Below, in pieces: positions 1 to 64,000 of a stretch of 64,000 nucleotides of DNA. The translations under genes and the position numbers were made by a program. The notes under the pieces are model-generated. The model ran no database searches. It saw only the letters and a program-made list of their open reading frames with translations, and had not been told where the DNA came from. Location: assembly GCF_001548035.1 (NCBI RefSeq), contig NZ_AP014723.1, positions 1,674,001 to 1,738,000 of the forward strand, given 5' to 3'. Source of the stretch: Sulfurospirillum sp. UCH001. Its GTDB lineage: Bacteria > Campylobacterota > Campylobacteria > Campylobacterales > Sulfurospirillaceae. The stretch's first letter is position 1, and every line of letters begins with the position of its first letter.

Positions 1-3000
1 GTCGTTCCTCCACAAATCATCGTTTCAACGACCTACCCAGGTGCTGATGCGATAACCCTTGAAAAAAGTGTTGCTTCTGTCTTAGAGGAAAAAATCAACG
101 GTGTTGAAAATATGCTCTATATGATGTCCACAACTTCTCCAAGTGGACTTCTTACCATGAATCTCTACTTTGAAGTCGATACCGATATGGCACAAGCAAA
201 ACTGGATGTCAACAACCGTGTACGTCTGGCGGAGAGTAAACTTCCCGATGCCGTAAAACGCCAAGGTATTGAGGTCGCTGAGCGCTCTAACGACACTTTG
301 CGTGTTTTAGTTTTGTACTCTGATGACAACCGTTATGACACTGTTTTTATGTCTAACTACGCCATCAACAACATTCTTGAAGAGTTCAAACGTATCCCTG
401 GTGTTTCAGAAGCCGTTGTTATCGGAAATCAAGAGTATTCCATTCGCGTATGGATAGACCCACATAAACTATCGTTTTATAATTTGACTGCCACAGATGT
501 TATCAATGCTATTAAAGCGCAAAATGAACAGTACCCTGTAGGGCAAATTGGGCAAGAACCACTAGAGAAAAATCTCGCATTTACCTATACCGTAACGTCT
601 TCAGGAAGACTTAGTTCTCCTGAAGAGTTTGAACAAATCCTCGTTAAAACCAATTCAGATGGTTCATCTTTAAGACTTAAAGATGTTGCTTCTTTAGAGC
701 TCGGTTCTGAGCGTTACTATTTTAAAGGTATTTTCAATAAAAAACCAACCTCAATGATTCGTATTACGCTCACGTCCAAAGCCAACGCTTTAGATGTTTC
801 AGACTTACTGGATAAGAAAATTGAAGAGATTAAAAAGAGCTTTCCTGAAGGGCTCAAAGTTGATGCGACGTATGACCCTACTCAATTTGTAAGAGCTTCC
901 ATCAAAGAGGTGATTGAAACGCTTTTAGAAGCTGTTGTATTGGTCGTTTTTGTTGTCTATCTCTTTTTGGGAAATATCAGAGCGACCATCATTCCTGTAC
1001 TTGCTATCCCTGTTTCGATTGTAGGAACCTTTGCAGGTTTCTATGCCACAGGTTTTTCCATCAACCTACTGACTCTTTTTGGCTTAACGCTCGCCATCGG
1101 TCTGGTGGTCGATGATGCCATTATTGTTATTGAAAACGTTGAGAGGATTCTGCGAAAAGAAGCACTCAGTGTTAAAGAAGCGACCATTAAGGCGATGCAA
1201 GAGATTACAGCACCTGTTTTAGCCATCGTTCTTGTATTAAGTGCTGTTTTCATCCCTTCCGCATTCATGGGAGGGCTTAGTGGAACGATGTCACGTCAAT
1301 TTGCCATCACCATTGTTATCTCCGTTGCCATTTCAGGTCTTGTTGCGCTTACACTGACTCCTGCTCTTTGTTCATTGCTTCTTAAACATGAAGAAGAAGA
1401 GCCTATTTGGATCATTCGTAAATTTAACGCTATGTTTGATTATATTACGCACCATTTTGGACAGATCGTTCAAACAACCATTCGTTATAGCCTTTTGAAT
1501 CTTCTTATTTTTGGCATTATGATTTTTGCGATTACAAAGCTTATGCACGTCATTCCATCAGGACTCATTCCTAAAGAAGATAAAGGAACCTTTTTTGTGG
1601 TCAGTAGCCTACCCGCTGCGGCTTCACTCTCACGTACCCATGAAGTAAACATCGAAGTTGGCAACATTGCATTGCAACATCCAAGCGTCAAAAAAGTCGG
1701 CGGTTTTTCAGGAAGTGATTTTAGCTCCAAAGCATACACAACGGAAGCTGGATATAGCTATGTTAAACTAGCACACTGGGATGAGAGAAAAGAGGCAAAT
1801 CAAACAATTGATGCTATCTCCAAAGAAGTTATCCAAAAAATTTCTACCAATAAAGAAGCACGTGTTGCAGCGGTTTCTCCATCAACCATTAGCGGTCTTG
1901 GCGTTGCGGGTGGTTTTGAAATGTATGTTCAAGATAGAGGAAGCGGCAATTACCATCAACTTGAAACCTATGCAAGAGAGATTGTACAACGTGCAAATGA
2001 ACGCAAAGAACTGCGTTCTGTAAGAAGTACACTCAGCTCCAGTACCCCACAGTATCAACTCATTGTCAATAACCAAAAAGTCAAAGCATATGGCATTGAC
2101 ATTGCCGATGTTTATTCAACGATTCAAGCTGTTTTTGGTAGTGTCTATGTGAATGACATTAACCTTTTTGGGCGAAATTATCGCGTCAATGTTCAAGCCA
2201 AAGGCGACTTTAGAGAGGACAATAAAAATTACAATGATGTTTTCATGCGTTCAAGCGACGGAAACCTTGTCTCGTTAGGCGATCTTGTTTCATTTAAACG
2301 TGTGGTCAATCCAAGCATTACAAAACGCTTTAACATGTTTCCATCTGCGCAAATTTTAGGGGAAACCAATGTAGGATACTCCTCAGGAGAGGGACTTAAA
2401 ATCATGGAAGAGATCGCAGCTGAAGTTCTTCCAGATGGTTACTCTATCGCATGGGGTGGTGCTTCGTTGCAAGAAAAGAAATTGATGGAAACAGGCAATC
2501 TCTCATTTGTCTTTGCTATTGTTTTTATCTTCCTCATCTTAGTGGCACTGTATGAAAGCTGGATGATCCCTTGGGCAATTGTTTTAGCCGTTCCATTCTC
2601 ATTACTGGGAGCAGAACTGTTTATCTGGCTCAGAGGGCTTCAAAACGACATCTATTTCCAGATTGGTCTTATCACTCTTGTTGGACTTTCAGCCAAAAAT
2701 GCCATCTTGATGGTGGAATTTGCATTGCAAAAAATCGAAGAAGGTTACAGTCTCATTGATGCAACTATTGAAGGGGCAAAAATTCGTTTCAGACCCATCA
2801 TTATGACCTCGTTTGCATTCATCGCAGGAACATTGCCCCTAGCGCTTAGCTCAGGTGCAGGAGCCAATAGCCGCCATGTTATAGGTACAACCGTTGTGGG
2901 TGGTATGGTCACACTCACTCTCATCGGCGTTTTTTTTACACCACTCTTTTTCTACTTGCTTATGAAACTAAAAGAAAAAATCTCACTTGCGTTCAAGTCC

Positions 3001-3003
3001 TAA
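1..3003 (+). CDS. RND family efflux pump inner-membrane subunit (5' partial)
   Basis: Proton-driven tripartite efflux pump subunit of the AcrB/MexB/CmeB family (HAE1 group). The frame is open from base 1, and the first visible residues (VVPPQIIVSTTYPGADA) match the start of the AcrB porter domain, so roughly 35-40 N-terminal residues including TM1 lie outside the window; the ATG at 112 is internal. The proton-relay residues are present: an Asp-Asp pair in TM4 (GLVVDDAIIV) and a Lys in TM10 (GLSAKNAILM). The outer-membrane and adaptor partners are not visible and should lie to the left. The 3' end overlaps the convergent LysE-family gene by 21 bp. Substrate cannot be read from sequence. Confidence 0.93.
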   Translation, partial: VVPPQIIVSTTYPGADAITLEKSVASVLEEKINGVENMLYMMSTTSPSGLLTMNLYFEVDTDMAQAKLDVNNRVRLAESKLPDAVKRQGIEVAERSNDTLRVLVLYSDDNRYDTVFMSNYAINNILEEFKRIPGVSEAVVIGNQEYSIRVWIDPHKLSFYNLTATDVINAIKAQNEQYPVGQIGQEPLEKNLAFTYTVTSSGRLSSPEEFEQILVKTNSDGSSLRLKDVASLELGSERYYFKGIFNKKPTSMIRITLTSKANALDVSDLLDKKIEEIKKSFPEGLKVDATYDPTQFVRASIKEVIETLLEAVVLVVFVVYLFLGNIRATIIPVLAIPVSIVGTFAGFYATGFSINLLTLFGLTLAIGLVVDDAIIVIENVERILRKEALSVKEATIKAMQEITAPVLAIVLVLSAVFIPSAFMGGLSGTMSRQFAITIVISVAISGLVALTLTPALCSLLLKHEEEEPIWIIRKFNAMFDYITHHFGQIVQTTIRYSLLNLLIFGIMIFAITKLMHVIPSGLIPKEDKGTFFVVSSLPAAASLSRTHEVNIEVGNIALQHPSVKKVGGFSGSDFSSKAYTTEAGYSYVKLAHWDERKEANQTIDAISKEVIQKISTNKEARVAAVSPSTISGLGVAGGFEMYVQDRGSGNYHQLETYAREIVQRANERKELRSVRSTLSSSTPQYQLIVNNQKVKAYGIDIADVYSTIQAVFGSVYVNDINLFGRNYRVNVQAKGDFREDNKNYNDVFMRSSDGNLVSLGDLVSFKRVVNPSITKRFNMFPSAQILGETNVGYSSGEGLKIMEEIAAEVLPDGYSIAWGGASLQEKKLMETGNLSFVFAIVFIFLILVALYESWMIPWAIVLAVPFSLLGAELFIWLRGLQNDIYFQIGLITLVGLSAKNAILMVEFALQKIEEGYSLIDATIEGAKIRFRPIIMTSFAFIAGTLPLALSSGAGANSRHVIGTTVVGGMVTLTLIGVFFTPLFFYLLMKLKEKISLAFKS

Positions 3004-3615
3004 AAGCCCAAAGCCAAGAGCGATGAAAATCGCTCCGCTGATGCGGTTAAACCATAAGGCTCTTTGATGGGTCATAAACCACGATTTTAGGCGCTTTGCG
3101 AAAAAAGCATAGCTCATTAATGTTAAAAATGAGAGTATCATAAACGTCACTGTTAAAATGAAAAACTGCTCTAAAAGGGGTGATTCTGGGGTTAAAAATT
3201 GTGGAAAAAGTGCAGTAAAGAAAATAATCGGTTTGGGATTGGTAATGCACACTAAAAACCCTTTTTGAAAAATTTTCGCATAGTGTGCAACACTTTTTTT
3301 ATGTGTGAGTTCAACCTGTTTAAAAATATTACTCAATGTCCTAAACTGCTTCATTCCTATGTAAATCAGATAACAGGCCCCAAGAATTTTAAACGCTAAA
3401 AAAAGCACCAACGAGGTTTTTAAGATAACGCCCAGACCAAGCATAGCAGCACTAGAAAGCACAAACAGCCCTATGACATTTCCAAACGTTGAAAATGCTG
3501 TGGCTTTGAGATCATATATCACAGAATTGTTGATAGCCAAAAGTACCGCTGGACCAGGACTTATAATAGCAATAAGTGCAACAGAAACATACAATATCCA
3601 TGTGTGCAATTCCAT
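2983..3615 (-). CDS. LysE/RhtB family amino-acid exporter
   Basis: Small integral membrane exporter of the LysE/RhtB superfamily, about 210 residues with roughly six hydrophobic segments, usual for the family. The N-terminal signature (AIISPGPAVLLAINNS) is the typical conserved helix with its Pro-Gly-Pro. I chose the ATG at 3615, which has an AAGAGG Shine-Dalgarno 6 nt upstream; an upstream in-frame ATG at 3639 lacks one and runs into the ars promoter region. The gene is convergent with the RND pump and overlaps its last codons. Substrate is probably an amino acid or derivative, not identifiable here. A second, argO-like LysE member lies at 13210. Confidence 0.85.
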   Translation of the reverse strand: MELHTWILYVSVALIAIISPGPAVLLAINNSVIYDLKATAFSTFGNVIGLFVLSSAAMLGLGVILKTSLVLFLAFKILGACYLIYIGMKQFRTLSNIFKQVELTHKKSVAHYAKIFQKGFLVCITNPKPIIFFTALFPQFLTPESPLLEQFFILTVTFMILSFLTLMSYAFFAKRLKSWFMTHQRALWFNRISGAIFIALGFGLLGLERK

Positions 3616-3656
3616 CTTAGCCTCTTTTTTTCTCAACATTATAACTTATTAAATAC

Positions 3657-3696
3657 ATCAATATATCTTGATATGAAAATTCTATTGTGCTATACT
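3657..3696 (+). promoter_or_regulatory. Promoter and probable ArsR operator of the ars operon
   Basis: A sigma70-type promoter is visible: TTGATA at 3668-3673 and TATACT at 3691-3696 separated by 17 nt, about 28 nt upstream of arsR. The -35 hexamer lies inside an inverted repeat ATCAA-N6-TTGAT (3657-3672), which resembles ArsR/SmtB-family operators. ArsR bound there would block RNA polymerase; this is inferred from position and family. Confidence 0.65.
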
Positions 3697-3723
3697 TTTC
3701 AAAATTTAACTGTGAGAAGTTCT

Positions 3724-4038
3724 ATGGAAACCTTTTTAAAAACTGTCGGTGCACTCAATGACGAAACACGCTTACAAATTCTACGCTTTATACATAAAAA
3801 TGGTGAAGTGTGTGTTTGTGAAATAGAAGAAGCCTTTTCAATGATTCAGTCACGTGTATCAAGGCATCTTAAAATTCTTAAAGATGCGGGCTTTCTAAGG
3901 GTTGACCGTCGTGGAAAGTGGGCGTATTATCAGGTTCGCTCACCATTAGATCGTTTTAGACTCGAATGTTTAGAAGAGATCAGTTATTTAGAGATGCCCT
4001 TACTTACCTCTTTGTGTGCCTGTAAAGATACAAAATGA
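3724..4038 (+). CDS. arsR: ArsR family metalloregulatory repressor
   Basis: Winged-helix repressor of about 104 residues that should release the ars promoter on binding As(III) or Sb(III). The metal-site motif is visible as GEVCVCEIEEAF (Cys-Val-Cys in helix alpha3, as in E. coli ArsR ELCVCDL), followed by the recognition helix SRVSRHLKILKDAGFL and the wing. An additional Cys pair lies near the C-terminus (SLCACKDTK). The ATG at 3724 has a GAGAAG upstream and gives the normal family length; the longer open frame from 3604 would read through the promoter. It overlaps arsB by ATGA, so the two are translationally coupled. Confidence 0.93.
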   Translation: METFLKTVGALNDETRLQILRFIHKNGEVCVCEIEEAFSMIQSRVSRHLKILKDAGFLRVDRRGKWAYYQVRSPLDRFRLECLEEISYLEMPLLTSLCACKDTK

Positions 4039-5288
4039 TCCTTGCCTTTAGCCTTTTTCTTATCACCCTTCTTTGTGTTATTATTCAACCACGTGGGCTA
4101 CAGATCGGTACGTCTGCCATTATTGGAGCAGGTGTTGCTCTTCTTTTGGGCGTTGTGAGTTTTTCCGATGTTTTAGTAGTCACAAGCATCGTTTGGGATG
4201 CAACACTTGCTTTTATCGGCATTATCATTCTCTCATTGGTTCTTGATGAAATCGGTTTTTTCGAGTGGTGTGCGATCTGGATGGCAAAATTTTCTAAAGG
4301 CAATGGACACTTGATGTTTGTCTATTCGCTTCTTCTAGGCTCCATCATCTCCGCTTTTTTTGCGAATGACGGTGCGGTGCTCATTCTCACCCCTATTTTG
4401 CTCGCTAAAATGCGCATCTTAAAACTTGAGCCTAAAACCATTGTGGCTTTTTTACTCGCGGGTGGATTTATCTCAGACTCGGCTTCGCTTCCATTTATCT
4501 TTTCAAATCTTACCAACATCGTTACCGCCAACTATTTTCATATTGGTTTTGCTCAATACCTCAGTACTATGTTGTTCCCTTACATTATAAGTACCTTTGT
4601 ATCGGTAGCTATTTTATGGCTTTTTTTACGCAAGGACATCCCTTCGTATGTCAATGTAGAACTGCTGCATAATCCTGATGATGTGTTAAAGTCTAAACCG
4701 CTTTTTTACCTCAGTTGGTTTTTTATCGCAGCGTTGATGGGAAGCTACTTTGTGGGTGAACTTTACCATGTCCCTATTAGCTTTATTGCCCTAGGTGGGG
4801 CACTTCTTTTTCTTGCCATTGCGACCTATTTCAAGGCTGCAAAACCATGGATAACGATTAAAACTGCTCCGTGGCAAGTGGTATGGTTTAGCATCGGACT
4901 TTACATCGTTGTGTATGGACTTAAAAATGCAGGGCTTACAGAGTACCTGACTCACATTCTCAATGAGCTCAATGCACAAGGCAACACTATTGCTATCGTC
5001 GGAACAGGCTTTATTGCAGCTATTTTGAGTGCTATCATGAATAATCTTCCAAGCGTGATGATTATGGATATAGCCCTTCATGACATCCCAAACTCTGCCC
5101 TAGCCTACGCCAACATCATCGGCTGTAATCTAGGACCAAAGATGACTCCTTTTGGTTCTCTTGCAACCCTTTTATGGCTTCATGTCATGGCAAAAAAAGG
5201 GGTAAAAATCAGCTTTTGGGAGTACTCAAAGTTTGGGCTTATCGTTACACCACCAATTCTTTTGATCGTACTTTTGAGTTTGGTTTAA
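4035..5288 (+). CDS. arsB: Arsenite efflux permease ArsB
   Basis: Inner-membrane arsenite/antimonite exporter of the ArsB family in the ion transporter superfamily: 417 residues, ten or more hydrophobic segments, with the ArsB-like stretches FFANDGAVLILTP and AIMNNLPSVMI. It overlaps arsR by 4 bp and is followed 10 bp later by arsN2, so the three form one operon. No arsC reductase or arsA ATPase is visible nearby, so this operon alone fits As(III) export rather than arsenate detoxification. Confidence 0.93.
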   Translation: MILAFSLFLITLLCVIIQPRGLQIGTSAIIGAGVALLLGVVSFSDVLVVTSIVWDATLAFIGIIILSLVLDEIGFFEWCAIWMAKFSKGNGHLMFVYSLLLGSIISAFFANDGAVLILTPILLAKMRILKLEPKTIVAFLLAGGFISDSASLPFIFSNLTNIVTANYFHIGFAQYLSTMLFPYIISTFVSVAILWLFLRKDIPSYVNVELLHNPDDVLKSKPLFYLSWFFIAALMGSYFVGELYHVPISFIALGGALLFLAIATYFKAAKPWITIKTAPWQVVWFSIGLYIVVYGLKNAGLTEYLTHILNELNAQGNTIAIVGTGFIAAILSAIMNNLPSVMIMDIALHDIPNSALAYANIIGCNLGPKMTPFGSLATLLWLHVMAKKGVKISFWEYSKFGLIVTPPILLIVLLSLV

Positions 5289-5298
5289 AAGGAAAACT

Positions 5299-5733
5299 AT
5301 GGAATTAATACTACGTAAAGCACAGGAAAATGAATACCGAGCAATCATTCATCTGCTCGCATCCAACGATCTTCCAACAGCAGATATCTATGAGAAAAAT
5401 ATCACACTTTTTGTAGGAGTGCATGGCTCTGAAATCATCGCTACTATCGGGATAGAAACATACGGAAATGTGGCGCTTTTACGTTCATTGTGTGTAAAAG
5501 AAGGATATAAAAACCAAAAAGTGGGCGAAAAGATGCTCTCTTATCTTATCACCCTGTGTAAGCATGAAAATATTGAAGCGCTTTATCTACTGACCAGAAC
5601 CGCAGAGCACTATTTTCTACGTCATGGATTTGAGAAAATCACACGTGAAAACACACCTTTACACATTCAACAAACACGTGAATTTAAAGATATCTGTCCT
5701 TCATCTGCTGTTATTATGTGCCTTAAACTTTAA
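5299..5733 (+). CDS. arsN2: Arsenic-resistance GNAT N-acetyltransferase, ArsN2 type
   Basis: GNAT acetyltransferase of 144 residues. The pattern LLRSLCVKEGYKNQKVGEKM holds the acetyl-CoA site (a variant of the usual Q/RxxGxG/A), and LYLLTRTAEHYFLRHGF plus the C-terminal CPSSAVIMCLKL match the ArsN2 family found in ars operons. Related ArsN enzymes acetylate organoarsenical antibiotics such as arsinothricin; whether this one does is inference. It has a good AAGGA Shine-Dalgarno and sits 10 bp after arsB. A hairpin overlapping its stop codon probably ends the operon. Confidence 0.8.
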   Translation: MELILRKAQENEYRAIIHLLASNDLPTADIYEKNITLFVGVHGSEIIATIGIETYGNVALLRSLCVKEGYKNQKVGEKMLSYLITLCKHENIEALYLLTRTAEHYFLRHGFEKITRENTPLHIQQTREFKDICPSSAVIMCLKL

Positions 5734-5743
5734 TGTTTAAGGC
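5720..5743. terminator. Bidirectional terminator hairpin between arsN2 and the PAS gene
   Basis: Perfect 9-bp inverted repeat GCCTTAAAC / GTTTAAGGC with loop TTTAAT. It covers both stop codons of the convergent genes and is followed by a T-rich stretch on the plus strand. Confidence 0.6.
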
Positions 5744-6144
5744 TTTATTCTTTGTTGCTTATACATTTCCAACGTGGTTCTAAGTTCATCGATATCGGTA
5801 TGCGTTCCTACAACTTTTGTAGGATATCCATTTGGATTGTACGCAATGACTTTAGCTTGATCAAGCACCCATTTATAACTTCCATCTTGGCAGAGCATAC
5901 GATGCTGATGTTGGTAATGCTTTGTTCGACCACTTAAAAGGGCAGTAAGTTCATTCAGACAATAGGTCAAATCATCAGGGTGAATGAGAGACATCCACCT
6001 ATCTTTCGTCTGTTCGAATTCTTTTACATCATAACCTAGCATTGTAATCCATTGTGGCGATAAAGAGATCAGATTTGCGATAGGATTCCACTCCCAAAAT
6101 CCGTGTCCTACGCATTCTAACATATCGATATACTCTTTTCTCAT
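5737..6144 (-). CDS. Stand-alone PAS domain protein
   Basis: About 135 residues, essentially one PAS_3-type fold with PAC tail: GHGFWEWNPIANLISLSP at the start, the core WMSLIHPDD, and GSYKWVLDQAKVIAYNPNG followed by VVGTHTDIDEL. No kinase, cyclase or methyl-accepting domain is attached, so it would have to act through a partner. I prefer the ATG at 6144, which has AAAGG 9 nt upstream; a TTG at 6150 is the alternative. It is convergent with the ars operon and separated from the HPP gene by about 90 bp. Ligand and partner unknown. Confidence 0.75.
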   Translation of the reverse strand: MRKEYIDMLECVGHGFWEWNPIANLISLSPQWITMLGYDVKEFEQTKDRWMSLIHPDDLTYCLNELTALLSGRTKHYQHQHRMLCQDGSYKWVLDQAKVIAYNPNGYPTKVVGTHTDIDELRTTLEMYKQQRIKP

Positions 6145-6236
6145 CGTCAAATACCTTTCATTCTACATGTTTTTACGATGGGATTGTACACTGCCAATGT
6201 GACATTTGCGTTATATTTATTGCGATAGAAAAATTT

Positions 6237-6788
6237 TTACCACCAATACGTAGGATAATGTCTTTGGCTGTTTGAAGAAAGGTTATTGACAAGAAGAGCG
6301 ACAAAAAGCATAATCACTGCACCAAGCCCAATAGGCGTAAATGGATAGAGCCAGCCTAAAGAATGAATATGTTCATTTCCCATGATATAAATCAGTGCAG
6401 TAGCACCGCCTGGTGGGTGCATTGTACGACTAAAATGCATCACCATAATCGAAAGTGATACACTCAGTGCACACAAGAGTTCTATGGAAAAAAGTGGTGA
6501 AAAAAACTTCATCAAAAAAACAGCAACAAATGCTGAGAGCATATGTCCACCAATGATATTACGTGGTTGCGAAAAATCGGCTTGAGGCGCACCATAGATT
6601 AAAACAGCTGACGCACCAAAAGATCCTAATAAAAAAAATGTCTCTTCAATGGCGAAATAATATCCGAATATTGCGACAAAATAGATACCTAAAAAAGCAC
6701 CAACACCTGACCAAAGGATTTTGCTTAAAGGTTTTCTAGATGGTGGTTTTGACTTTGCTTTCATTCTTTCAACATAACTTTTTACCAC
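6237..6788 (-). CDS. HPP family integral membrane protein
   Basis: 183-residue protein with four hydrophobic segments and the family signature HPPGGATAL (residues about 123-131), preceded by FGASAVLIYGAP. HPP proteins are inner-membrane proteins; some plant and cyanobacterial members are linked to nitrite transport, but the function here is not established. Start is GTG at 6788, supported by a very strong GGGGGAG Shine-Dalgarno 5 nt upstream; the ATG eight codons in has a weaker site. It stands alone between the PAS gene and the divergent chemoreceptor. Confidence 0.82.
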   Translation of the reverse strand: MVKSYVERMKAKSKPPSRKPLSKILWSGVGAFLGIYFVAIFGYYFAIEETFFLLGSFGASAVLIYGAPQADFSQPRNIIGGHMLSAFVAVFLMKFFSPLFSIELLCALSVSLSIMVMHFSRTMHPPGGATALIYIMGNEHIHSLGWLYPFTPIGLGAVIMLFVALLVNNLSSNSQRHYPTYWW

Positions 6789-6961
6789 TCTTTTACTCCC
6801 CCAAAAAAATTTGGTTATTGTAAGAAAATTGACGATTTTTTGGCATGACTCACATCAAGCTTTTTTATCTTTGTTTTCTTAATTTTTCTTTTAAATTTAC
6901 ATATAATTTACACAAGTTCATTACCATGCGCCCTTAAATTTCTCTATATAAAAGGAATCGC

Positions 6962-8575
6962 ATGTCATTTTCGACAATTAAAGGTAAATTAACACTTCTT
7001 CTCGTTGTTTTAGCATTAGGATTTTGTGCGCTAGGGTATGAAATCATTAAAGAAGGAAACGATGCAAAAATGGCAGCTACAAGGCTTGTCACGATAGCCA
7101 ACATTGAAAAACTGACATTAGAGCTTCGTATTGAACAGCGAAACTATCAAGTAAACTTTCAAGCCAAAAATCTAGAGCAGTATGAGAAGATTCATCAACA
7201 ACTTTTAAAAGATCTGGACGATCTTAAACGTATGCTTCTTAGCAAAGTCAATCATGACCGCATAGACATCATCAAAAAACTTCTTACAGAATGGCACACC
7301 ATCAATGCCCCTCGTATGGCACTCTATACAAAACACGGTAAAGAGATTTATGATGAACACTTTGCACAAAATCATAAAGAAGATGCCAAAAAACTAGAAG
7401 AGCTCTACAAACCAAGTACGGAGGCATACAATCTTCTGCTTGATAAATTTGAAGAGTTAGCTGAAGAGGTTAAAAAATCAAACTTTAATCGCCTCAATAC
7501 GAACAAACTTATGTCTGAAATCGCACTTACAGTGGTTATGCTCATTGTTTTCACGATCTTCTTTTTTGTGACACGCTCTATCAAAAACTCTGTAGCCCGT
7601 GCAAAAGAGAGTTGTGAAATCATGCGTGAGAATAAAGACCTCAGTAGCCAGATCACGCTTAATACAAAAGATGAAATCAATGAGATCATGGACTCTGTCA
7701 ATAGTCTTATCAATGATGTTGCACGTGCGCTTAATGCGGCAAAAGAGAACGCCATAGAAAATGCTTCCGTTGCAGAAGAGCTTTCAAGTACCAGTCTTCA
7801 AATTGGCAAACGTGCTGAAGAAGAGGCGAAGGTAGTTTTTGAAACAACAAATGACGCTAAAGAAGTTGCTAATGCTATCGTAGATGCCAGTGTACAATCA
7901 CAAAATGTTAAAGAAAGCACATCGCACGCACAAAAGAGTCTTTTAAGTGCACAAAATCTTCTCAATGAAACGATCGCACAGCTCTCTCAAACAGCTGAGG
8001 CTGAGGCTGCTATGAATGAACGCCTGAATCATCTCTCCGTTGAAGCAGAACAGGTCAAATCGGTTCTTGATGTTATCGGTGACATAGCAGACCAAACCAA
8101 TCTTTTAGCGCTGAATGCTGCCATTGAAGCGGCAAGGGCTGGAGAACATGGTCGTGGATTTGCTGTTGTTGCAGATGAAGTACGAAAACTAGCGGAGCGA
8201 ACGCAAAAAAGTCTTATTGAAACCAATGCAACGGTTAATGTCATCGTTCAGTCTATCAGTGACATCAGTGGCGAAATGAATCATAACGCTAAGCGTATTC
8301 ATGAGCTCTCAGAGTTTTCTCACCAAGTGACTACACAAACCAACAATGCAGCAACCATTCTAAACGAAAGTGTTCAGGCTACCGATGAAGTCGTCAATAA
8401 AGCCAACAGTAACGTTAAACTTATCAAAACTGCTGTCATTGAAAAAATCGGAGAGATCAATACCCTTTCAAGCTCCAATGCAAGAAGCGTTGAAGAGATA
8501 GCAGCTGCGGCAGAGCACCTCTCTAAACTCTCTTCAAACCTTAGCCATACACTAGCACAATTCAAAACAGCATAA
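6962..8575 (+). CDS. Methyl-accepting chemotaxis protein
   Basis: 537-residue chemoreceptor: TM1 at about 8-26, a roughly 155-residue helical periplasmic sensor of the four-helix-bundle type, TM2 at about 186-205, HAMP domain to about 255, then a cytoplasmic signalling domain. The conserved hairpin tip is visible ([20 protein letters not shown], followed by [19 protein letters not shown]). It should bind CheW/CheA and control flagellar rotation or another output; the ligand cannot be predicted. No chemotaxis genes are adjacent. Start ATG has an AAGGA site; a TATAAT lies at 6902-6907. Confidence 0.93.
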
Positions 8576-8584
8576 TAATAAAAT

Positions 8585-8611
8585 GACCAAAGAGAAAACC
8601 TCTCTTTGGTC
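8585..8611 (+). terminator. Rho-independent terminator after the chemoreceptor gene
   Basis: Perfect 11-bp stem GACCAAAGAGA / TCTCTTTGGTC with loop AAACC, starting 9 bp after the stop codon. The following T-tract is weak. Confidence 0.65.
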
Positions 8612-8667
8612 GCTTCTTTAGCATTTGTTTGCTATCATATGATATCTTATTGGGAAAGAGGTTTTAC

Positions 8668-9483
8668 ATGCTCAATCAAAGCATTTCAATCAAACTAACC
8701 CCTGTGTTTAAACCACGTGATGACGTATCGAGTGTTTTGTTGGGTTTTTGTGGCGATGCCCTATTGATGGCTATGGATGGTTCATTGCCTTCTGCAGAAC
8801 TGTTCGAGCGTTTAGGCAAACCACGTCATAGTTTCCATATCGGTGAGATAGAGCAAGAGCTCTACACTCTGCTTATTTGGGAAGAGAACATTACGCTGCC
8901 AAACGAGCTTGTCAAAACAAACCTACGTCAATTTCTAGACTTTCATCCGCCTCATCTTTTTGCGATGTTAAGCCGAGCAAAACAACTCGCACATTGGCTG
9001 TATGACAACCAGTATTGTGGACGTTGTGGCGACCCTATAGGATACTCTGAAAAGTTCTCTTCACTAACTTGCCAAAGCTGTGGTTTTACCATTTTCCCTC
9101 GCCTTTCGCCTGCGTGTATTGTGCTCATTACCAAAGGCGACGAGATCCTTCTTGCACGTTCTCCTCACTTTGAGAAAGGCATGTACAGTTTACTGGCTGG
9201 CTTTGTTGAAGCGGGCGAAAGCGTTGAGGATGCTGTACATCGGGAAATTTATGAAGAAGTGGGTCTGCGTGTTAAAAATCTTCACTATTTTGGGTCTCAA
9301 GCATGGCCATTTCCACATTCGCTGATGTTAGGCTTTTTTGCTGAGTATGACAGTGGTGAACTTGTCTTGCAAGAAGAAGAGATTGAAGATGCAAAATGGT
9401 TTACAAAAGACAACTTACCTCAACTTCCAAAACTTGCAACTATTTCAGGCATTATGATTAACCATTGGTTTAAAAACTGTTGA
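8668..9483 (+). CDS. nudC: NADH pyrophosphatase / NAD-RNA decapping Nudix hydrolase NudC
   Basis: 271-residue NudC. A four-Cys zinc ribbon (C117, C120, C135, C138: YCGRCG and CQSCGF) precedes the Nudix box (about 178-199, GFVEAGESVEDAV then REIYEEVG). The NudC-specific motif appears as SQAWPFPHS (usual form SQPWPFPxS), which places it with NADH/NAD-cap hydrolases. It cleaves NAD(H) to NMN(H) and AMP and can remove NAD caps from RNA. I use the ATG at 8668, which has AAGAGG 6 nt upstream; the longer frame from 8629 lacks a site. Single-gene unit. Confidence 0.93.
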   Translation: MLNQSISIKLTPVFKPRDDVSSVLLGFCGDALLMAMDGSLPSAELFERLGKPRHSFHIGEIEQELYTLLIWEENITLPNELVKTNLRQFLDFHPPHLFAMLSRAKQLAHWLYDNQYCGRCGDPIGYSEKFSSLTCQSCGFTIFPRLSPACIVLITKGDEILLARSPHFEKGMYSLLAGFVEAGESVEDAVHREIYEEVGLRVKNLHYFGSQAWPFPHSLMLGFFAEYDSGELVLQEEEIEDAKWFTKDNLPQLPKLATISGIMINHWFKNC

Positions 9484-9538
9484 TAATTTGTTGATCTTTT
9501 TTGGTTAAAATTGGCAAACTTTGCACGAGGAGTTTGCC

Positions 9539-10456
9539 ATGAACATTACCCCTGAAGCACTTTTTAATGCACGTCGTCATTTCTTAAAGCTTGGTGCTGG
9601 AGCACTGGTGAGTAGTTCTGCTATCTCCCAGCTTTTAGCGGAACTTCCAAAAGACTTAAGCCTCAAATACATCCCTGATTCTAATCCACAAAATCTTACA
9701 CTTAACACATTAGAGCAGGCAAGCAATTATGTCAATTTTTATGAGTTTTCTACCGACAAAGAAGCGCCTGTCAAACTCTCCCAAAAGATGAAAATAAGCC
9801 CGTGGAATGTAGGATTTTTTGGAGAGATCAAAACTGAGCAGATGCTTGAAGTCGACGACCTCATCGCTAAATTTGGACTGGAAGAGCGCATTTACCGCTT
9901 TCGCTGTGTCGAAGGATGGTCTATGGTAGTACCTTGGATAGGCTTTCCCCTTTATAAACTGCTTGATTATTTAGAGCCCAACAGCAAAGCCAAATATGTT
10001 AAGTTCACTACGCGCCATGACCCAGCTATGTTCCCCGACCAAGCCAAAGGTATTTTTGCATCCATCAAACACCCTTATGTAGAGGGATTACGTATGGATG
10101 AGGCACGCCATCCACTCACGTTCATCGCCGTGGGAATGTATGGCAAACGCCTGCTTCCACAAAATGGAGCGCCTATTCGACTTGTCGTACCGTGGAAATA
10201 CGGCTTTAAGTCCATCAAATCCATTGATCTCATCGAGTGCGTTGAAAAGGAACCACTGAACACGTGGCAAGAACAAAACCCTAAAGAATATGGCTTTTAT
10301 GCCAATGTCAACCCTTCTGTTGATCATCCAAGATGGAGTCAAGCCAAAGAGCGACTCCTTGGCAAACTTACCAAACAAGCCACGTTGCCTTTTAATGGCT
10401 ATGAAAAAGAGGTCGCAGGGCTTTATGCTGGTATGGACTTAAGGAAATTTTTTTGA
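9539..10456 (+). CDS. msrP: Periplasmic methionine sulfoxide reductase catalytic subunit MsrP (YedY)
   Basis: Molybdopterin enzyme that repairs methionine sulfoxide in periplasmic proteins. A twin-arginine signal is visible (RRHFLKLG, Arg 12-13) for Tat export, and the Mo-ligand Cys falls at about residue 123 in [14 protein letters not shown]. Length about 305 residues matches YedY/MsrP. The ATG at 9539 has GAGGAG 7 nt upstream; an earlier in-frame ATG at 9521 would add a non-native extension ahead of the signal peptide. The stop overlaps the TTG start of msrQ, so they form a two-gene operon. Confidence 0.95.
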
Positions 10457-10995
10457 AAGCCTTGCTTGTTTTCATTGCCTTACTTCCACTAGGATTTGCC
10501 TACTACAAGCTTGAAAGTGCCATAGACCCCATCAAGATGCTCTACTCAATTACAGGCATTGGGGCGGTGGTACTTTTACTGCTTTCACTTGTACCTTCAA
10601 CATGTAAGCAAGTATGCCATAAAAATTTTCTCTCATACCGTAAAACCATTGGACTGTTAAGCTTTCTTTACGCCCTACTACACGCAAGCGTATTTGTGGT
10701 ACTCGATAGCGAATTTAATTTTGTTACTATCTTTGAAAAAAGCCTCAAAAAGCCCTTTATTTACGTAGGTGTTATCGCCTTTATAATCCTTCTTTTTATG
10801 GCTCTCACCTCGTTTAAAAAACTCTTCACACGTTTTTCAAAGTACCATAAAGCTGTTTACATCGCCCTACTTTTAGCCCTTTTGCATAGCTTCTGGGCAC
10901 AAAAAGTGGCTGGCGTGTTTGAGTATAGTGTGATTGGTGTTGGTGCGGTGTTGCTCATTGAAAGATTATGGAGTAAGCGCCGTTCTTACATTTAA
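10453..10995 (+). CDS. msrQ: Haem-binding membrane subunit MsrQ (YedZ)
   Basis: 180-residue membrane protein of the ferric-reductase-like transmembrane family with about six hydrophobic segments and candidate haem-ligand histidines in [16 protein letters not shown] and [10 protein letters not shown]. It passes electrons from the quinone pool or a flavin reductase to MsrP. Start is TTG overlapping the msrP stop (TTGA), with AAGGA about 8 nt upstream; I see no better start. Confidence 0.92.
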
Positions 10996-11016
10996 AAAAC
11001 GACGCTTCTTCGTTTT
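10996..11016. terminator. Shared terminator between msrQ and the TonB receptor gene
   Basis: AT-rich inverted repeat AAAACGA / TCGTTTT with loop CGCTTCT between two convergent genes. On the plus strand A-runs precede and a short T-run ends the stem; moderate support. Confidence 0.45.
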
Positions 11017-13000
11017 AAAACGAATAGTGCAAATTAATATATGCGTAACGACCTGGTTCGTTTAGAAGCATTACATCCCCACCACCTGAAATCAATGTTA
11101 GATCACGATAAGTATTAGAAACGGCATAGGTTTTATCGAAGATATTATCCACACCGAGCGTCACATCAAAGCTCTTTGTCACCTGATAGTTGTATTTCAT
11201 ATTTAACACTGCATAGCCTGGGAGTGCTTGTTCACCATTATCGCTATCATAGTTATTCCAACGTTTTGCTGCAACAACTTCGGTTTGAATCGTATGGGCA
11301 GCTTGATGGTATTTCAATCCAATAAGCGCTTTTAAAGGCACGATATCTGCCAAGTCGGTATCGCTTTGTCCTACAAGCGGATCGTCTTTTTTACCTCTAA
11401 GATAACTCATACCATAATTAAATGTCCACGCCTCATTAACGTTATAGTACGCATCGAGTTCTGCACCGTAGATAGTAGCATCAACGTTGACATATTTAGC
11501 CGAGTTGTAATAAATGTAGTCTTTCAAGATCGAATAAAAGAGTTTACCATTAACTCCAAAACTGCCGTAATGCGCTTTAAACCCAATGTCCGTCTCATAG
11601 TTTGTCGTTTGATCTACATCACCTAAAGCATTTGTTCCCAAGTAAAGCTCTTTTGCGTCTGGAACACGAGAAGCTTTACCAAACCCTATAAAATAATCGA
11701 CATTCTCATTGGCTTTATACGTTGCCAAAACATTCGCAGACAGTGCATCAAAGTCATTCTCAACACGTGCAGGACTACTTGAACTTAGGCTATGGGCTTT
11801 GATTGTTGTATCGTCATAACGAGCCCCCATTTGCACTTTAAGTGCCTCAATACTCGCCACATATTGTGTAAATAATGCTTTATTGGTTGTATCTACATCA
11901 GGCAAGAAAACCGTATGGGCACTTTCAACACCCGTTGCGACAGTTGTCGTATAACGTTCTCCGTCCCAATTTCGTCGGCTAACATCCACACCGTAGCTTA
12001 ATGTTCCACCTGCTAAATTCATACTGTTTTTTAGCTTAGCACCTTTCATTTCGGTCTCCATCTTTACCGTAGAATAAGTTGTAGCACCCGAAACCCTATT
12101 TTTTGTCGACATAGGATGTGTCACTTTGGAAAAATATGTCTCCAAATTCAACTCTTTTGAAAAAGGCGAAAGATCATACAGCGAATAACCCAATGTCACA
12201 ATGTCACTGTCATCATAATCTGCGTCCATCTGACGTGATGGATACAAAACGTTATCGCTGCGATTAAGCGTGTAAGAGAGTCTTAACTCTTGATTATCAA
12301 CGGGATTAACAAAAATCTTACCCATAAACGTTTTTTTCTCATATGCTTTCAAATTGCTATCGATATAACGATTTCCCGCCATTCCCATACCTTGCACGAT
12401 AGCATTATCCAATTGTTCAGATAACGTCTTTCCATTACCGTCTTTGTATTGATCGCTCTGCTCACTTGACGCGCTAATTAAAGCCCTTACATAGTCATTT
12501 CCACCACTCACACCTGCTGATGCTTTTTTATATCCGTAGCTTCCCGCGTTAAGATTGACGTCACCGCTTAATTCTTGTGTTGGATTTTTCGTCTCCGCAA
12601 TCACAAGACCACTCAAGGTTCCAAAATGCTCCACATCATAAGGTCCTTCAATAATCGTTACTTTCTCAATATTATCGCTATGGATATGTGACGTCGGAGG
12701 ATCCATACGATTAGGACATCCACCGTAAATTTTTGCCTCATCCATTAGAATATTAATGTTATCCTTTTTTTGACCGCGCAAAAGAATATCATCAGCAACG
12801 CCACTTCCGCGAATCAACGTAATCGAAGCATTGTTACGTGAAAGTGCGTCCGCTAAATCCGCCGATTTTAGCTCAACACCACGAATATCGTTCACCTCTT
12901 TTGAAAGTGCTTCCGCCACAACAGAAATCTGACCAAGATCAATCGTTTCTGCCATTAAAAACGATGAAACAACTAAAGACATTCCTACAATTTTATTCAT
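11015..13000 (-). CDS. TonB-dependent outer-membrane receptor, OprC/NosA-like (copper)
   Basis: 661-residue receptor: short signal peptide (SSFLMA at about 12-17), plug domain (about 25-135, with ADDILLRGQ and VTIIEGPYDVEHFG), then a 22-strand type barrel ending in aromatic Phe (YAYINLHYSF). The plug contains GGCPNRMDPPTS, the hallmark of OprC/NosA, and C95 and M99 fit the CxxxM half of the OprC copper site; HPM at 295-297 fits the HxM half. These residues support copper rather than siderophore uptake. No TonB, ExbBD or copper-enzyme gene is adjacent. Transcribed toward msrQ. Confidence 0.88.
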   Translation of the reverse strand: MNKIVGMSLVVSSFLMAETIDLGQISVVAEALSKEVNDIRGVELKSADLADALSRNNASITLIRGSGVADDILLRGQKKDNINILMDEAKIYGGCPNRMDPPTSHIHSDNIEKVTIIEGPYDVEHFGTLSGLVIAETKNPTQELSGDVNLNAGSYGYKKASAGVSGGNDYVRALISASSEQSDQYKDGNGKTLSEQLDNAIVQGMGMAGNRYIDSNLKAYEKKTFMGKIFVNPVDNQELRLSYTLNRSDNVLYPSRQMDADYDDSDIVTLGYSLYDLSPFSKELNLETYFSKVTHPMSTKNRVSGATTYSTVKMETEMKGAKLKNSMNLAGGTLSYGVDVSRRNWDGERYTTTVATGVESAHTVFLPDVDTTNKALFTQYVASIEALKVQMGARYDDTTIKAHSLSSSSPARVENDFDALSANVLATYKANENVDYFIGFGKASRVPDAKELYLGTNALGDVDQTTNYETDIGFKAHYGSFGVNGKLFYSILKDYIYYNSAKYVNVDATIYGAELDAYYNVNEAWTFNYGMSYLRGKKDDPLVGQSDTDLADIVPLKALIGLKYHQAAHTIQTEVVAAKRWNNYDSDNGEQALPGYAVLNMKYNYQVTKSFDVTLGVDNIFDKTYAVSNTYRDLTLISGGGDVMLLNEPGRYAYINLHYSF

Positions 13001-13209
13001 ACATCCTCCCTTTTAATAAGGCTTTGAGTATAAAGTTTCACTGTTAAATCACCGTTAAATAGCTTTTTTTGACCTTTTATTTCCCATATCATCGCCAAAA
13101 CTACGAATACCTACGAAACGCTTACACATAAAAACAAATTTTTTGAAAAATTGCATTCGTCGTTCTTTTGTGTTACCATAACCCCTTATTTTTACCACAA
13201 AGAACACTC

Positions 13210-13809
13210 ATGAACGCATTTATCTCAGGTTTTAGTCTTGGTTTTTCACTCATTCTTGCCATTGGGGCACAAAATGCGTTTGTACTCAAACAAGGCATTA
13301 AAAAAGAGCATGTATTTATCATCTGTTTTGTTTGCGCACTCTCAGACGCTATTCTCATTTTTGCGGGTGTTTCAGGATTTGGGTACTTAGTCGAGCAGTT
13401 TCCATCTTTGCAAACAGTGGCAAAGTATGGTGGCTTTGCCTTTTTATTTATCTATGGCTTGAAAAGTTTTTACAGTGCATGGAGTATGTCTCATGAGCTT
13501 ACTCCTCAAGATATGCCAACCCCTACGCTTACAAAAACCATTTTATTGACACTGGCATTTACATGGCTCAATCCTCATGTGTATCTTGACACCGTCATCT
13601 TACTGGGCTCTGTTTCTACCAAGTTTGGTGAGCTTGCACCGCTCTTTGGACTAGGCGCTATGACATCGTCTTTTGTGTTTTTCTTTTCACTGGGCTATGG
13701 AGCAAGAATTTTGACACCTATCTTCCAAAAGCCGATCTCATGGAAAATTCTTGAAGTACTCATTGGTATCGTTATGCTCTCTTTAGCATTTATGTTATTA
13801 GGGCTTTAA
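13210..13809 (+). CDS. argO: LysE/ArgO family amino-acid exporter
   Basis: 199-residue exporter of the LysE/ArgO group, with about six hydrophobic segments and the signature FSLILAIGAQNAFVLKQGI near the N-terminus and TWLNPHVYLDTVILLG in the middle, both typical of LysE/ArgO (lysine/arginine exporters). I start at ATG 13210; the open frame extends to 13168 but the extra residues are hydrophilic and non-family. Stands alone; no LysG/ArgP-type regulator is beside it. Exact substrate not proven. Confidence 0.82.
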   Translation: MNAFISGFSLGFSLILAIGAQNAFVLKQGIKKEHVFIICFVCALSDAILIFAGVSGFGYLVEQFPSLQTVAKYGGFAFLFIYGLKSFYSAWSMSHELTPQDMPTPTLTKTILLTLAFTWLNPHVYLDTVILLGSVSTKFGELAPLFGLGAMTSSFVFFFSLGYGARILTPIFQKPISWKILEVLIGIVMLSLAFMLLGL

Positions 13810-13878
13810 AATTATCACTTTTTAGAGAGGTTGCGTTATACTAAGCTACTCGATAGATCGAAGTAGCAGAAGTACACG

Positions 13879-15861
13879 ATGCAGTCAAAAGATGGCTATG
13901 GGAAACTCGCTCAACACCTCGAAGAGACACTAAAAGTTCATCTCTTCGATCAAAATTTTGCCATTGAGAGCATAATCAAAACATTGGTGCAAATGCGCCT
14001 TGTCCACTCTAAAGTAAGAGCTCTTTTTACGTTTATAGGACCACCAAACTGCGGTAAGCGCTATCTTGCGGAGCTTCTTGTTACTGCTGACCCACACATA
14101 GAGCAACTCAAAGCATTTCAGATGGATCAGTACAACGACACCTTTAACGCAGAACAACTCTCTGCATCAAGCATTGAAAACGATGTTACAGAGTTTGTCG
14201 CAAAAAATCCAAATGCCATCTTACTCTTTGAAGACATCGACAAAGCCGACACACAAGTGCAACTCTCTTTGTACACTCTCTTTTCAGATTCAGAGAAGAG
14301 CAGTGTTGATTTCTCGCATGTCATCGTTATTATGACGACAACGCGTTTGAGTTCACTCTTAGGACGACAAGATTTACTAGAGCTGTTTAAAAATGACCCT
14401 CTGCAAGCCCATACCTTTTTGATGGAGCGATTGGGACAAGAAGAGATCATCATCAGCGGTGTCAAAGAAAAAGTGTTTGATAAAAAGCTCCTCTCACTGC
14501 TTAACGAATGCACCCTCATACCCTTTAATCGTCTTAGCCTTACAGCACTCATCAAAATCGGCGCGCAAAGCTTGCATGGTATGTCACAAAACTTTATCAA
14601 AGAGAGTGGCGTTGAGATAGAGTATACCAACATAGATGTGCTTATCTCACTTTTAACCCTCTCACTAGCACCCTATCTCAATGCTCGCCATATTCGCAAA
14701 AAACTTCCCGAAGTGGTCTTTAACCGAATCTATGAGATTTTGAAAGATAGAAATGATGTCACCAAGATACGCTATAAAGTAGCCAAAAAAGCCGCTATTT
14801 TTGTCAAAGAAGCACTCAAAGACCAACCTTTACTGCTCAAAAAAATTAGCAAACAACATGAAAGCATTGAACTTGAATGGAGTATACGTGTCGTAAAAGG
14901 TGTGGCTGAATGCACCATCAAAAACGCTTTTTTCCGTAAAGAAAAACTGCATGTAAGCTCTGAAGATGCTCTTCGTATTTCAGAGATAACCTTTGATGCT
15001 ATCGCAGGACAACAACGTGTTAAAGCAGAACTCATGGAGGTGTTAACACTTCTAAAAGAACCAAATCGTCTGCAACAATTTGACATGCTTCCTCCAAAAG
15101 GAATGATTCTCTATGGGCCTTCGGGTATGGGTAAAAAACTCCTTGCTCATGCTTTTGCCAATGCTGCAGATATGCCGTTTACCGTTGTGCGCGATGCGGA
15201 CTTATTTGATGCAGCAAAAATTCACAAAGCGTATGCTCAAGCCTACAGTGCAGCACCTTCCATCGTGCTTTTAGAAGACATTGATGTTCAAGGACTTGTG
15301 GGAGGAGTGATTGCTACAATGAGCATACAACCCTTAGTCGATGAGATAGACGCTATTACACAAAGCTATGATGCGCCTATTTTTACCATCGTTACCATCG
15401 GCGAAAGTAGCCCTATTCCTGAACAGTTAGTGCAAACCGGACGAATAGATATACGCATCGAAGTACCAAAGCTTGATATGGAAGCACGTCGCTTTTTTAT
15501 CGAAGAGATTTTAAAAAAGCCTCACGATGCACGCATTGACATTGAAAAAGTAGTACGTTACATCTCAGGGATGGGTGGGGATGAGCTCAAACGCATTGGG
15601 CAAGAGGCAGCACTGTTTGCTGCACGTAAGGGGTTAAAAGAGATCACCGAAGAGATTTTGCTAGAACAGATCAACATCATCAAATACGGCAACAAACTTG
15701 AAAGTAAACAGATACGTGACATCGAAACCTCTATGGCAAAAACAGCTTACCATGAAGCGGGACACGCCGTGCTCTCTTACATACTCTGTCCACACATCAA
15801 GATAGAGCAAGTCACCGTAGCACCTCGAAGCGATGGCCCTTGGGTTTGTCTCTTACCATAA
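13879..15861 (+). CDS. Double-AAA ATPase with FtsH-type M41 peptidase domain, N-terminal part (frameshifted)
   Basis: First 660 residues of a protein with two AAA modules. Module 1 (about 15-290) resembles Clp-type AAA: Walker A GPPNCGKR at 54-61 and Walker B ILLFEDIDKAD near 115. Module 2 (about 370-600) is FtsH-like: Walker A GPSGMGKK near 413, Walker B IVLLEDID. Both P-loops have a basic residue where Ser/Thr is usual. The zinc motif HEAGH (about 626-630) follows, then APRSDG, where the frame shifts and stops after seven aberrant residues. No transmembrane segments are seen, unlike FtsH. The rest of the peptidase is in the next entry. Related Campylobacterota AAA/FtsH-like paralogues exist, but orthology was not tested. 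Confidence 0.75.
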   Translation: MQSKDGYGKLAQHLEETLKVHLFDQNFAIESIIKTLVQMRLVHSKVRALFTFIGPPNCGKRYLAELLVTADPHIEQLKAFQMDQYNDTFNAEQLSASSIENDVTEFVAKNPNAILLFEDIDKADTQVQLSLYTLFSDSEKSSVDFSHVIVIMTTTRLSSLLGRQDLLELFKNDPLQAHTFLMERLGQEEIIISGVKEKVFDKKLLSLLNECTLIPFNRLSLTALIKIGAQSLHGMSQNFIKESGVEIEYTNIDVLISLLTLSLAPYLNARHIRKKLPEVVFNRIYEILKDRNDVTKIRYKVAKKAAIFVKEALKDQPLLLKKISKQHESIELEWSIRVVKGVAECTIKNAFFRKEKLHVSSEDALRISEITFDAIAGQQRVKAELMEVLTLLKEPNRLQQFDMLPPKGMILYGPSGMGKKLLAHAFANAADMPFTVVRDADLFDAAKIHKAYAQAYSAAPSIVLLEDIDVQGLVGGVIATMSIQPLVDEIDAITQSYDAPIFTIVTIGESSPIPEQLVQTGRIDIRIEVPKLDMEARRFFIEEILKKPHDARIDIEKVVRYISGMGGDELKRIGQEAALFAARKGLKEITEEILLEQINIIKYGNKLESKQIRDIETSMAKTAYHEAGHAVLSYILCPHIKIEQVTVAPRSDGPWVCLLP

Positions 15862-16306
15862 TGATGATTACATCGATGCGATCTCTAAAGATGAACTTTT
15901 TGCCAACATTTGTGTGCTTCTAGGTGGACGCATTGCCAAAATGCACAAGTATGGCAAAGCAGGCATGGAGACAGGTTCTATCAACGATCTTGAAGTAGCC
16001 AGTATGCAAGCCTACTCTGCCATAGCCCTCTTTGGAATGGATGAAGAGTTAGGCTACATCAACATCAGTGGTATTGAAGACGCTTTTGACAAAGATCTTT
16101 TAGCAGAAAAAATTGAGAACAGACTTCTTACGTGGTTGGAAGAAGCTAAAAAGCAGACAGAACACGAGGTAAAACGACTCTGGCCAGCGATTGAGGCAGT
16201 GGCAAAGGCACTCATTGAAAAAGAGGTCATTGATGGATTAGAGCTTAAAAAAATTATTGAAGAAAAGATACCAAAGAAGAGCGTTTCTAGGGCAAAAAAG
16301 CCCTAG
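15833..16306 (+). pseudogene. C-terminal part of the split M41 peptidase domain (+1 frame)
   Basis: Continuation of the preceding gene in the +1 frame. It begins ALGFVSYHNDD, the position of the FtsH ALGYT stretch, and contains VLLGGRIAKM and GSINDLEVASMQ; the Asp of NDL corresponds to the third zinc ligand of FtsH, followed by GMDEELG. Removing one base in GATGGCC (15832-15838) would restore a single frame of about 808 codons. There is no ribosome site before the internal ATG at 15833, so independent translation is unlikely. A true mutation, a sequencing error or recoding are all possible; I favour a one-base insertion. Confidence 0.75.
16287..16306. terminator. Bidirectional terminator between the AAA/M41 gene and yedF
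   Basis: Perfect inverted repeat CTAGGGC / GCCCTAG with an A6 loop, covering the stop codon. Flanking bases extend it by wobble pairs, and a T-run (TTATTTTTT) lies about 10 bp downstream. Confidence 0.6.
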
Positions 16307-16315
16307 GAACCCTTG

Positions 16316-16552
16316 TTATTTTTTAATGAGATACCGAATGGTTGGTCCATCTTGGATAATCTCTAAAACCGTATAACCATAGTTTTTTGCATCATGAGGA
16401 ATGTTGTTAATGGACTGAGGACAGTCACTAATCACCTCTAAAATCTCGCCTTTTTTAAGTGTAGGTAATGCCTCAAGCGTCGCAATCGCTGGGTATGGAC
16501 ACGGCTCACCACGCATATCGAGTGAATAATCAGGTACGATAACTTCTTTCAT
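16316..16552 (-). CDS. yedF: TusA-family sulfur carrier-like protein (YedF/YeeD type)
   Basis: 78-residue TusA/SirA-fold protein with the active CPxP motif (RGEPCPYPAIATLEAL, Cys at about 18). TusA-like proteins carry persulfide sulfur or, in the YedF group, are linked to selenium metabolism. It lies 12 bp after yedE, the usual partner; the pair resembles both YedE-YedF and the thiosulfate uptake pair YeeE-YeeD (TsuA-TsuB). Which role applies cannot be decided from sequence. Confidence 0.88.
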   Translation of the reverse strand: MKEVIVPDYSLDMRGEPCPYPAIATLEALPTLKKGEILEVISDCPQSINNIPHDAKNYGYTVLEIIQDGPTIRYLIKK

Positions 16553-16564
16553 AACCTCTTCCTT

Positions 16565-17770
16565 TTATTGATGATTGTTTTGGTATTGGCTTTTTTTGGC
16601 AAGGAAACGTCGCTCCCACCAGACCACCAGCGCAAAAGAGAGTGCCATTAAGGCATAGTTCATATACAAACCACCATAGGTTCCAAACATTTTGAGCATA
16701 TTGATTTTTTCATATCCATTGACCAATGTTGGCGCTAAGCCATCCCAACAAAGCGCTAGAAGCAGTGAGCCAAGAACGTTACCGATGCCAACCCACCAAA
16801 AGTGAATTTGACCTTCCATCGCGCGGTACATCCAACCTGTCTCACATCCACCTGCGATAACGATACCAAAGCCAAACATCAAACCACCGATGATGGCGTT
16901 TGGACCTGCCCACATGATTTTTGGCTCCATTCCTGTTTGAACAAATGCAAAGATACCGATGGTGCTGACCGCCATACCTAAGATGATCGCTTTAGCGAGT
17001 AATCCACGCCCTGTGATCCACATATCGCGAAATGCGGATGTAAAGCATACTTGCGCTCGCTCAATACAAATACCAAAGCCCAAACCAAAGAGCATTGCCA
17101 TGCCCAGTTTTGGTGCATCAAAACTTCGTGTAATCGCTGTAATTGCCACTGCGAAGAAAACGATACTTCCGATGATAAATTTCATCTTAGCACTCTGTTT
17201 GTTCTTCTCCAATGGTGTTGCTTCACTGACTTTTTTCATCTTCAAAGGAATACGAAACATCGGTAACATAGACACTTTTGCGCCTGCAAAACAACCAATA
17301 GCCGTAGCTACGGCAAAAAACCATGCATGCAGTGAAAACTGAGGAATACCCGTAAAGAAAGCTGCCAAGTTACACCCCATTGCCAAACGTGCACCAAAGC
17401 CAGCGATCATACCACCAATGACTGCTTGGAAAATACGAATGCGTGTTGAAGGAAGACGAAGCTTCACATTATCCGCCCAAAGTGCTGCTGCAAGAGCACC
17501 ACCAAACATACCGATGATCATCACACCATCGATACGATCCCAAGGTGTACCTTTAAATCCAAGGATTTTGAGGTACGTCCACTCAGCAGGGTTTGCACCA
17601 AAAAGCTGAGCCAAATGCCCACCCCAACGGGTAAATTCACCTGTAACTGCCCAAAATGTGCCGAGCAATCCAAAATAATAGGTCGATAAAATTCCAAGCG
17701 CAATTACCGCAGGAATAGGCGACCAAAAACGAACGAGATAGTGTTGTTTAAATTCACTCCACCATGACAT
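16565..17770 (-). CDS. yedE: YeeE/YedE family sulfur-compound transporter
   Basis: 401-residue inner-membrane protein with about nine or ten hydrophobic segments and two DUF395-type repeats. Conserved Cys motifs characteristic of thiosulfate or sulfur/selenium transporters are visible: LAMGCNLAAFFTG in the first half; ICIERAQVCFTSAFRDM and IAGGCETGW in the second. The ATG at 17770 has AGGAG 6 nt upstream; the frame extends to 17854 but the added residues lack a site. It forms an operon with yedF. Thiosulfate uptake fits a sulfur-respiring host, but selenium-linked transport is also possible. Confidence 0.88.
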   Translation of the reverse strand: MSWWSEFKQHYLVRFWSPIPAVIALGILSTYYFGLLGTFWAVTGEFTRWGGHLAQLFGANPAEWTYLKILGFKGTPWDRIDGVMIIGMFGGALAAALWADNVKLRLPSTRIRIFQAVIGGMIAGFGARLAMGCNLAAFFTGIPQFSLHAWFFAVATAIGCFAGAKVSMLPMFRIPLKMKKVSEATPLEKNKQSAKMKFIIGSIVFFAVAITAITRSFDAPKLGMAMLFGLGFGICIERAQVCFTSAFRDMWITGRGLLAKAIILGMAVSTIGIFAFVQTGMEPKIMWAGPNAIIGGLMFGFGIVIAGGCETGWMYRAMEGQIHFWWVGIGNVLGSLLLALCWDGLAPTLVNGYEKINMLKMFGTYGGLYMNYALMALSFALVVWWERRFLAKKSQYQNNHQ

Positions 17771-17966
17771 AAAAACTCCTAAAAGTAATAAAATTGAGTT
17801 TTGATTGTGAAGTACATTTTGGGTATTAGTATAAGAACTAAGAAAGAGCAACAAAAGAGGTATTTTTGAGCATTATGTACTCTTGCGACCGCAAGCAAAT
17901 CAAAAAAAAGACTTTAGCAGAGGTTCTCTTAAGATTTGTTTTTCTGACGAAAAAAGTCAAGATTAA

Positions 17967-18554
17967 TTACTTACGCATACCTCTAATCAGTTGTGAAAAT
18001 GTAGAGCGTTTTTTATCTTCTAAAGGAAAACTAGGATCACTCGCATGTCTAACATCTTCGATAGAATAAACGGCTTGAGGATTATGTTTTGCAATCAGTT
18101 CTCGAACACGCTCAATGTCGGAGCGTTTGATGACGGTAAAGATGATGTTTACAGCACCCGTATTGCCCTCTGCATCAGCAACCGTCACGCTATAACGAAG
18201 CGCACGTAAAGCAGCGACGAGCACATGAGAATCTCGTTTAGTAATGATTCGTACGACCACCATTCCAAGCGCTAAACGACTTTCAATAAACATCCCAATG
18301 TAATTGCCCAGTGAAAAGCCAAGTGCATAAGCGATGTAATTAATCGGATTGGTTAGATTGGCCATGACTTTAGAGATGGCCATAAGCCAGATGCTTACTT
18401 CAAAAAAGCCTAAAATTGGCGCCCAAAGTCTAAGCCCTTTTGAAACAAAGATAATACGAAGTGTCCCAATGCTAACATCGGTAATGCGAGCAAGTGCAAT
18501 GAGTAAAGGTATGCCATAAAGTGAAAACCACTCTTGTTGAAATATCTCACCCAT
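17967..18554 (-). CDS. DUF2179/UPF0316 membrane protein
   Basis: 195-residue protein with three N-terminal hydrophobic segments (about 10-90) and a soluble C-terminal DUF2179 domain with the typical stretch VVRIITKRDSHVLVAALR and IFTVIKRSDIERVRELI. The family is widespread, with some members studied as cyclic-nucleotide-related or stress proteins, but the function is unassigned. Start at ATG 18554 is set by an AAGGA site; a longer frame starts at 18581. Divergent from the first PhnD-like gene. Confidence 0.83.
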   Translation of the reverse strand: MGEIFQQEWFSLYGIPLLIALARITDVSIGTLRIIFVSKGLRLWAPILGFFEVSIWLMAISKVMANLTNPINYIAYALGFSLGNYIGMFIESRLALGMVVVRIITKRDSHVLVAALRALRYSVTVADAEGNTGAVNIIFTVIKRSDIERVRELIAKHNPQAVYSIEDVRHASDPSFPLEDKKRSTFSQLIRGMRK

Positions 18555-18725
18555 TTTCCATCCTTTAAATCTATAAACCATTTTTTATATGCTAGTTAGA
18601 AAGTCTATTATAACACCACTTCTTTAAAGCGTACAAAAGAGCCACAAAAAACGCTCTTTACTTCTTATCCTCAAATATTATGATAAAATATAAAATATAA
18701 TCTGATAGATAAAATTGGGAATTGC

Positions 18726-19586
18726 ATGCTTCTACGATTGGTTGTTTTTTCTTTTTTTATTTTTGCATCACTTCATGCGAAAGAGTATATTTTTGCAACC
18801 TATCCTTCCAATACACCTTCAAAAATTATACAAGCACTCACCCCTCTAATGGAATACTTGAGTGCACAAAGTGGCGATACCTTTAAATTGGTTGTCACAA
18901 AAGATTATGACGAGTTAACAAAACGCATTGAAGAAAAAAGCGTTGATTTTGCATGGGTCAATACGAAAAACTTTGTGCTTCTTACAGAGAGAATTCCTTC
19001 CCTTCGCTATCTTGTGACCTACTTGGAGCACTCAAAGAATGGGCAGATTACTCCGTATTACCAATCGTTTATTGTGGCGATAAAAGACGCTAATATAACT
19101 TCTTTAGAAGAAGCAAAAAATAAACACTTTGCTTTTACTGACAAAGAGTCAACTTCAGGGTACGCTTATCCTATGATGATTTTTGAAGCGCATCACATCA
19201 ATCCTTATACCTTTTTTCAAAAAGTCTTTTTTCTCAAAAAACACAATAAAGTCATTGAGGCACTCATCAACCACTCGCTTGAAGTGGGTGCTATCTCAGA
19301 TGGTACCTATTACAACGCATTAGAAAAATATGGCGATCGTTTTACGATTCTTGCTACATCTGAGCCTATCCCACTTGATGCCATTGTAGCATCGGAAAAT
19401 GTCTCACATCAAGAAAGCCAACGCATAGCACACTTTCTTGAGAATATTCCACTGAACTCGCCCGCAATCAAAGCATTTGAAGAACATCTTGGATGGTCAA
19501 GCGCAGGCTTTGTAAGAAAAAATGAACGCTTTTATGAAACCTTCAAACGAACCCTGAAAGTGCCACTGTATGAAACTTTACAATAA
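18726..19586 (+). CDS. PhnD-like periplasmic substrate-binding protein (copy 1)
   Basis: 286 residues with a Sec signal peptide (cleavage after about SLHA, residue 18) and a type II periplasmic binding fold of the PhnD (phosphate/phosphite/phosphonate) family. The ligand-loop motif is present as FTDKESTSGYAYPM. The gene overlaps the diguanylate cyclase gene behind it by 17 bp, and no ABC permease or ATPase lies nearby. The protein therefore looks like a ligand sensor for the cyclase rather than a transporter component (inference). A TATAAT at 18696-18701 may be the promoter. Confidence 0.85.
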   Translation: MLLRLVVFSFFIFASLHAKEYIFATYPSNTPSKIIQALTPLMEYLSAQSGDTFKLVVTKDYDELTKRIEEKSVDFAWVNTKNFVLLTERIPSLRYLVTYLEHSKNGQITPYYQSFIVAIKDANITSLEEAKNKHFAFTDKESTSGYAYPMMIFEAHHINPYTFFQKVFFLKKHNKVIEALINHSLEVGAISDGTYYNALEKYGDRFTILATSEPIPLDAIVASENVSHQESQRIAHFLENIPLNSPAIKAFEEHLGWSSAGFVRKNERFYETFKRTLKVPLYETLQ

Positions 19587-21042
19587 AATTCTCTTTCTAA
19601 CGATTCTGCAACTTGTTGCTATTTTTATTTTCGGAATCTATGAAATTCAGTCTCTATATTTGACCCAAAAAACAGCTTTTGATCAAAAAAACCTGATTCA
19701 GTCAGAGATGATTCAGAAACGTTTTGAAGAAAAGCTCGAAGTACTTCAAAAAACGGCTCAAATTCTCATCAACTCTCAAGAGGTTATTACAGGCATTATC
19801 AGCAATGACACCGATATGCTCTACAATTGGAGCAAACTTTTTCTCTCCCCTTCTACCGATAAAATTCATTTTATTGATTTGGATGGAACCGTCATCAGCC
19901 GAGGTGAGTTAGAATTTCGTTTTGCCGATGATGTTTCAAAGCGTTTTTATGTTCAGCAAGCCCTTCATAACGACACGTTCCTAGGTATAGATATGGTAGA
20001 TGGCGAAGAGTGCTTGGTTTATGCAAAGCGCGTGAAACAGTACGGACAAAAAACCATTGGTATCATCAGTGTAGCCCTTATTATCGATGATGCCTTTCTT
20101 GCTTCTTTAGTAGAAGGTACAACGATGGGCATCGCTTACCACTCTCAAAATCAAACACTCTCAACAACCAAAGAAAAACTTACCAACGCCGCATCGTTAC
20201 ATGTCATGCTTCAAGCAGGGAGTATTAAAGAGGCAGGATTTAACATCGGTTTTACATCAGAAGAAGAACTCAATGCCCTTAAAAAAGCACGTACCAACCT
20301 TTTTGTAGGCATTGGTTTTACCCTCATTGCCTTAGTTCTTGCCCTTCATTTCACACTTCTAAAGCATCTTAAAGAGTATAAAGCACTCTCTCAAGTTCTG
20401 ATTGATTTTTACGAAGATCGTTTGAATATCAAAGAAGTTATGAATACCATTAAGCAGGCAACCACAGAACGTACCACACCTGAAGTCAAAAAAATTGCGG
20501 AAGCGCTTTTCAATATGAGTCAAAAAGTCGCCGATACTCAAAATGTACTCGAACATTTAAGCAGCACAGACCAACTCACTTCCCTTTCAAACAGGCGCAG
20601 ACTAGAAGAGTCTTTGGAGCAAAAACTTAAAGAGAGCAAGAGAGAAGAAAGCTTTTTTTCAGTGATTATGATCGATATTGACCGTTTTAAAACGGTCAAT
20701 GATACCTATGGGCATGAAATAGGTGACCATGTTTTAATTCATACCGCACATCTAATGCGTGAATCGATTCGAGAAAGTGACATTCTAGGACGATGGGGAG
20801 GAGAAGAGTTTTTACTGATTTTACCTCACACAAGCCTTGAAGGAGCACTTAGTATCGCAGAAGAGATACGTTCAAAAATTTACCACTGTACCTTTGAGCA
20901 TTACCCGCAGCGTGTCACTATGAGTTTGGGTGTCTCCACTTACCGTATAAGCGATACGCCCAATAGCATTTTAAGACGTGCCGATAATGCACTGTATCGA
21001 GCAAAAAATAACGGAAGGAACAGGGTCGAATATGAAAATTAA
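19570..21042 (+). CDS. Membrane diguanylate cyclase with periplasmic sensor domain
   Basis: 490 residues: TM1 about 7-26, periplasmic Cache-like sensor (about 30-245), TM2 about 246-266, linker, then GGDEF domain (about 330-490). The active site reads RWGGEEFLLILP (near 410) and a c-di-GMP inhibitory I-site RESD lies five residues before it, so it should be active and product-inhibited. It is sandwiched by overlaps between two PhnD-like genes, suggesting that one or both binding proteins feed signals to its periplasmic domain. Confidence 0.9.
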   Translation: MKLYNKILFLTILQLVAIFIFGIYEIQSLYLTQKTAFDQKNLIQSEMIQKRFEEKLEVLQKTAQILINSQEVITGIISNDTDMLYNWSKLFLSPSTDKIHFIDLDGTVISRGELEFRFADDVSKRFYVQQALHNDTFLGIDMVDGEECLVYAKRVKQYGQKTIGIISVALIIDDAFLASLVEGTTMGIAYHSQNQTLSTTKEKLTNAASLHVMLQAGSIKEAGFNIGFTSEEELNALKKARTNLFVGIGFTLIALVLALHFTLLKHLKEYKALSQVLIDFYEDRLNIKEVMNTIKQATTERTTPEVKKIAEALFNMSQKVADTQNVLEHLSSTDQLTSLSNRRRLEESLEQKLKESKREESFFSVIMIDIDRFKTVNDTYGHEIGDHVLIHTAHLMRESIRESDILGRWGGEEFLLILPHTSLEGALSIAEEIRSKIYHCTFEHYPQRVTMSLGVSTYRISDTPNSILRRADNALYRAKNNGRNRVEYEN

Positions 21043-21847
21043 AAAAATTATAAGCATGATGCTTCTTTTTTGCTTTTCACTTTTCGCCAATGAAAAACTT
21101 GTTTTAGGAGTTAATCCTTATAAAAGCACGACAGAACTTCAAGAAATCTATGCAGAGTTGGTGGAGTATCTTGAAAAAGCACTTGATAGAGAAATTGTTT
21201 TTGTTGTTTCTAAAGATTACAATCAGCTTTTAACGCTTATCGAACAAGGCAGTGTCGATATAGCATCCATCTCTCCAAAACTTTTTGCAACATCAAGACA
21301 AAAAGAGATTCCAACAGAGTATTTAGCAACACTTCAAGTCACCGATGATCAAAACAATGCGAGAAGTGCCTACCATGGACTTATTGTTACGCATAAAGAG
21401 AGTTCGATTTATACCATGGCTGATTTAAAAAAGAAAAGTTTTGGATTTACAGATCCTGATTCAACATCAGGTTACTTCTATCCGCGCCTTATCATGAAAC
21501 AAAATGGCATTGACCCAAAAAATGAGCTTGGGAAAGTCTATATGCTTAAAAAGCACTCTAAAATCATTGATGCTATTTTGGAAAAATCAATCGATGCAGG
21601 GGCACTTTACGACGGAGCTTATATCATTCTTCCAAAAGAGAAGCAGGAGCAAATTCGCATTCTTGCAACATCAAAAGAGATACCTTATGATGCCATGATT
21701 GCCTCAAATAAGTTAGATAAAGCATTTGTAGCAAAAATTCGCACGCTTCTTTTAAACTTTCATGCAACAAAGCACTTTCCATCAAGTATTGCAGGGTTTG
21801 AAGAAAAACCTCTTTCTCTTTACGATCAACTAAACCATTTAGAATAA
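21032..21847 (+). CDS. PhnD-like periplasmic substrate-binding protein (copy 2)
   Basis: 271 residues from ATG 21032, overlapping the cyclase gene by 11 bp. The signal peptide ends near FSLFA. The PhnD-fold ligand loop is the best preserved of the three copies (FTDPDSTSGYFYPR), and IPYDAMIAS parallels copy 1 (IPLDAIVAS). Copies 1 and 2 share similar layout and probably arose by duplication. As with copy 1, no transporter genes are linked. The longer frame from 20978 lies inside the cyclase gene and would remove the signal peptide from the N-terminus. Confidence 0.85.
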   Translation: MKIKKIISMMLLFCFSLFANEKLVLGVNPYKSTTELQEIYAELVEYLEKALDREIVFVVSKDYNQLLTLIEQGSVDIASISPKLFATSRQKEIPTEYLATLQVTDDQNNARSAYHGLIVTHKESSIYTMADLKKKSFGFTDPDSTSGYFYPRLIMKQNGIDPKNELGKVYMLKKHSKIIDAILEKSIDAGALYDGAYIILPKEKQEQIRILATSKEIPYDAMIASNKLDKAFVAKIRTLLLNFHATKHFPSSIAGFEEKPLSLYDQLNHLE

Positions 21848-21878
21848 TTTTTTTAATTCACGCATCAACGTGAAACTC

Positions 21879-22076
21879 TTAGAGAATAATCTCTTTTACA
21901 CGCCCTACTTCACCACTTTCCAAACGTACTTTTATGCCATGAGGATGATTCGCAGAATTTGTAAGTATGTCTTTCACCACGCCAGAGGTGAGTTTGCCAC
22001 TGCGTTGGTCTTCTTTTAACACAATTTGTACTTTCAGACCTTTGTGAATATTGCTTCTAATTTGTCCTGCGATCAT
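21879..22076 (-). CDS. YwbE family protein (DUF2196)
   Basis: 65-residue protein matching YwbE: starts RSNIHKGLKVQIVLKEDQRS and has HPHGIKVRLESG near the end. The family has no known function; the small beta-rich fold suggests an RNA- or protein-binding role (inference). Last gene of the helicase operon, 10 bp after the thioesterase gene. Confidence 0.85.
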   Translation of the reverse strand: MIAGQIRSNIHKGLKVQIVLKEDQRSGKLTSGVVKDILTNSANHPHGIKVRLESGEVGRVKEIIL

Positions 22077-22086
22077 ACCTAATCCT

Positions 22087-22590
22087 TTAGAGTTCTATCT
22101 CAGCTCTCTCTTTACCATCGCTTGGGAACCATTCATCTTCGATAAAATCATCTTCAACAATTTGCGTGACACTGCGCTTCATATAGCGCCCTGATGCACT
22201 GACTGCCACTTCGCCATCTGGAAGTATCAGCTCACCCGTACCTTCAAATATACGTCCTTTATCATTGATGATGCGCCCAACGACTTTTAGTTCAACACCC
22301 AAAGGCACAGGCTTTTTATATTTGAGGTTGAGTTCTATCGTTACTCCAAAGCTCTCTTGTCCATAATGCGCCATAATGGCACGTCCTATGGTTTCATCCA
22401 AAATGGTTGCAGAAATTCCACCATGCAAAATACCTGGATAACTCTGATGATACGTATGCGGCGTAAAATAAGCAACGACTTCTTTATTTTCCAGTTCATA
22501 AAACTTTGTTTTTAGTCCAAAAGGATTTTCGATACCGCATACCAAACAATTTTTAGAGATGTGTTGTTTGCCAGTTACTTTAAACTTCAC
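22087..22590 (-). CDS. Hotdog-fold (4HBT) thioesterase
   Basis: 167 residues with a 4HBT/PaaI-type hotdog domain: HGGISATILDETIGRA holds the usual His-Gly-Gly and catalytic acid region, followed by ELNLKYKKPVPLG. An N-terminal CLVCGIENPFGLK segment with two Cys is common in this subgroup. It should hydrolyse an acyl-CoA thioester; the substrate is unknown. Start is GTG overlapping the upstream stop (GTGA), with GGAG about 8 nt before. Confidence 0.82.
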   Translation of the reverse strand: MKFKVTGKQHISKNCLVCGIENPFGLKTKFYELENKEVVAYFTPHTYHQSYPGILHGGISATILDETIGRAIMAHYGQESFGVTIELNLKYKKPVPLGVELKVVGRIINDKGRIFEGTGELILPDGEVAVSASGRYMKRSVTQIVEDDFIEDEWFPSDGKERAEIEL

Positions 22591-23060
22591 TTTTGCTCTC
22601 CATGTACCTTTTCAAGCTCTTTGCGTACTTTTGAGTAAAGTTTGAGATCGACAATTTTATAGCTTTTAAGAAGCCCATCTAACAAAGCAGCTTCTAGCTC
22701 TTTTTGATCTTCTTTATTGGCTGGAACGATTTTATCTTTAACAGCACAATTATTGCAAAAGTCATAAAGGTATGTAAGATCAATCTGATAATCCAAACGA
22801 TGCGTCAACTCATTTTTAAGCTTACGTGTCTCATTCATGATGACAAATTCTTGCTCATTAATCGTTTTAAGAGCGCGTAACTCTTCTAAAAGCTTAAACT
22901 GAGTCATACTGCGAGACGTTCCAGGAATAAGTATTTCTGCGACAAATTCATAGTACGCTTCAACTGCGAGTACCATCACATAGAGGTTTTTACCAATAGG
23001 ATTTTCCTCTTGTTCGATAAAATCTTTAAAATAGTGCAGTTTTTGCATCTCAATCATCAT
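22587..23060 (-). CDS. Conserved protein of unknown function in helicase operon
   Basis: 157 residues, mostly helical and charged, no signal peptide or membrane segment. A central FCNNCAVKDK gives two close Cys. I do not recognise a family. It overlaps the helicase stop by ATGA and the thioesterase start by GTGA, so it is translationally coupled to both and certainly expressed as part of that operon. Confidence 0.7.
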   Translation of the reverse strand: MMIEMQKLHYFKDFIEQEENPIGKNLYVMVLAVEAYYEFVAEILIPGTSRSMTQFKLLEELRALKTINEQEFVIMNETRKLKNELTHRLDYQIDLTYLYDFCNNCAVKDKIVPANKEDQKELEAALLDGLLKSYKIVDLKLYSKVRKELEKVHGEQK

Positions 23061-24349
23061 TTTTTCATTCCTTTTGTTTTTCCTTGTTTTTTGAGTTTAC
23101 CCTCTTTAAAGGTTGCTCTGTATTTTTTAATGGAAAGATTTTTTTTATTCGCTTTTTCATATTCGATTTTTGCTTTAATCGTTCCTTTTTTTGCCTCTTT
23201 CTCTAACCACTCTTTGGTTTCAAAACCTGGGTAAAACTCCGTTTGGATTGTATATTTTAAGATTTTCTCAATCTCTTTAAATTTGTTTTTTTCTTCTTTA
23301 CAGACAAGGGAAATAGCACGCCCTTCTTTACCCGCACGCCCTGTTCTTCCTGCTCTGTGCAAGTAGTCTTCGGCATCACCTGGAAGCTCATAGTTAATGA
23401 CATGCGGCAAATCTTCAATGTCTAAGCCACGAGAAGCGATATCGGTAGCAACTAAGACACGAATGGCATTTTCTTTAAATGCGTTCACCGCTTTGGTACG
23501 TTGAGAGTGCGCTTTATCGCCATGCAATACAAGTGTTTTTAAACCACTTTTAGAGAGATAATCACCCACTTCATCGGCACTCTGTTTGGTTTTCGTAAAG
23601 ACCAACACCTGATGCCAGTTTTGAGAGCCTATCATAAAAGAAAGCAGTTCGCATTTACGCTCTTTATCCACCACATAGATGGTTTGTTGCACGTTCTTAG
23701 CAAACTCGCCTTGGTTGTTAATCGCCACTGTTATAGGTTTTTTCAAGCTTACCTCAGAAAGGCGTTTAACCGACTTCGAAAGCCCAACGGAGAAAAGAAG
23801 TGTTTGGCGTTTTTTTGGCAGTAGTGAAAGCAGTGTCTCCACTTCTTCCCAAAAGCCCATGTCTAAAATGCGGTCAGCCTCATCAAATACAAGCATCTCG
23901 ACACGAGAGAGATCAACATTGTTCAATTTGATATGCTCTAAAAGTCTTCCTGGAGTAGCGATAAGAACATCAATACCTTTTTCTAATTTCTTCACTTGTG
24001 GTGTAAACTTTACACCGCCATAAATGGCACCGATGGTAAGCTCAAGATTTTTACCATACGCTTGTACATTCAATGCGACTTGTGAAGCAAGCTCACGTGT
24101 TGGCACTAAAATAAGGGCACGGACAACTTTCTTGGTAGTCGATTTTTGTGTTTTTTTGCTCAAAATTTGTAAGAGTGGAAGTGCATACGCCGCTGTCTTA
24201 CCTGTTCCTGTTTGCGCCGTTGCCATAACATCTTTACCCTCTAACACTAAAGGGATGACCTTGCTTTGCACAGGCGTTGGTTTCGTGTACCCAAGTTCAG
24301 TTACTGCTTCTTGTATCGGCGCAATCAAGCCTAGCTTTTCAAATAACAT
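23057..24349 (-). CDS. DEAD-box ATP-dependent RNA helicase (RhlE-like)
   Basis: 430-residue RNA helicase. Motifs in order: Q-motif region GYTKPTPVQ, motif I AQTGTGKT, Ia PTRELASQ, motif II DEAD, motif IV region VLVFTKTK, motif V ATDIASRGLD, motif VI HRAGRTGRAG, then a Lys-rich tail (ending KKQGKTKGMKK) likely to bind RNA. Motif III, normally SAT, reads SVG (residues 187-189), which is unusual. First gene of a four-gene operon with the unknown protein, thioesterase and YwbE. Likely acts in ribosome assembly or RNA turnover in the cold or under stress (family knowledge). Confidence 0.92.
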   Translation of the reverse strand: MLFEKLGLIAPIQEAVTELGYTKPTPVQSKVIPLVLEGKDVMATAQTGTGKTAAYALPLLQILSKKTQKSTTKKVVRALILVPTRELASQVALNVQAYGKNLELTIGAIYGGVKFTPQVKKLEKGIDVLIATPGRLLEHIKLNNVDLSRVEMLVFDEADRILDMGFWEEVETLLSLLPKKRQTLLFSVGLSKSVKRLSEVSLKKPITVAINNQGEFAKNVQQTIYVVDKERKCELLSFMIGSQNWHQVLVFTKTKQSADEVGDYLSKSGLKTLVLHGDKAHSQRTKAVNAFKENAIRVLVATDIASRGLDIEDLPHVINYELPGDAEDYLHRAGRTGRAGKEGRAISLVCKEEKNKFKEIEKILKYTIQTEFYPGFETKEWLEKEAKKGTIKAKIEYEKANKKNLSIKKYRATFKEGKLKKQGKTKGMKK

Positions 24350-24580
24350 CTCTATCCTTTATCTATCTTAATAGCTCTATTGTATCTAAGTTTTATTTAA
24401 AGGATTTAGTAGGTCCTTTTTCAACAGGCATCAATCACTCTCTTTGAGGTACTAAAAACCTCTTGTGTTACCAATAAGAATATTTTATACTAAATGAAAT
24501 TTTTTAAAATAATTTAAGTCTATTTTTATACTTCCTCTTATATGATTTGTGTGACAAAAATGCAACATAGTAGGTTGATC

Positions 24581-25405
24581 ATGCGGCGATGTACGTGCCT
24601 TTTTATAGCACTTTTCATCTCTTTTTCATTACATGCACGCCCTCTTGTCTTCGCACCACTTCCTTTTTTCAATTCAAACCAAATTCTTGAAGATTTTTTT
24701 CCAATGGTAAATTATCTTGAAGAGGCTTTGGATGAAAATATTGCTTTTCATTATGAGAAAAAATACGATGACATAATCGCTGCTTTCAAAGCCAATAAAA
24801 TTGATATTGCTTATTTTGGACCTTTACCATTTTTGACACTTCAAAAAAGTTTTCCATATGCACTTCCTATCATCACGTTTCATGAAAGTGATGGAGAGCG
24901 AGGATATCGCTGTGCCTTAGTTAAATTTGCAGGAGACACACTGTCGCCTAAAGCAACACTCAAAGTTGCGCTAACACAACCTCTTTCAACATGTGGCTAT
25001 ACCAAAACAAAAGTTCTTGTTAATGATTATTTACACACCAATTTAGATACGATGCTTTATCGCTATGTAGGCACTCATGATGAAGTGGCACTTTCTATCA
25101 TTAGAGGTGATTTTCAGATGGGCGGTATGAAAGAAAGCATTGCTAAAGAGTATGCCTCACTGGGTCTTGAAGTTATCCAAACAACATCTCTCATTCCAGG
25201 CTTTTCACTAGTTGTGAACACTCAAACGCTTAGCCTAGAACAAATCGAAAAAATTAAATCTATTTTGCTTGCAGCCCCTAAAGAGGTCTATCAAACATGG
25301 GGCAAAGATATCCGTTATGGGATGAGTGAAACTGACATGGAGATGTTTAAGCATCTCAAAAGTGAGATTGAAACCTTTAATATTCCCCAAAGCGGGAGTT
25401 TTTAA
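24581..25405 (+). CDS. PhnD-like periplasmic binding protein (copy 3, divergent)
   Basis: About 274 residues from ATG 24581 (TAGG 6 nt upstream), giving a clean signal peptide (MRRCTCLFIA to SLHA). Alternative in-frame ATGs are at 24542 and 24560. The fold is PhnD-like (IDIAYFGPLPFLTLQ) but the ligand loop is STCGYTKT rather than the STSGY of copies 1 and 2, so the ligand may differ. Its stop overlaps the ATG of the following cyclase gene by one base; again no transporter genes are present. Confidence 0.82.
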   Translation: MRRCTCLFIALFISFSLHARPLVFAPLPFFNSNQILEDFFPMVNYLEEALDENIAFHYEKKYDDIIAAFKANKIDIAYFGPLPFLTLQKSFPYALPIITFHESDGERGYRCALVKFAGDTLSPKATLKVALTQPLSTCGYTKTKVLVNDYLHTNLDTMLYRYVGTHDEVALSIIRGDFQMGGMKESIAKEYASLGLEVIQTTSLIPGFSLVVNTQTLSLEQIEKIKSILLAAPKEVYQTWGKDIRYGMSETDMEMFKHLKSEIETFNIPQSGSF

Positions 25406-27342
25406 TGCGTAAATTTCTAATCACAGCATGTGCCATTCTTTTTTCTTATACACTTTTTTTCATCTATGTACATTCAAAAATGGTTGAAGAACGAGATGTC
25501 TTACTGCAAAATGAAAACCGCATCCTAGAGACCTCTTACAAAGCGGTAACACAAATGTTTACTATCTCTATTGAAAACTATTTTCGCTATGCCATTATGC
25601 AGCCTTCGGTTCTTCAAATTCTTCATGCAGTGAATGATACTAATGATACACGCGAAAAAGCGATTCTTCGAGGCTCTCTTTATCGCCTTCTTTATCCATT
25701 TTACAATGAAGAACTCAAAAAGTTGGGTATAAAACAATTTCACTTTCATACTCCTCAAGGAGAGAGTTTTTTACGTTTTCATTCTCCGAGTGAAAATGGT
25801 GACAATTTGATGAATATACGTCCATCAATTCAAAAGGCTAATATCGAAAAGCAATTTGTTGCAGGCTTTGAAGGCGGACGTGTGTATCCAGGCTTCCGCT
25901 ATGTTTTTCCTATCATTGATAATAAAGAGCACTTAGGCAGTGTCGAGGTTTCTATAGCCTATGAAAATATAGAATTTGAACTTGCAAAACTTCTAACGTG
26001 GAGTGACCACATTCTTCTTTTCAAAAAGTCCATCACAACAGATTTGGTATTTGATTCCCATAAGCATCACTTTATGCCATCTGTTTTAAGCGATGACTTT
26101 GTTATTGAAAATCAAAAGATTTCCAACGTCACCGCACACTCCATAGAGTCTGAACTTACCAAAAAAATCAATGCCATCTTAAAAAAACGCTATAACATTG
26201 AAGCAAAACTCCAAGAAGGAAAAAACTTTTCTATACCATTGGTCGAAAATAATCAAGGATATGTTGCTAATTTTCATGCCATTTATGACCTAAGTAACAC
26301 GCTTGCAGCTTATGCAGTCACCTACAGTCATCTTAATGATTTGGTCACGATAGAACACAAGTACATCACTTCATTGCTTTTTGGCTTTTTAACCTTTGTA
26401 CTTTTGGGCATTGTACTGTACCTTTTGGTTGAACAAAGCCAAAAAACACTAAGAGAAAAAATACAATTTGAAACCATTGTTGAAAAGACGATTAATGGTG
26501 TTATTTTGTTAAATACAAAAGGCGACATTACATTTATTAATGCCTCAGCTACGGCTATTTTAGGGTACAGTCTTGAAGAGGTTTTGGGGAAAGATGCGCA
26601 TACACTCATTCATGTACATCAGCTTAATACAACAAAAGAAGACTGCCCCATCCTAAACTCCATGCGTTATCAGCGCACATACATTGGGGAGGAAATTTTT
26701 CGAAAGAAAAATGGAGAGCATTTTATCGTGCATCTCAATGCAACACCTTTTGTACAAGATCATCATAACATCGGTTCTGTCGTCATTTTTAGAGACATAA
26801 CCCAAGATAAAGAAGCACAAAAGATGATCGAGCATTTGGCGTATTATGACTCATTGACCGAACTGCCAAATCGAAAACTTCTGCTTGATCGCCTAAACTA
26901 TACCGTGGCAAATGCCAAACGCTCCCAAGAATTTTGTGGAATTTTATTTATAGATCTTGATAATTTTAAAGTTCTCAATGATACCAAAGGACATGAATAC
27001 GGTGATATACTGCTCAAACAGGTCGCAAAACGCCTCACATCAGTACTTCGCTTATGTGACACTGTTTCTCGCTTTGGAGGCGATGAGTTTGTTGTGCTGG
27101 TCACTAAACTTGGAGAAGATGAAAAAGAAGCCAAAGAGAAAATGGCACAAATTGGCTATAAACTTTTACTCTCCATCGCAGAGCCATTTCACCTCATCAA
27201 CTTTGATTACACCTGTACGGCAAGTATTGGGGGAACTGTATTTAAGGATGATGACAAAACCATCAACGATATTTTAAGAGACGCAGATATGGCGATGTAC
27301 GAAGTCAAAAAAGAGCATAAAAACGAAATTAAGATCGTTTAA
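25405..27342 (+). CDS. Membrane diguanylate cyclase with periplasmic double-Cache-like, PAS and GGDEF domains
   Basis: 645 residues: TM1 about 5-24, large periplasmic sensor (about 25-318), TM2 about 320-342, PAS domain (about 355-470, ending VVIFRDITQDKEAQ), GGDEF domain (about 480-645). The catalytic motif RFGGDEFVVLV (GGDEF at 558-562) and I-site RLCD are intact. No EAL domain. Overlap with the PhnD-like gene suggests a two-protein c-di-GMP sensor; the cytoplasmic PAS could add a second input. Confidence 0.9.
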   Translation: MRKFLITACAILFSYTLFFIYVHSKMVEERDVLLQNENRILETSYKAVTQMFTISIENYFRYAIMQPSVLQILHAVNDTNDTREKAILRGSLYRLLYPFYNEELKKLGIKQFHFHTPQGESFLRFHSPSENGDNLMNIRPSIQKANIEKQFVAGFEGGRVYPGFRYVFPIIDNKEHLGSVEVSIAYENIEFELAKLLTWSDHILLFKKSITTDLVFDSHKHHFMPSVLSDDFVIENQKISNVTAHSIESELTKKINAILKKRYNIEAKLQEGKNFSIPLVENNQGYVANFHAIYDLSNTLAAYAVTYSHLNDLVTIEHKYITSLLFGFLTFVLLGIVLYLLVEQSQKTLREKIQFETIVEKTINGVILLNTKGDITFINASATAILGYSLEEVLGKDAHTLIHVHQLNTTKEDCPILNSMRYQRTYIGEEIFRKKNGEHFIVHLNATPFVQDHHNIGSVVIFRDITQDKEAQKMIEHLAYYDSLTELPNRKLLLDRLNYTVANAKRSQEFCGILFIDLDNFKVLNDTKGHEYGDILLKQVAKRLTSVLRLCDTVSRFGGDEFVVLVTKLGEDEKEAKEKMAQIGYKLLLSIAEPFHLINFDYTCTASIGGTVFKDDDKTINDILRDADMAMYEVKKEHKNEIKIV

Positions 27343-27451
27343 AACCTCTTCCAGCCTTTTGATTGTATCTACACAATTCCACTCTATTTATCAACGGTTT
27401 AAACATTTTCTTTATACTGTGGCTACTCAAATTATTTAAAAGCTTATCACT

Positions 27452-28231
27452 ATGATTATGAAAACATTTTCGATTTTAGGAGCGGGGTGGTTAGGATTAG
27501 AACTTGCCAAAACACTCAAAGATCAATTTACTATCAAATTATCTGCGCGTAATGAACTGATACAAAAAACACATACAAAGTTAGGATTTGAGTCGTATGT
27601 ACTCACGGAAGGTATCTATAACAATCTTGATGCCCTTTTCTCTTGTGAGTATCTTTTTATAAACTATCCACCATCTAAATTTAATGATTATCTTCAGTTT
27701 ATAAACACACTCTCTCAACATCCTCGTTTTTCAACCATTGAAAAAATATTTTTTGTGAGTTCGTCTTCGGTGTATCCGAAAGTTTCTGGAGTGTACGATG
27801 AAAAGAGTGAAATCGTCTCTTCATCCAATCCATTATACTATGAAGCCGAAACAAGCCTTCATGGAAAAGTCCATATCATTTTTCGTTGTGCTGGATTGAT
27901 GGGAGCAGATCGCATCGCAGCGAAATACTACACGAATAAACTTGTTGAAGATGGGAAAAGCCGTGTCAATCACATTCATCGAATCGATGTGATTCGCGCT
28001 GTTTTATTTACGATAGATAAAAATCTCAAAGGTATTTTTAACTTATGTGCACCAAAACACCCTACAAAAGAAGAGGTGTTTTTATACCAAAGTGAGCGAT
28101 GTCATCTCACGCCTCCAAGATTTACAGACAACCTAAAGTGCACACAACGTATTATTGATGGAAGTAAACTTGAACGTCTTGGATTTGAGTACCAGTGTAC
28201 CGATCCAAGAGAGTTCATCAACTCATCATAG
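27452..28231 (+). CDS. NAD(P)-binding Rossmann-fold protein, epimerase/dehydratase-like
   Basis: 259 residues with an N-terminal dinucleotide motif (ILGAGWLGLELAK, GxGxxG) and an extended-SDR layout: VSSSSVYP, then HIIFRCAGLMG and a RIDVIRAVLF stretch like YeeZ/sugar-epimerase relatives. The usual catalytic YxxxK is not obvious; YYEAE may occupy its place, so enzymatic activity is uncertain. Start could be 27452 or the ATG two codons later; neither has a clear ribosome site. Stands alone. Confidence 0.72.
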   Translation: MIMKTFSILGAGWLGLELAKTLKDQFTIKLSARNELIQKTHTKLGFESYVLTEGIYNNLDALFSCEYLFINYPPSKFNDYLQFINTLSQHPRFSTIEKIFFVSSSSVYPKVSGVYDEKSEIVSSSNPLYYEAETSLHGKVHIIFRCAGLMGADRIAAKYYTNKLVEDGKSRVNHIHRIDVIRAVLFTIDKNLKGIFNLCAPKHPTKEEVFLYQSERCHLTPPRFTDNLKCTQRIIDGSKLERLGFEYQCTDPREFINSS

Positions 28232-28243
28232 ATGATATGAAAC

Positions 28244-29461
28244 TTATTTAAAAAGTACTGAAAAGCTATTCCATCCATTTTGACACGTAAGTCTTAACCT
28301 AAAGCCATGCTTTTCAACGATTTTTTTGACAATGCTTAGCCCCAAACCAAACCCTTCCACACCTCTAGCCGCATCGCCTTGGGCAAATGGCTCGCAGTAG
28401 TATTCGAGTGGATGTTCAAGCGCTTCTCCCCTGCTTTTAACGCTGATGGTGCGCTCTTTCACTTCAAGGAGTATAGGCTTTTCTATGCCGTATTTTAGGG
28501 CATTGTCTATGAGATTTTTAAGCGCAATACTTAGGTAATTAAGATCGCCTTTTATCTCAAAGCTCTCTTCCACGTGAAGCTCTACCAAACTTTCATCTTC
28601 AATGAGTGCGCGAGAGAGTGACTCTGAGATGAGTGTTTCTGCATCAAAAGTGGCTAAAGTTAACTGTTCCATATTGGCATTGAGTCTTTCAATGTCTAAG
28701 AGTTCTTTGGTAAGCTCATCAACTTGAGTGATGGCCTTTTTAAGGCTTTGCTGATACTTACCCTCGCCTAGCATCTCTAATGCCAATTTGGACTTAGCAA
28801 GCGGCGTTCTTAGCTCATGCCCAATGTCACGAAGTAAGCGTTGACGCGAGAAGATAAGTGCTTCAATGTTAGAAGCCATCGCATTAAAGGTATTGGAGAG
28901 TGTGTCTAGCTCTTTTGAGCCAAAGCGTTTCATACGCACATCTAAAGCGCCTTCACCAAAGGATTTTAACGTAAGGTTGATCTGTTTTAGAGGAAGAAGA
29001 AGTCTTACAATGAGCAAGAAAATCACAACAAGCACGAAAATATCGGCAACGATAAAGTAGGTTACCATCCCTTGAGCGAAAACGCCCTCTTCTTGGTTTT
29101 TATCGCGTATGAGCAGGCTTTCATCCAAATAACTCAGCAACAAAAAGTATTGACCTTTGGCATCGACTATGATTTTGACTTCACCAAAAGAGCTACTTTT
29201 TTCATACACACTTCTAGAAGTTTCTAATACTCGAGAAGGCTCTGGTATCACTTCAAAGTTAAAGGTTTGAAGCCTTTTGGTAAGGGCTGTTTGATCGTTA
29301 TTGGCAAGGTCGCGAAAGAGTTCAGTGGAAGCTTGTAGGTACTTCTCTTTTAATAACATTTCCATTTTTGATTGAGTGAGTTGACTGGTTTCGCGTGAGA
29401 CAAAGAGCATCAATGAGAGGCTGACTAAAAAGAGTAAAAAGAGCTTCGTAAAAATGGACAT
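28244..29461 (-). CDS. Sensor histidine kinase (ArsS-like) of the SHP/DHC operon
   Basis: 405 residues: TM1 about 4-20, periplasmic sensor of about 110 residues, TM2 about 133-155, HAMP, HisKA with phospho-His in RDIGHELRTPLAKSKLAL, N-box NLIDNALKYG and G-box GFGLGLSIVKK. The HisKA style resembles the ArsS group of Campylobacterota. Last gene of a six-gene operon with two haem proteins, a cytochrome b, a Spy-like protein and its regulator, so the signal is probably redox- or envelope-related (inference). Confidence 0.9.
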   Translation of the reverse strand: MSIFTKLFLLFLVSLSLMLFVSRETSQLTQSKMEMLLKEKYLQASTELFRDLANNDQTALTKRLQTFNFEVIPEPSRVLETSRSVYEKSSSFGEVKIIVDAKGQYFLLLSYLDESLLIRDKNQEEGVFAQGMVTYFIVADIFVLVVIFLLIVRLLLPLKQINLTLKSFGEGALDVRMKRFGSKELDTLSNTFNAMASNIEALIFSRQRLLRDIGHELRTPLAKSKLALEMLGEGKYQQSLKKAITQVDELTKELLDIERLNANMEQLTLATFDAETLISESLSRALIEDESLVELHVEESFEIKGDLNYLSIALKNLIDNALKYGIEKPILLEVKERTISVKSRGEALEHPLEYYCEPFAQGDAARGVEGFGLGLSIVKKIVEKHGFRLRLTCQNGWNSFSVLFK

Positions 29462-29462
29462 T

Positions 29463-30134
29463 TTAACCTACCATTTTGTAGCCAATACCCCAAACGGATT
29501 TGATGTATTTTGGATTTTTCGGATCATCGCCTATTTTAGCGCGTAAGTTGCTGATGTGCATATCGACGGTGCGATCTTTGGAGTTGTAACCGATGCCATT
29601 GATGGCATTAAAAATCACTTCGCGTGAAAAAACTTTGCCTTGATTAGAAAGGAGTAAAAGCAAGATGTCAAACTCTATTTTGGTAAGATCGAGCGCATAG
29701 CCTTCCAAAGAGACTTCCATTTTCGCTTCATCAATTTCAAAATCCCCTATTTTCTTTTTTGCAGGAACGTTTCTTCTAAGATAGGAGTTGATTTTTAAAA
29801 CGAGTTCACGTGGTTCATAAGGCTTTGCGAGGTAATCATCGGCTCCCACGCCATAGCCTAAGATTTTATCGCTGAGTTCATTGCGAGCGGAAGAGATGAT
29901 GATGTGCGCATCACTCATGGAGCGAATCTCTTTGCAGACATCGAAACCATCCATTTGAGGAAGCATCAAATCCAGCACGATGATTTTATACTCACTTAGA
30001 TGGTTTTTAAGATATGCAAGTGCCTCTTTAGGTTTGTCAAACGCTTGAACATCAAAGTCATAGTTTTGCAGATAATCTGCTATAAGTGAGCTCATCTCCA
30101 AATCATCTTCAATAAGTAGAATTTTTTCGCTCAT
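29463..30134 (-). CDS. OmpR-family response regulator of the SHP/DHC operon
   Basis: 223 residues: receiver domain with phospho-Asp in IIVLDLMLPQMDGF, conserved Ser (ISSARN) and Lys (YLAKPYEPRE), then a winged-helix DNA-binding domain (VFSREVIFNAINGIGY and VDMHISNLRAKIG). ATG at 30134 overlaps the upstream stop (ATGA); a GTG at 30146 is less likely. Candidate target sites are the GTCAAT-type repeats at 32634-32661 in front of the operon (inference). Confidence 0.92.
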   Translation of the reverse strand: MSEKILLIEDDLEMSSLIADYLQNYDFDVQAFDKPKEALAYLKNHLSEYKIIVLDLMLPQMDGFDVCKEIRSMSDAHIIISSARNELSDKILGYGVGADDYLAKPYEPRELVLKINSYLRRNVPAKKKIGDFEIDEAKMEVSLEGYALDLTKIEFDILLLLLSNQGKVFSREVIFNAINGIGYNSKDRTVDMHISNLRAKIGDDPKNPKYIKSVWGIGYKMVG

Positions 30135-30505
30135 TCGACTTCCCACTCTTCAAGATTGTGTGCAAATTTTTTGCGTTGCTCGTTATTTAAGAGATTGTGC
30201 ATCTGGACTAAAAAACGACTCTCTATGGCATTGGCTTTTTGGAAAATCGATTCATTGATTTTTTGAACATCTTCTTCATTTAACACTTCGCGTGTTAGCA
30301 AACGCTCTTTTTCATCTTCCATTTTCTCTTTAAACTCACGAAAAGTCTTAATCTCCACACGGTACTGTTTTATCATACTTTTCGCGATCTCTTTTTGCTC
30401 CGATGTCAATTCCAAATAGGAGAGATCTTTGCTCAAATGGTGCTCTTTTTTACCATCACTGGCATACAAAGAAAATGCAAGAAAAAAGATAAGAAGTAGT
30501 TTCAT
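30131..30505 (-). CDS. Spy/CpxP-like small periplasmic protein
   Basis: 124 residues: signal peptide (FFLAFSLYAS, cleavage near 16), then an almost wholly helical charged protein with LTSEQKEIAKSMIKQY and NLLNNEQRKKFAHNLEEW, echoing the LTxxQ repeats of Spy/CpxP. Such proteins act as periplasmic chaperones or as inhibitors of the cognate sensor kinase. Its place directly before the regulator and kinase fits a feedback role. Starts one base after the cytochrome b gene stop. Confidence 0.75.
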   Translation of the reverse strand: MKLLLIFFLAFSLYASDGKKEHHLSKDLSYLELTSEQKEIAKSMIKQYRVEIKTFREFKEKMEDEKERLLTREVLNEEDVQKINESIFQKANAIESRFLVQMHNLLNNEQRKKFAHNLEEWEVE

Positions 30506-31609
30506 TTACAACCTTTTGATGTCTCGATTATTTAAGAGTCCATTTTCAATATTAGCATGGCATGCCTTACAATTGGATGGTTTACCAATATCTGCCCTCT
30601 CATAAACAGCCTTATCAATCTTTTTGTGTCGATTTTTCCAAAAAGGTGTTTCGGTAATAGCGAGATACGTTTGATCACTCTTCAAACTTGCCATAATACG
30701 CAAAGAAGACTCTTTAGTGGAAGACTCCGCACTGTTTTTCACTAAAAATTCTTTGATGGAGAGTGTTGTTTTTTCATCCAAAGAAGCATCATCACCAAAG
30801 TGATTTTCCAAATTATCCATCATGCTTACCCACGACTTTTGAGGCAATAAGAAGGGAGGAAAGAGCGTATGACAACTGATACACTCTTTGTAAAACGCAT
30901 TGTTCTCTTTGGCATAGTCCATTTTAACATTGCCATCAGCGATCAAAAGACTATTGGGCATTACCAACATATAAACAAATGCAAAAAGGGAAAGTCCAAG
31001 TGCTAGAACACCATAAATTTTTTGAACAAGAGTGAGTTTTAATCCCTCTTCATTGCTTGGTTTATAGCCATCGACCATCGACTCTAACGCACGTGATTTA
31101 TGCATAATTTTATCGAGTAATACTCCTGCGATGTGCGCAAAGATAACCGCCATAAGGGCATTGGAAAAAAATTCATGTACCTCTTTAAAAAGCTTCATAT
31201 CACGAAATAGCGTGTGGTTCATAAAAGCAAACACACCCATACCCTCTTTAACACCATACGTTAAAGCCCCTGTAATGACCGCTAAAAAGGTTAAAACGAT
31301 CATCGCAATGATGGCATAACTAGACGCTGGATTGTGTCCGATGTACTCTTTTTTGTTGCCAAAAATGGTGAGCATATACTCTTTGAGATCTTTGAGATTG
31401 AAATTAAAATCTTTAAAGTTTGAGTACTTTACATCCATCAAGCCCCATACGATTCTAAAAAGAAAAAGTAGTGCTAGCGTATAGCCTAAGGCTACGTGTA
31501 AGGTAAGGAGTCTTTTGACTTCAGGCGTTAAAAACACCGCCAACATCATGACCATTAAAAGCGCATGGGAAAGCCTTGTATAAAGCCCCCAAACTAAGAT
31601 TTTTTTCAT
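30506..31609 (-). CDS. Cytochrome b561-type membrane protein fused to a dihaem cytochrome c (DHC) domain
   Basis: About 367 residues. The N-terminal 200 residues form a cytochrome b561/Ni-Fe-hydrogenase b-type membrane domain (LYTRLSHALL, LLTLHVALGY, VHEFFSNALM and FAHIAGVLL provide haem-b histidines). After a further TM (about 205-225) a DHC-like periplasmic domain carries two CxxCH sites (ECISCH, NCKACH). It should move electrons between the quinone pool and periplasmic haem proteins. ATG 31609 has GGGAG 6 nt upstream and overlaps the DHC stop (ATGA); the TTG two codons earlier has no spacing. Confidence 0.87.
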   Translation of the reverse strand: MKKILVWGLYTRLSHALLMVMMLAVFLTPEVKRLLTLHVALGYTLALLFLFRIVWGLMDVKYSNFKDFNFNLKDLKEYMLTIFGNKKEYIGHNPASSYAIIAMIVLTFLAVITGALTYGVKEGMGVFAFMNHTLFRDMKLFKEVHEFFSNALMAVIFAHIAGVLLDKIMHKSRALESMVDGYKPSNEEGLKLTLVQKIYGVLALGLSLFAFVYMLVMPNSLLIADGNVKMDYAKENNAFYKECISCHTLFPPFLLPQKSWVSMMDNLENHFGDDASLDEKTTLSIKEFLVKNSAESSTKESSLRIMASLKSDQTYLAITETPFWKNRHKKIDKAVYERADIGKPSNCKACHANIENGLLNNRDIKRL

Positions 31610-32061
31610 TTCCAACTCCCGTAATTTGGAATGACTATAGCTCGTTCGCTGTAACTGCCTTTATCAGCCGTCGTATGGCATGCCATACAATTTGCAAGTG
31701 AGCCAACCTCTTTTTGCTCTATCAGATTGGGTGTGATTTTACGGTGCTCTTTAATAAAATAAGGCGACTTGGTAATTTGCATCGTGGTGTTATTTGCCGT
31801 TATTTTACCACTTCCTGCATTGGTAACAAGATAGTTCAATATCTGCTCACTCTCTACTTTGCCCAAAGAAGCGTCTGTTCCAAAGTGATCGCTCAAGTTT
31901 GTCATCACTTTTTCCCAAGAAACTTTATTTAAAAGAGCGGGTTGATAACCAAAGTGACAACTGGCACACTCCTTTTGATACTGTGCATTATTGGCGGGTG
32001 CGACACTACCCGCAAAGGCGACGCTTAGTCCAAGTGCTGTCATTAAAAGTATCTTTTTCAT
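31606..32061 (-). CDS. Periplasmic dihaem cytochrome c (DHC)
   Basis: 151 residues with a Sec signal peptide (LGLSVAFA) and two haem-c sites, ECASCH near residue 34 and NCMACH near 131. It is clearly related to the C-terminal domain of the following cytochrome b fusion (both share SWEKV/SWVSM and HFG-DASL stretches), so the fusion probably arose by duplication. In Rhodobacter and Shewanella DHC is the redox partner of SHP, encoded upstream here. The ATG at 32061 has AAGGA; a longer frame to 32100 is not needed. Confidence 0.88.
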   Translation of the reverse strand: MKKILLMTALGLSVAFAGSVAPANNAQYQKECASCHFGYQPALLNKVSWEKVMTNLSDHFGTDASLGKVESEQILNYLVTNAGSGKITANNTTMQITKSPYFIKEHRKITPNLIEQKEVGSLANCMACHTTADKGSYSERAIVIPNYGSWK

Positions 32062-32155
32062 CTTTATTCCTTTATTGAATTCTGCCGATGCAATCGGCAA
32101 GCTTTAGTACCTCAGCGGTTAGCGTAGTCAAAAGAGCTTTGCTTTTTTGACGTGT

Positions 32156-32177
32156 ATAGACTTTGATAAAAGTCTAT
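32156..32177 (-). promoter_or_regulatory. Intercistronic hairpin between shp and dhc
   Basis: Perfect 9-bp inverted repeat ATAGACTTT / AAAGTCTAT with a 4-nt loop, overlapping the SHP stop codon. A second imperfect stem lies at 32127-32151. Neither has a good T-tail, so they may stabilise or process the upstream message rather than terminate it. Confidence 0.5.
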
Positions 32178-32590
32178 TGTGTGATGATGTAGGTTAATAC
32201 ATCACCTTTTTCAAGTGCCGTTCCCTCTCTGGCAAACACATCGTTAAAGTTACGTCTGAGCCACTTTTCGACCTCAGCAACATCGGTTAGTCTGGTTACA
32301 TTTACAGAGGGAGCCAGTGCGGTAATGGGTTTATTGGTATTGATATTTTGCCCGCCTTTTTTAAGGTCATTTGAGTGGCATGTCACACAACTCATTTCTG
32401 TTCCTTTTTTGCCTGTATGTTTAGAGAAAAAAAGCGCTTCGCCCCTTTTTGCATCAAAACCTGTAAAGTTTGGATTTGTTGCTTTTGCTTCTGCATTTAA
32501 GCCCTCCATATAAGCTTTCATAGGGGCATTAAATTCCTTTGCATGGCTGAGTGTGAGTGCCAAAAGTATAAAACAGAGTGTTTTTTTCAT
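32174..32590 (-). CDS. Monohaem cytochrome SHP-like (DUF1924)
   Basis: 138 residues with signal peptide (LLALTLSHA) and one CxxCH (SCVTCHSNDLKKGG, Cys near 68). The family is the sphaeroides haem protein, a class of high-spin c-type cytochrome known to bind oxygen or NO and to partner DHC and a cytochrome b. First gene of the operon shp-dhc-cytb-spy-regulator-kinase. A 112-nt divergent region separates it from a lipoprotein gene and holds candidate operator repeats. Confidence 0.85.
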   Translation of the reverse strand: MKKTLCFILLALTLSHAKEFNAPMKAYMEGLNAEAKATNPNFTGFDAKRGEALFFSKHTGKKGTEMSCVTCHSNDLKKGGQNINTNKPITALAPSVNVTRLTDVAEVEKWLRRNFNDVFAREGTALEKGDVLTYIITQ

Positions 32591-32633
32591 GATCTCTCCT
32601 TGTTTATTAACAGTGAAATGTTAAAATAACTCT

Positions 32634-32661
32634 GTCAATTTCATATTGACGTTATCTTGAC
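32634..32661 (-). promoter_or_regulatory. Candidate operator of the SHP operon
   Basis: Inverted repeat GTCAAT-N5-ATTGAC (32634-32650) followed by a further copy, ATCTTGAC at 32654-32661, spaced 11 bp from the ATATTGAC. An 11-bp period is typical of tandem OmpR-family sites. It lies 44-71 bp upstream of the SHP start and also upstream of the divergent lipoprotein. Confidence 0.4.
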
Positions 32662-32690
32662 ACTTTCTTTACAAAAATTAAGGACTCCTC

Positions 32691-33173
32691 ATGCGTCAAA
32701 CATTGTCGATACTTCTTTTTTTTCTCATGCTCATTTTCAGCGGATGTGCCCCAAAAGAGGTCAATTTAGCAACAATTAATCCCGTCTTTAAACCTATGCC
32801 AAATCAAATCATTGCTGTCTATAATCAAGACCAAGACACCATTATATTTCATGAATTTTCATTGAAAAATGCTGTATTGGTTGAACAAACATGGGGAAAG
32901 GTACTTCCATTCCGTGTAGAATTTATGGATTTATGGGTTACGGGATTGGGTCACGATATTCGTCGTCTCACCAATGGACATGCTGAAACCATCAAAGATG
33001 CACTCATGTATGATGCCGCCTTACAAGGGATGCAAACACTTCATATCAACCAAAGAGACTATATTATTAACTACGAATTTGCACGAGACATGGTCACAGC
33101 CATTGACCACTATGAAGAGAAAATCAAGCGCTATGAAAGAGACAGAGAGTTTCCGTATCTTCTAAGACGCTAA
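32691..33173 (+). CDS. Putative lipoprotein of unknown function
   Basis: 160 residues with a lipobox (IFSGCAPKE, lipidated Cys at 19), then a mixed domain with no recognised family and a charged helical C-terminus (HYEEKIKRYERDREF). Asp/Glu is absent at +2 of the mature protein (Ala), so outer-membrane sorting is likely. Transcribed divergently from the SHP operon; no functional link is evident. Confidence 0.72.
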   Translation: MRQTLSILLFFLMLIFSGCAPKEVNLATINPVFKPMPNQIIAVYNQDQDTIIFHEFSLKNAVLVEQTWGKVLPFRVEFMDLWVTGLGHDIRRLTNGHAETIKDALMYDAALQGMQTLHINQRDYIINYEFARDMVTAIDHYEEKIKRYERDREFPYLLRR

Positions 33174-33245
33174 AAGCTGTTTAGCTCTTTTTGAGGCAAT
33201 ATAAGGCATACTTATACCAATCATATAAAAAAAAGAGAGAATACG

Positions 33246-33584
33246 ATGCAACTACCTGCTTGTCCTAAATGTAATTGTGAATATACTTATGAAGATGGTG
33301 AGATGATTATCTGCCCTGAATGTGCTCATGAATGGTCTAAAAATACCGCTTCAAATGAAGAGTCCGCTAGTGTTATTAAAGATGCGCATGGCACAATCCT
33401 TAACGATGGTGACACCGTTGTAGTCATCAAAGATTTAAAACTCAAAGGCTCATCTGCGGTTATTAAAGGCGGCACCAAAGTTAAAAATATCCGTCTGAAC
33501 TATGAGAGTGACCATAACCTCGACTGCAAAGTTGATGGTATTGGCGCAATGGGTCTTAAATCTGAGTTTGTGAAAAAAGCATAA
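33246..33584 (+). CDS. yjdM: Zinc-ribbon protein YjdM (formerly PhnA)
   Basis: 112 residues: an N-terminal four-Cys zinc ribbon ([12 protein letters not shown] and [10 protein letters not shown]) and the C-terminal PhnA domain ([26 protein letters not shown]). Despite the old name it is not a proven phosphonate enzyme and its function is unresolved. Single-gene unit, followed by a strong terminator hairpin. Confidence 0.92.
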
Positions 33585-33596
33585 GGATTTTGAGAC

Positions 33597-33637
33597 GAAT
33601 TTGCGAAGGTTTAGTGATTCTAAACCTTCACAAATTC
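33597..33637. terminator. Bidirectional terminator between yjdM and azlD
   Basis: Long hairpin: 7 bp (GAATTTG / CAAATTC), one C-A mismatch, then 10 bp (GAAGGTTTAG / CTAAACCTTC), loop TGATT. Placed between convergent genes. Confidence 0.7.
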
Positions 33638-33651
33638 AACGATAAAAGCGT

Positions 33652-33975
33652 TTAAAAAACCTTTTGAATTAAGACCATATAAGTTAGTGTTGCGACAAAA
33701 ATGCTTAAGAGAGCGTTTTTAAACTTGACGTGTAAAATAATCGCAACACACACACCAATAATCTCAGCCAAACCATACGGATAACTCTCCCATTTAACAT
33801 CTTTGAGAGCATAAAACACTAAAATCACCATAATCATCAAAGGCATATTGAGCTCAATGTACTTTATAAGCGGTGAAGGTTCACGCGTACGGAAAAGTAA
33901 AAATGGAATAATACGTGTCGCATACGTCGCTAATGTTGCTACGATAATGCTTCCGATGATATAACTACTTTCCAT
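33652..33975 (-). CDS. azlD: AzlD family branched-chain amino-acid exporter, small subunit
   Basis: 107 residues with four hydrophobic segments and the AzlD pattern ATYATRIIPFLLF near the N-terminus. AzlD partners AzlC in export of branched-chain amino acids. Starts at ATG 33975 inside the end of azlC (11-bp overlap); AGGAG lies upstream. Confidence 0.87.
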   Translation of the reverse strand: MESSYIIGSIIVATLATYATRIIPFLLFRTREPSPLIKYIELNMPLMIMVILVFYALKDVKWESYPYGLAEIIGVCVAIILHVKFKNALLSIFVATLTYMVLIQKVF

Positions 33976-34639
33976 TTTCCATACTCCTTTTAAACACAAT
34001 CAATACAAACGCGGCTAAACACAATGATAAAATCAACATCTTTTGTGGTGGAAATAAAATCATACCAAACAACCCGATGATAAGGGCAACAAAAAAAGGC
34101 TTATGCAGTCTATTTTTCTTATACAGTTCGATAGAAAGTACCACAAAAAGCGCCGTTAAAGAGAACTCTATCCCTTCATAATTAAAAGGTAAGACATTGC
34201 CTAAAAGTGCACCTACAACACTTCCTATAATCCAATAACACTGATTTAAAAATGTAATCCAAAGGTATACTTTTTCACGATTTGCTTCTGGAACATCACT
34301 CGTTTTTAAGAGAGCAAAGGTCTCATCAGTAAGCCCAAAAATAAGATAGTTCTTTTTCCATGAAAAATCTTTAAATGCAGAAATCATTGAAAGTCCATAG
34401 AACGTATGACGAAGATTGAGTAAAAACGTCGCAATACCTATCTCTAAAATGGTGGCTTGTGAAGCAAAAAGAGTCAGCGCTAAAAACTGACCTGATCCCG
34501 CAAAGATAAAGACACTCATAAAAAAAGCATAATACCATGGAATGAGAAGCTTTGAAAGCAGTAATCCAAATGCCATACCAAGGGGGATATATCCCATCAT
34601 AACAGGAATTGTAAGTTTAAAAATAGCCAAAAAATTCAT
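33965..34639 (-). CDS. azlC: AzlC family branched-chain amino-acid exporter, large subunit
   Basis: 224 residues, about six or seven hydrophobic segments; typical AzlC stretches are YIPLGMAFGLLL, FIFAGSGQFLA and NLRHTFYGLSM, with LTDETFAL in a loop. It lies 21 bp after a small membrane-protein gene that itself follows flgG, so it may be transcribed with the flagellar rod genes or from its own promoter in that gap. Confidence 0.9.
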   Translation of the reverse strand: MNFLAIFKLTIPVMMGYIPLGMAFGLLLSKLLIPWYYAFFMSVFIFAGSGQFLALTLFASQATILEIGIATFLLNLRHTFYGLSMISAFKDFSWKKNYLIFGLTDETFALLKTSDVPEANREKVYLWITFLNQCYWIIGSVVGALLGNVLPFNYEGIEFSLTALFVVLSIELYKKNRLHKPFFVALIIGLFGMILFPPQKMLILSLCLAAFVLIVFKRSMENGK

Positions 34640-34660
34640 AGGTTTTCTTTTAGGTGTAAA

Positions 34661-34831
34661 TTATTTTTTAATATAACGATCCAAATACTTCTGTGTCGCA
34701 TTCGTATCGTTTGCCTTTTGATGTTTTTCAGATGGAGAACTCATATTTTTTGCAGTTGGATCATTAAAATAGAGCTGATCGATCGCGACAATAATCGCGA
34801 CCAAGATCAGAATTGGAACCAGTATCAGCAT
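34661..34831 (-). CDS. Small membrane protein downstream of flgG
   Basis: 56-codon gene (MLILVPILILVAIIVAIDQ, then a polar tail ending RYIKK). One N-terminal transmembrane helix of about 17 residues is followed by a 38-residue polar tail, a single-span topology. The ATG lies 7 nt after the flgG stop, so translational coupling is likely; no strong Shine-Dalgarno is visible. I do not recognise a family. It could be a flagellum-associated accessory or simply an orphan small protein. Confidence 0.6.
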   Translation of the reverse strand: MLILVPILILVAIIVAIDQLYFNDPTAKNMSSPSEKHQKANDTNATQKYLDRYIKK

Positions 34832-34838
34832 ATCAAAC

Positions 34839-35627
34839 TTATTGTTTCAAGGCATTAACAGTTTGAAGCATTTCATCACTGGTCGTAATCGCTTTTGAAT
34901 TCGCTTCATAAGCACGTTGCCCTGTAATAAGATCTGTCATCTCTTCAACCAACTGAACGTTACTCATTTCAACAAAATTTTGTCTGGTTTGTCCTAAACC
35001 ATTAAGACCTGGATTACTTACAATTGGATCACCAGATGCTGTGGTGTTAATAAAGTTATTATCACCTAAAGAGTGTAGACCTGCTGGGTTGATGAAGTTT
35101 GCTAATTCAATTTGTCCAATTTGTTGTGTCGCTGTTGCTCCTGCTTGAAGAACAGAAACCATACCATCCACACCAATCGTAATTTGTGTTGCATCTGCTG
35201 GAATAACAAGCTGAGGAATAAGTTGGTAACCATCGCTGTTGATGACATTTCCATCAGCATCAAGTTTAAACGAACCGTTTCTGGTATACCCAGTTGTGCC
35301 ATCTGGAAGCAAAATTTGGAAAAAACCATTTCCAGTAATTGCCATATCTAAAGAATTACCTGTCTCTTTAAAGTTACCCTGTGTGAACATCTTGGCAATG
35401 GCCGTTGGACGAACACCAAGACCCACTTCAATACCTGTTGGAGAAACAGATGTACCACTGGTTGATGTTCCAGCATATGTCATGGTTTGATACATCAAAT
35501 CCGCAAACTCAGCACGTTGTTTTTTATAACCAATCGTATTTACGTTTGAGATGTTGTTTGAGGTCGTATCGATTTGCGTTTGTTGTGCGATCATTCCCGT
35601 TGCAGCAGTATACAGTGATCGAATCAT
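34839..35627 (-). CDS. flgG: Flagellar distal rod protein FlgG
   Basis: 262 residues, exact FlgG length. N-terminal rod signature (MIRSLYTAATGMIAQQ, SNNISNVNTIGYKKQRAEF) and C-terminal helix (NVQLVEEMTDLITGQRAYEA, NALKQ) are intact, with NGFFQILLPDGTTGYTRNG in the core. Builds the distal rod connecting basal body and hook. Follows flgF by 32 bp in one operon. Confidence 0.96.
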   Translation of the reverse strand: MIRSLYTAATGMIAQQTQIDTTSNNISNVNTIGYKKQRAEFADLMYQTMTYAGTSTSGTSVSPTGIEVGLGVRPTAIAKMFTQGNFKETGNSLDMAITGNGFFQILLPDGTTGYTRNGSFKLDADGNVINSDGYQLIPQLVIPADATQITIGVDGMVSVLQAGATATQQIGQIELANFINPAGLHSLGDNNFINTTASGDPIVSNPGLNGLGQTRQNFVEMSNVQLVEEMTDLITGQRAYEANSKAITTSDEMLQTVNALKQ

Positions 35628-35659
35628 TTTTCTTCCTTCTTTAGTTTCTTAATTATTTA

Positions 35660-36463
35660 TTAGGCTTTAGTTGAAGCTAGTTTCGAAATAGCTTCTGAGT
35701 TAAGATCGTTCATATGTGACTTCATCACTTTTTGATACATATCTACAAATCTATTGGTTTCAATCAAATTAACCATTTCACTCACAGGATTGACATTGCT
35801 GGTTTCAAGAAAACCTTGTGAAACAAAATTACCATCTTCTAATTGGGTGACTTCTTCAAGACTTTTGTATTTATAGAAACTTGTTCCCTCTTTTAACAAT
35901 GACTTAATATCATCGCTTCGAACAATCATCAAGTTTCCAATTTGATCTTCTCGGTTATAAAGACCGCCACTTTGATCGACTCTTAGCTCGCCATCATCTG
36001 GGATTGTTATATATTGTTGATTTTGAAAATAGGTTGCTGGCAATACTGGATAACCTTCTTTAGTGGTTAAAACACCTTCATTGTTGAGCGTAAACGAACC
36101 ATTTTGTGTTAGGCGAATACCATTAGGAGTCTCCACCATAAAAAATGCATCTTCACGTTTGAGTGCAAAATCAAAAGGGTTACCTGTATTTTTAATACCA
36201 CCTTGTTGATACTTCACATATTCTTCTACAACTTGAGGTACTCTTACCCCTACAGCATTGATAAATTTACTTGCCTCTTTTGTGTTGTCTTTGATAGGCA
36301 TTTCATCTTTGTATTCTTGAAAAATACGTTTGAAATCACCCACAACAACATCATCTCTTTTAAATGCTGTGGTATTTAAATTGGCAAGATTATTAGAAAT
36401 TAGGTCGAGTTTATTAAACTGTGTGACCATCGCTCCAGTAACGCTATAATAGCTGCTTTGCAT
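35660..36463 (-). CDS. flgF: Flagellar rod protein FlgF-like
   Basis: 267 residues. It has the rod/hook family N-terminus (MQSSYYSVTGAMVTQFNKLD, SNNLANLNTTAFKRDD), central TQNGSFTLNNEGVLTTKEGYPV, and C-terminal helix EMVNLIETNRFVDMYQKVMK. Being upstream of FlgG and less conserved fits FlgF (proximal rod). ATG 36463 is chosen over a GTG four codons earlier. A sigma54-type promoter lies about 40 bp upstream. Confidence 0.87.
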   Translation of the reverse strand: MQSSYYSVTGAMVTQFNKLDLISNNLANLNTTAFKRDDVVVGDFKRIFQEYKDEMPIKDNTKEASKFINAVGVRVPQVVEEYVKYQQGGIKNTGNPFDFALKREDAFFMVETPNGIRLTQNGSFTLNNEGVLTTKEGYPVLPATYFQNQQYITIPDDGELRVDQSGGLYNREDQIGNLMIVRSDDIKSLLKEGTSFYKYKSLEEVTQLEDGNFVSQGFLETSNVNPVSEMVNLIETNRFVDMYQKVMKSHMNDLNSEAISKLASTKA

Positions 36464-36501
36464 TGTTTTTCCCACTATTTTTAAAATCTTTCCCTAGTTA
36501 A

Positions 36502-36517
36502 AGCAACTCCTGTTCCA
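36502..36517 (-). promoter_or_regulatory. Sigma54 (RpoN) promoter of flgF-flgG
   Basis: On the minus strand TGGAACAGGAGTTGCT: GG and GC are 10 nt apart and the hexamers match TGGCAC-N5-TTGCW with one change. Rod genes are class 2 RpoN-dependent genes in Campylobacterota, so position and family agree. Confidence 0.75.
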
Positions 36518-36562
36518 CTTTATAAAATAACCGTATTCAATGATATTTAAAAAAAAACTCGG

Positions 36563-36568
36563 TATAAT
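36563..36568 (+). promoter_or_regulatory. Probable -10 element of rpoD
   Basis: Exact TATAAT about 72 nt upstream of rpoD, after an A/T-rich tract; no clear -35, which is normal for Campylobacterota promoters. Confidence 0.45.
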
Positions 36569-36640
36569 CCACATCTTTTATTAGAATTTAATGAAGAAAA
36601 TCTAATCTCCAAACACACTCACTCAAGGAGAGTTACACTT

Positions 36641-38497
36641 ATGGCTTCAAAAGAACTCTATACATTACTAGAAGAACTTTTTGCGGAAAATGAAAAATCA
36701 TACGTTACGTATGAAAACGTTATGGACCTTTTTGTAAAGCCTCCAACCCCTGCAAACGTCAAAAAATTGATGAGCCTTTTAGAAAAATACAAAGTTACAC
36801 TAATCTCTTCTGCTGAAATTGCGAAAATGCGCAATAAAGAAGAAGCAAGAAGACGTGAAGAAGAACAACAAAAAATTAAAGACGATGCCCTTGAAGAAGA
36901 GTTTGATCTTGCTAGCGAAAAAGAACTCCTAGAATGGTCACGCAGTGACAGCCCTGTTAGGATGTATCTTCGTGAAATGGGACAAATTTCTCTTTTAACC
37001 AAAGATGAAGAGATTGACATCAGTAAAAAAATTGAATTTGGTGAAGATATTATTATCGATGCGTTCTGTTCTGTTCCTTACTTGATTGACTTTATTTTGG
37101 ATTACAAAGAAGCGCTTATCAACCGTGAGCGTCGTGTCAAAGAGCTTTTCAAAACCTTTGAAGACGACACCGATGATGATGGTGACGATGAAGAATTTGA
37201 TGATGAAGAAGGCGAAGAAGGCGAAGAGAAAAAAACCTTCTCTAAAAAAGACAATACACGAACTGAAAAAGTTATCGAGAGCTTTAAGTCTTTAGAGAAA
37301 GCAAAAAAAGATTGGCTCAAAAGTCTTACAAGACCACCAGAAGAGAACTTGGATGATCCTGAAGAGATGATGAACTACGATCTAGGTCTTGCATACAAAA
37401 AGAAACTTCTTAAAGACGCACTTATGGATCTTGGACCGACAAGTAAACTCATTAATGAGCTTGTAAAGTCTATGGAGACAGCGCTTAAGAGTGACTTTGA
37501 ATTTGACAAAGAACTCAAACGTTTAGAGTACCGTTTACCACTTTTCAATGATACACTAAGAGAAAACCATGCAAAACTTTTAGGAAACATTGTTGATCTT
37601 ACAAAAGAAGATATCACAACGATGGTTCCAGAAGCTACAATGGTTTCTACATACATGGAAATCAAAAAGCTTTTTCAAACAAAGGAAGCCAGTAAACAAG
37701 GTTTTGATCTTGACCCAGAAAAACTCAAAGAGGTTTTAGAGCAAATCAAACGTGGTAAAAAAATTGCTGACGAATCAAAAACACGTATGGCAAAAAGTAA
37801 CCTTCGTCTGGTTGTTTCTATCGCTAAACGTTATACCAACCGTGGTTTACCATTCCTTGACCTCATTCAAGAAGGTAACATCGGTTTGATGAAAGCGGTT
37901 GATAAATTTGAGTACAAAAAAGGCTATAAATTCTCAACGTATGCCACATGGTGGATCCGTCAAGCAATTTCTAGAGCGATTGCAGATCAAGCGCGTACCA
38001 TTCGTATTCCGATTCATATGATCGAGACGATTAACCGTATCAATAAAATCATTCGTAAACACCTTCAAGAAGAAGGTAAAGAGCCTGATATTGAGACCAT
38101 TGCACAAGAAGTGGGACTCAGTGCTGATAAAGTCAAGAACGTTATTAAAATCACAAAAGAGCCTATTTCATTGGAAGCACCAATTGGTAACGAAGACGAT
38201 GGTAAATTTGGAGACTTTGTTGAAGACAAAAGCTCTGTTGCGCCGATTGATCATATCTTAAAATCTGACCTTAAAGATCAAATTGATGAAGTTTTAGATC
38301 AACTCAATGACAGAGAAAAAGCGGTTATTCGTATGCGTTTTGGTTTAATGCACGATGAGAGCGATAGAACGCTTGAAGAGATTGGTAAAGAACTCAATGT
38401 TACACGTGAGCGTGTACGCCAGATAGAGAGTTCAGCGATCAAAAAACTTAAACATCCTAAAGTTGGACGTAAACTTAAAAACTATATCGAAAGTTAA
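36641..38497 (+). CDS. rpoD: RNA polymerase primary sigma factor RpoD (sigma70)
   Basis: 618 residues: region 1.1 (about 1-90), region 1.2 ([20 protein letters not shown]), a non-conserved region with a strongly acidic run of Asp/Glu near 175-200, region 2 ([33 protein letters not shown]), region 3, and region 4 helix-turn-helix ([19 protein letters not shown]). Housekeeping sigma factor. A GGAGAG site precedes the ATG. The following gene starts 2 bp after the stop. Confidence 0.97.
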
Positions 38498-38499
38498 TC

Positions 38500-39186
38500 A
38501 TGAGTAGTTTTGCTGAAGCATGGATTGAACACGACTACAATCCTTTTATTGTTTTTGACAGCACAGGCAAGATCATTTCCCTCAACCAAGAAGCGCAATA
38601 CCTTCTTGGTGAGGTCAACCATAAAAAAATCTTCGACATTGCTCAAACTTATGCCAGTATGACATACGGTTTTAAGACAACGATTGTTGATATCTCCTTT
38701 AGTTCTTATAAATTTTATGCGATTACCGTTGGGTATGATGATGAAAGTTCTATTGGAATAAAACTCTATAAAAGTGCCACAAAAAAATTTGCCAATGTTG
38801 AAGAATATGGCGAAAGCGTCAATATCTATGCACTCTTAGATCTATGTATTAGCGCTTCCTCTACAAATGCAAATATTAAATTTAAAAAAGAGTTTGACCC
38901 AACGTTCCCAGATGTTCGACTGAAAGTTGAAGACTTTATGAAGCTTCTTACAAAAGTCTATCAGTCACACATCAATTCTCCTGTCATTATTACACGTTTA
39001 GCCCTTATTACGGGTGAATACATTCGCTTCAACAATAAAAAATACCCTATTTTTGCCATATCAATTAAAGGTGATTATAGAGATAAAAGTTATGAAAAAA
39101 GTATTGAAGAGATTGGTATTAAAAGTAACTGCACCATTCATTTCGAGCACGACGAAACACTCATTCACGCAGCATTAGTTTCCTAG
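38500..39186 (+). CDS. Unknown protein cotranscribed with rpoD, PAS-like N-terminus
   Basis: 228 residues, cytoplasmic, no membrane segment. The first 60 residues (NPFIVFDSTGKIISLNQEAQ) have the look of a PAS core; the second half (about 100-228) resembles the layout of a histidine-kinase DHp/ATPase pair but lacks an H-box, N-box or G-box, so it should not be a kinase. Starts two bases after the rpoD stop, so coupling is near certain. Function unknown; a regulatory partner of RpoD or a degenerate sensor is possible. Confidence 0.7.
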   Translation: MSSFAEAWIEHDYNPFIVFDSTGKIISLNQEAQYLLGEVNHKKIFDIAQTYASMTYGFKTTIVDISFSSYKFYAITVGYDDESSIGIKLYKSATKKFANVEEYGESVNIYALLDLCISASSTNANIKFKKEFDPTFPDVRLKVEDFMKLLTKVYQSHINSPVIITRLALITGEYIRFNNKKYPIFAISIKGDYRDKSYEKSIEEIGIKSNCTIHFEHDETLIHAALVS

Positions 39187-39199
39187 AAATTTGAAAGAA

Positions 39200-39223
39200 G
39201 TGACCTACGTTTTAGTAGGTCAC
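39200..39223. terminator. Bidirectional terminator between the rpoD operon and acs
   Basis: Perfect 9-bp stem GTGACCTAC / GTAGGTCAC with loop GTTTTA between convergent genes; weak T-tail. Confidence 0.6.
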
Positions 39224-39232
39224 CATATAGTA

Positions 39233-41179
39233 TTAAAATTCGATGAGATTTTGAATTTTCTCAACGATGCTTGGATCTTCAAGCGTTGAGATATCTTGAG
39301 TAATAGGCTCTTTCTTCGCAATAGAACGTAAAATTCTTCTCATGATCTTACCGCTTCTGGTTTTTGGAAGACCTGGTACGAAACGGATGGCATCAAGCTT
39401 AGCGATATTACCGATCTCTTTTACGATGAGCTTGTTGAGCTCTTGAATCATGTAAACCTCTTCGCTTAGGCTATCCATACCTTTGATAACGATGTAAGCA
39501 AAAATACCCTCACCTTTAATTGGATCAGGACGTCCAACAACAGCAACCTCTGCAACGTTCTCATGGTGTGCAAGAACGGCTTCAATTTCAGCCGTACCAA
39601 TTCTATGACCTGAAACGTTGATAACGTCATCTGTCCTTCCTGTAATGATGATATAGCCGTCATCATCATACATCGCTCCATCACCGGAGAAGTAAACAGG
39701 TTTACCATCTTTTTTACAATCCCCGAAATAGGATTTTACAAAACGGTCACTATCGCCCCAGATATTGCGAATCATCGATGGCCAAGGTTTTGTGATACAT
39801 AAAAATCCTTTTTCACCTTTAGGTGTTGGATTACCATGCTCATCAATAATCTCTGCTTTAATTCCTGGAAGTGGGAATGTAGCAGAACCTGGTTTAATCG
39901 GTGTTGCACCAGGAAGTGGTGTAATCATGTGACCACCCGTTTCTGTCTGCCACCATGTATCAACGATTGGACAGTTTCCACCACCAATCTCTTCATAGTA
40001 CCACATCCATGCATCTGGGTTGATTGGCTCACCAACGGTTCCAAGAACTTTAAGTGAACTTAGATCATATTTTTTCGGTGCATCAGCGCCTTCTTTATGT
40101 AACAAACGAATCGCTGTTGGAGCCGTATAGAACTGATTAACTCTGTGTTCCTCAATCATACTCCACCATCTGCCTACATCTGGGAACGTTGGAACACCCT
40201 CATACATAATCGTCGTTGCACCCATTGCAAGTGGTCCATAGACAATGTATGTATGTCCGGTAATCCAACCAACGTCTGCTGTACACCAGAAGGTATCGTT
40301 CTCTTTTACATCAAAAACGTGCTCCATCGTGTATTGTGCCCAAAGAATGTAACCAGCACTTCCGTGTTGAACACCTTTTGGCTTACCTGTACTTCCTGAT
40401 GTATAAAGAAGGAATAATGGATCTTCAGAATCCATCCACTCAGGATCACAGTACTGAGACTCGTTCATGATGATTTCGTTATAAACATAGTCACGGCCTG
40501 GAACATAGTCGATATCTTCAAAGTTTCTTTGAACGATCAATACTTTTTCACAGCACTCACACCCTACTTTTAACGCTTCATCAACCACTGGTTTTAACAT
40601 ATATGGTTTACCACGTCTAAATGCACCATCGGCAGTAATAACGAGTTTTGCCTGAGCATCTTGAATACGATCACGCAATGCTTCAGCGGAGAAACCACCA
40701 AAAACAACAGAGTGAATTGCACCAATTTTTGCACATGCTAGCATCGCAAATGCAGCTTCTGGAATCATTGGCATATAAAGGACAACACGGTCGCCCTTTT
40801 TAATGCCAAATTTATTGCGCATAAGATTTGCTAAACGATTTACTCTATAAAAAAGTTGAAGATAGGTAATGATACGACGCTTACCATCTTCACCTTCCCA
40901 AATAATAGCCGCTTTGTTTTTTCGTGTCTTTAAATGACGCCCTAAACACTGATGCGTAACGTTTAATTTGCCACCCTCGAACCATTTATAAAATGGAGCG
41001 TTATCCTCATTCAAAACTCTATCATAAGGTTTAAACCACTCAATTTTTTCTCTCGCAAGCTTATCCCAATATCCCTCAAAATCCTCGTCTGCTTGGATGC
41101 AAAGCTCTTTGTATTCGCACATATTTTTAATTCTGGCTTCTTTACTTAAAGCTCTACTTGGTTCAAAAAGTTGTGACAT
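39233..41179 (-). CDS. acs: Acetyl-CoA synthetase (AMP-forming)
   Basis: 648 residues, full Acs length. Adenylation motif [16 protein letters not shown], core motifs [11 protein letters not shown] and [10 protein letters not shown], hinge region [14 protein letters not shown] and the catalytic, acetylation-regulated Lys at about 611 in [10 protein letters not shown]. Converts acetate, ATP and CoA to acetyl-CoA. Third gene of yjcH-actP-acs; 37 bp separate it from actP. Confidence 0.97.
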
Positions 41180-41216
41180 TGTTACTATCCTTTTTTATAA
41201 TTTTCTCATAATGTAA

Positions 41217-42857
41217 TTAGTGGCTTGAAGCGCCCTCTGCTCCAATTCCTGTTTGGCTTCTGATAAATTGATGATCATACGCCGCTATCTCTTTTGCTGC
41301 ATTTTCGCTCTTATCCATTAAAGAGAAGATCCAAATACCTGCAAAAGCTACTGTCATCGAGAACAACGCTGGGTTACCATAAGCGTAGATTGCTGTTTTA
41401 TTACCTAAAACATCTACCCATACCGCTTTACTTAGTATTACCAAAACAATCGCTGTTAAAAGTCCTAAACTACCGCCCCAAACTGCGCCTTTAGTTGTAA
41501 GCTTTCTCCAGAACATTGAGAGGAAAAGAATCGGGAAGTTAGCACTTGCTGCAATCGCAAACGCAAGACCAACCATGAACGCGATATTTTGCTTTTCAAA
41601 CGCAATGCCTAAGATAATCGCTACGATACCAAGAGCAATCGTAGAGTACTTAGAAACTCTCATCTCTGTCATTTCATCTACTCTGCCACGTGCAAAAACG
41701 TTTGCATAAAGATCATGACTTACCGCACTTGCACCTGCAAGTGTAAGACCTGAAACAACCGCTAAAATTGTTGCAAAAGCAACCGCTGAGATAAATCCTA
41801 GGAATAAGTTTCCACCAATTGCATGTGCTGTGTGAATCGCAGACATGTTACCACCACCAATGATACCACCCTTGACTGGATCAAGATACGTTGGGTCATT
41901 TGTAAGTAATACGATAGCACCAAAACCTATGATAAAAGTTAAAATATAAAAATAACCTATAAAACCTGTCGCATAAAAAACAGATTTACGAGCTTCTTTT
42001 GCATCACTAACGGTAAAGAATCTCATCAAGATATGTGGAAGACCAGCTGTTCCAAACATCAAGGCAATTCCTAAGCTAATCGCAGAAATTGGGTCACTTA
42101 CAAGTCCACCAGGTGCCATAATAGAAGCACTCTTCTTTGCAGCTACGGCTTGAGAGAAAAGTGTCTCAAAGCTAAAGCCCACTTTGTACATAATCATGAT
42201 TGCCATGAACGATGCACCAGAGAGGAGTAAAACCGCTTTGATGATTTGAACCCATGTTGTTGCCAACATGCCACCAAAAGTAACATATAAAATCATCAAA
42301 ATACCCACCATGATGACCGCATACTCATAATCAAGACCAAACAAAATTTGGATTAACTGACCAGCACCAACCATTTGAGCAATCAAATAAAGTGCTACCG
42401 TTGCCAATGAACCAAATGCAGCAAGAGTTCGAATCGGTGTTTGTTGTAAACGATACGAAGCAACATCTGAAAAGGTGTATTTACCCAAGTTCCTAAGTTG
42501 TTCAGCGACCAAGAAAAGGATAATTGGCCAACCAACAAGGAAACCAATAGAATAAATTAACCCATCAAATCCTTTGAGGTAAACAAGTCCTGAAATACCA
42601 AGGAAGGATGCAGCAGACATATAATCACCTGCAATCGCTAAACCATTTTGGAAACCTGTAATTCCTCCACCTGCAGTGTAGAAATCTTTAGCCGTTTTAG
42701 TACGACGTGCTGCCCAATACGTAATGCCAAGCGTTGCAAGAACGAAAAGCAAGAACATGACAATCGCAGAAACATTGATGTCTCTCTTGCCACTAAACTG
42801 AGCATCAGCAGCCCATAAAAAATTTGAAAGCGTTAAAAGTAATAAGCCCCATTTCAT
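41217..42857 (-). CDS. actP: Cation/acetate symporter ActP
   Basis: 546 residues, sodium:solute symporter family. It starts with a hydrophobic, signal-like segment ([16 protein letters not shown]) and then 13 or so membrane helices; [20 protein letters not shown] and [20 protein letters not shown] match ActP. Takes up acetate for the adjacent acs. Its ATG overlaps the yjcH stop (ATGA). Confidence 0.94.
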
Positions 42858-43168
42858 TTTTCGCCCCTTGCTTCTTCTTTGATTTGGTTGGTTAAGTCAT
42901 CAAATTCACCATTCGCTCTTTGAGTATAAATACCCGTAAGTACAAATGCGATAATAATGACGCCAAGCCCAACAGGGATACCGACTGTGGTAACACCTTC
43001 TCCAAGTTTTACTGCAAATGTTGCAGGGGAAAAAGCAATTACAAGGATGAAAGAGTAGTAGACAACTAACATAACAATCGCTAGTTTCCATGCAAAACTA
43101 CTTCTTTTTTGTACGAGTTCGGCAAATTTTGGATTGGCCTGCACTCTGTCGTAGATATTCTGACTCAT
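42854..43168 (-). CDS. yjcH: DUF485 membrane protein YjcH
   Basis: 104 residues with two transmembrane helices and the DUF485 features [20 protein letters not shown] and [13 protein letters not shown]. Always paired with ActP; probably an accessory of the symporter. ATG 43168 has AGGAG 7 nt upstream; the longer frame to 43228 covers the promoter repeats. Confidence 0.9.
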
Positions 43169-43205
43169 AAATGCTCCTTCAATGTGATTTGGTAGCCATG
43201 GTGAC

Positions 43206-43242
43206 ATTGTAAAGAAGTAACGTAGCATTATCGTAGCATTTT
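43206..43242 (-). promoter_or_regulatory. Promoter and tandem regulator site of yjcH-actP-acs
   Basis: Two direct repeats CGTAGCATTAT / CGTAGCATTTT (plus strand, 43221-43231 and 43232-43242) with exactly 11-bp period lie just upstream of a minus-strand TACAAT (-10-like, 43206-43211). That arrangement matches activation by an OmpR-family regulator; the regulator encoded next door is the obvious candidate (inference). Confidence 0.55.
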
Positions 43243-43298
43243 GAGCCTAGGAATATAAAGGAGATTTTTTTGAAAAAATATGAGTAAAAATGTAACTT

Positions 43299-43976
43299 TT
43301 AGCGACTCTTTTCGGGAAAATACTTCTCAATCTTATAACCAACCCCTTTAAGATTGATAATAAAATCTTCCTTAAGAAGCTTGCGAAAACGGCTTATTTC
43401 AGCCCTAATTGAGGCATTGTCGATAGGTTCATCATTCCAAACATAACTACGGAATTTTTCAAAGTCAACAACCACACCTATGTTCTCACAGAGTAATGTA
43501 ACTATTTGTAACTGCTTCTTTGTAAGTACTTGCACGTTGTTGTTGTAAAAAAGCATTTGCTCTTCTTTCGAGAAAACATATTTTGGGCTTAAAATGATAT
43601 GTTTGAGCTTTTTGATTTCATACTCTTTCTTGATTTTATCGATGCGAATGCCTAGCTCTTTGAGATGGAATGGTTTTTTGAGATAATCCGAAGCACCAAG
43701 TTCAAAAGCCTTGCTGATATCCTCAATGTCCACATTGGCACTAATAAAAATCGTCGGAAATGCATGATTCATTTCATTGAGAGCTTTGAGCAAATTCAGC
43801 CCATTCATTTTAGGGATGTTGATGTCTAGAAGCAGCAGATCAAACATATCTTGTTTAATAGCTTCAAAGGCTTCTTCGCCATTGCCAAAAGAGATGACTT
43901 TATGACCCAGTGCTTCTAAATACTCTTCAATAGAGCTTCGTAACATCAATTCGTCTTCAAGTAGTAGTATTTTCAT
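43299..43976 (-). CDS. OmpR-family response regulator next to the acetate genes
   Basis: 225 residues: receiver with phospho-Asp in LLLLDINIPKMNGL and Lys in YLKKPFHLKELG; C-terminal winged helix (VLTKKQLQIVTLLCENIG, SIRAEISRFRKLLKED). Follows its kinase by 2 bp and precedes yjcH by 130 bp. Context is like CrbSR/MxtR-ErdR acetate control, but those regulators have LuxR-type domains, so this would be a different type of regulator in the same role (inference). Confidence 0.88.
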   Translation of the reverse strand: MKILLLEDELMLRSSIEEYLEALGHKVISFGNGEEAFEAIKQDMFDLLLLDINIPKMNGLNLLKALNEMNHAFPTIFISANVDIEDISKAFELGASDYLKKPFHLKELGIRIDKIKKEYEIKKLKHIILSPKYVFSKEEQMLFYNNNVQVLTKKQLQIVTLLCENIGVVVDFEKFRSYVWNDEPIDNASIRAEISRFRKLLKEDFIINLKGVGYKIEKYFPEKSR

Positions 43977-43978
43977 GC

Positions 43979-45451
43979 TTATCCTTTAGCAAATCGATAA
44001 CGGAAAAGTGTTTTTGACTCATCGGAAATAACGGTAATGGTAACATCATTTGCATCGCATATCTCTTTGACAATATTCAGTCCCAAACCAAATCCCCCAC
44101 GTGCTTCATCTTCACGGTAATAACGATCAAAGAGCTGTTCTGGCGCTTTAATCTTCTCTCCGCAATTTTGTACCTCAAATACAATATTCTCTTGTTCTGC
44201 GTAAAGCCTGATGTGTACAGGCTGCTTTTCATAGCTGTATTTGATAGCATTAGAGAGATTATTGTCGCAGATACGCTGAAGCTCGATCTCATTAAAAACA
44301 ATGAATAAATCTCGTGTAATGTCTGTAATAATATGCAGTTTATTGCCCTCAGCTACGTCTTCAAAATACTCCACTCGCTCTGTGACAAATTTTGAAAAAT
44401 CAATCATCGCCTTTTCATAAACTACTCTATCTTTTTTCACCACATACGCTAAATCTTCATAAATGTTATCCAGTACTTTAACAGCAGCCTCAATTTTGAT
44501 GAGATACGGATTTTTTTCAAATTTGAGGTTATAGAGATCAATGTTCATCAAGATAATTGAAAGTGGTGTATTGATCTCATGAATGGCATTTTTCACAAAG
44601 CGGTCTTGCTTTTCAAGCAACTCTTGTGTAAAGTCAATAGAACGTTTAAGCTCTATAGTCTTTTGTTCAACAATCTCTTCAAGATTGCTGTTAAGCTCCA
44701 CTAGAGCACTGTTTTTATTTTTAATCTCTTCAATCATCACATTTGCATGGGTTACAATCTCTTGGAACTCTTGAAATTTGATCTTTTCCATATCGATAAA
44801 TTCATAGTTTTGAGACGCTTTTTTGAACGAATAGACAATAAAACGAATTTCACGCTTCATAATATCGCTGACATAACGATACTCAACCGTACTGACCAAG
44901 TATAAAAAGAGCGTAAGCATATAAATTTTCAAAACAAAATTGATGATTTTATCTTCATACGCTTTTTTCTTCTCAGCCAAAACATCTTCAATACTATGAG
45001 TACTGACGCCACTGCCTAAAACAAGTCCTAAGGGTTCATATGTTTTTGTCAGAACAATGTCTTTACCCACATCTTCAAGACTCAGCGCCGCGGTACGGTA
45101 AAAGACGACCCCTGAACTATCTTGTAAAAAGAGATAGGTTTGCATCTCTATATTGGAGGTAAGGGCATTAATATCCTCTTTAAGCTTTTGGTAGATCTGC
45201 TCTTTCGGAAGATTTTGGCTCTGTTTGTAGCGATATTCTGTGATATTGTAAAGAAGATTGAGTTGTGTTTCTACACTTTTTTGCTGGGCTTGGATATACC
45301 CTTCTTCGATGATTTTGATCTCTTTTTTAAAATCCAAATACTCGTTCACGATAATCAAACATGCCGATATAAAAGCAAAAAGACCCGCAAAAAGTATCGC
45401 CATAAAATTAATTTGGTTGATGCTTTTATTATCTTTTCTTTTTTGTAGCAA
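43979..45451 (-). CDS. Sensor histidine kinase next to the acetate genes
   Basis: 490 residues: TM1 about 17-37, periplasmic domain about 40-180, TM2 about 185-203, coiled-coil linker (ALVELNSNLEEIVEQKT), H-box FVKNAIHEINTPLSIILMN, and ATPase domain with NNLSNAIKYSYE and GGFGLGLNIVKE. Start is TTG with AAAGGA about 7 nt upstream; no ATG fits before TM1 except one at residue 17. Probably senses a small metabolite or redox cue and drives the adjacent regulator. Confidence 0.88.
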   Translation of the reverse strand: MLQKRKDNKSINQINFMAILFAGLFAFISACLIIVNEYLDFKKEIKIIEEGYIQAQQKSVETQLNLLYNITEYRYKQSQNLPKEQIYQKLKEDINALTSNIEMQTYLFLQDSSGVVFYRTAALSLEDVGKDIVLTKTYEPLGLVLGSGVSTHSIEDVLAEKKKAYEDKIINFVLKIYMLTLFLYLVSTVEYRYVSDIMKREIRFIVYSFKKASQNYEFIDMEKIKFQEFQEIVTHANVMIEEIKNKNSALVELNSNLEEIVEQKTIELKRSIDFTQELLEKQDRFVKNAIHEINTPLSIILMNIDLYNLKFEKNPYLIKIEAAVKVLDNIYEDLAYVVKKDRVVYEKAMIDFSKFVTERVEYFEDVAEGNKLHIITDITRDLFIVFNEIELQRICDNNLSNAIKYSYEKQPVHIRLYAEQENIVFEVQNCGEKIKAPEQLFDRYYREDEARGGFGLGLNIVKEICDANDVTITVISDESKTLFRYRFAKG

Positions 45452-45531
45452 AAAAATCCTTTACCGATAAGCTCTTGGTGGCTATTTTACCCATTTTATA
45501 CCCAAAGTAGGAGATATAAAATCCTTTTTGG

Positions 45532-45537
45532 TATAAT
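45532..45537 (+). promoter_or_regulatory. Probable -10 element of aguA
   Basis: TATAAT (in GGTATAATTT) 33 nt upstream of the aguA start codon; no recognisable -35. Confidence 0.45.
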
Positions 45538-45570
45538 TTACGTTTAATACACGCTACATGGAGTTACACA

Positions 45571-46563
45571 ATGAAAATCAGAATACCAGCAGAATGGGAA
45601 GAACAAGAAGCACTTATTGTCGTTTTCCCTCCCAAACAGAGTGACTGGGCACACTCCATTGAAGAGATTCATCAAACGTATCTGACATTCATTACTACCA
45701 TCGCACGTTTTCAAAAGTGTATGGTTATATGTGAAGACAAAAAGGCTCTGGCAAATTTACTACCAACCTTGCAAAACATCGAACTCATCCAAATGCCAAC
45801 AAATGATACATGGATTCGAGATTTTGGTGGTATCAATATCTATAAAAATCATAAACGCCGTACCTATGACTTCATCTTTAATGCATGGGGCAATAAGTTT
45901 GAGGCAAACCTTGATAATAGTGTCACACGACAACTGTTTGAAGAAGGTTATTTAGAAGGAAAACTAAAAAGTTTTGATTTTGTACTTGAGGGTGGAAGTA
46001 TCGATAGTAATGGTCATGGTGTTATGCTTTCAACAGCCTATTGTTTGTATGAGCAAAACCGCAATTCTCACCTCTCTAAAAAGAAAATCAGACAAACACT
46101 CGTAGAGCTTTTTGGACTCAAAGAACTTATCGTGCTTGAACATGGAGCACTTATGGGCGATGACACAGACTCGCACATCGATACATTGGCCCGCTTTATC
46201 AATAAAAATACCATTGCTTATGTTAAGTGCTATGACAAAAACGATGAGCATTACAAAGAACTACGCAAAATGGAGAAAGAGCTTCAAAAAACAGATTTTC
46301 ATCTGCTTCCTTTGCCGTTGCCATCAGCTAAATATTTCAATAACCATCGTATTCCTGCAACCTATATGAACTTTGTACTCATTAACAATGCCGTACTGGT
46401 TCCAACCTACTCTGATGCTTACGATAAAGAAGTTTTAGCGATTTTTGAACGCTGTTTCCCTGATCGTGAAGTCGTTGGTATCGAATCTTCTGTGCTGATT
46501 CGTGAACATGGAAGCCTTCACTGTGCTTCAATGAATATTTATAAAGAGAGAGATGACGCCTAA
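45571..46563 (+). CDS. aguA: Agmatine deiminase
   Basis: 330 residues of the peptidyl-arginine/agmatine deiminase family. Substrate-binding and catalytic motifs present: NDTWIRDFGGI, EGGSIDSNGHG, HGALMGDDTDSHID and the nucleophile Cys318 in HGSLHCASMN. Converts agmatine to N-carbamoylputrescine and ammonia, a step to putrescine. A carbamoylputrescine amidase is not in the window. The last base overlaps the next gene's ATG. Confidence 0.93.
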   Translation: MKIRIPAEWEEQEALIVVFPPKQSDWAHSIEEIHQTYLTFITTIARFQKCMVICEDKKALANLLPTLQNIELIQMPTNDTWIRDFGGINIYKNHKRRTYDFIFNAWGNKFEANLDNSVTRQLFEEGYLEGKLKSFDFVLEGGSIDSNGHGVMLSTAYCLYEQNRNSHLSKKKIRQTLVELFGLKELIVLEHGALMGDDTDSHIDTLARFINKNTIAYVKCYDKNDEHYKELRKMEKELQKTDFHLLPLPLPSAKYFNNHRIPATYMNFVLINNAVLVPTYSDAYDKEVLAIFERCFPDREVVGIESSVLIREHGSLHCASMNIYKERDDA

Positions 46564-47462
46564 TGACTTTACAAAAAAAAGCGACCATTATTTCAAGTAG
46601 TACCGCTACTTTACTCATTGTTATCAAGTTATTTATTGGTATTTTAAGTGGTTCTGTGGCTGTTCTTGCTTCTGCGATTGATTCTGTTTTAGACTTAATT
46701 GTTTCAGCCTTTAACTATTTTGCGATTACTAAGGCGGAACAACCTGCCAATAAAAAGTTTAACTACGGTAAAGGGAAGATTGAAGCATTAGCCGCAGTTA
46801 TCGAAGGTACTGTTATTACGGTTTCAGGCCTATTTATCTTTTACAGCGCTATTAAAAAAGCAATCTATCATGAACCGTTAGAGCACCTTGAAAACTCCAT
46901 CATCGTTATGATTGTCTCATTGGTCCTTACAATTGCTTTGGTTATTTTCTTGAATTATGTGGCTAAAAAAACGCGTAGCATGGTCGTTAAGTCGGATGCT
47001 CTGCATTATAAAACAGACGTCCTTAGTAACGGTGCTATTTTAGTCTCATTAATACTTATCCAAGTGACAGGATTTGAGTTGATTGACTCCATTATGGGTG
47101 TTGTTATCTCAATTTATATTATCCATTCTGCCTATGAAATTATCAAGGATGGTGTTTACATTTTGCTAGACGCTTCACTGGATGAAGAGATTGTAGAAGG
47201 TATTAAAAATATCATTCTTGGAGAAAAAGAGATCAGCGATTTTCACTATCTTAAAACACGTAAATCTGCCAACACAAACTTTGTCGATGTGCATTTAGTT
47301 TTTAGCCCTGGTATCTCTCTTATGCGTGCACACCATGCGGGAGATCGTATTGAGGAGAAGATCAAAGAGTTAATTCCAGATGGAGAATGGGTTATCAACG
47401 CACACCTAGACCCATATGATGATTCTGAGATGAACGATAAAACAGCAAAGAAGATGGACTAA
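46563..47462 (+). CDS. Cation diffusion facilitator, FieF-like
   Basis: 299 residues: six membrane helices and a cytoplasmic C-terminal domain (about 210-290, YILLDASLDEEIVEGIK to HLDPYDD). Metal sites: DSVLD in TM2 (DxxxD) and HYKTD in TM5 (HxxxD), the pattern of FieF (Fe/Zn) transporters. Exports divalent metal using the proton gradient. TAATG overlap with aguA implies coupling, although no metabolic link is evident; feoAB follows on the opposite strand. Confidence 0.88.
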   Translation: MTLQKKATIISSSTATLLIVIKLFIGILSGSVAVLASAIDSVLDLIVSAFNYFAITKAEQPANKKFNYGKGKIEALAAVIEGTVITVSGLFIFYSAIKKAIYHEPLEHLENSIIVMIVSLVLTIALVIFLNYVAKKTRSMVVKSDALHYKTDVLSNGAILVSLILIQVTGFELIDSIMGVVISIYIIHSAYEIIKDGVYILLDASLDEEIVEGIKNIILGEKEISDFHYLKTRKSANTNFVDVHLVFSPGISLMRAHHAGDRIEEKIKELIPDGEWVINAHLDPYDDSEMNDKTAKKMD

Positions 47463-47473
47463 AATCCATCTTC
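47450..47473. terminator. Bidirectional terminator between the cation exporter gene and feoB
   Basis: Perfect 9-bp stem GAAGATGGA / TCCATCTTC, loop CTAAAA, covering the exporter's stop codon and ending one base before the feoB stop. Confidence 0.65.
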
Positions 47474-47474
47474 T

Positions 47475-49574
47475 CTAATTTAACAATAATGCTACTCTAT
47501 ACCCCACGAACGATAATGTCCAAGCAATCACTGTCGTAAAAATAGCAAGATAAAACAGATACTTATAGCTACCACTCTCTTTCGTAAAGACGATAGATGC
47601 TGCCATACATGGTAGATAAAACATCACAAAGATGATAAATGAAACCGAAGAAGCAAACGAAATTTGCCCTTGAAGTGCGCTTATAAGACTCTCATTGCCC
47701 TCATCGACTTCTGAGCCAAGGGCATATAAAACACCTAAAGTGGAGACTACAACCTCTTTTGCAGCAAGACCTGATTCTAGGGCAATCGTCATTTTCCAGT
47801 CAAAGCCAATCGGCGCAAAAAACGCATCGGTTGACTTACCAATAATGCCTAAAAAACTCTTCTCTAAAAGTTGTTGTGCTTTCTCATTTTCAAGAGCCAT
47901 TTTTTCTTCCGCACTTTGAGCCAACTCAATCTTTTGTGCAAAACTTTCTTCGATACTTGGGTATTTAGGGTAGTTACTTGCAAACCAAACAAGCAATGAA
48001 GCCCCTAAAATAAATGTTCCCGCTTTTTTAAGATACATAATTGCTTTGGTAACAACCGTATGCCAAATCAGTTTTAATGAAGGCAATCGATACTTTGGCA
48101 TTTCCATAACAAACGGCTCATCTACACCTTTAAAAACAAACTTTTTCAAAAGTTTTGCCGCAATGAGCCCTATAAATGCCCCTGCAATATAGATGATAAA
48201 AAGAACATTTCCCGCATTTTGTTGACTAAAGAATGCACCTGCAAAGAGAACATAAACAGGAAGTTTTGCACCACAGCTCATAAATCCAATGATGAAGAGC
48301 GTAATGAGTCTATCTTTATCATTTTTCAGTGTTCGAGCACTCATATAAGCAGGAACCGAACAACCAAATCCCATGACAAGCGGAATAAAACTTTTACCAT
48401 GCAAGCCAAAACGATGAAAAAAGCCATCCAGTAAAAATGCAACGCGTGCCATATACCCTGTTGTCTCTAAAAGTGCAATACCAAAAAAGAGGATGACGAT
48501 GTTTGGTAAAAACATTACAACAGCACCAACGCCAGAGATTGCACCATCGGCGATCATGGAGCCAAGTTCACCTTCACCAAAAATTGTTTTTGCGTAATTT
48601 CCAAGTGAAACAAAAAAAGCATCGATCCAATCCATAGGGATGGAACCAAGCGCAAAGGTTAGTTGAAAGAGTGCCCACATCAAAAAGATGAAAATTGGAA
48701 TACCGAAAAATTTATGAATTAAAAGTGCATCGATTTTTTCGGTCATATTTAAAGAGACACTTTTTTTGCATGTCAATGCTTCTGTTATTGCACCCTTTGC
48801 AAAAGAAGCTCGCTCTTCTGCAAAAATTTCACTGACATCTTTAGTGTCATGATGTAAATAAAGATGCTCTAACGACTCCTTAAGTAATGGTGAAAACTCC
48901 AACCAGATGGGTTCATCATGCATCTTATGGTAAATTTTTGGATTTTCTTGCAGTAACTTTATTACCAAGTCACGGTACGCTAAATCTGTTTTATAACGCT
49001 TTTGTGTTAAGAAAGAAGAGAGTTTTTCGATCTCTTCTTCAACCACATCGCTGTAAATAAGCTTTGATTTTTCATGCGGAAAATTCGAGATATCAATCGT
49101 ACGATTGAGAAGCTTCCCTATGCCTTTTTTAGTCACTGCAGAGACTTTCACACAAGGAACACCTAAGATAGAACTTAGAAGTTCATGATCGATGCAGATA
49201 CCCTCTTTTTGGGCTTCATCCATCATATTAAGCGCTACAATCATTTTTTTGCCAAGCTCTAAAAGCTGTGTTGTTAAGTATAAATTGCGCTCTAAATTGG
49301 TCGCATCAACCACGTTGATAATGAGATCGTAATGTTCATTTTCCAAAAATTCTTTAGTGACGCGTTCGTCCTGAGTATAATCATTGAGAGAATACGTCCC
49401 TGGAAGATCCACAATCTTAATAGCATGTTCTTGTGCTACAAAACGCACTTCTGCTTTTTCAACCGTTACGCCTGAAAAATTACCTACTTTAAGCCGTGCA
49501 TCGGCGATGGAGTTAATGAGCATACTTTTGCCAACATTAGGCTGCCCCACAAGGGCAATGATGAGCTCTTTCAT
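47475..49574 (-). CDS. feoB: Ferrous iron transporter FeoB
   Basis: 699 residues: N-terminal G domain with G1 GQPNVGKS, G2 region GNFSGVTVEK, G3 DLPGTYSL and G4 NMMD; a guanine-dissociation-inhibitor-like helical domain to about 260; then two Gate repeats of membrane helices (FLPNIVILFFGIALLE; MGFGCSVPAYMSART). Takes up Fe(II) at the inner membrane. Overlaps feoA by ATGA. Confidence 0.96.
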   Translation of the reverse strand: MKELIIALVGQPNVGKSMLINSIADARLKVGNFSGVTVEKAEVRFVAQEHAIKIVDLPGTYSLNDYTQDERVTKEFLENEHYDLIINVVDATNLERNLYLTTQLLELGKKMIVALNMMDEAQKEGICIDHELLSSILGVPCVKVSAVTKKGIGKLLNRTIDISNFPHEKSKLIYSDVVEEEIEKLSSFLTQKRYKTDLAYRDLVIKLLQENPKIYHKMHDEPIWLEFSPLLKESLEHLYLHHDTKDVSEIFAEERASFAKGAITEALTCKKSVSLNMTEKIDALLIHKFFGIPIFIFLMWALFQLTFALGSIPMDWIDAFFVSLGNYAKTIFGEGELGSMIADGAISGVGAVVMFLPNIVILFFGIALLETTGYMARVAFLLDGFFHRFGLHGKSFIPLVMGFGCSVPAYMSARTLKNDKDRLITLFIIGFMSCGAKLPVYVLFAGAFFSQQNAGNVLFIIYIAGAFIGLIAAKLLKKFVFKGVDEPFVMEMPKYRLPSLKLIWHTVVTKAIMYLKKAGTFILGASLLVWFASNYPKYPSIEESFAQKIELAQSAEEKMALENEKAQQLLEKSFLGIIGKSTDAFFAPIGFDWKMTIALESGLAAKEVVVSTLGVLYALGSEVDEGNESLISALQGQISFASSVSFIIFVMFYLPCMAASIVFTKESGSYKYLFYLAIFTTVIAWTLSFVGYRVALLLN

Positions 49575-49798
49575 GCTTTTTGCACTCCAATGCGTTTTGC
49601 TTCTTCAAAACGAAGGGCAAGAAGCGTACTTCCTACTTCAATTTCCATAGTACTTTTTGCGATACTTGTAGCTTTGATTTTAAGATGGCTTCCTTTACGA
49701 AGCCCTAATGAAAAAAGTCTCTGTTTTAATTCGCCATCAGCTTCTATACGCGTTACGATAGCTTTTTCTCCAGCATTCATTTCAGATAGTGTTATCAT
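49571..49798 (-). CDS. feoA: FeoA ferrous-iron transport accessory protein
   Basis: 75-residue SH3-like FeoA (EADGELKQRLFSLGLRKGSH, GSTLLALRFEEAKRIGV). Regulates or assembles with FeoB. First gene of feoAB; a possible Fur site lies 13 bp upstream. It is the last host gene before the prophage. Confidence 0.93.
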   Translation of the reverse strand: MITLSEMNAGEKAIVTRIEADGELKQRLFSLGLRKGSHLKIKATSIAKSTMEIEVGSTLLALRFEEAKRIGVQKA

Positions 49799-49810
49799 AA
49801 TTGTCCTTAA

Positions 49811-49827
49811 TTGATAATGCTCATCAA
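49811..49827 (-). promoter_or_regulatory. Possible Fur box upstream of feoA
   Basis: TTGATAA-TGC-TCATCAA is a near-perfect inverted repeat partly matching the Fur core TGATAAT. Position upstream of feoA fits iron repression, but the match is imperfect. Confidence 0.3.
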
Positions 49828-49964
49828 GATTGTAGATTAAAACGGATTAAAAGCTCATTAAGGGATTAATGCTTTCTTAATTACAATATCACAATAAACA
49901 AGGTGTTTCTATTCCATTTACACCCTAAAATAAAACTGTATAATTAAGAATGTGGTAATTCATC

Positions 49965-49984
49965 TTGGCACAAATTTGGCACAA
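49965..49984. repeat. Tandem 9-bp direct repeat at the prophage edge
   Basis: TTGGCACAA occurs at 49965-49973 and 49976-49984 (11-bp spacing) in the 233-bp gene-free stretch between feoA and the lysozyme gene. Short, helically phased repeats at a phage end fit integrase arm-type or excisionase sites (inference). Confidence 0.45.
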
Positions 49985-50031
49985 TATTTACTTAACACAT
50001 CTCCAATTCTTCAATAGGCAACATCGCTAAT

Positions 50032-50505
50032 TCAATCTTTTTTCACGATCATATTTGAAGCCATAATAGTTACGTTACGTTTTCCCCTAGTTCCAACTTG
50101 AACATACCATGAGCTATCTTTCATCTCACTACTTGCCGTTGTATAGTCTCTATCTCCCAATGCAAACCACATCTTTTTAAACTTCATTAATCCACTGTAT
50201 CCAATGTTAAAACACATATCGAGCAACACCGCTTTTCTAGTATCGCTTTGCTTTTGATAAATGATGTTTTGAAGTAGTTTTTCTTCGCATTCTTGTAGCT
50301 CTTTAAGCGCCCATTTTGAAGCAATAAACTCGCTGACTGTTCCATCTTGATTTAACTCTAATCTTTCTTCTTCTGTTAGAGGATGTACTTCAAGGTTACG
50401 TCCATAACCTTGTGTAAGTTTACCGGCAGGACAATGATATGTATTTGGATAAAATCCTTCTGCTTCTTTGACTAATTCTAGAGCCATATTCATTTCTAAA
50501 TTCAT
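50032..50505 (-). CDS. Phage lysozyme (GH24 endolysin)
   Basis: 157 residues of the T4-lysozyme-like GH24 family. The catalytic triad follows the E-8aa-(D/C)-5aa-T rule as E16, C25, T31 (EGFYPNTYHCPAGKLTQGYG), a Cys-type variant as in P1/P21 enzymes. It hydrolyses peptidoglycan. No signal or SAR helix is seen, so it needs a holin for release. ATG 50505 overlaps the Rz1-like stop (ATGA) and has GAAGGG 5 nt upstream; a GTG two codons earlier is too close to that site. Confidence 0.9.
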   Translation of the reverse strand: MNLEMNMALELVKEAEGFYPNTYHCPAGKLTQGYGRNLEVHPLTEEERLELNQDGTVSEFIASKWALKELQECEEKLLQNIIYQKQSDTRKAVLLDMCFNIGYSGLMKFKKMWFALGDRDYTTASSEMKDSSWYVQVGTRGKRNVTIMASNMIVKKD

Positions 50506-50747
50506 TTGCACCCTTCAAACGCTTTCTCTAGCGTTTCGTAATTTGCTTGACCATTTTCATAGTTTTCTGCTACGCACTGCATAAATCCAAGATCACTCTC
50601 AATGTTTCTACAATCTAAAATAACGAATTGCTTTGGCTTTTCAACTAAGCATTTTTGAGGAACATACACCACTTCTTTTTGAGCACATCCACTAAAAAAA
50701 ACTGCGAGCAAAAGCCATAGCATTTTGACAATCAGTGAGGTTTTCAT
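50502..50747 (-). CDS. Outer-membrane spanin lipoprotein (Rz1-like)
   Basis: 81 residues with a lipoprotein signal (FFSGCAQKE, lipid Cys 21) and a short mature part. It begins inside the end of the Rz-like gene (56-bp overlap, different frame), the arrangement typical of Rz/Rz1 pairs. Unlike Rz1 of lambda the mature part is not Pro-rich and has five Cys in total, so the call rests on context. Confidence 0.7.
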   Translation of the reverse strand: MKTSLIVKMLWLLLAVFFSGCAQKEVVYVPQKCLVEKPKQFVILDCRNIESDLGFMQCVAENYENGQANYETLEKAFEGCK

Positions 50748-51069
50748 CTTTTACGTACTCCTTTATCGTTTTTATTTTAATTTCTGTTTTCCATTTGATC
50801 TTTTCTACTTCTTTATCAACGTAAACGATCTTCTCTTCTTGCTGTTTTTGACCGATAGCAATAGCATTTTCATATCGTGCTTTATCGGTAAGTAAGTATC
50901 CGTTTTCATCTTTGCATGTAGATAGATTTCTTTCTAAACTCCATACGTCCATTTTCAATGAAGCGGACCAACCTAAAGAGGCAATGAGCGCAGCAATTAG
51001 GATGTATGAAAGCGTATTAAGCTGATTGCCAAGGAATGTTTTAATGGCTGTAAGTGCTATGGCAAACAT
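50692..51069 (-). CDS. Inner-membrane spanin (Rz-like)
   Basis: 125 residues: one N-terminal transmembrane helix (LSYILIAALIASLGWSASL) then a charged, coiled-coil-prone periplasmic part (KQQEEKIVYVDKEVEKIKWK). Partner of the overlapping Rz1-like lipoprotein in outer-membrane fusion at lysis. ATG 51069 has AGGAGG 8 nt upstream and overlaps the preceding stop by one base; an upstream frame to 51099 is unlikely. Confidence 0.72.
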   Translation of the reverse strand: MFAIALTAIKTFLGNQLNTLSYILIAALIASLGWSASLKMDVWSLERNLSTCKDENGYLLTDKARYENAIAIGQKQQEEKIVYVDKEVEKIKWKTEIKIKTIKEYVKDENLTDCQNAMAFARSFF

Positions 51070-51383
51070 TAGCTTGCCCTCCTGCAATTTTGCAAACATT
51101 GATCTTGTTTGCCTTTGATCTCACTCAAATCTCTCTGTATGATGTCTTTATGAAACTGGATCATTTCTCTTGTTAAGGCATTGTTATTTTCGGAAGCAGT
51201 CGCAATTCTTTCTAGTGCATCGTTCAACTTTTCTCTATCTTCATTCATAAGATCATCTTGCTTCTTTCTATTAGTTAATAGATATGTCAGAACCAAGATA
51301 ATCAAGAACAGAACACCAATAATGCTCAACTTTTCAAACGATGCTCCAGCTTGAACTGCTGTGTTGATTGCTTGTGCTTCCAT
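51069..51383 (-). CDS. Holin-like single-span membrane protein
   Basis: 104 residues: N-terminal transmembrane helix (SIIGVLFLIILVLTYLLT, about 20-37), basic stretch NRKK, then a charged helix. The size, topology and place in the lysis cassette fit a holin of the BhlA type, but no specific family is certain. Confidence 0.6.
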   Translation of the reverse strand: MEAQAINTAVQAGASFEKLSIIGVLFLIILVLTYLLTNRKKQDDLMNEDREKLNDALERIATASENNNALTREMIQFHKDIIQRDLSEIKGKQDQCLQNCRRAS

Positions 51384-51926
51384 TTAAAACCTTAATAATA
51401 AAATCAAAATAACTATGTCTTGTGCAAGTCCATTCCAAACTTCACTATGCTCTCCACCACCGTTCATATATTTAAAATTCCATAGTTTTGATGTGTAATA
51501 TCCAAGCTCACACGCTAATGGAAATGCTAAACCTAAAATAATGATTGATATAAGAACTAAGTGCCACTCAATAAAAAATACTAAAGGTAACAAACATATC
51601 CACCAATAAATACCTCGAATAAATAACCACACACGACAATGATTTATCCAGTCTCTTGATGGGTCTATAATATGAGAAGCTAACCATTGAATACCGTTAT
51701 TTTTTCCCTCTGTGTAAGGTGTAGGCATTTTATTTATTCTTCTCATGGTTAATGTTGCTTCACAATCTCCTATGCCAAAGCTTTCACCTATCACATATAA
51801 AATACCTACCGATAAAGCTAAATATTGGTTGTAAGATATGCTTAGTAAGATATAAGAGAGGAGTAAGCCTATAAATTTGCTCCAAACGCCATTCATGCCT
51901 CTTAATCTGTTTAGTACGGTAAACAT
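51384..51926 (-). CDS. Phage membrane protein of unknown function
   Basis: 180 residues with four hydrophobic segments (about 17-45, 95-118, 120-140, 165-178) and a polar middle (RRINKMPTPYTEGKNNG). No recognised family. It lies between tail fibre and lysis genes, so it may be a second holin, antiholin or superinfection-exclusion protein. Its start overlaps the 74-residue gene stop by one base. Confidence 0.6.
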   Translation of the reverse strand: MFTVLNRLRGMNGVWSKFIGLLLSYILLSISYNQYLALSVGILYVIGESFGIGDCEATLTMRRINKMPTPYTEGKNNGIQWLASHIIDPSRDWINHCRVWLFIRGIYWWICLLPLVFFIEWHLVLISIIILGLAFPLACELGYYTSKLWNFKYMNGGGEHSEVWNGLAQDIVILILLLRF

Positions 51927-52150
51927 TACAGTTGCTTTCTAAGTTCTGCTATTTGAGCATCAATGCTTTCTAGCTTACTTTTTGCAAACTGATTAGTGCT
52001 GTCAATCATAAGCTCTCTAAGAGGTCTTAATTGTTGAATTTCTAATTCTGCTATTTTAATTAAAATAGAATTTTTGTTGTTTTCTATTTCAATCTTTGCA
52101 AGTTCTTCTTCTGAAATAATTTGACCATTTTGTGTTATTATTTTAATCAT
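51926..52150 (-). CDS. Small coiled-coil phage protein after the tail fibre
   Basis: 74 residues, helical and charged (IAELEIQQLRPLRELMID, SIDAQIAELRKQL). Resembles short proteins that follow tail fibre genes in many phages (fibre-assembly helpers or fibre C-terminal remnants). Overlaps the fibre stop by ATGA. Confidence 0.6.
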   Translation of the reverse strand: MIKIITQNGQIISEEELAKIEIENNKNSILIKIAELEIQQLRPLRELMIDSTNQFAKSKLESIDAQIAELRKQL

Positions 52151-53136
52151 ACATCACCCCTATAAATACGAATTTTTGACCCTATTGCTATCGCATTAAC
52201 AACGCTAGTTGTAAATGTAAGTTGTGTAATATTGGAAACAGTTGCCGTTTTTACTAATGTACTATCTTCTTTTAAAATAGACGAACCATTACTACTATTC
52301 CCAAAATTTATAGCCCTTGCATATCCATTATCACCTCGCTGTACATTACTGGTAAGAGATAACGAACTAGACGGCTGTAGTGTAATAATTTGAGGATTAT
52401 TAGCCCTATTTGCTCCTATTGTTGTTCCATCAAACTGGACTAACTCTCTATAATAATTTGTAAGATTTGTATCTCCATTAATAAAACAATATAATCCTGA
52501 GCTATTTGCTGTTGCATTTGCTATTGAAATTTCTACTCTATAACTTTTATGTGTATTAATATCTAGTCCAGTAAAATCAATACTTGTTACTGCGCTTCCA
52601 GTTACAACGTATTCAGCCAAAAGAGCTTTATTTTTTAAAAATCCCTCTTCTTGCACAAAAGCTGTTGTTGCTATTTTGTTGCTATTATCCCCAGGTGTAG
52701 GAGTTGGAGCTGTTGGTGTTCCTGTTAATGCTGGTGATGATGATGGAGCTTTTTCATTAATTAATGTAAGCAAAGCCTCTGATGCAGTAGCTATTGAAGC
52801 CCAATTTAATGGAGATACTGTTGGAGAAGTATTGCCTGCAATTAAAACTCTATAAATTATTCCTTCAAACTCCCAACTCTGACCAATTACAGTTGTTTGG
52901 TTGGTCCATGTTCCCTGAAAATTAGCACTTGCTATGGCAGCAGAAGCAGCATATACAGCACTTTCTTCTTTATCATTAATTGTAGAGGCTGTACTATTAA
53001 TTTCATTGATAACCGTTGTTAATTGCGATACAAAAGTAACAATCCATGCAATAAAAGCATCAAATCGTGTTCTAAAAGTTGGTATATCGTTACTGCTTGG
53101 TGCGGTAGGTGGTGTGGTTAATGTTTGATCTATCAT
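52147..53136 (-). CDS. Tail fibre / receptor-binding protein
   Basis: 329 residues. The N-terminal 100 residues are helical with Ala/Ser-rich repeats, then a phage fibre collar motif (SSSPALTGTPTAPTPTPGD, IATTAFVQ), then a beta-rich C-terminal half that should bind the host surface. The middle WEFEGIIYRVLIAGNTSPTV segment resembles carbohydrate-binding folds. Low overall complexity fits a trimeric fibre. Confidence 0.78.
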   Translation of the reverse strand: MIDQTLTTPPTAPSSNDIPTFRTRFDAFIAWIVTFVSQLTTVINEINSTASTINDKEESAVYAASAAIASANFQGTWTNQTTVIGQSWEFEGIIYRVLIAGNTSPTVSPLNWASIATASEALLTLINEKAPSSSPALTGTPTAPTPTPGDNSNKIATTAFVQEEGFLKNKALLAEYVVTGSAVTSIDFTGLDINTHKSYRVEISIANATANSSGLYCFINGDTNLTNYYRELVQFDGTTIGANRANNPQIITLQPSSSLSLTSNVQRGDNGYARAINFGNSSNGSSILKEDSTLVKTATVSNITQLTFTTSVVNAIAIGSKIRIYRGDV

Positions 53137-53144
53137 ATTTTCTC

Positions 53145-54050
53145 CTAAGTTAATCCAATTATGTTTACCGTGATAATAGTTTCTACTGGTCCACTCATGA
53201 GTGTAGAGTGTTTTTGTTTGTACCCATAGACGAGTAAATCATCAGAATACCCTGCCATGAATACAACACCCTTCCCTCTTGCATCGTTAAGTATCTTATT
53301 AAGAGCCATAGAATTTTTTGTTGGAGTGAATAAATCCAAATCGAGTGTTGGAGCATAATTTCCTTCTACCAGAGAAGTATCCCCAGTTGACGTGTCAGTT
53401 GCTACCGTTGAGTAATCCAACGCTCCTACACTAACTCCCCATTTTGTAATGCCTACTTCTTTGACTTTTCCGCAACAAAAAATACCGCACTTTGCATCAC
53501 TATATCCGTTATCAATAGTGATTATAAGGGATATGTTTCGTGTCGCTGTGGTACGCTCATAGATAAACTGTGTTTTTCTGTTTTCAATCCAATCACCGTA
53601 CCCATAATCAAAAGCATCGGAAATATCTCTAATCAAATTTTTTGTAAAAGTTTCAATGACTTGATGTGTGTTGTTGTCGATAACTTGGATAGTTACGCTT
53701 TGAGCATCTAGGTTTCCAAGATAAATAGCTTGTGACTCATACGCCAACATTTCCACAGTTATGTTCCCATTTCTAACGCTTTGTGATGTAAGGTATTTGT
53801 CAAACATTTTGTACTTGTTTGTTGTACCTAAAAATAACCATTTTCCATTTGGATTTTTTGTGGCATCATAAATAGAAGTTCTAGGATCAACACCAGTATT
53901 GGCAACTAAACATTTATACTCTCCGTAGTTATCAGGTAGATAAACTTGCGCACCAATTGCATATGCTGTTGAAGCATTCCAATCAGAATATGCTGAATTA
54001 CTAATATTTGAGGAAGTTAGCGTAAATGCTTGTGGAAATAGTATTTTCAT
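53145..54050 (-). CDS. Distal tail / tail-tip protein
   Basis: 301 residues, mostly beta. Near the N-terminus DWNASTAYAIGAQVYLP has the W-Y-G-V spacing of chitin/carbohydrate-binding modules. The C-terminal part (LDLDLFTPTKNSMALNKIL) is not a family I recognise. It overlaps the tape measure stop by ATGA and is the only gene between tape measure and fibre, so it probably combines distal-tail and adsorption roles (inference). Confidence 0.62.
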   Translation of the reverse strand: MKILFPQAFTLTSSNISNSAYSDWNASTAYAIGAQVYLPDNYGEYKCLVANTGVDPRTSIYDATKNPNGKWLFLGTTNKYKMFDKYLTSQSVRNGNITVEMLAYESQAIYLGNLDAQSVTIQVIDNNTHQVIETFTKNLIRDISDAFDYGYGDWIENRKTQFIYERTTATRNISLIITIDNGYSDAKCGIFCCGKVKEVGITKWGVSVGALDYSTVATDTSTGDTSLVEGNYAPTLDLDLFTPTKNSMALNKILNDARGKGVVFMAGYSDDLLVYGYKQKHSTLMSGPVETIITVNIIGLT

Positions 54051-57000
54051 ACGATAGCCTTTCCAAATTGCGCCTCTTTTAGAATAGATTGCAATGTTTT
54101 TACGCTTTGAACTAAAAGATTGATTACGGTGTCATTCTGTCCTGTTTGTGTGGTAACTAATTGCTTAAGATCAATCTGCTGTGAGGTATTGTTTACCTTT
54201 GTGAGCATCGTATCAACTGGCAATGAATACGTTGTGCTACCGTTTAGACTATCAAGTGCATCTTTGTACTTCTTTGTTGCATCAGTTGACTTCATGAGTG
54301 CATCGCCAAGACTAGCCCATGCTTCGATAGTATCTTGTGTGAAGTTATTTTTAATAGCTGCATCATACATTGATAAGAAGTTATCAACGGTTACAGAACT
54401 TGCACCTAAACTTGAAGCCAACGCCTCGAAGTCTTTTTGCAAATAGTTTGATGTAAACGCTAATTGCTCAACTGTTCCGCTACCTAAAAACCACTCTGTA
54501 TAGCCTCGTTTATAGGTTGTATATCCGCTTACTGCCGTTGATATGGCTTCGGTAATCGTTTTATCAATTTCTGCTGCGTAATCTACCCAACTTTGATAGA
54601 TTGTACTTAAGTTATTTGGGTTAATAGAAACTAAGAACGCTTGCACAACATTAGTGTCTAGGAAGCTTTGTAAGTTTGAAAAACGACCACCTGAAACAAC
54701 AAGATCGTTATAGTTTCCTAACTGTTCTAAAAGGTAGTCATAAACTCCTATTGTGCTTTTAATGGCTTTGATTTCTTCATCGCTAAATGGAGTGTAATTT
54801 GTCCAAGAAGAACTTGAAAACCATGATTTTTTCTTGTAACTAGTCCAATACTGACCTGATGCACTATCTGCTGTTGCATTTCCTAAAATGTCAATACCTG
54901 CGCCTGTTTGTTTTGTTTTACCAAAAATACCGCCAAGAACTGATCCAATAATTGATCCTGCGATAATTCCTATTGGACCACCCCATAAACCAAGCGCACC
55001 ACCAAGACCACCCAATGCCCCACCGATTGCACCAGTCGTTCCTGCATAGGTATCAGCACCAAAAATCTTATCTCCAAGCCATCCAGTTCCATAACCAACC
55101 GCACCACCAATAAGACCACCGCTTAACATTGATCCTGCTGTCATGGCTGTTGGTAGTCCACTCATACCTGCGTAAGCAAAAGGATTAGCAACGCCTGCTC
55201 CAAAGCTCATCAATCCGCTTGCAGCTCCACCCATTCCCATGCTTGCTAAAACTCCGCTTGCTGTTTGGAAACCAGTGATAATACTTCCGCTAATGCCTGC
55301 AGTAATCATGCTATATGCTGTTTTTAAAGATGAGGCGGTATTTAAAAGAGATAACGCATCGCTTCCTTGGCTTGTAACTGTTCCGCTTGCTTGATCGATT
55401 ACAGTACCGCCTGCTGTTTTAATAACTCCATCACTTACAGTTGCTCCTGAACTAAGGAGTGAACTCATATCACTAGCGCTTAATGTTGATCCTACCAATG
55501 AAGCAGCTCCACCAAACCCAGTAAATGTTTTGAAGTTGTTTACAATACCGCCTGATATATCACTTGCTAGTGTATTTGTAAGCTGTTTTCTAATGTTCTT
55601 AAAAAATGAATTCAAGTCTAAACTATCACCATTAAAAGCGTTTTCAATGCTATTAGTTAAACTGTTCTCAAAAGAAGTATAAAATCCTTTTTCTAGCTTA
55701 AACGATAGTGTCTGTTCTTGAAGTTTCAAGTTTTTTAGACTGTTAATTTTGTCTAACAATCCTTGTAGTTCTTCCGATGTAGCTTTACCTTCCAATGATA
55801 GCTTCCCAAGCCATTCAAGCTGATTTTGATACCATGCTTCTATTTGAATATCAGAAGTAGCGCCATACATCTTTTCACGCTGCGCTATAAATTGGTCGTT
55901 TATTTTTTCGTTTGCATCGAATAACTTTACTTGCCACTCATTAGATTTTTTATACTTTTCTTCTTCTTGCTTAGTGAATTTTTCTACTGTTTCTTTATTG
56001 AGCGCTTGTGTTTTTGCTTGGTACTCTTTAGTGATAAGCTCTTTAGCTCCTTGAAGTTTCCCATACTTTTCTAAATCTTCATTGTATTTTTTTTCAAGTT
56101 CTATGTATGGTTTTGAAAATGCGTCTTGTTCAGATTCTGCTATTGAATATCCTATATCTAGCTTTCTTTTTCCCCATTCTTCATATAGCTTATCAGAGTC
56201 CTCTTGTTCTTTTTTTTGTAGTTTTAATTTATCATCTTGTTCTTTTTTATATAGATCATATCTTTCTTCTAATTGCTTCTTTGTCATTTCTATTGATCGT
56301 GTAAATCTATCATCTAAGTTATCAACTAAACTATAACTATCAATTGTTGGTCTTGATGGAACTATGCTATCAATTGATTTTTTAGTTGATTTGGCTTTTT
56401 CTTCTACTATACCTAATGATCCTGCTACACTTTCAACCCACTTACTCATTCCACTATAAGAGCTATCAATGATTTTAGACCATTCTCCAGCAGTTTTATC
56501 AACTATTCCTAAAGTTTCAGATAGCACCTTATATAGTGCATCTCCTGCGCCTTGATTTGCTTTAAGTATAGATGCCAATATCCCATTATCTTCTAATTTT
56601 ATATTCCCTTTTTTTGCTAATGAATCAAGTTCAGTATTTGAGTTTTTAAGTGTTTTTGTAAAATTATCTATACTTGAAGAAATAGATGTTATAGATTCAG
56701 ATAATGAAGAAGATGCGCCTGTAGATTTATCAATAAAACCTATTAACTCCATTAATGAGTTAGACATTGTAGTCATTGACTGTCCGACTGTTTTAAGCAT
56801 TTTATCAAAGTCTTTATCTACCGCACTTGCTTGTTTTTCTAATGCTTTTATGATAATTTCTGTTGACAGTTCTCCATCTTCTGCAGCTTTTTTAAACGCT
56901 TGTGACGTCATACCACTACCTGCTACAATAGCTTGGTAAAGTGCTGGTGTTTGTTCACGAATAGATGCTAGTTCTTGCCCTACAGATTGAAAGTTACCGC

Positions 57001-57514
57001 TAAACGCTTGCCCTAGTTGGATAATAGCATTATTCATACTCTCGGCAGTACCACCGCTTACAATCATTGCTTTATTGATTGTCCCTGTAATACTTAATAG
57101 CTTATCTTGTGAAATATTGTAGTCTTTGGTAGCTATGGCAATACGAGAATATAAATCTGCTGTTTCTTTAAAACCTAGTCGTGTTTGTTGTGAGATATTG
57201 AATAGTTCTTTATGCGCTTTTGTCTGTTCTTCTATGGAACTTGTAACCAATCTAAGCCTAGACTCAACGGTTGTCATTTTGTCAGCAGTTTCTACATAAT
57301 ATTTCCCTAATTTCGCTACTTCATATGCTGCTGCTGCAAAACCTATACTTTTTAGAGTCGATTGTAGTGAAGTAAAGGACGATCCTAAATTGTCAGAAGA
57401 TTTTCTAAGTGAGTTGGTGGAAGCTTCGGCTTTTTTTGCTTCCTCCGTAAACTTTCGGATTGCTACAGTACCATTGTCGTGGACTTGTATGTCTATGTTT
57501 AGAACTGCAGCCAT
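54047..57514 (-). CDS. Phage tape measure protein
   Basis: 1155 residues. The N-terminal third matches the phage tape-measure N-terminal domain (VESRLRLVTSSIEEQ, NNAIIQLGQAFSGNFQSVGQ, EQTPALYQAIV); then long coiled coils (about 380-600), a Gly/Ala-rich hydrophobic stretch (about 700-870) that could insert in the membrane, and a C-terminal helical domain. Its length sets tail length; by the usual rule of about 0.15 nm per residue the tail would be near 170 nm. GAGGGG precedes the ATG but can pair with an upstream arm. Confidence 0.92.
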   Translation of the reverse strand: MAAVLNIDIQVHDNGTVAIRKFTEEAKKAEASTNSLRKSSDNLGSSFTSLQSTLKSIGFAAAAYEVAKLGKYYVETADKMTTVESRLRLVTSSIEEQTKAHKELFNISQQTRLGFKETADLYSRIAIATKDYNISQDKLLSITGTINKAMIVSGGTAESMNNAIIQLGQAFSGNFQSVGQELASIREQTPALYQAIVAGSGMTSQAFKKAAEDGELSTEIIIKALEKQASAVDKDFDKMLKTVGQSMTTMSNSLMELIGFIDKSTGASSSLSESITSISSSIDNFTKTLKNSNTELDSLAKKGNIKLEDNGILASILKANQGAGDALYKVLSETLGIVDKTAGEWSKIIDSSYSGMSKWVESVAGSLGIVEEKAKSTKKSIDSIVPSRPTIDSYSLVDNLDDRFTRSIEMTKKQLEERYDLYKKEQDDKLKLQKKEQEDSDKLYEEWGKRKLDIGYSIAESEQDAFSKPYIELEKKYNEDLEKYGKLQGAKELITKEYQAKTQALNKETVEKFTKQEEEKYKKSNEWQVKLFDANEKINDQFIAQREKMYGATSDIQIEAWYQNQLEWLGKLSLEGKATSEELQGLLDKINSLKNLKLQEQTLSFKLEKGFYTSFENSLTNSIENAFNGDSLDLNSFFKNIRKQLTNTLASDISGGIVNNFKTFTGFGGAASLVGSTLSASDMSSLLSSGATVSDGVIKTAGGTVIDQASGTVTSQGSDALSLLNTASSLKTAYSMITAGISGSIITGFQTASGVLASMGMGGAASGLMSFGAGVANPFAYAGMSGLPTAMTAGSMLSGGLIGGAVGYGTGWLGDKIFGADTYAGTTGAIGGALGGLGGALGLWGGPIGIIAGSIIGSVLGGIFGKTKQTGAGIDILGNATADSASGQYWTSYKKKSWFSSSSWTNYTPFSDEEIKAIKSTIGVYDYLLEQLGNYNDLVVSGGRFSNLQSFLDTNVVQAFLVSINPNNLSTIYQSWVDYAAEIDKTITEAISTAVSGYTTYKRGYTEWFLGSGTVEQLAFTSNYLQKDFEALASSLGASSVTVDNFLSMYDAAIKNNFTQDTIEAWASLGDALMKSTDATKKYKDALDSLNGSTTYSLPVDTMLTKVNNTSQQIDLKQLVTTQTGQNDTVINLLVQSVKTLQSILKEAQFGKAIV

Positions 57515-57519
57515 GTAAT

Positions 57520-57542
57520 CCCCTCATATTTTTTATGAGAGG
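57520..57542 (-). promoter_or_regulatory. Hairpin hiding the tape-measure ribosome site
   Basis: In minus-strand RNA, CCTCTCATA pairs with TATGAGGGG (one G-U) around an A5 loop; the right arm is the Shine-Dalgarno. The left arm starts directly after the -10 of the overlapping promoter, so promoter-started RNA would lack most of it. Confidence 0.5.
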
Positions 57543-57578
57543 ATTTTATGATATGGAAAACTAAGCTTTGTGGTTAAG
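57543..57578 (-). promoter_or_regulatory. Phage late promoter box, copy 1 (tape measure)
   Basis: Minus strand: CTTAACCACAAA (57567-57578), 18-nt spacer, TAAAAT (57543-57548), 28 nt before the tape measure ATG. One of four copies with identical spacing. Confidence 0.6.
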
Positions 57579-58351
57579 GCTAAGTTGTGAACAATAGAAC
57601 GATCCAAGGCTTAGAATAAGTGGTATAAATTCTTTTTGGATATGATCTTTACTGTATCCATCAGGACAAGCCCATTTTATAAAATCTTTTAGAGCTTCAT
57701 ACTTCAAACCAGTTGCACCATTAAAACCATAATCAAGAGGACAACGTAAGATAATATCTACTATCGCAATACTCCAGCTATCCTCTAAAAATATAACGGT
57801 TGAGTCTGGGTTATCCTTGATAGCTTTTTTTGCGCTTTTACTTAAAGATCGCTCACCAGTTTTTCTAATATCTTGACATAGCCACTCTTTAATTCGTTCT
57901 ATTTTTCCTGCTTTTTTTCTTGGATAGCCTCAAAGATTGTTTTTTGCACTTTTAAGTATCCGTAGCTCTCTGCAAGCGCAATAATTTTGTCTTTATCATC
58001 TCCAGTAAGACAGATATTCATTTTCCATTTTACAATGTCGTTTTCTTTATCTTCTGGCTTTGTTTTTTCTCTGTGGTCAATTAATTTATCTTCAATATCA
58101 AATTTCACATTGGTTAGTTTTTCAACTTGTTCCCAATCTTCTTTTCGTTTTGATATTTCTAACTGCTCGATAGTACGTTTTAACTTCTTTTCTAGGTCAA
58201 AACCTTTTTTAACTGCATCCGAGTACTCTTTATGCTTCTTTTCAAGCTCTTTTATCTCTTTGCTGTTAAGATCACGGTAAAAACCTTTAAGAGGGGTGCT
58301 ATCCTCAAACTCTTTCATCTCAAACTCATGTACTGGTAATAAAACTGTCAT
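57561..58351 (-). CDS. Tail assembly chaperone GT fusion (programmed -1 frameshift product)
   Basis: Reading 147 codons from ATG 58351 to the A AAA AAG heptamer, slipping -1 at 57911 and continuing for 116 further residues to TAG at 57561 gives a 263-residue product. The extension has no start codon of its own (begins AGKIERIKEWLCQDIRKTGE) and is open and protein-like (SWSIAIVDIILRCPLDYGF), which explains an otherwise gene-free 384 bp. This matches lambda G/GT-type chaperones, which hold tape measure and tail tube subunits before assembly. The family call rests on position and recoding, as these proteins are poorly conserved. Confidence 0.78.
57899..58351 (-). CDS. Tail assembly chaperone G (unshifted product)
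   Basis: 150 residues, helical and charged (LEKKLKRTIEQLEISKRKED), ending FEAIQEKKQEK. Located between tail tube and tape measure, the standard place for this chaperone. Start ATG 58351 has AAGGGG 7 nt upstream; an in-frame ATG at 58387 would translate a duplicated Shine-Dalgarno block and is less likely. Confidence 0.78.
   Translation of the reverse strand: MTVLLPVHEFEMKEFEDSTPLKGFYRDLNSKEIKELEKKHKEYSDAVKKGFDLEKKLKRTIEQLEISKRKEDWEQVEKLTNVKFDIEDKLIDHREKTKPEDKENDIVKWKMNICLTGDDKDKIIALAESYGYLKVQKTIFEAIQEKKQEK
57911..57917 (-). promoter_or_regulatory. Slippery heptamer A AAA AAG
   Basis: In frame as GAA-AAA-AAG, identical to the E. coli dnaX -1 slippery site, 9 nt before the zero-frame stop. 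An AAGGGGAAA-type internal Shine-Dalgarno stimulator is not evident directly upstream; AAGCAGG lies at the site itself. Confidence 0.75.
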
Positions 58352-58393
58352 ATCTTTCCCCTTGATTGTTTTTCCCCTTGATTTCATATTTCA

Positions 58394-58415
58394 GGCGCTC
58401 AAGGAGGAAAGCGCC
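58394..58415 (-). terminator. GC-rich hairpin between tail tube and chaperone genes
   Basis: Minus-strand stem GGCGCT / AGCGCC, loop of 10 nt, 6 bp after the tail tube stop, with no T-tail. It may partly terminate or stabilise the abundant tail tube message. Confidence 0.4.
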
Positions 58416-58420
58416 CGTTA

Positions 58421-59359
58421 TTAAGCGATTGTTCCGTACTTAATTTGGAATTGGTTTTCACCAGTAGCATCACCTTGCAGTGAATACTTGACTGTGAACG
58501 CTTCTTTACCGTTGATGCTTGTTTCTGTTGGAGTACCATCAACCACAGCTTGACCGCACGTAATTTGTACTTTTTTACCATTAACTGCACCAGCTTTAAT
58601 GATAACTGGAACTGTTGATCCTGCTGCAAACGCTGTGTAAACGTCCTCATTCTCTTTTAGGTATGTGACTTCAAGTGTAGAGTCAAAATCTACCCTTTCA
58701 TAGTCTTTATACCCTACAAAGTATTGTTTCTGATTGTCATTTGATTGTGTAAGTGTGAATGATTGAGCTTTTACTGCTACACCGCTAATGGTTACTGTGT
58801 CAATAGATTTCAATACCAGGAGCAATGTTTCATCTATTGATGTAGCCGATGGGTTATCTTCCGCAACGCTTGTAATGGTTGTAAAACCATTAATAACAGC
58901 ACTTTGCTTGATAGGCTCTCCAATGTTACCGCTAATAGTTAGCGTACCTACTGCGCCAGTTAATACACGTTTTCTTCCATCTCTCCAAATTGCTACGCTT
59001 GATAAATCGCTTGGTTGAGATTGTGAAGGAACATAAGAAACTGATAGCCCAGTTTCAATTGCTTCATCAAGTCCACAAATTTTATAAATATCATCCCATA
59101 CAGGAGGAGTATCAAGTGCAGCACCAGTTCCATCGTTTCCAAGCAAGAAACCTTCTACTGTTACCTCTCCAGTCGTATCGTCTGTATTCATCCATGTTGT
59201 TTTATTGCCTAACTTTCCGTTAAGCTCTTTAAAGCTTCCACTTCCTGACGTAGGTGTTACCCTTACATCTTCATTTGTAACTGATACTGCATCCGTTCCT
59301 GTTGCTGTTCCGCCATATTTTACGGCAACAACTACCTTTTTGCTATCATAAAGTGCCAT
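58421..59359 (-). CDS. Major tail tube protein
   Basis: 312 residues, beta-rich and Gly/Thr/Val-rich, no signal peptide. The start MALYDSKKVVVAVKYGGTA and the internal SGSFKELNGKLGNKTTW fit phage tail tube proteins; a C-terminal part (TVPVIIKAGAVNGKKVQI) may be an added Ig-like domain. Position after the tail-completion genes and before the chaperones agrees. It has its own promoter-like box upstream. Confidence 0.82.
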   Translation of the reverse strand: MALYDSKKVVVAVKYGGTATGTDAVSVTNEDVRVTPTSGSGSFKELNGKLGNKTTWMNTDDTTGEVTVEGFLLGNDGTGAALDTPPVWDDIYKICGLDEAIETGLSVSYVPSQSQPSDLSSVAIWRDGRKRVLTGAVGTLTISGNIGEPIKQSAVINGFTTITSVAEDNPSATSIDETLLLVLKSIDTVTISGVAVKAQSFTLTQSNDNQKQYFVGYKDYERVDFDSTLEVTYLKENEDVYTAFAAGSTVPVIIKAGAVNGKKVQITCGQAVVDGTPTETSINGKEAFTVKYSLQGDATGENQFQIKYGTIA

Positions 59360-59364
59360 GAAAC

Positions 59365-59402
59365 ACCCCTTTTAATGTTTAATAAACAACATCATAAGGG
59401 GT
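59365..59402 (-). promoter_or_regulatory. Hairpin hiding the tail tube ribosome site
   Basis: Minus-strand ACCCCTT pairs with AAGGGGT, which contains the tail tube Shine-Dalgarno; inner ATGTT / AACAT and TTTA / TAAA pairs extend it. The left arm lies upstream of the presumed start site of promoter copy 2. Confidence 0.5.
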
Positions 59403-59426
59403 TTAATAAGTGTGTTTGTGGTTAAG
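59391..59426 (-). promoter_or_regulatory. Phage late promoter box, copy 2 (tail tube)
   Basis: Minus strand: CTTAACCACAAA (59415-59426), 18-nt spacer, TATGAT (59391-59396), 31 nt before the tail tube ATG. The box overlaps the stop codon of the preceding gene. Confidence 0.62.
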
Positions 59427-59859
59427 CGGTAGGAATGTTTTCCCAGTGTTCAAAATCAACATCGCAGATATTCTCGAAGTAATCCATCCCTGCAAATTTA
59501 TTCCCTCTTTGGTGAGTTTTTAGTATTCCTGTTTCAATCCTAAAAGCTCCAGTAATGTCAATGATTTTTTCATTTACAACACTTGCCAAAAAGTCTGATA
59601 TTTTATCTGCCATGATTACAGGATTTGCATAGATATAAAAACGATATGTTCCTGCATGATAGATTGTTTTTGTAGCTACTCTTTGAGTATCGTTAGCCCA
59701 AATTTTAAGAGTCATATAGTATTCTGTTGGCTTTATTGTTTGACCTTCAAACCAAAGATATACTTTTTTGCCTTCATAGGTAAAGTAGTTTCCTATCGTG
59801 TCTTTGCTCATTTGAGTAATAAGCCATTTTTCAAAGTCTATTTTGATTGATGCTTTCAT
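59422..59859 (-). CDS. Tail terminator / tail completion protein
   Basis: 145 residues, alpha/beta, no recognised motif. It has the size and place of the tail terminator (after the HK97 gp10-like gene and before the tail tube) and a similar composition (KIWANDTQRVATKTIYHAG). Overlaps the preceding gene by ATGA. The role is inferred from synteny. Confidence 0.65.
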   Translation of the reverse strand: MKASIKIDFEKWLITQMSKDTIGNYFTYEGKKVYLWFEGQTIKPTEYYMTLKIWANDTQRVATKTIYHAGTYRFYIYANPVIMADKISDFLASVVNEKIIDITGAFRIETGILKTHQRGNKFAGMDYFENICDVDFEHWENIPTA

Positions 59860-60206
59860 TTTATTTTATCTAACTCCCTTTGAAGTTTTGGCTCAAATTC
59901 GTCTATAATTGGCTGAAATCCTTTAGGCAACTGTTCAGAGCCTACCCATCTAATAGTTCCGTTAACCATAGCTTGTCTGCGCCCACCATCTATCACATAC
60001 GCATGAGGCGCAATGTTTGATATTCTCCAATTTAAAAGACCTAATCTCTCTGGTGGTTGCCAACTATCCCTTAATTCTCCTGTGTCGACTGGTGTTATTA
60101 CCTCTAAGTCACCGTATAAAGAAACAGCTCCAGTTTTAACAACTCTATCACGCTTTTTTAATATAGCTGCGAACTCTTTGTTAATATCATCACTAAACGC
60201 CACCAT
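59856..60206 (-). CDS. HK97 gp10-like minor tail / head-tail protein
   Basis: 116 residues. The stretch VITPVDTGELRDSWQPP followed by NIAPHAYVIDGGRR is the typical HK97-gp10/neck protein signature (TPVDTGxLRxS then YAxxxExG). Overlaps the upstream gene by 14 bp. Confidence 0.8.
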   Translation of the reverse strand: MVAFSDDINKEFAAILKKRDRVVKTGAVSLYGDLEVITPVDTGELRDSWQPPERLGLLNWRISNIAPHAYVIDGGRRQAMVNGTIRWVGSEQLPKGFQPIIDEFEPKLQRELDKIK

Positions 60207-60543
60207 CTGTCCTTATGTTGGCATAGTAAAGCACAATAGACTCATTGATAGGGTAACTATCAACAAAAGTAACCACATAAGACTTGTTGCCAAACTTCAA
60301 TTTATGCTCTTTTGTGATCTCCGTTGTTGTGTAAATAGGAGCATCACCCATAGCAATTAATCCCTCTTTATAGTCCTTGGTTGCGTAGTTAGACACTAGA
60401 CCAATTATATCACTTTCCGAATGTGTTATCGTAGTTCCATCGGGGTCATAATCTCCAACTGTGGACGATACTAAAATCATTTTTCTACCAAACTTTTTAA
60501 TGAGTTTCGTTGCTACGTTTTTAAGGGTATTACTGAGTGCCAT
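60193..60543 (-). CDS. Head-closure type phage protein
   Basis: 116 residues, beta-rich after an amphipathic N-terminal helix (LKNVATKLIKKFGRK). YPINESIVLYYANIRTDGG at the end recalls head-closure/adaptor proteins. Place between the connector and gp10-like gene supports it; no firm motif. Confidence 0.6.
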   Translation of the reverse strand: MALSNTLKNVATKLIKKFGRKMILVSSTVGDYDPDGTTITHSESDIIGLVSNYATKDYKEGLIAMGDAPIYTTTEITKEHKLKFGNKSYVVTFVDSYPINESIVLYYANIRTDGGV

Positions 60544-60544
60544 G

Positions 60545-61003
60545 TTATCCCCTTACTATTCGTGTACCACTAAACATAAAAGGGCTTAATAGTCTTGTAA
60601 CCATAGGAGGCATAGATTTATTTCCTTGGCGTGTCTGCACTTCAATAACTGCTATCTTAATGCTTTGATACGCTTCCATGTCGTTTGGCTCTGTATAGTC
60701 CTCAGATAAGCACCAAATAGCTAACTCACACACCGCATCTTTGACACGTTTTGGAATGGTGCTACCATCTACATCAATACCATCATCAACAAGACCAGTA
60801 CGAGGGAATTTTAATGCTTGTGTGTTTACTGATTTGTAGCCTAAAAAGTCTTTTTGATCTATGATCTGCGTTGCTTGGATAAGTGCTTTTGATCTGACTG
60901 GATCGGTTGAACTATCCCAGTCTGCTGAGTTTAGTCTATCCTCAAAATATATTTTGGCATCTTCTAAACTAATGTATGAATTTGTGCCTACTGTTAAAGC
61001 CAT
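60545..61003 (-). CDS. Head-tail connector, DnaT-like family
   Basis: 152 residues. It begins VGTNSYISLEDAKIYFEDRL, the signature of the phage DnaT-like/head-tail adaptor family, with ALIQATQIIDQ and a C-terminal variable part. First gene of its unit; a terminator and a promoter box lie in the 85 bp upstream. Confidence 0.8.
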   Translation of the reverse strand: MALTVGTNSYISLEDAKIYFEDRLNSADWDSSTDPVRSKALIQATQIIDQKDFLGYKSVNTQALKFPRTGLVDDGIDVDGSTIPKRVKDAVCELAIWCLSEDYTEPNDMEAYQSIKIAVIEVQTRQGNKSMPPMVTRLLSPFMFSGTRIVRG

Positions 61004-61023
61004 GTTCTAGCCTTTTTATTTGT

Positions 61024-61059
61024 AGTATAAAATTTATGTGATGGAGATTTGCGGTTAAG
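61024..61059 (-). promoter_or_regulatory. Phage late promoter box, copy 3 (connector)
   Basis: Minus strand: CTTAACCGCAAA (61048-61059), 18-nt spacer, TATACT (61024-61029), 20 nt before the connector ATG. It starts 4 bp after a terminator hairpin, and the leader would be very short. Confidence 0.65.
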
Positions 61060-61063
61060 AAGA

Positions 61064-61083
61064 AGCCCTCAATTAAGAGGGCT
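61064..61083 (-). terminator. Terminator after the capsid unit
   Basis: Perfect 7-bp stem AGCCCTC / GAGGGCT, 6-nt loop, followed on the minus strand by TCTTCTT. Immediately precedes promoter copy 3. Confidence 0.65.
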
Positions 61084-61088
61084 ATGTG

Positions 61089-61277
61089 TTATTTTACTTT
61101 CTTTTTGGGTGCTTCAAGTTGCACAACTTCTACGCCTGCATCTTGATATGCTTTAATGATCTTCTCGTCGTTTGCATATACTTTTTTAGCGTTAGGCTCT
61201 ACTCCATCAAAATATCGAGGAGCGATGTACGCTCCGCTAACTCCTTCTACTTCATCATTTGAGTAAATAAAAGTCAT
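61089..61277 (-). CDS. Small phage protein after the capsid gene
   Basis: 62 residues (SGAYIAPRYFDGVEPNAKKV, tail EAPKKKVK). Small proteins with a similar position follow capsid genes in many phages, possibly decoration or neck accessory proteins. A good ribosome site (AAGGAG) supports it; no family recognised. Confidence 0.65.
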   Translation of the reverse strand: MTFIYSNDEVEGVSGAYIAPRYFDGVEPNAKKVYANDEKIIKAYQDAGVEVVQLEAPKKKVK

Positions 61278-61286
61278 TTATTCTCC

Positions 61287-62225
61287 TTACAGTACGTTAA
61301 GAAGAACGCCAGCACTTGATTTCTTATCAGTCGCTTTTAGTTCCCAGTTGGTTTTTGTTCCAAGTGTTGCTAAAGTTGGGTTAATACCGCTTGCTGTTTT
61401 CCAAGAGTAACCTTTTACGTTCAACGCAAATGATCCCTCAGCTTGGATACGGTACTTGATGTTCTCTTTACCAGTTACAATATCAGACAAGAACTCTCTC
61501 GCTTCACTCTCAATAATGCTTACTGCGCCTGCTGTTAAGCCAAGAACGGCAACGCCTGCTGTCATACCTAGACCTGCGCTATCTGTAACAAATACAGGAC
61601 GACCAAGTGATCCAGTTGTGCCAGTATAAATTGCACCATAAGCAACATCGGCTGATCCGTTAGCAATTGCTTGACCTACTAGATCGTTATATGTTGCACC
61701 ATTCATAACGAAAGCAACAATAGAGCCTGAAGCATCACCAAAAGGTTTTAATGCGCTATTTAACAACGAAGGAGTGATTGAGGCAACACCAGTACCAGTT
61801 ACTAAAGTTGATTGTGACTCAATAGAGGCACGAACTGCCGTGATACCTGCATTAAGAGCGTAGTTAACAATACCTTTACCAATCTGTTCACCGATAGCAG
61901 CTGAAAAAGCCTCCGCATCAGAACCATAACGTTTAGCATCTACTGTTTTAAACTCGATTGCACCAGTTCCCCAGTAAATTTTGATTGTATTTTCATCTCT
62001 GCTAGAGACACCTTTAACAGTAGCATCTGTATCCGCTGCAATATCACGTCTCACGATCAATGATGAAATTTCAGATAGCATACTTTCAGAAAGCATATCA
62101 CCGCTAATCATTTGAGTACCTAAAGTAATAGCTCCTGCTGTACCTGCTGTAAATGCCTCTACATTCTGCATAATGGTTTCAGTTGCTGTTGTATGAACAA
62201 TTACGTTGTCAATTTTTAATGCCAT
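61287..62225 (-). CDS. Major capsid protein
   Basis: 312 residues directly after the scaffold gene. Composition and layout (Ala/Gly/Thr-rich, RRDIAADTDATVKGVSSRDE, GRPVFVTDSAGLG, C-terminal GINPTLATLGTKTNWELKA) match phage coat proteins with an HK97-type fold. No protease gene is visible between scaffold and capsid. Confidence 0.87.
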   Translation of the reverse strand: MALKIDNVIVHTTATETIMQNVEAFTAGTAGAITLGTQMISGDMLSESMLSEISSLIVRRDIAADTDATVKGVSSRDENTIKIYWGTGAIEFKTVDAKRYGSDAEAFSAAIGEQIGKGIVNYALNAGITAVRASIESQSTLVTGTGVASITPSLLNSALKPFGDASGSIVAFVMNGATYNDLVGQAIANGSADVAYGAIYTGTTGSLGRPVFVTDSAGLGMTAGVAVLGLTAGAVSIIESEAREFLSDIVTGKENIKYRIQAEGSFALNVKGYSWKTASGINPTLATLGTKTNWELKATDKKSSAGVLLNVL

Positions 62226-62235
62226 TTTTTATCCT

Positions 62236-62970
62236 TTATTTTGGTAATTTTAAATAAGCTTCTTCACCATGCTCTTTGATATATTTACCTTTTTCAGCAT
62301 GACTCATTTCGCTTCTTTTCTTTGATCCGTTTCCACCATTCCCACCAGTAGGTGTACCGCCGCCGCCGTTACTAGTTGCTTTAAATAAGAACGAGTTGTT
62401 AACATCAGCTTTAAACTGCGCCATTTTTTCAGAAATAGACAAAGGTTGACCGCTACCGTTTCTAATAGTAGTACCGTTAGCATCACGATACACTATATTG
62501 CCATTGTCAATAGTTGCACCATCTTTTAATGACTCGATTACAAGCTGTAACGCTCTATCGTTTACAACGTCATTACCTGCACCTAGTTTTGCGATCTCAA
62601 CCTCAATCAATTTGTCTCTAAAGCGTGACTCTGATTGTGTTAATTTATCGCTATACTCTGCTTCTTTGTCTGCTAAAAGCTTTTGAAGATTTGCAATTTC
62701 AGCCTTTGAGTAATCATCAGCTTTCAATTTAAACACTTCTTTTATTTGCTCGATAGTTAAGTCATCCGCCTCAACACCAAGACCATTAGAAATGCTTTTA
62801 ATCCTCTCTTTTGCCTTGTCTCTTGTTTGCACAGCCTCGTTAAATTTTCCCTCATATGCTTTTAAGTCATCGACAGTCTTTTGGAACTGTGGCTTAAACT
62901 CATTGAGAACGTTTTTAACGTCGTCAATCTTTCCCTCGTCTAAGAGTGATACTACTTTTTCGAAATCCAT
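62236..62970 (-). CDS. Capsid scaffolding protein
   Basis: 244 residues, highly charged and coiled-coil-prone (TVDDLKAYEGKFNEAVQTRD, LQKLLADKEAEYSDKLTQSE), then a Gly/Asn-rich linker and a basic C-terminus (KKRSEMSHAEKGKYIKEHGE), all typical of scaffolds that template the capsid. AGGAGA 6 nt before the ATG can pair with an upstream TCTCCT. Confidence 0.82.
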   Translation of the reverse strand: MDFEKVVSLLDEGKIDDVKNVLNEFKPQFQKTVDDLKAYEGKFNEAVQTRDKAKERIKSISNGLGVEADDLTIEQIKEVFKLKADDYSKAEIANLQKLLADKEAEYSDKLTQSESRFRDKLIEVEIAKLGAGNDVVNDRALQLVIESLKDGATIDNGNIVYRDANGTTIRNGSGQPLSISEKMAQFKADVNNSFLFKATSNGGGGTPTGGNGGNGSKKRSEMSHAEKGKYIKEHGEEAYLKLPK

Positions 62971-62976
62971 CGAATA

Positions 62977-63009
62977 TCTCCTTTTTTATCGTATCCACGA
63001 TTTAGGAGA
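62977..63009 (-). promoter_or_regulatory. Hairpin hiding the scaffold ribosome site
   Basis: Minus-strand TCTCCT (63004-63009) pairs with AGGAGA (62977-62982), the Shine-Dalgarno; ATCG / CGAT adds an inner stem. The TCTCCT arm sits exactly between the -10 and the presumed start of promoter copy 4. Confidence 0.5.
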
Positions 63010-63045
63010 AGATTACAAAAGTGTATTAAGTGGTTTGCGGTTATG
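63010..63045 (-). promoter_or_regulatory. Phage late promoter box, copy 4 (scaffold)
   Basis: Minus strand: CATAACCGCAAA (63034-63045), 18-nt spacer, TAATCT (63010-63015), 39 nt before the scaffold ATG. Differs from the consensus at the second base. Confidence 0.58.
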
Positions 63046-63051
63046 TGGAGG

Positions 63052-64000
63052 TTAAAACTTTTCGTTTAGTTCTTTGATCGTAAATCTTCTACCATCTTTA
63101 ACATCGACAAAGCTTTTTATGCTGAGGCGTTCTTCTTTGTATAGCTTATAGCGTGCATCGCCAAGATATTCATTTTGGAATTGTGCGGACTGAGTAGAAA
63201 ACCAATCTTGGAACTTCACATTACTTTTTACTTGCCCTGTTTCGTCTCCGTTTTCAGGTCGTTCTGTTACGGTGTCAAATGTTGTTAATGGCTTTAGTAT
63301 GCTTCTACAATGGAAATGTCTTTTTGGTCTATTTGGTATCGTAGAATAAGAGTATTTAGGCTTCATGTATTTTACTCCATCAAGCGCTGCACATTGTAGC
63401 GATGTTCTACTATCAAGAACTGCGACACTTTTCCATCCAATAATGACATCAGCGAACACATTGTCATACGTGTAAATGTTAGCCCTATCTCTCGCCTCTC
63501 CTACTGCCGTTTGTACTAAAGTACGCATATTTAACGTAGCTTCTGCGCCAGCTTCTTTCAAGCTCTTGGCAATATTGGTATAACCATCGTTGGCAGCTAA
63601 ACCACCGCTTATTATCTGTTTATACTTCTCAACTTGTGCGTGTCCTGCGTTGTTGAACAGCTCGTTAAGCGTGTATCCTTTGCCATTAAGCACCATAACA
63701 TCATCGAAACTCAATATTTTCTTAATGGTATCTTTTGGAATAGCAGCGAACGTATAACCTAACTTGGCGGTATCATTGATGTAATTGAATTGTGTTTTAT
63801 AGTCGAACTGTGCAAAGCCTTCCATATCGTCTTTAATGTATGGCTTAATATCTTCATAAATTCCGCCTATTTCTTTCTCTATGAGTGATTTAAGAGCATT
63901 TAATCTCCTTGCTTCATCTACGCTATCAATCTTGGCTAACTTTCCTAAAATGATCGTTAGAGCGTTGTCTAACGAGGAGATATAAGCTTTCTCTGCTGAG
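63052..64000 (-). CDS. Phage head morphogenesis protein, SPP1 gp7 / Mu F type (5' partial)
   Basis: The frame is open to the right window edge, so the ATG at 63825 is internal and the N-terminus is missing; 315 codons are visible. The Mu-F/SPP1-gp7 domain is clear: TAVGEARDRANIYTY, DSRTSLQCAALDGVKY and the HxxCRS motif (PKRHFHCRSILKPL). These minor head proteins associate with the portal and are ejected or assist DNA packaging. The portal gene should lie just to the right. Confidence 0.88.
   Translation of the reverse strand, partial: SAEKAYISSLDNALTIILGKLAKIDSVDEARRLNALKSLIEKEIGGIYEDIKPYIKDDMEGFAQFDYKTQFNYINDTAKLGYTFAAIPKDTIKKILSFDDVMVLNGKGYTLNELFNNAGHAQVEKYKQIISGGLAANDGYTNIAKSLKEAGAEATLNMRTLVQTAVGEARDRANIYTYDNVFADVIIGWKSVAVLDSRTSLQCAALDGVKYMKPKYSYSTIPNRPKRHFHCRSILKPLTTFDTVTERPENGDETGQVKSNVKFQDWFSTQSAQFQNEYLGDARYKLYKEERLSIKSFVDVKDGRRFTIKELNEKF

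Follow-up and report, generated by a model that had tools for sequence, protein, structure and literature searches.

The gene that precedes the tape measure gene in a siphovirus-type prophage of Sulfurospirillum sp. UCH001, a Campylobacterota host, very likely forms a G/GT tail assembly chaperone cassette, as judged from its sequence, in which a programmed -1 frameshift would add a second domain (T) to the product of the zero-frame gene (G). The mechanism is well known, being the textbook case of lambda and many other tailed phages, but the protein pair itself is unannotated. The window analysed here is the whole stretch of 64,000 nucleotides (positions 1,674,001 to 1,738,000 of contig NZ_AP014723.1), and all of the features described below lie on its minus strand.

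The zero-frame gene, encoding a G-like chaperone of 150 aa, was located at 57899..58351, based on the open reading frame and on the homologues at L009/L010/L033 and in genome G010 (L034). It starts at the ATG at 58351 with AAGGGG ahead, although a longer mechanical reading frame can be drawn from the in-frame ATG at 58387 upstream, and its 3' end reads ...CAA GAA AAA AAG CAG GAA AAA TAG, the TAG being at 57901-57899. Within this end the heptamer A AAA AAG is located at 57917-57911, 9 nt ahead of the zero-frame stop, and its first base is the third position of a codon, the phase needed for tandem slippage. No stop interrupts the -1 frame between the TGA at 57932-57930 and the TAG at 57563-57561, which gives the T-like extension (57561..57911), 116 residues past the slip, so that the predicted fusion comprises 147 + 116 = 263 aa, about 30 kDa. 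On the sequence, the slip site, its phase and the coordinates of the extension, all as described in an earlier note on this DNA, proved correct when derived anew. Neither ATG nor GTG occurs in the -1 frame, and the sole TTG is codon 74 of 122; an ordinary gene caller is therefore unable to start it, and the earlier note had likewise expected a standard program to miss the extension. At the base composition of the window, an open frame continuing for about 112 codons beyond the zero-frame stop is expected by chance with P of about 1e-4, and AAAAAAG or GGGAAAG in phase within the short overlap with P of about 0.02. These odds for a single locus are modest, but they are overtaken by the conservation described below.

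The genes on both sides are in agreement with a tail assembly role. The probable tube (major tail) protein is encoded at 58421..59359; its product is homologous to the structural protein of the Nitratiruptor phages NrS-1, NrS-2 and NrS-3 (BLASTP 27% identity, E 2e-22), the gene of which directly precedes G in those phages, and the assignment also leans on the annotation of L004/L005. On the other side lies the tape measure gene at 54047..57514 (1155 aa; PF20155 TMP_3, E 4e-50; phrog_339, E 4e-67), related to that of NrS-3. The gene order is therefore tube protein, G, T and tape measure, and the position between tail tube and tape measure, on which the earlier note had relied, is confirmed by homology on both sides. 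Upstream of the tube gene, the connector, capsid, scaffold and head morphogenesis genes follow in the usual order.

Relatives were gathered by tblastn, IMG/VR scans and whole-genome searches. In the search of genome contigs a single sequence gave no match, whereas an alignment used as the query gave four loci. The extension has homologues in three sources: NrS-1/2/3 of Nitratiruptor; contigs of IMG/VR, among which one is identical to the window; and genomes that belong to the same family and order. After removal of duplicates, a total of 18 distinct relatives with a mappable junction remained, all of them Campylobacterota phages, prophages or contigs. The extension is in the -1 frame relative to the upstream gene in 18/18, and the -1 relation, the open frame and the slip site are kept down to about 26-36% protein identity. 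Lack of conservation of the extension frame in related phages had been set beforehand as grounds for giving up the proposal; the opposite was found. A canonical slippery heptamer is present at the homologous junction of 15/18 relatives, G GGA AAG in 14 and A AAA AAG in one, namely L009 (= L010 = L022 = L033), where it is in the same phase as in the window. Its place within the gene is also conserved, GGGAAAGCA of the relatives corresponding to AAAAAAGCA of the window, and the distance from the start of the heptamer to the end of the zero-frame stop is nearly constant at 22-28 nt in the relatives checked, against 19 nt in the window. The remaining three of the 18 carry non-canonical heptamers, GGGCAAG in L018 and GGGGAAG in L027 (1480-1530) and L031 (4974-5020), and this counts against the G/GT reading; with GGGGAAG, full re-pairing in the -1 frame is possible only for the P-site tRNA.

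The upstream partner varies more among the relatives than T does. In the window, L009, L029 and L034 it has roughly 150-160 aa; the others have a shorter G of about 95-105 aa. At L034 (G010:C1:1484000-1487200) the G homologue is located directly upstream of the tape measure gene, and its -1 frame has no T extension; this one G homologue that runs straight into the tape measure is a further point against the G/GT reading. A 19th locus, L032:3744-4080 in a Sulfurimonas MAG, carries only the C-terminal part of T in one open frame, either a disrupted copy or an assembly error, and was left outside the count of 18 as its junction was not mappable.

The frame of the extension is a real coding frame. 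Between NrS-1 and NrS-2/3, T is under purifying selection (dN 0.029, dS 0.44), and its differences are distributed 5/3/20 over the three codon positions with the third position dominant. The structure predicted by AlphaFold from 13 sequences is a confident fold (mean pLDDT 89.6, pTM 0.81), the G and T halves being predicted apart. When this fold was compared by Foldseek with predicted viral structures (BFVD), the top three matches were each a 'tape measure chaperone', from Enterobacter phage F20, Klebsiella phage Solomon and Salmonella phage Shivani, and further proteins of the same name were found lower in the list. The first two matches had a probability of 0.99 with E between 0.04 and 0.09, and since none fell below 0.001, the matches support the fold and are not proof of homology; the identity of T to the three chaperones is 12-15%, a resemblance of fold only. 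A fold search of T against the PDB gave no match of weight. Sequence searches with both G and T against Pfam, PHROG and PDB likewise gave nothing of weight and matched no known chaperone family, which counts against the G/GT reading; on the same empty searches, T probably represents a family that these three libraries lack. The product of the zero-frame gene is highly charged and mostly helical, the helices being taken from a low-confidence model, and because this model is unreliable (pLDDT 53), the fold searches covered T alone. Taken together, the conserved -1 frame, the purifying selection, the fold of T and the gene order support the proposal that the pair is of the G/GT chaperone type.

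The fusion could also be made without ribosomal frameshifting, if RNA polymerase slipped on the run of seven A at the window junction (57918-57912) so that some mRNAs carried one base more or two bases fewer. Such slippage is known at poly-A runs longer than seven (PMC3711429), with A7 at the short end of the known cases, but most of the relatives have G GGA AAG at the homologous junction, where there is no homopolymer, and at both heptamers the precedents among tail chaperones are regarded as ribosomal (PMC3483164, PMC7618472). We therefore consider transcriptional slippage improbable. Less probable still, and very unlikely to apply, is translation of T from a start of its own, with the overlap as ordinary translational coupling. 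In the records of the NrS phages T does have a CDS of its own that starts internally, but the only ATG, GTG or TTG of the window frame is the TTG at codon 74/122, and in nearly all relatives the conserved sequence of T already starts at the slip site, with the first start codon lying well downstream; a separate start was rejected, as the frame has no start codon before codon 74. Finally, the extension might be a remnant in decay, or reflect a sequencing frameshift within what was once a single gene. This is scarcely credible and largely refuted by conservation, since, even though a homopolymer adjoins the junction, the same -1 junction recurs in independent isolates, metagenomes and assembled genomes and the frame is under purifying selection.

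The proposed ribosomal -1 frameshift has several known counterparts. In lambda, a small gene between the major tail protein and the tape measure gains T by a -1 slip near its end (PMC5009743, PMC7618472), and the lambda heptamer, G GGA AAG, is the one used by most of the relatives (PMC7618472), the window itself having A AAA AAG. The window differs from lambda in that its G is 150 aa long and charged, and its T belongs to a different sequence family. A AAA AAG has been established or proposed as the slip site of further tail chaperone genes, including those of AH2, VT1-Sakai, PVL, psiM2, ul36 and the Paenibacillus larvae phages (PMC3483164, PMC6003738), which share with the window both the heptamer and the kind of gene; no sequence relation of the window G or T to them was detected by family searches. 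True homologues exist in NrS-1, NrS-2 and NrS-3 (genes 41/42 and 57/58) for T (about 30%), for the tube protein and for part of the tape measure, and these phages have the same gene order as the window and an in-phase G GGA AAG. They are unlike the window in that their G is about 99 aa and a stem of 7 pairs is possible after their slip site. In the NrS records (L004/L005/L006:3055-3324) T is annotated apart from G as a shortened gene that starts internally, both appear as hypothetical proteins, and the word frameshift is absent from the NrS genome paper. The present analysis amends how a tail assembly gene pair is annotated, both in a Campylobacterota prophage and in the phages of Nitratiruptor, and adds an apparently unlisted family of T domain.

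Based on the frame, the slip site and the neighbouring genes, we infer that frameshifting occurs, at a rate such that the majority of ribosomes would translate G and terminate at 57899 while a minority would move back one base at A AAA AAG, with tRNA-Lys re-pairing from AAA AAG to AAA AAA, and produce the G-T fusion; the chaperone function of the products we likewise infer. In lambda, low-level -1 slippage gives gpGT, which binds the tape measure protein by its G part and recruits tube subunits by its T part (PMC5009743). By analogy, the window G would form a coat on the tape measure protein, tube subunits would be brought in through the T part of the rare fusion, and the ratio of G to GT would therefore matter in tail assembly. 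Mature lambda virions contain neither gpG nor gpGT. In E. coli, few heptamers shift as readily as A AAA AAG, a single tRNA-Lys reading both AAA and AAG (PMC5009743). The tRNA-Lys genes found in the host genome all have the anticodon UUU, and no CUU anticodon was detected among 45 tRNA matches, which is the arrangement that makes this heptamer slippery in E. coli (PMC5009743).

The RNA around the slip site differs between the window and most of its relatives. Downstream RNA structure was sought at the window junction and none was found (z 0.74), a difference from most relatives that counts against the G/GT reading. Among the relatives, a G-type slip site is present in 17/18, and in 14 of these 17 a perfect stem (7-10 pairs, with G-U counted as a pair) can form, starting 2-12 nt past the heptamer (L004:2983-3040, L005, L008, L013, L014, L017, L003, L016, L020, L021, L026, L027, L028 and L031). 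The zero-frame stop is usually in or beside the loop, and the stems differ in sequence and register. Local folding averaged over the G-type relatives peaks exactly at the slip site, with a mean z of -2.3 against about -0.3 (sd 0.3) elsewhere, and in 9/17 it is stronger than in synonymous-codon controls (p < 0.05); these hairpin statistics are not independent, because the sequences of the relatives are related. Covariation was looked for in six sequences of one register, and no pair was changed on both sides. What speaks for the hairpin is therefore its position and the synonymous-codon control, not covariation. The two GGGGAAG loci, L027 and L031, have very strong hairpins.

Both members with A AAA AAG, the window and L009, are without the hairpin. 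With two sequences only, this link between A AAA AAG and the missing hairpin is not significant (about 0.06, calculated by hand). It is conceivable, although we hold it doubtful, that the group contains two versions of one recoding signal, G GGA AAG with a hairpin that is kept in presence while its stem shifts in sequence and register, and A AAA AAG without a hairpin, the stronger slip site as if making the stimulator unnecessary, so that the ratio of G to GT would be held constant by exchange of parts, with T as a chaperone domain family outside Pfam and PHROGs. The remaining interest of the locus is modest and lies in the unlisted T family, the mis-annotated relatives and this testable exchange between slip-site strength and hairpin, for which the small natural series of G GGA AAG with and A AAA AAG without hairpin offers a test of how phages tune the frameshift ratio.

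A Shine-Dalgarno-like GAGG is located at 57928..57931, 10 nt upstream of the heptamer, a spacing which we take to be that of the dnaX stimulator. Compared with a dnaX-like signal, composed of a Shine-Dalgarno element, A AAA AAG and a hairpin, the window has the GAGG and the heptamer without the hairpin. The GAGG comprises four bases that are not conserved among the relatives, and it is possibly, if weakly, a stimulator of the frameshift.
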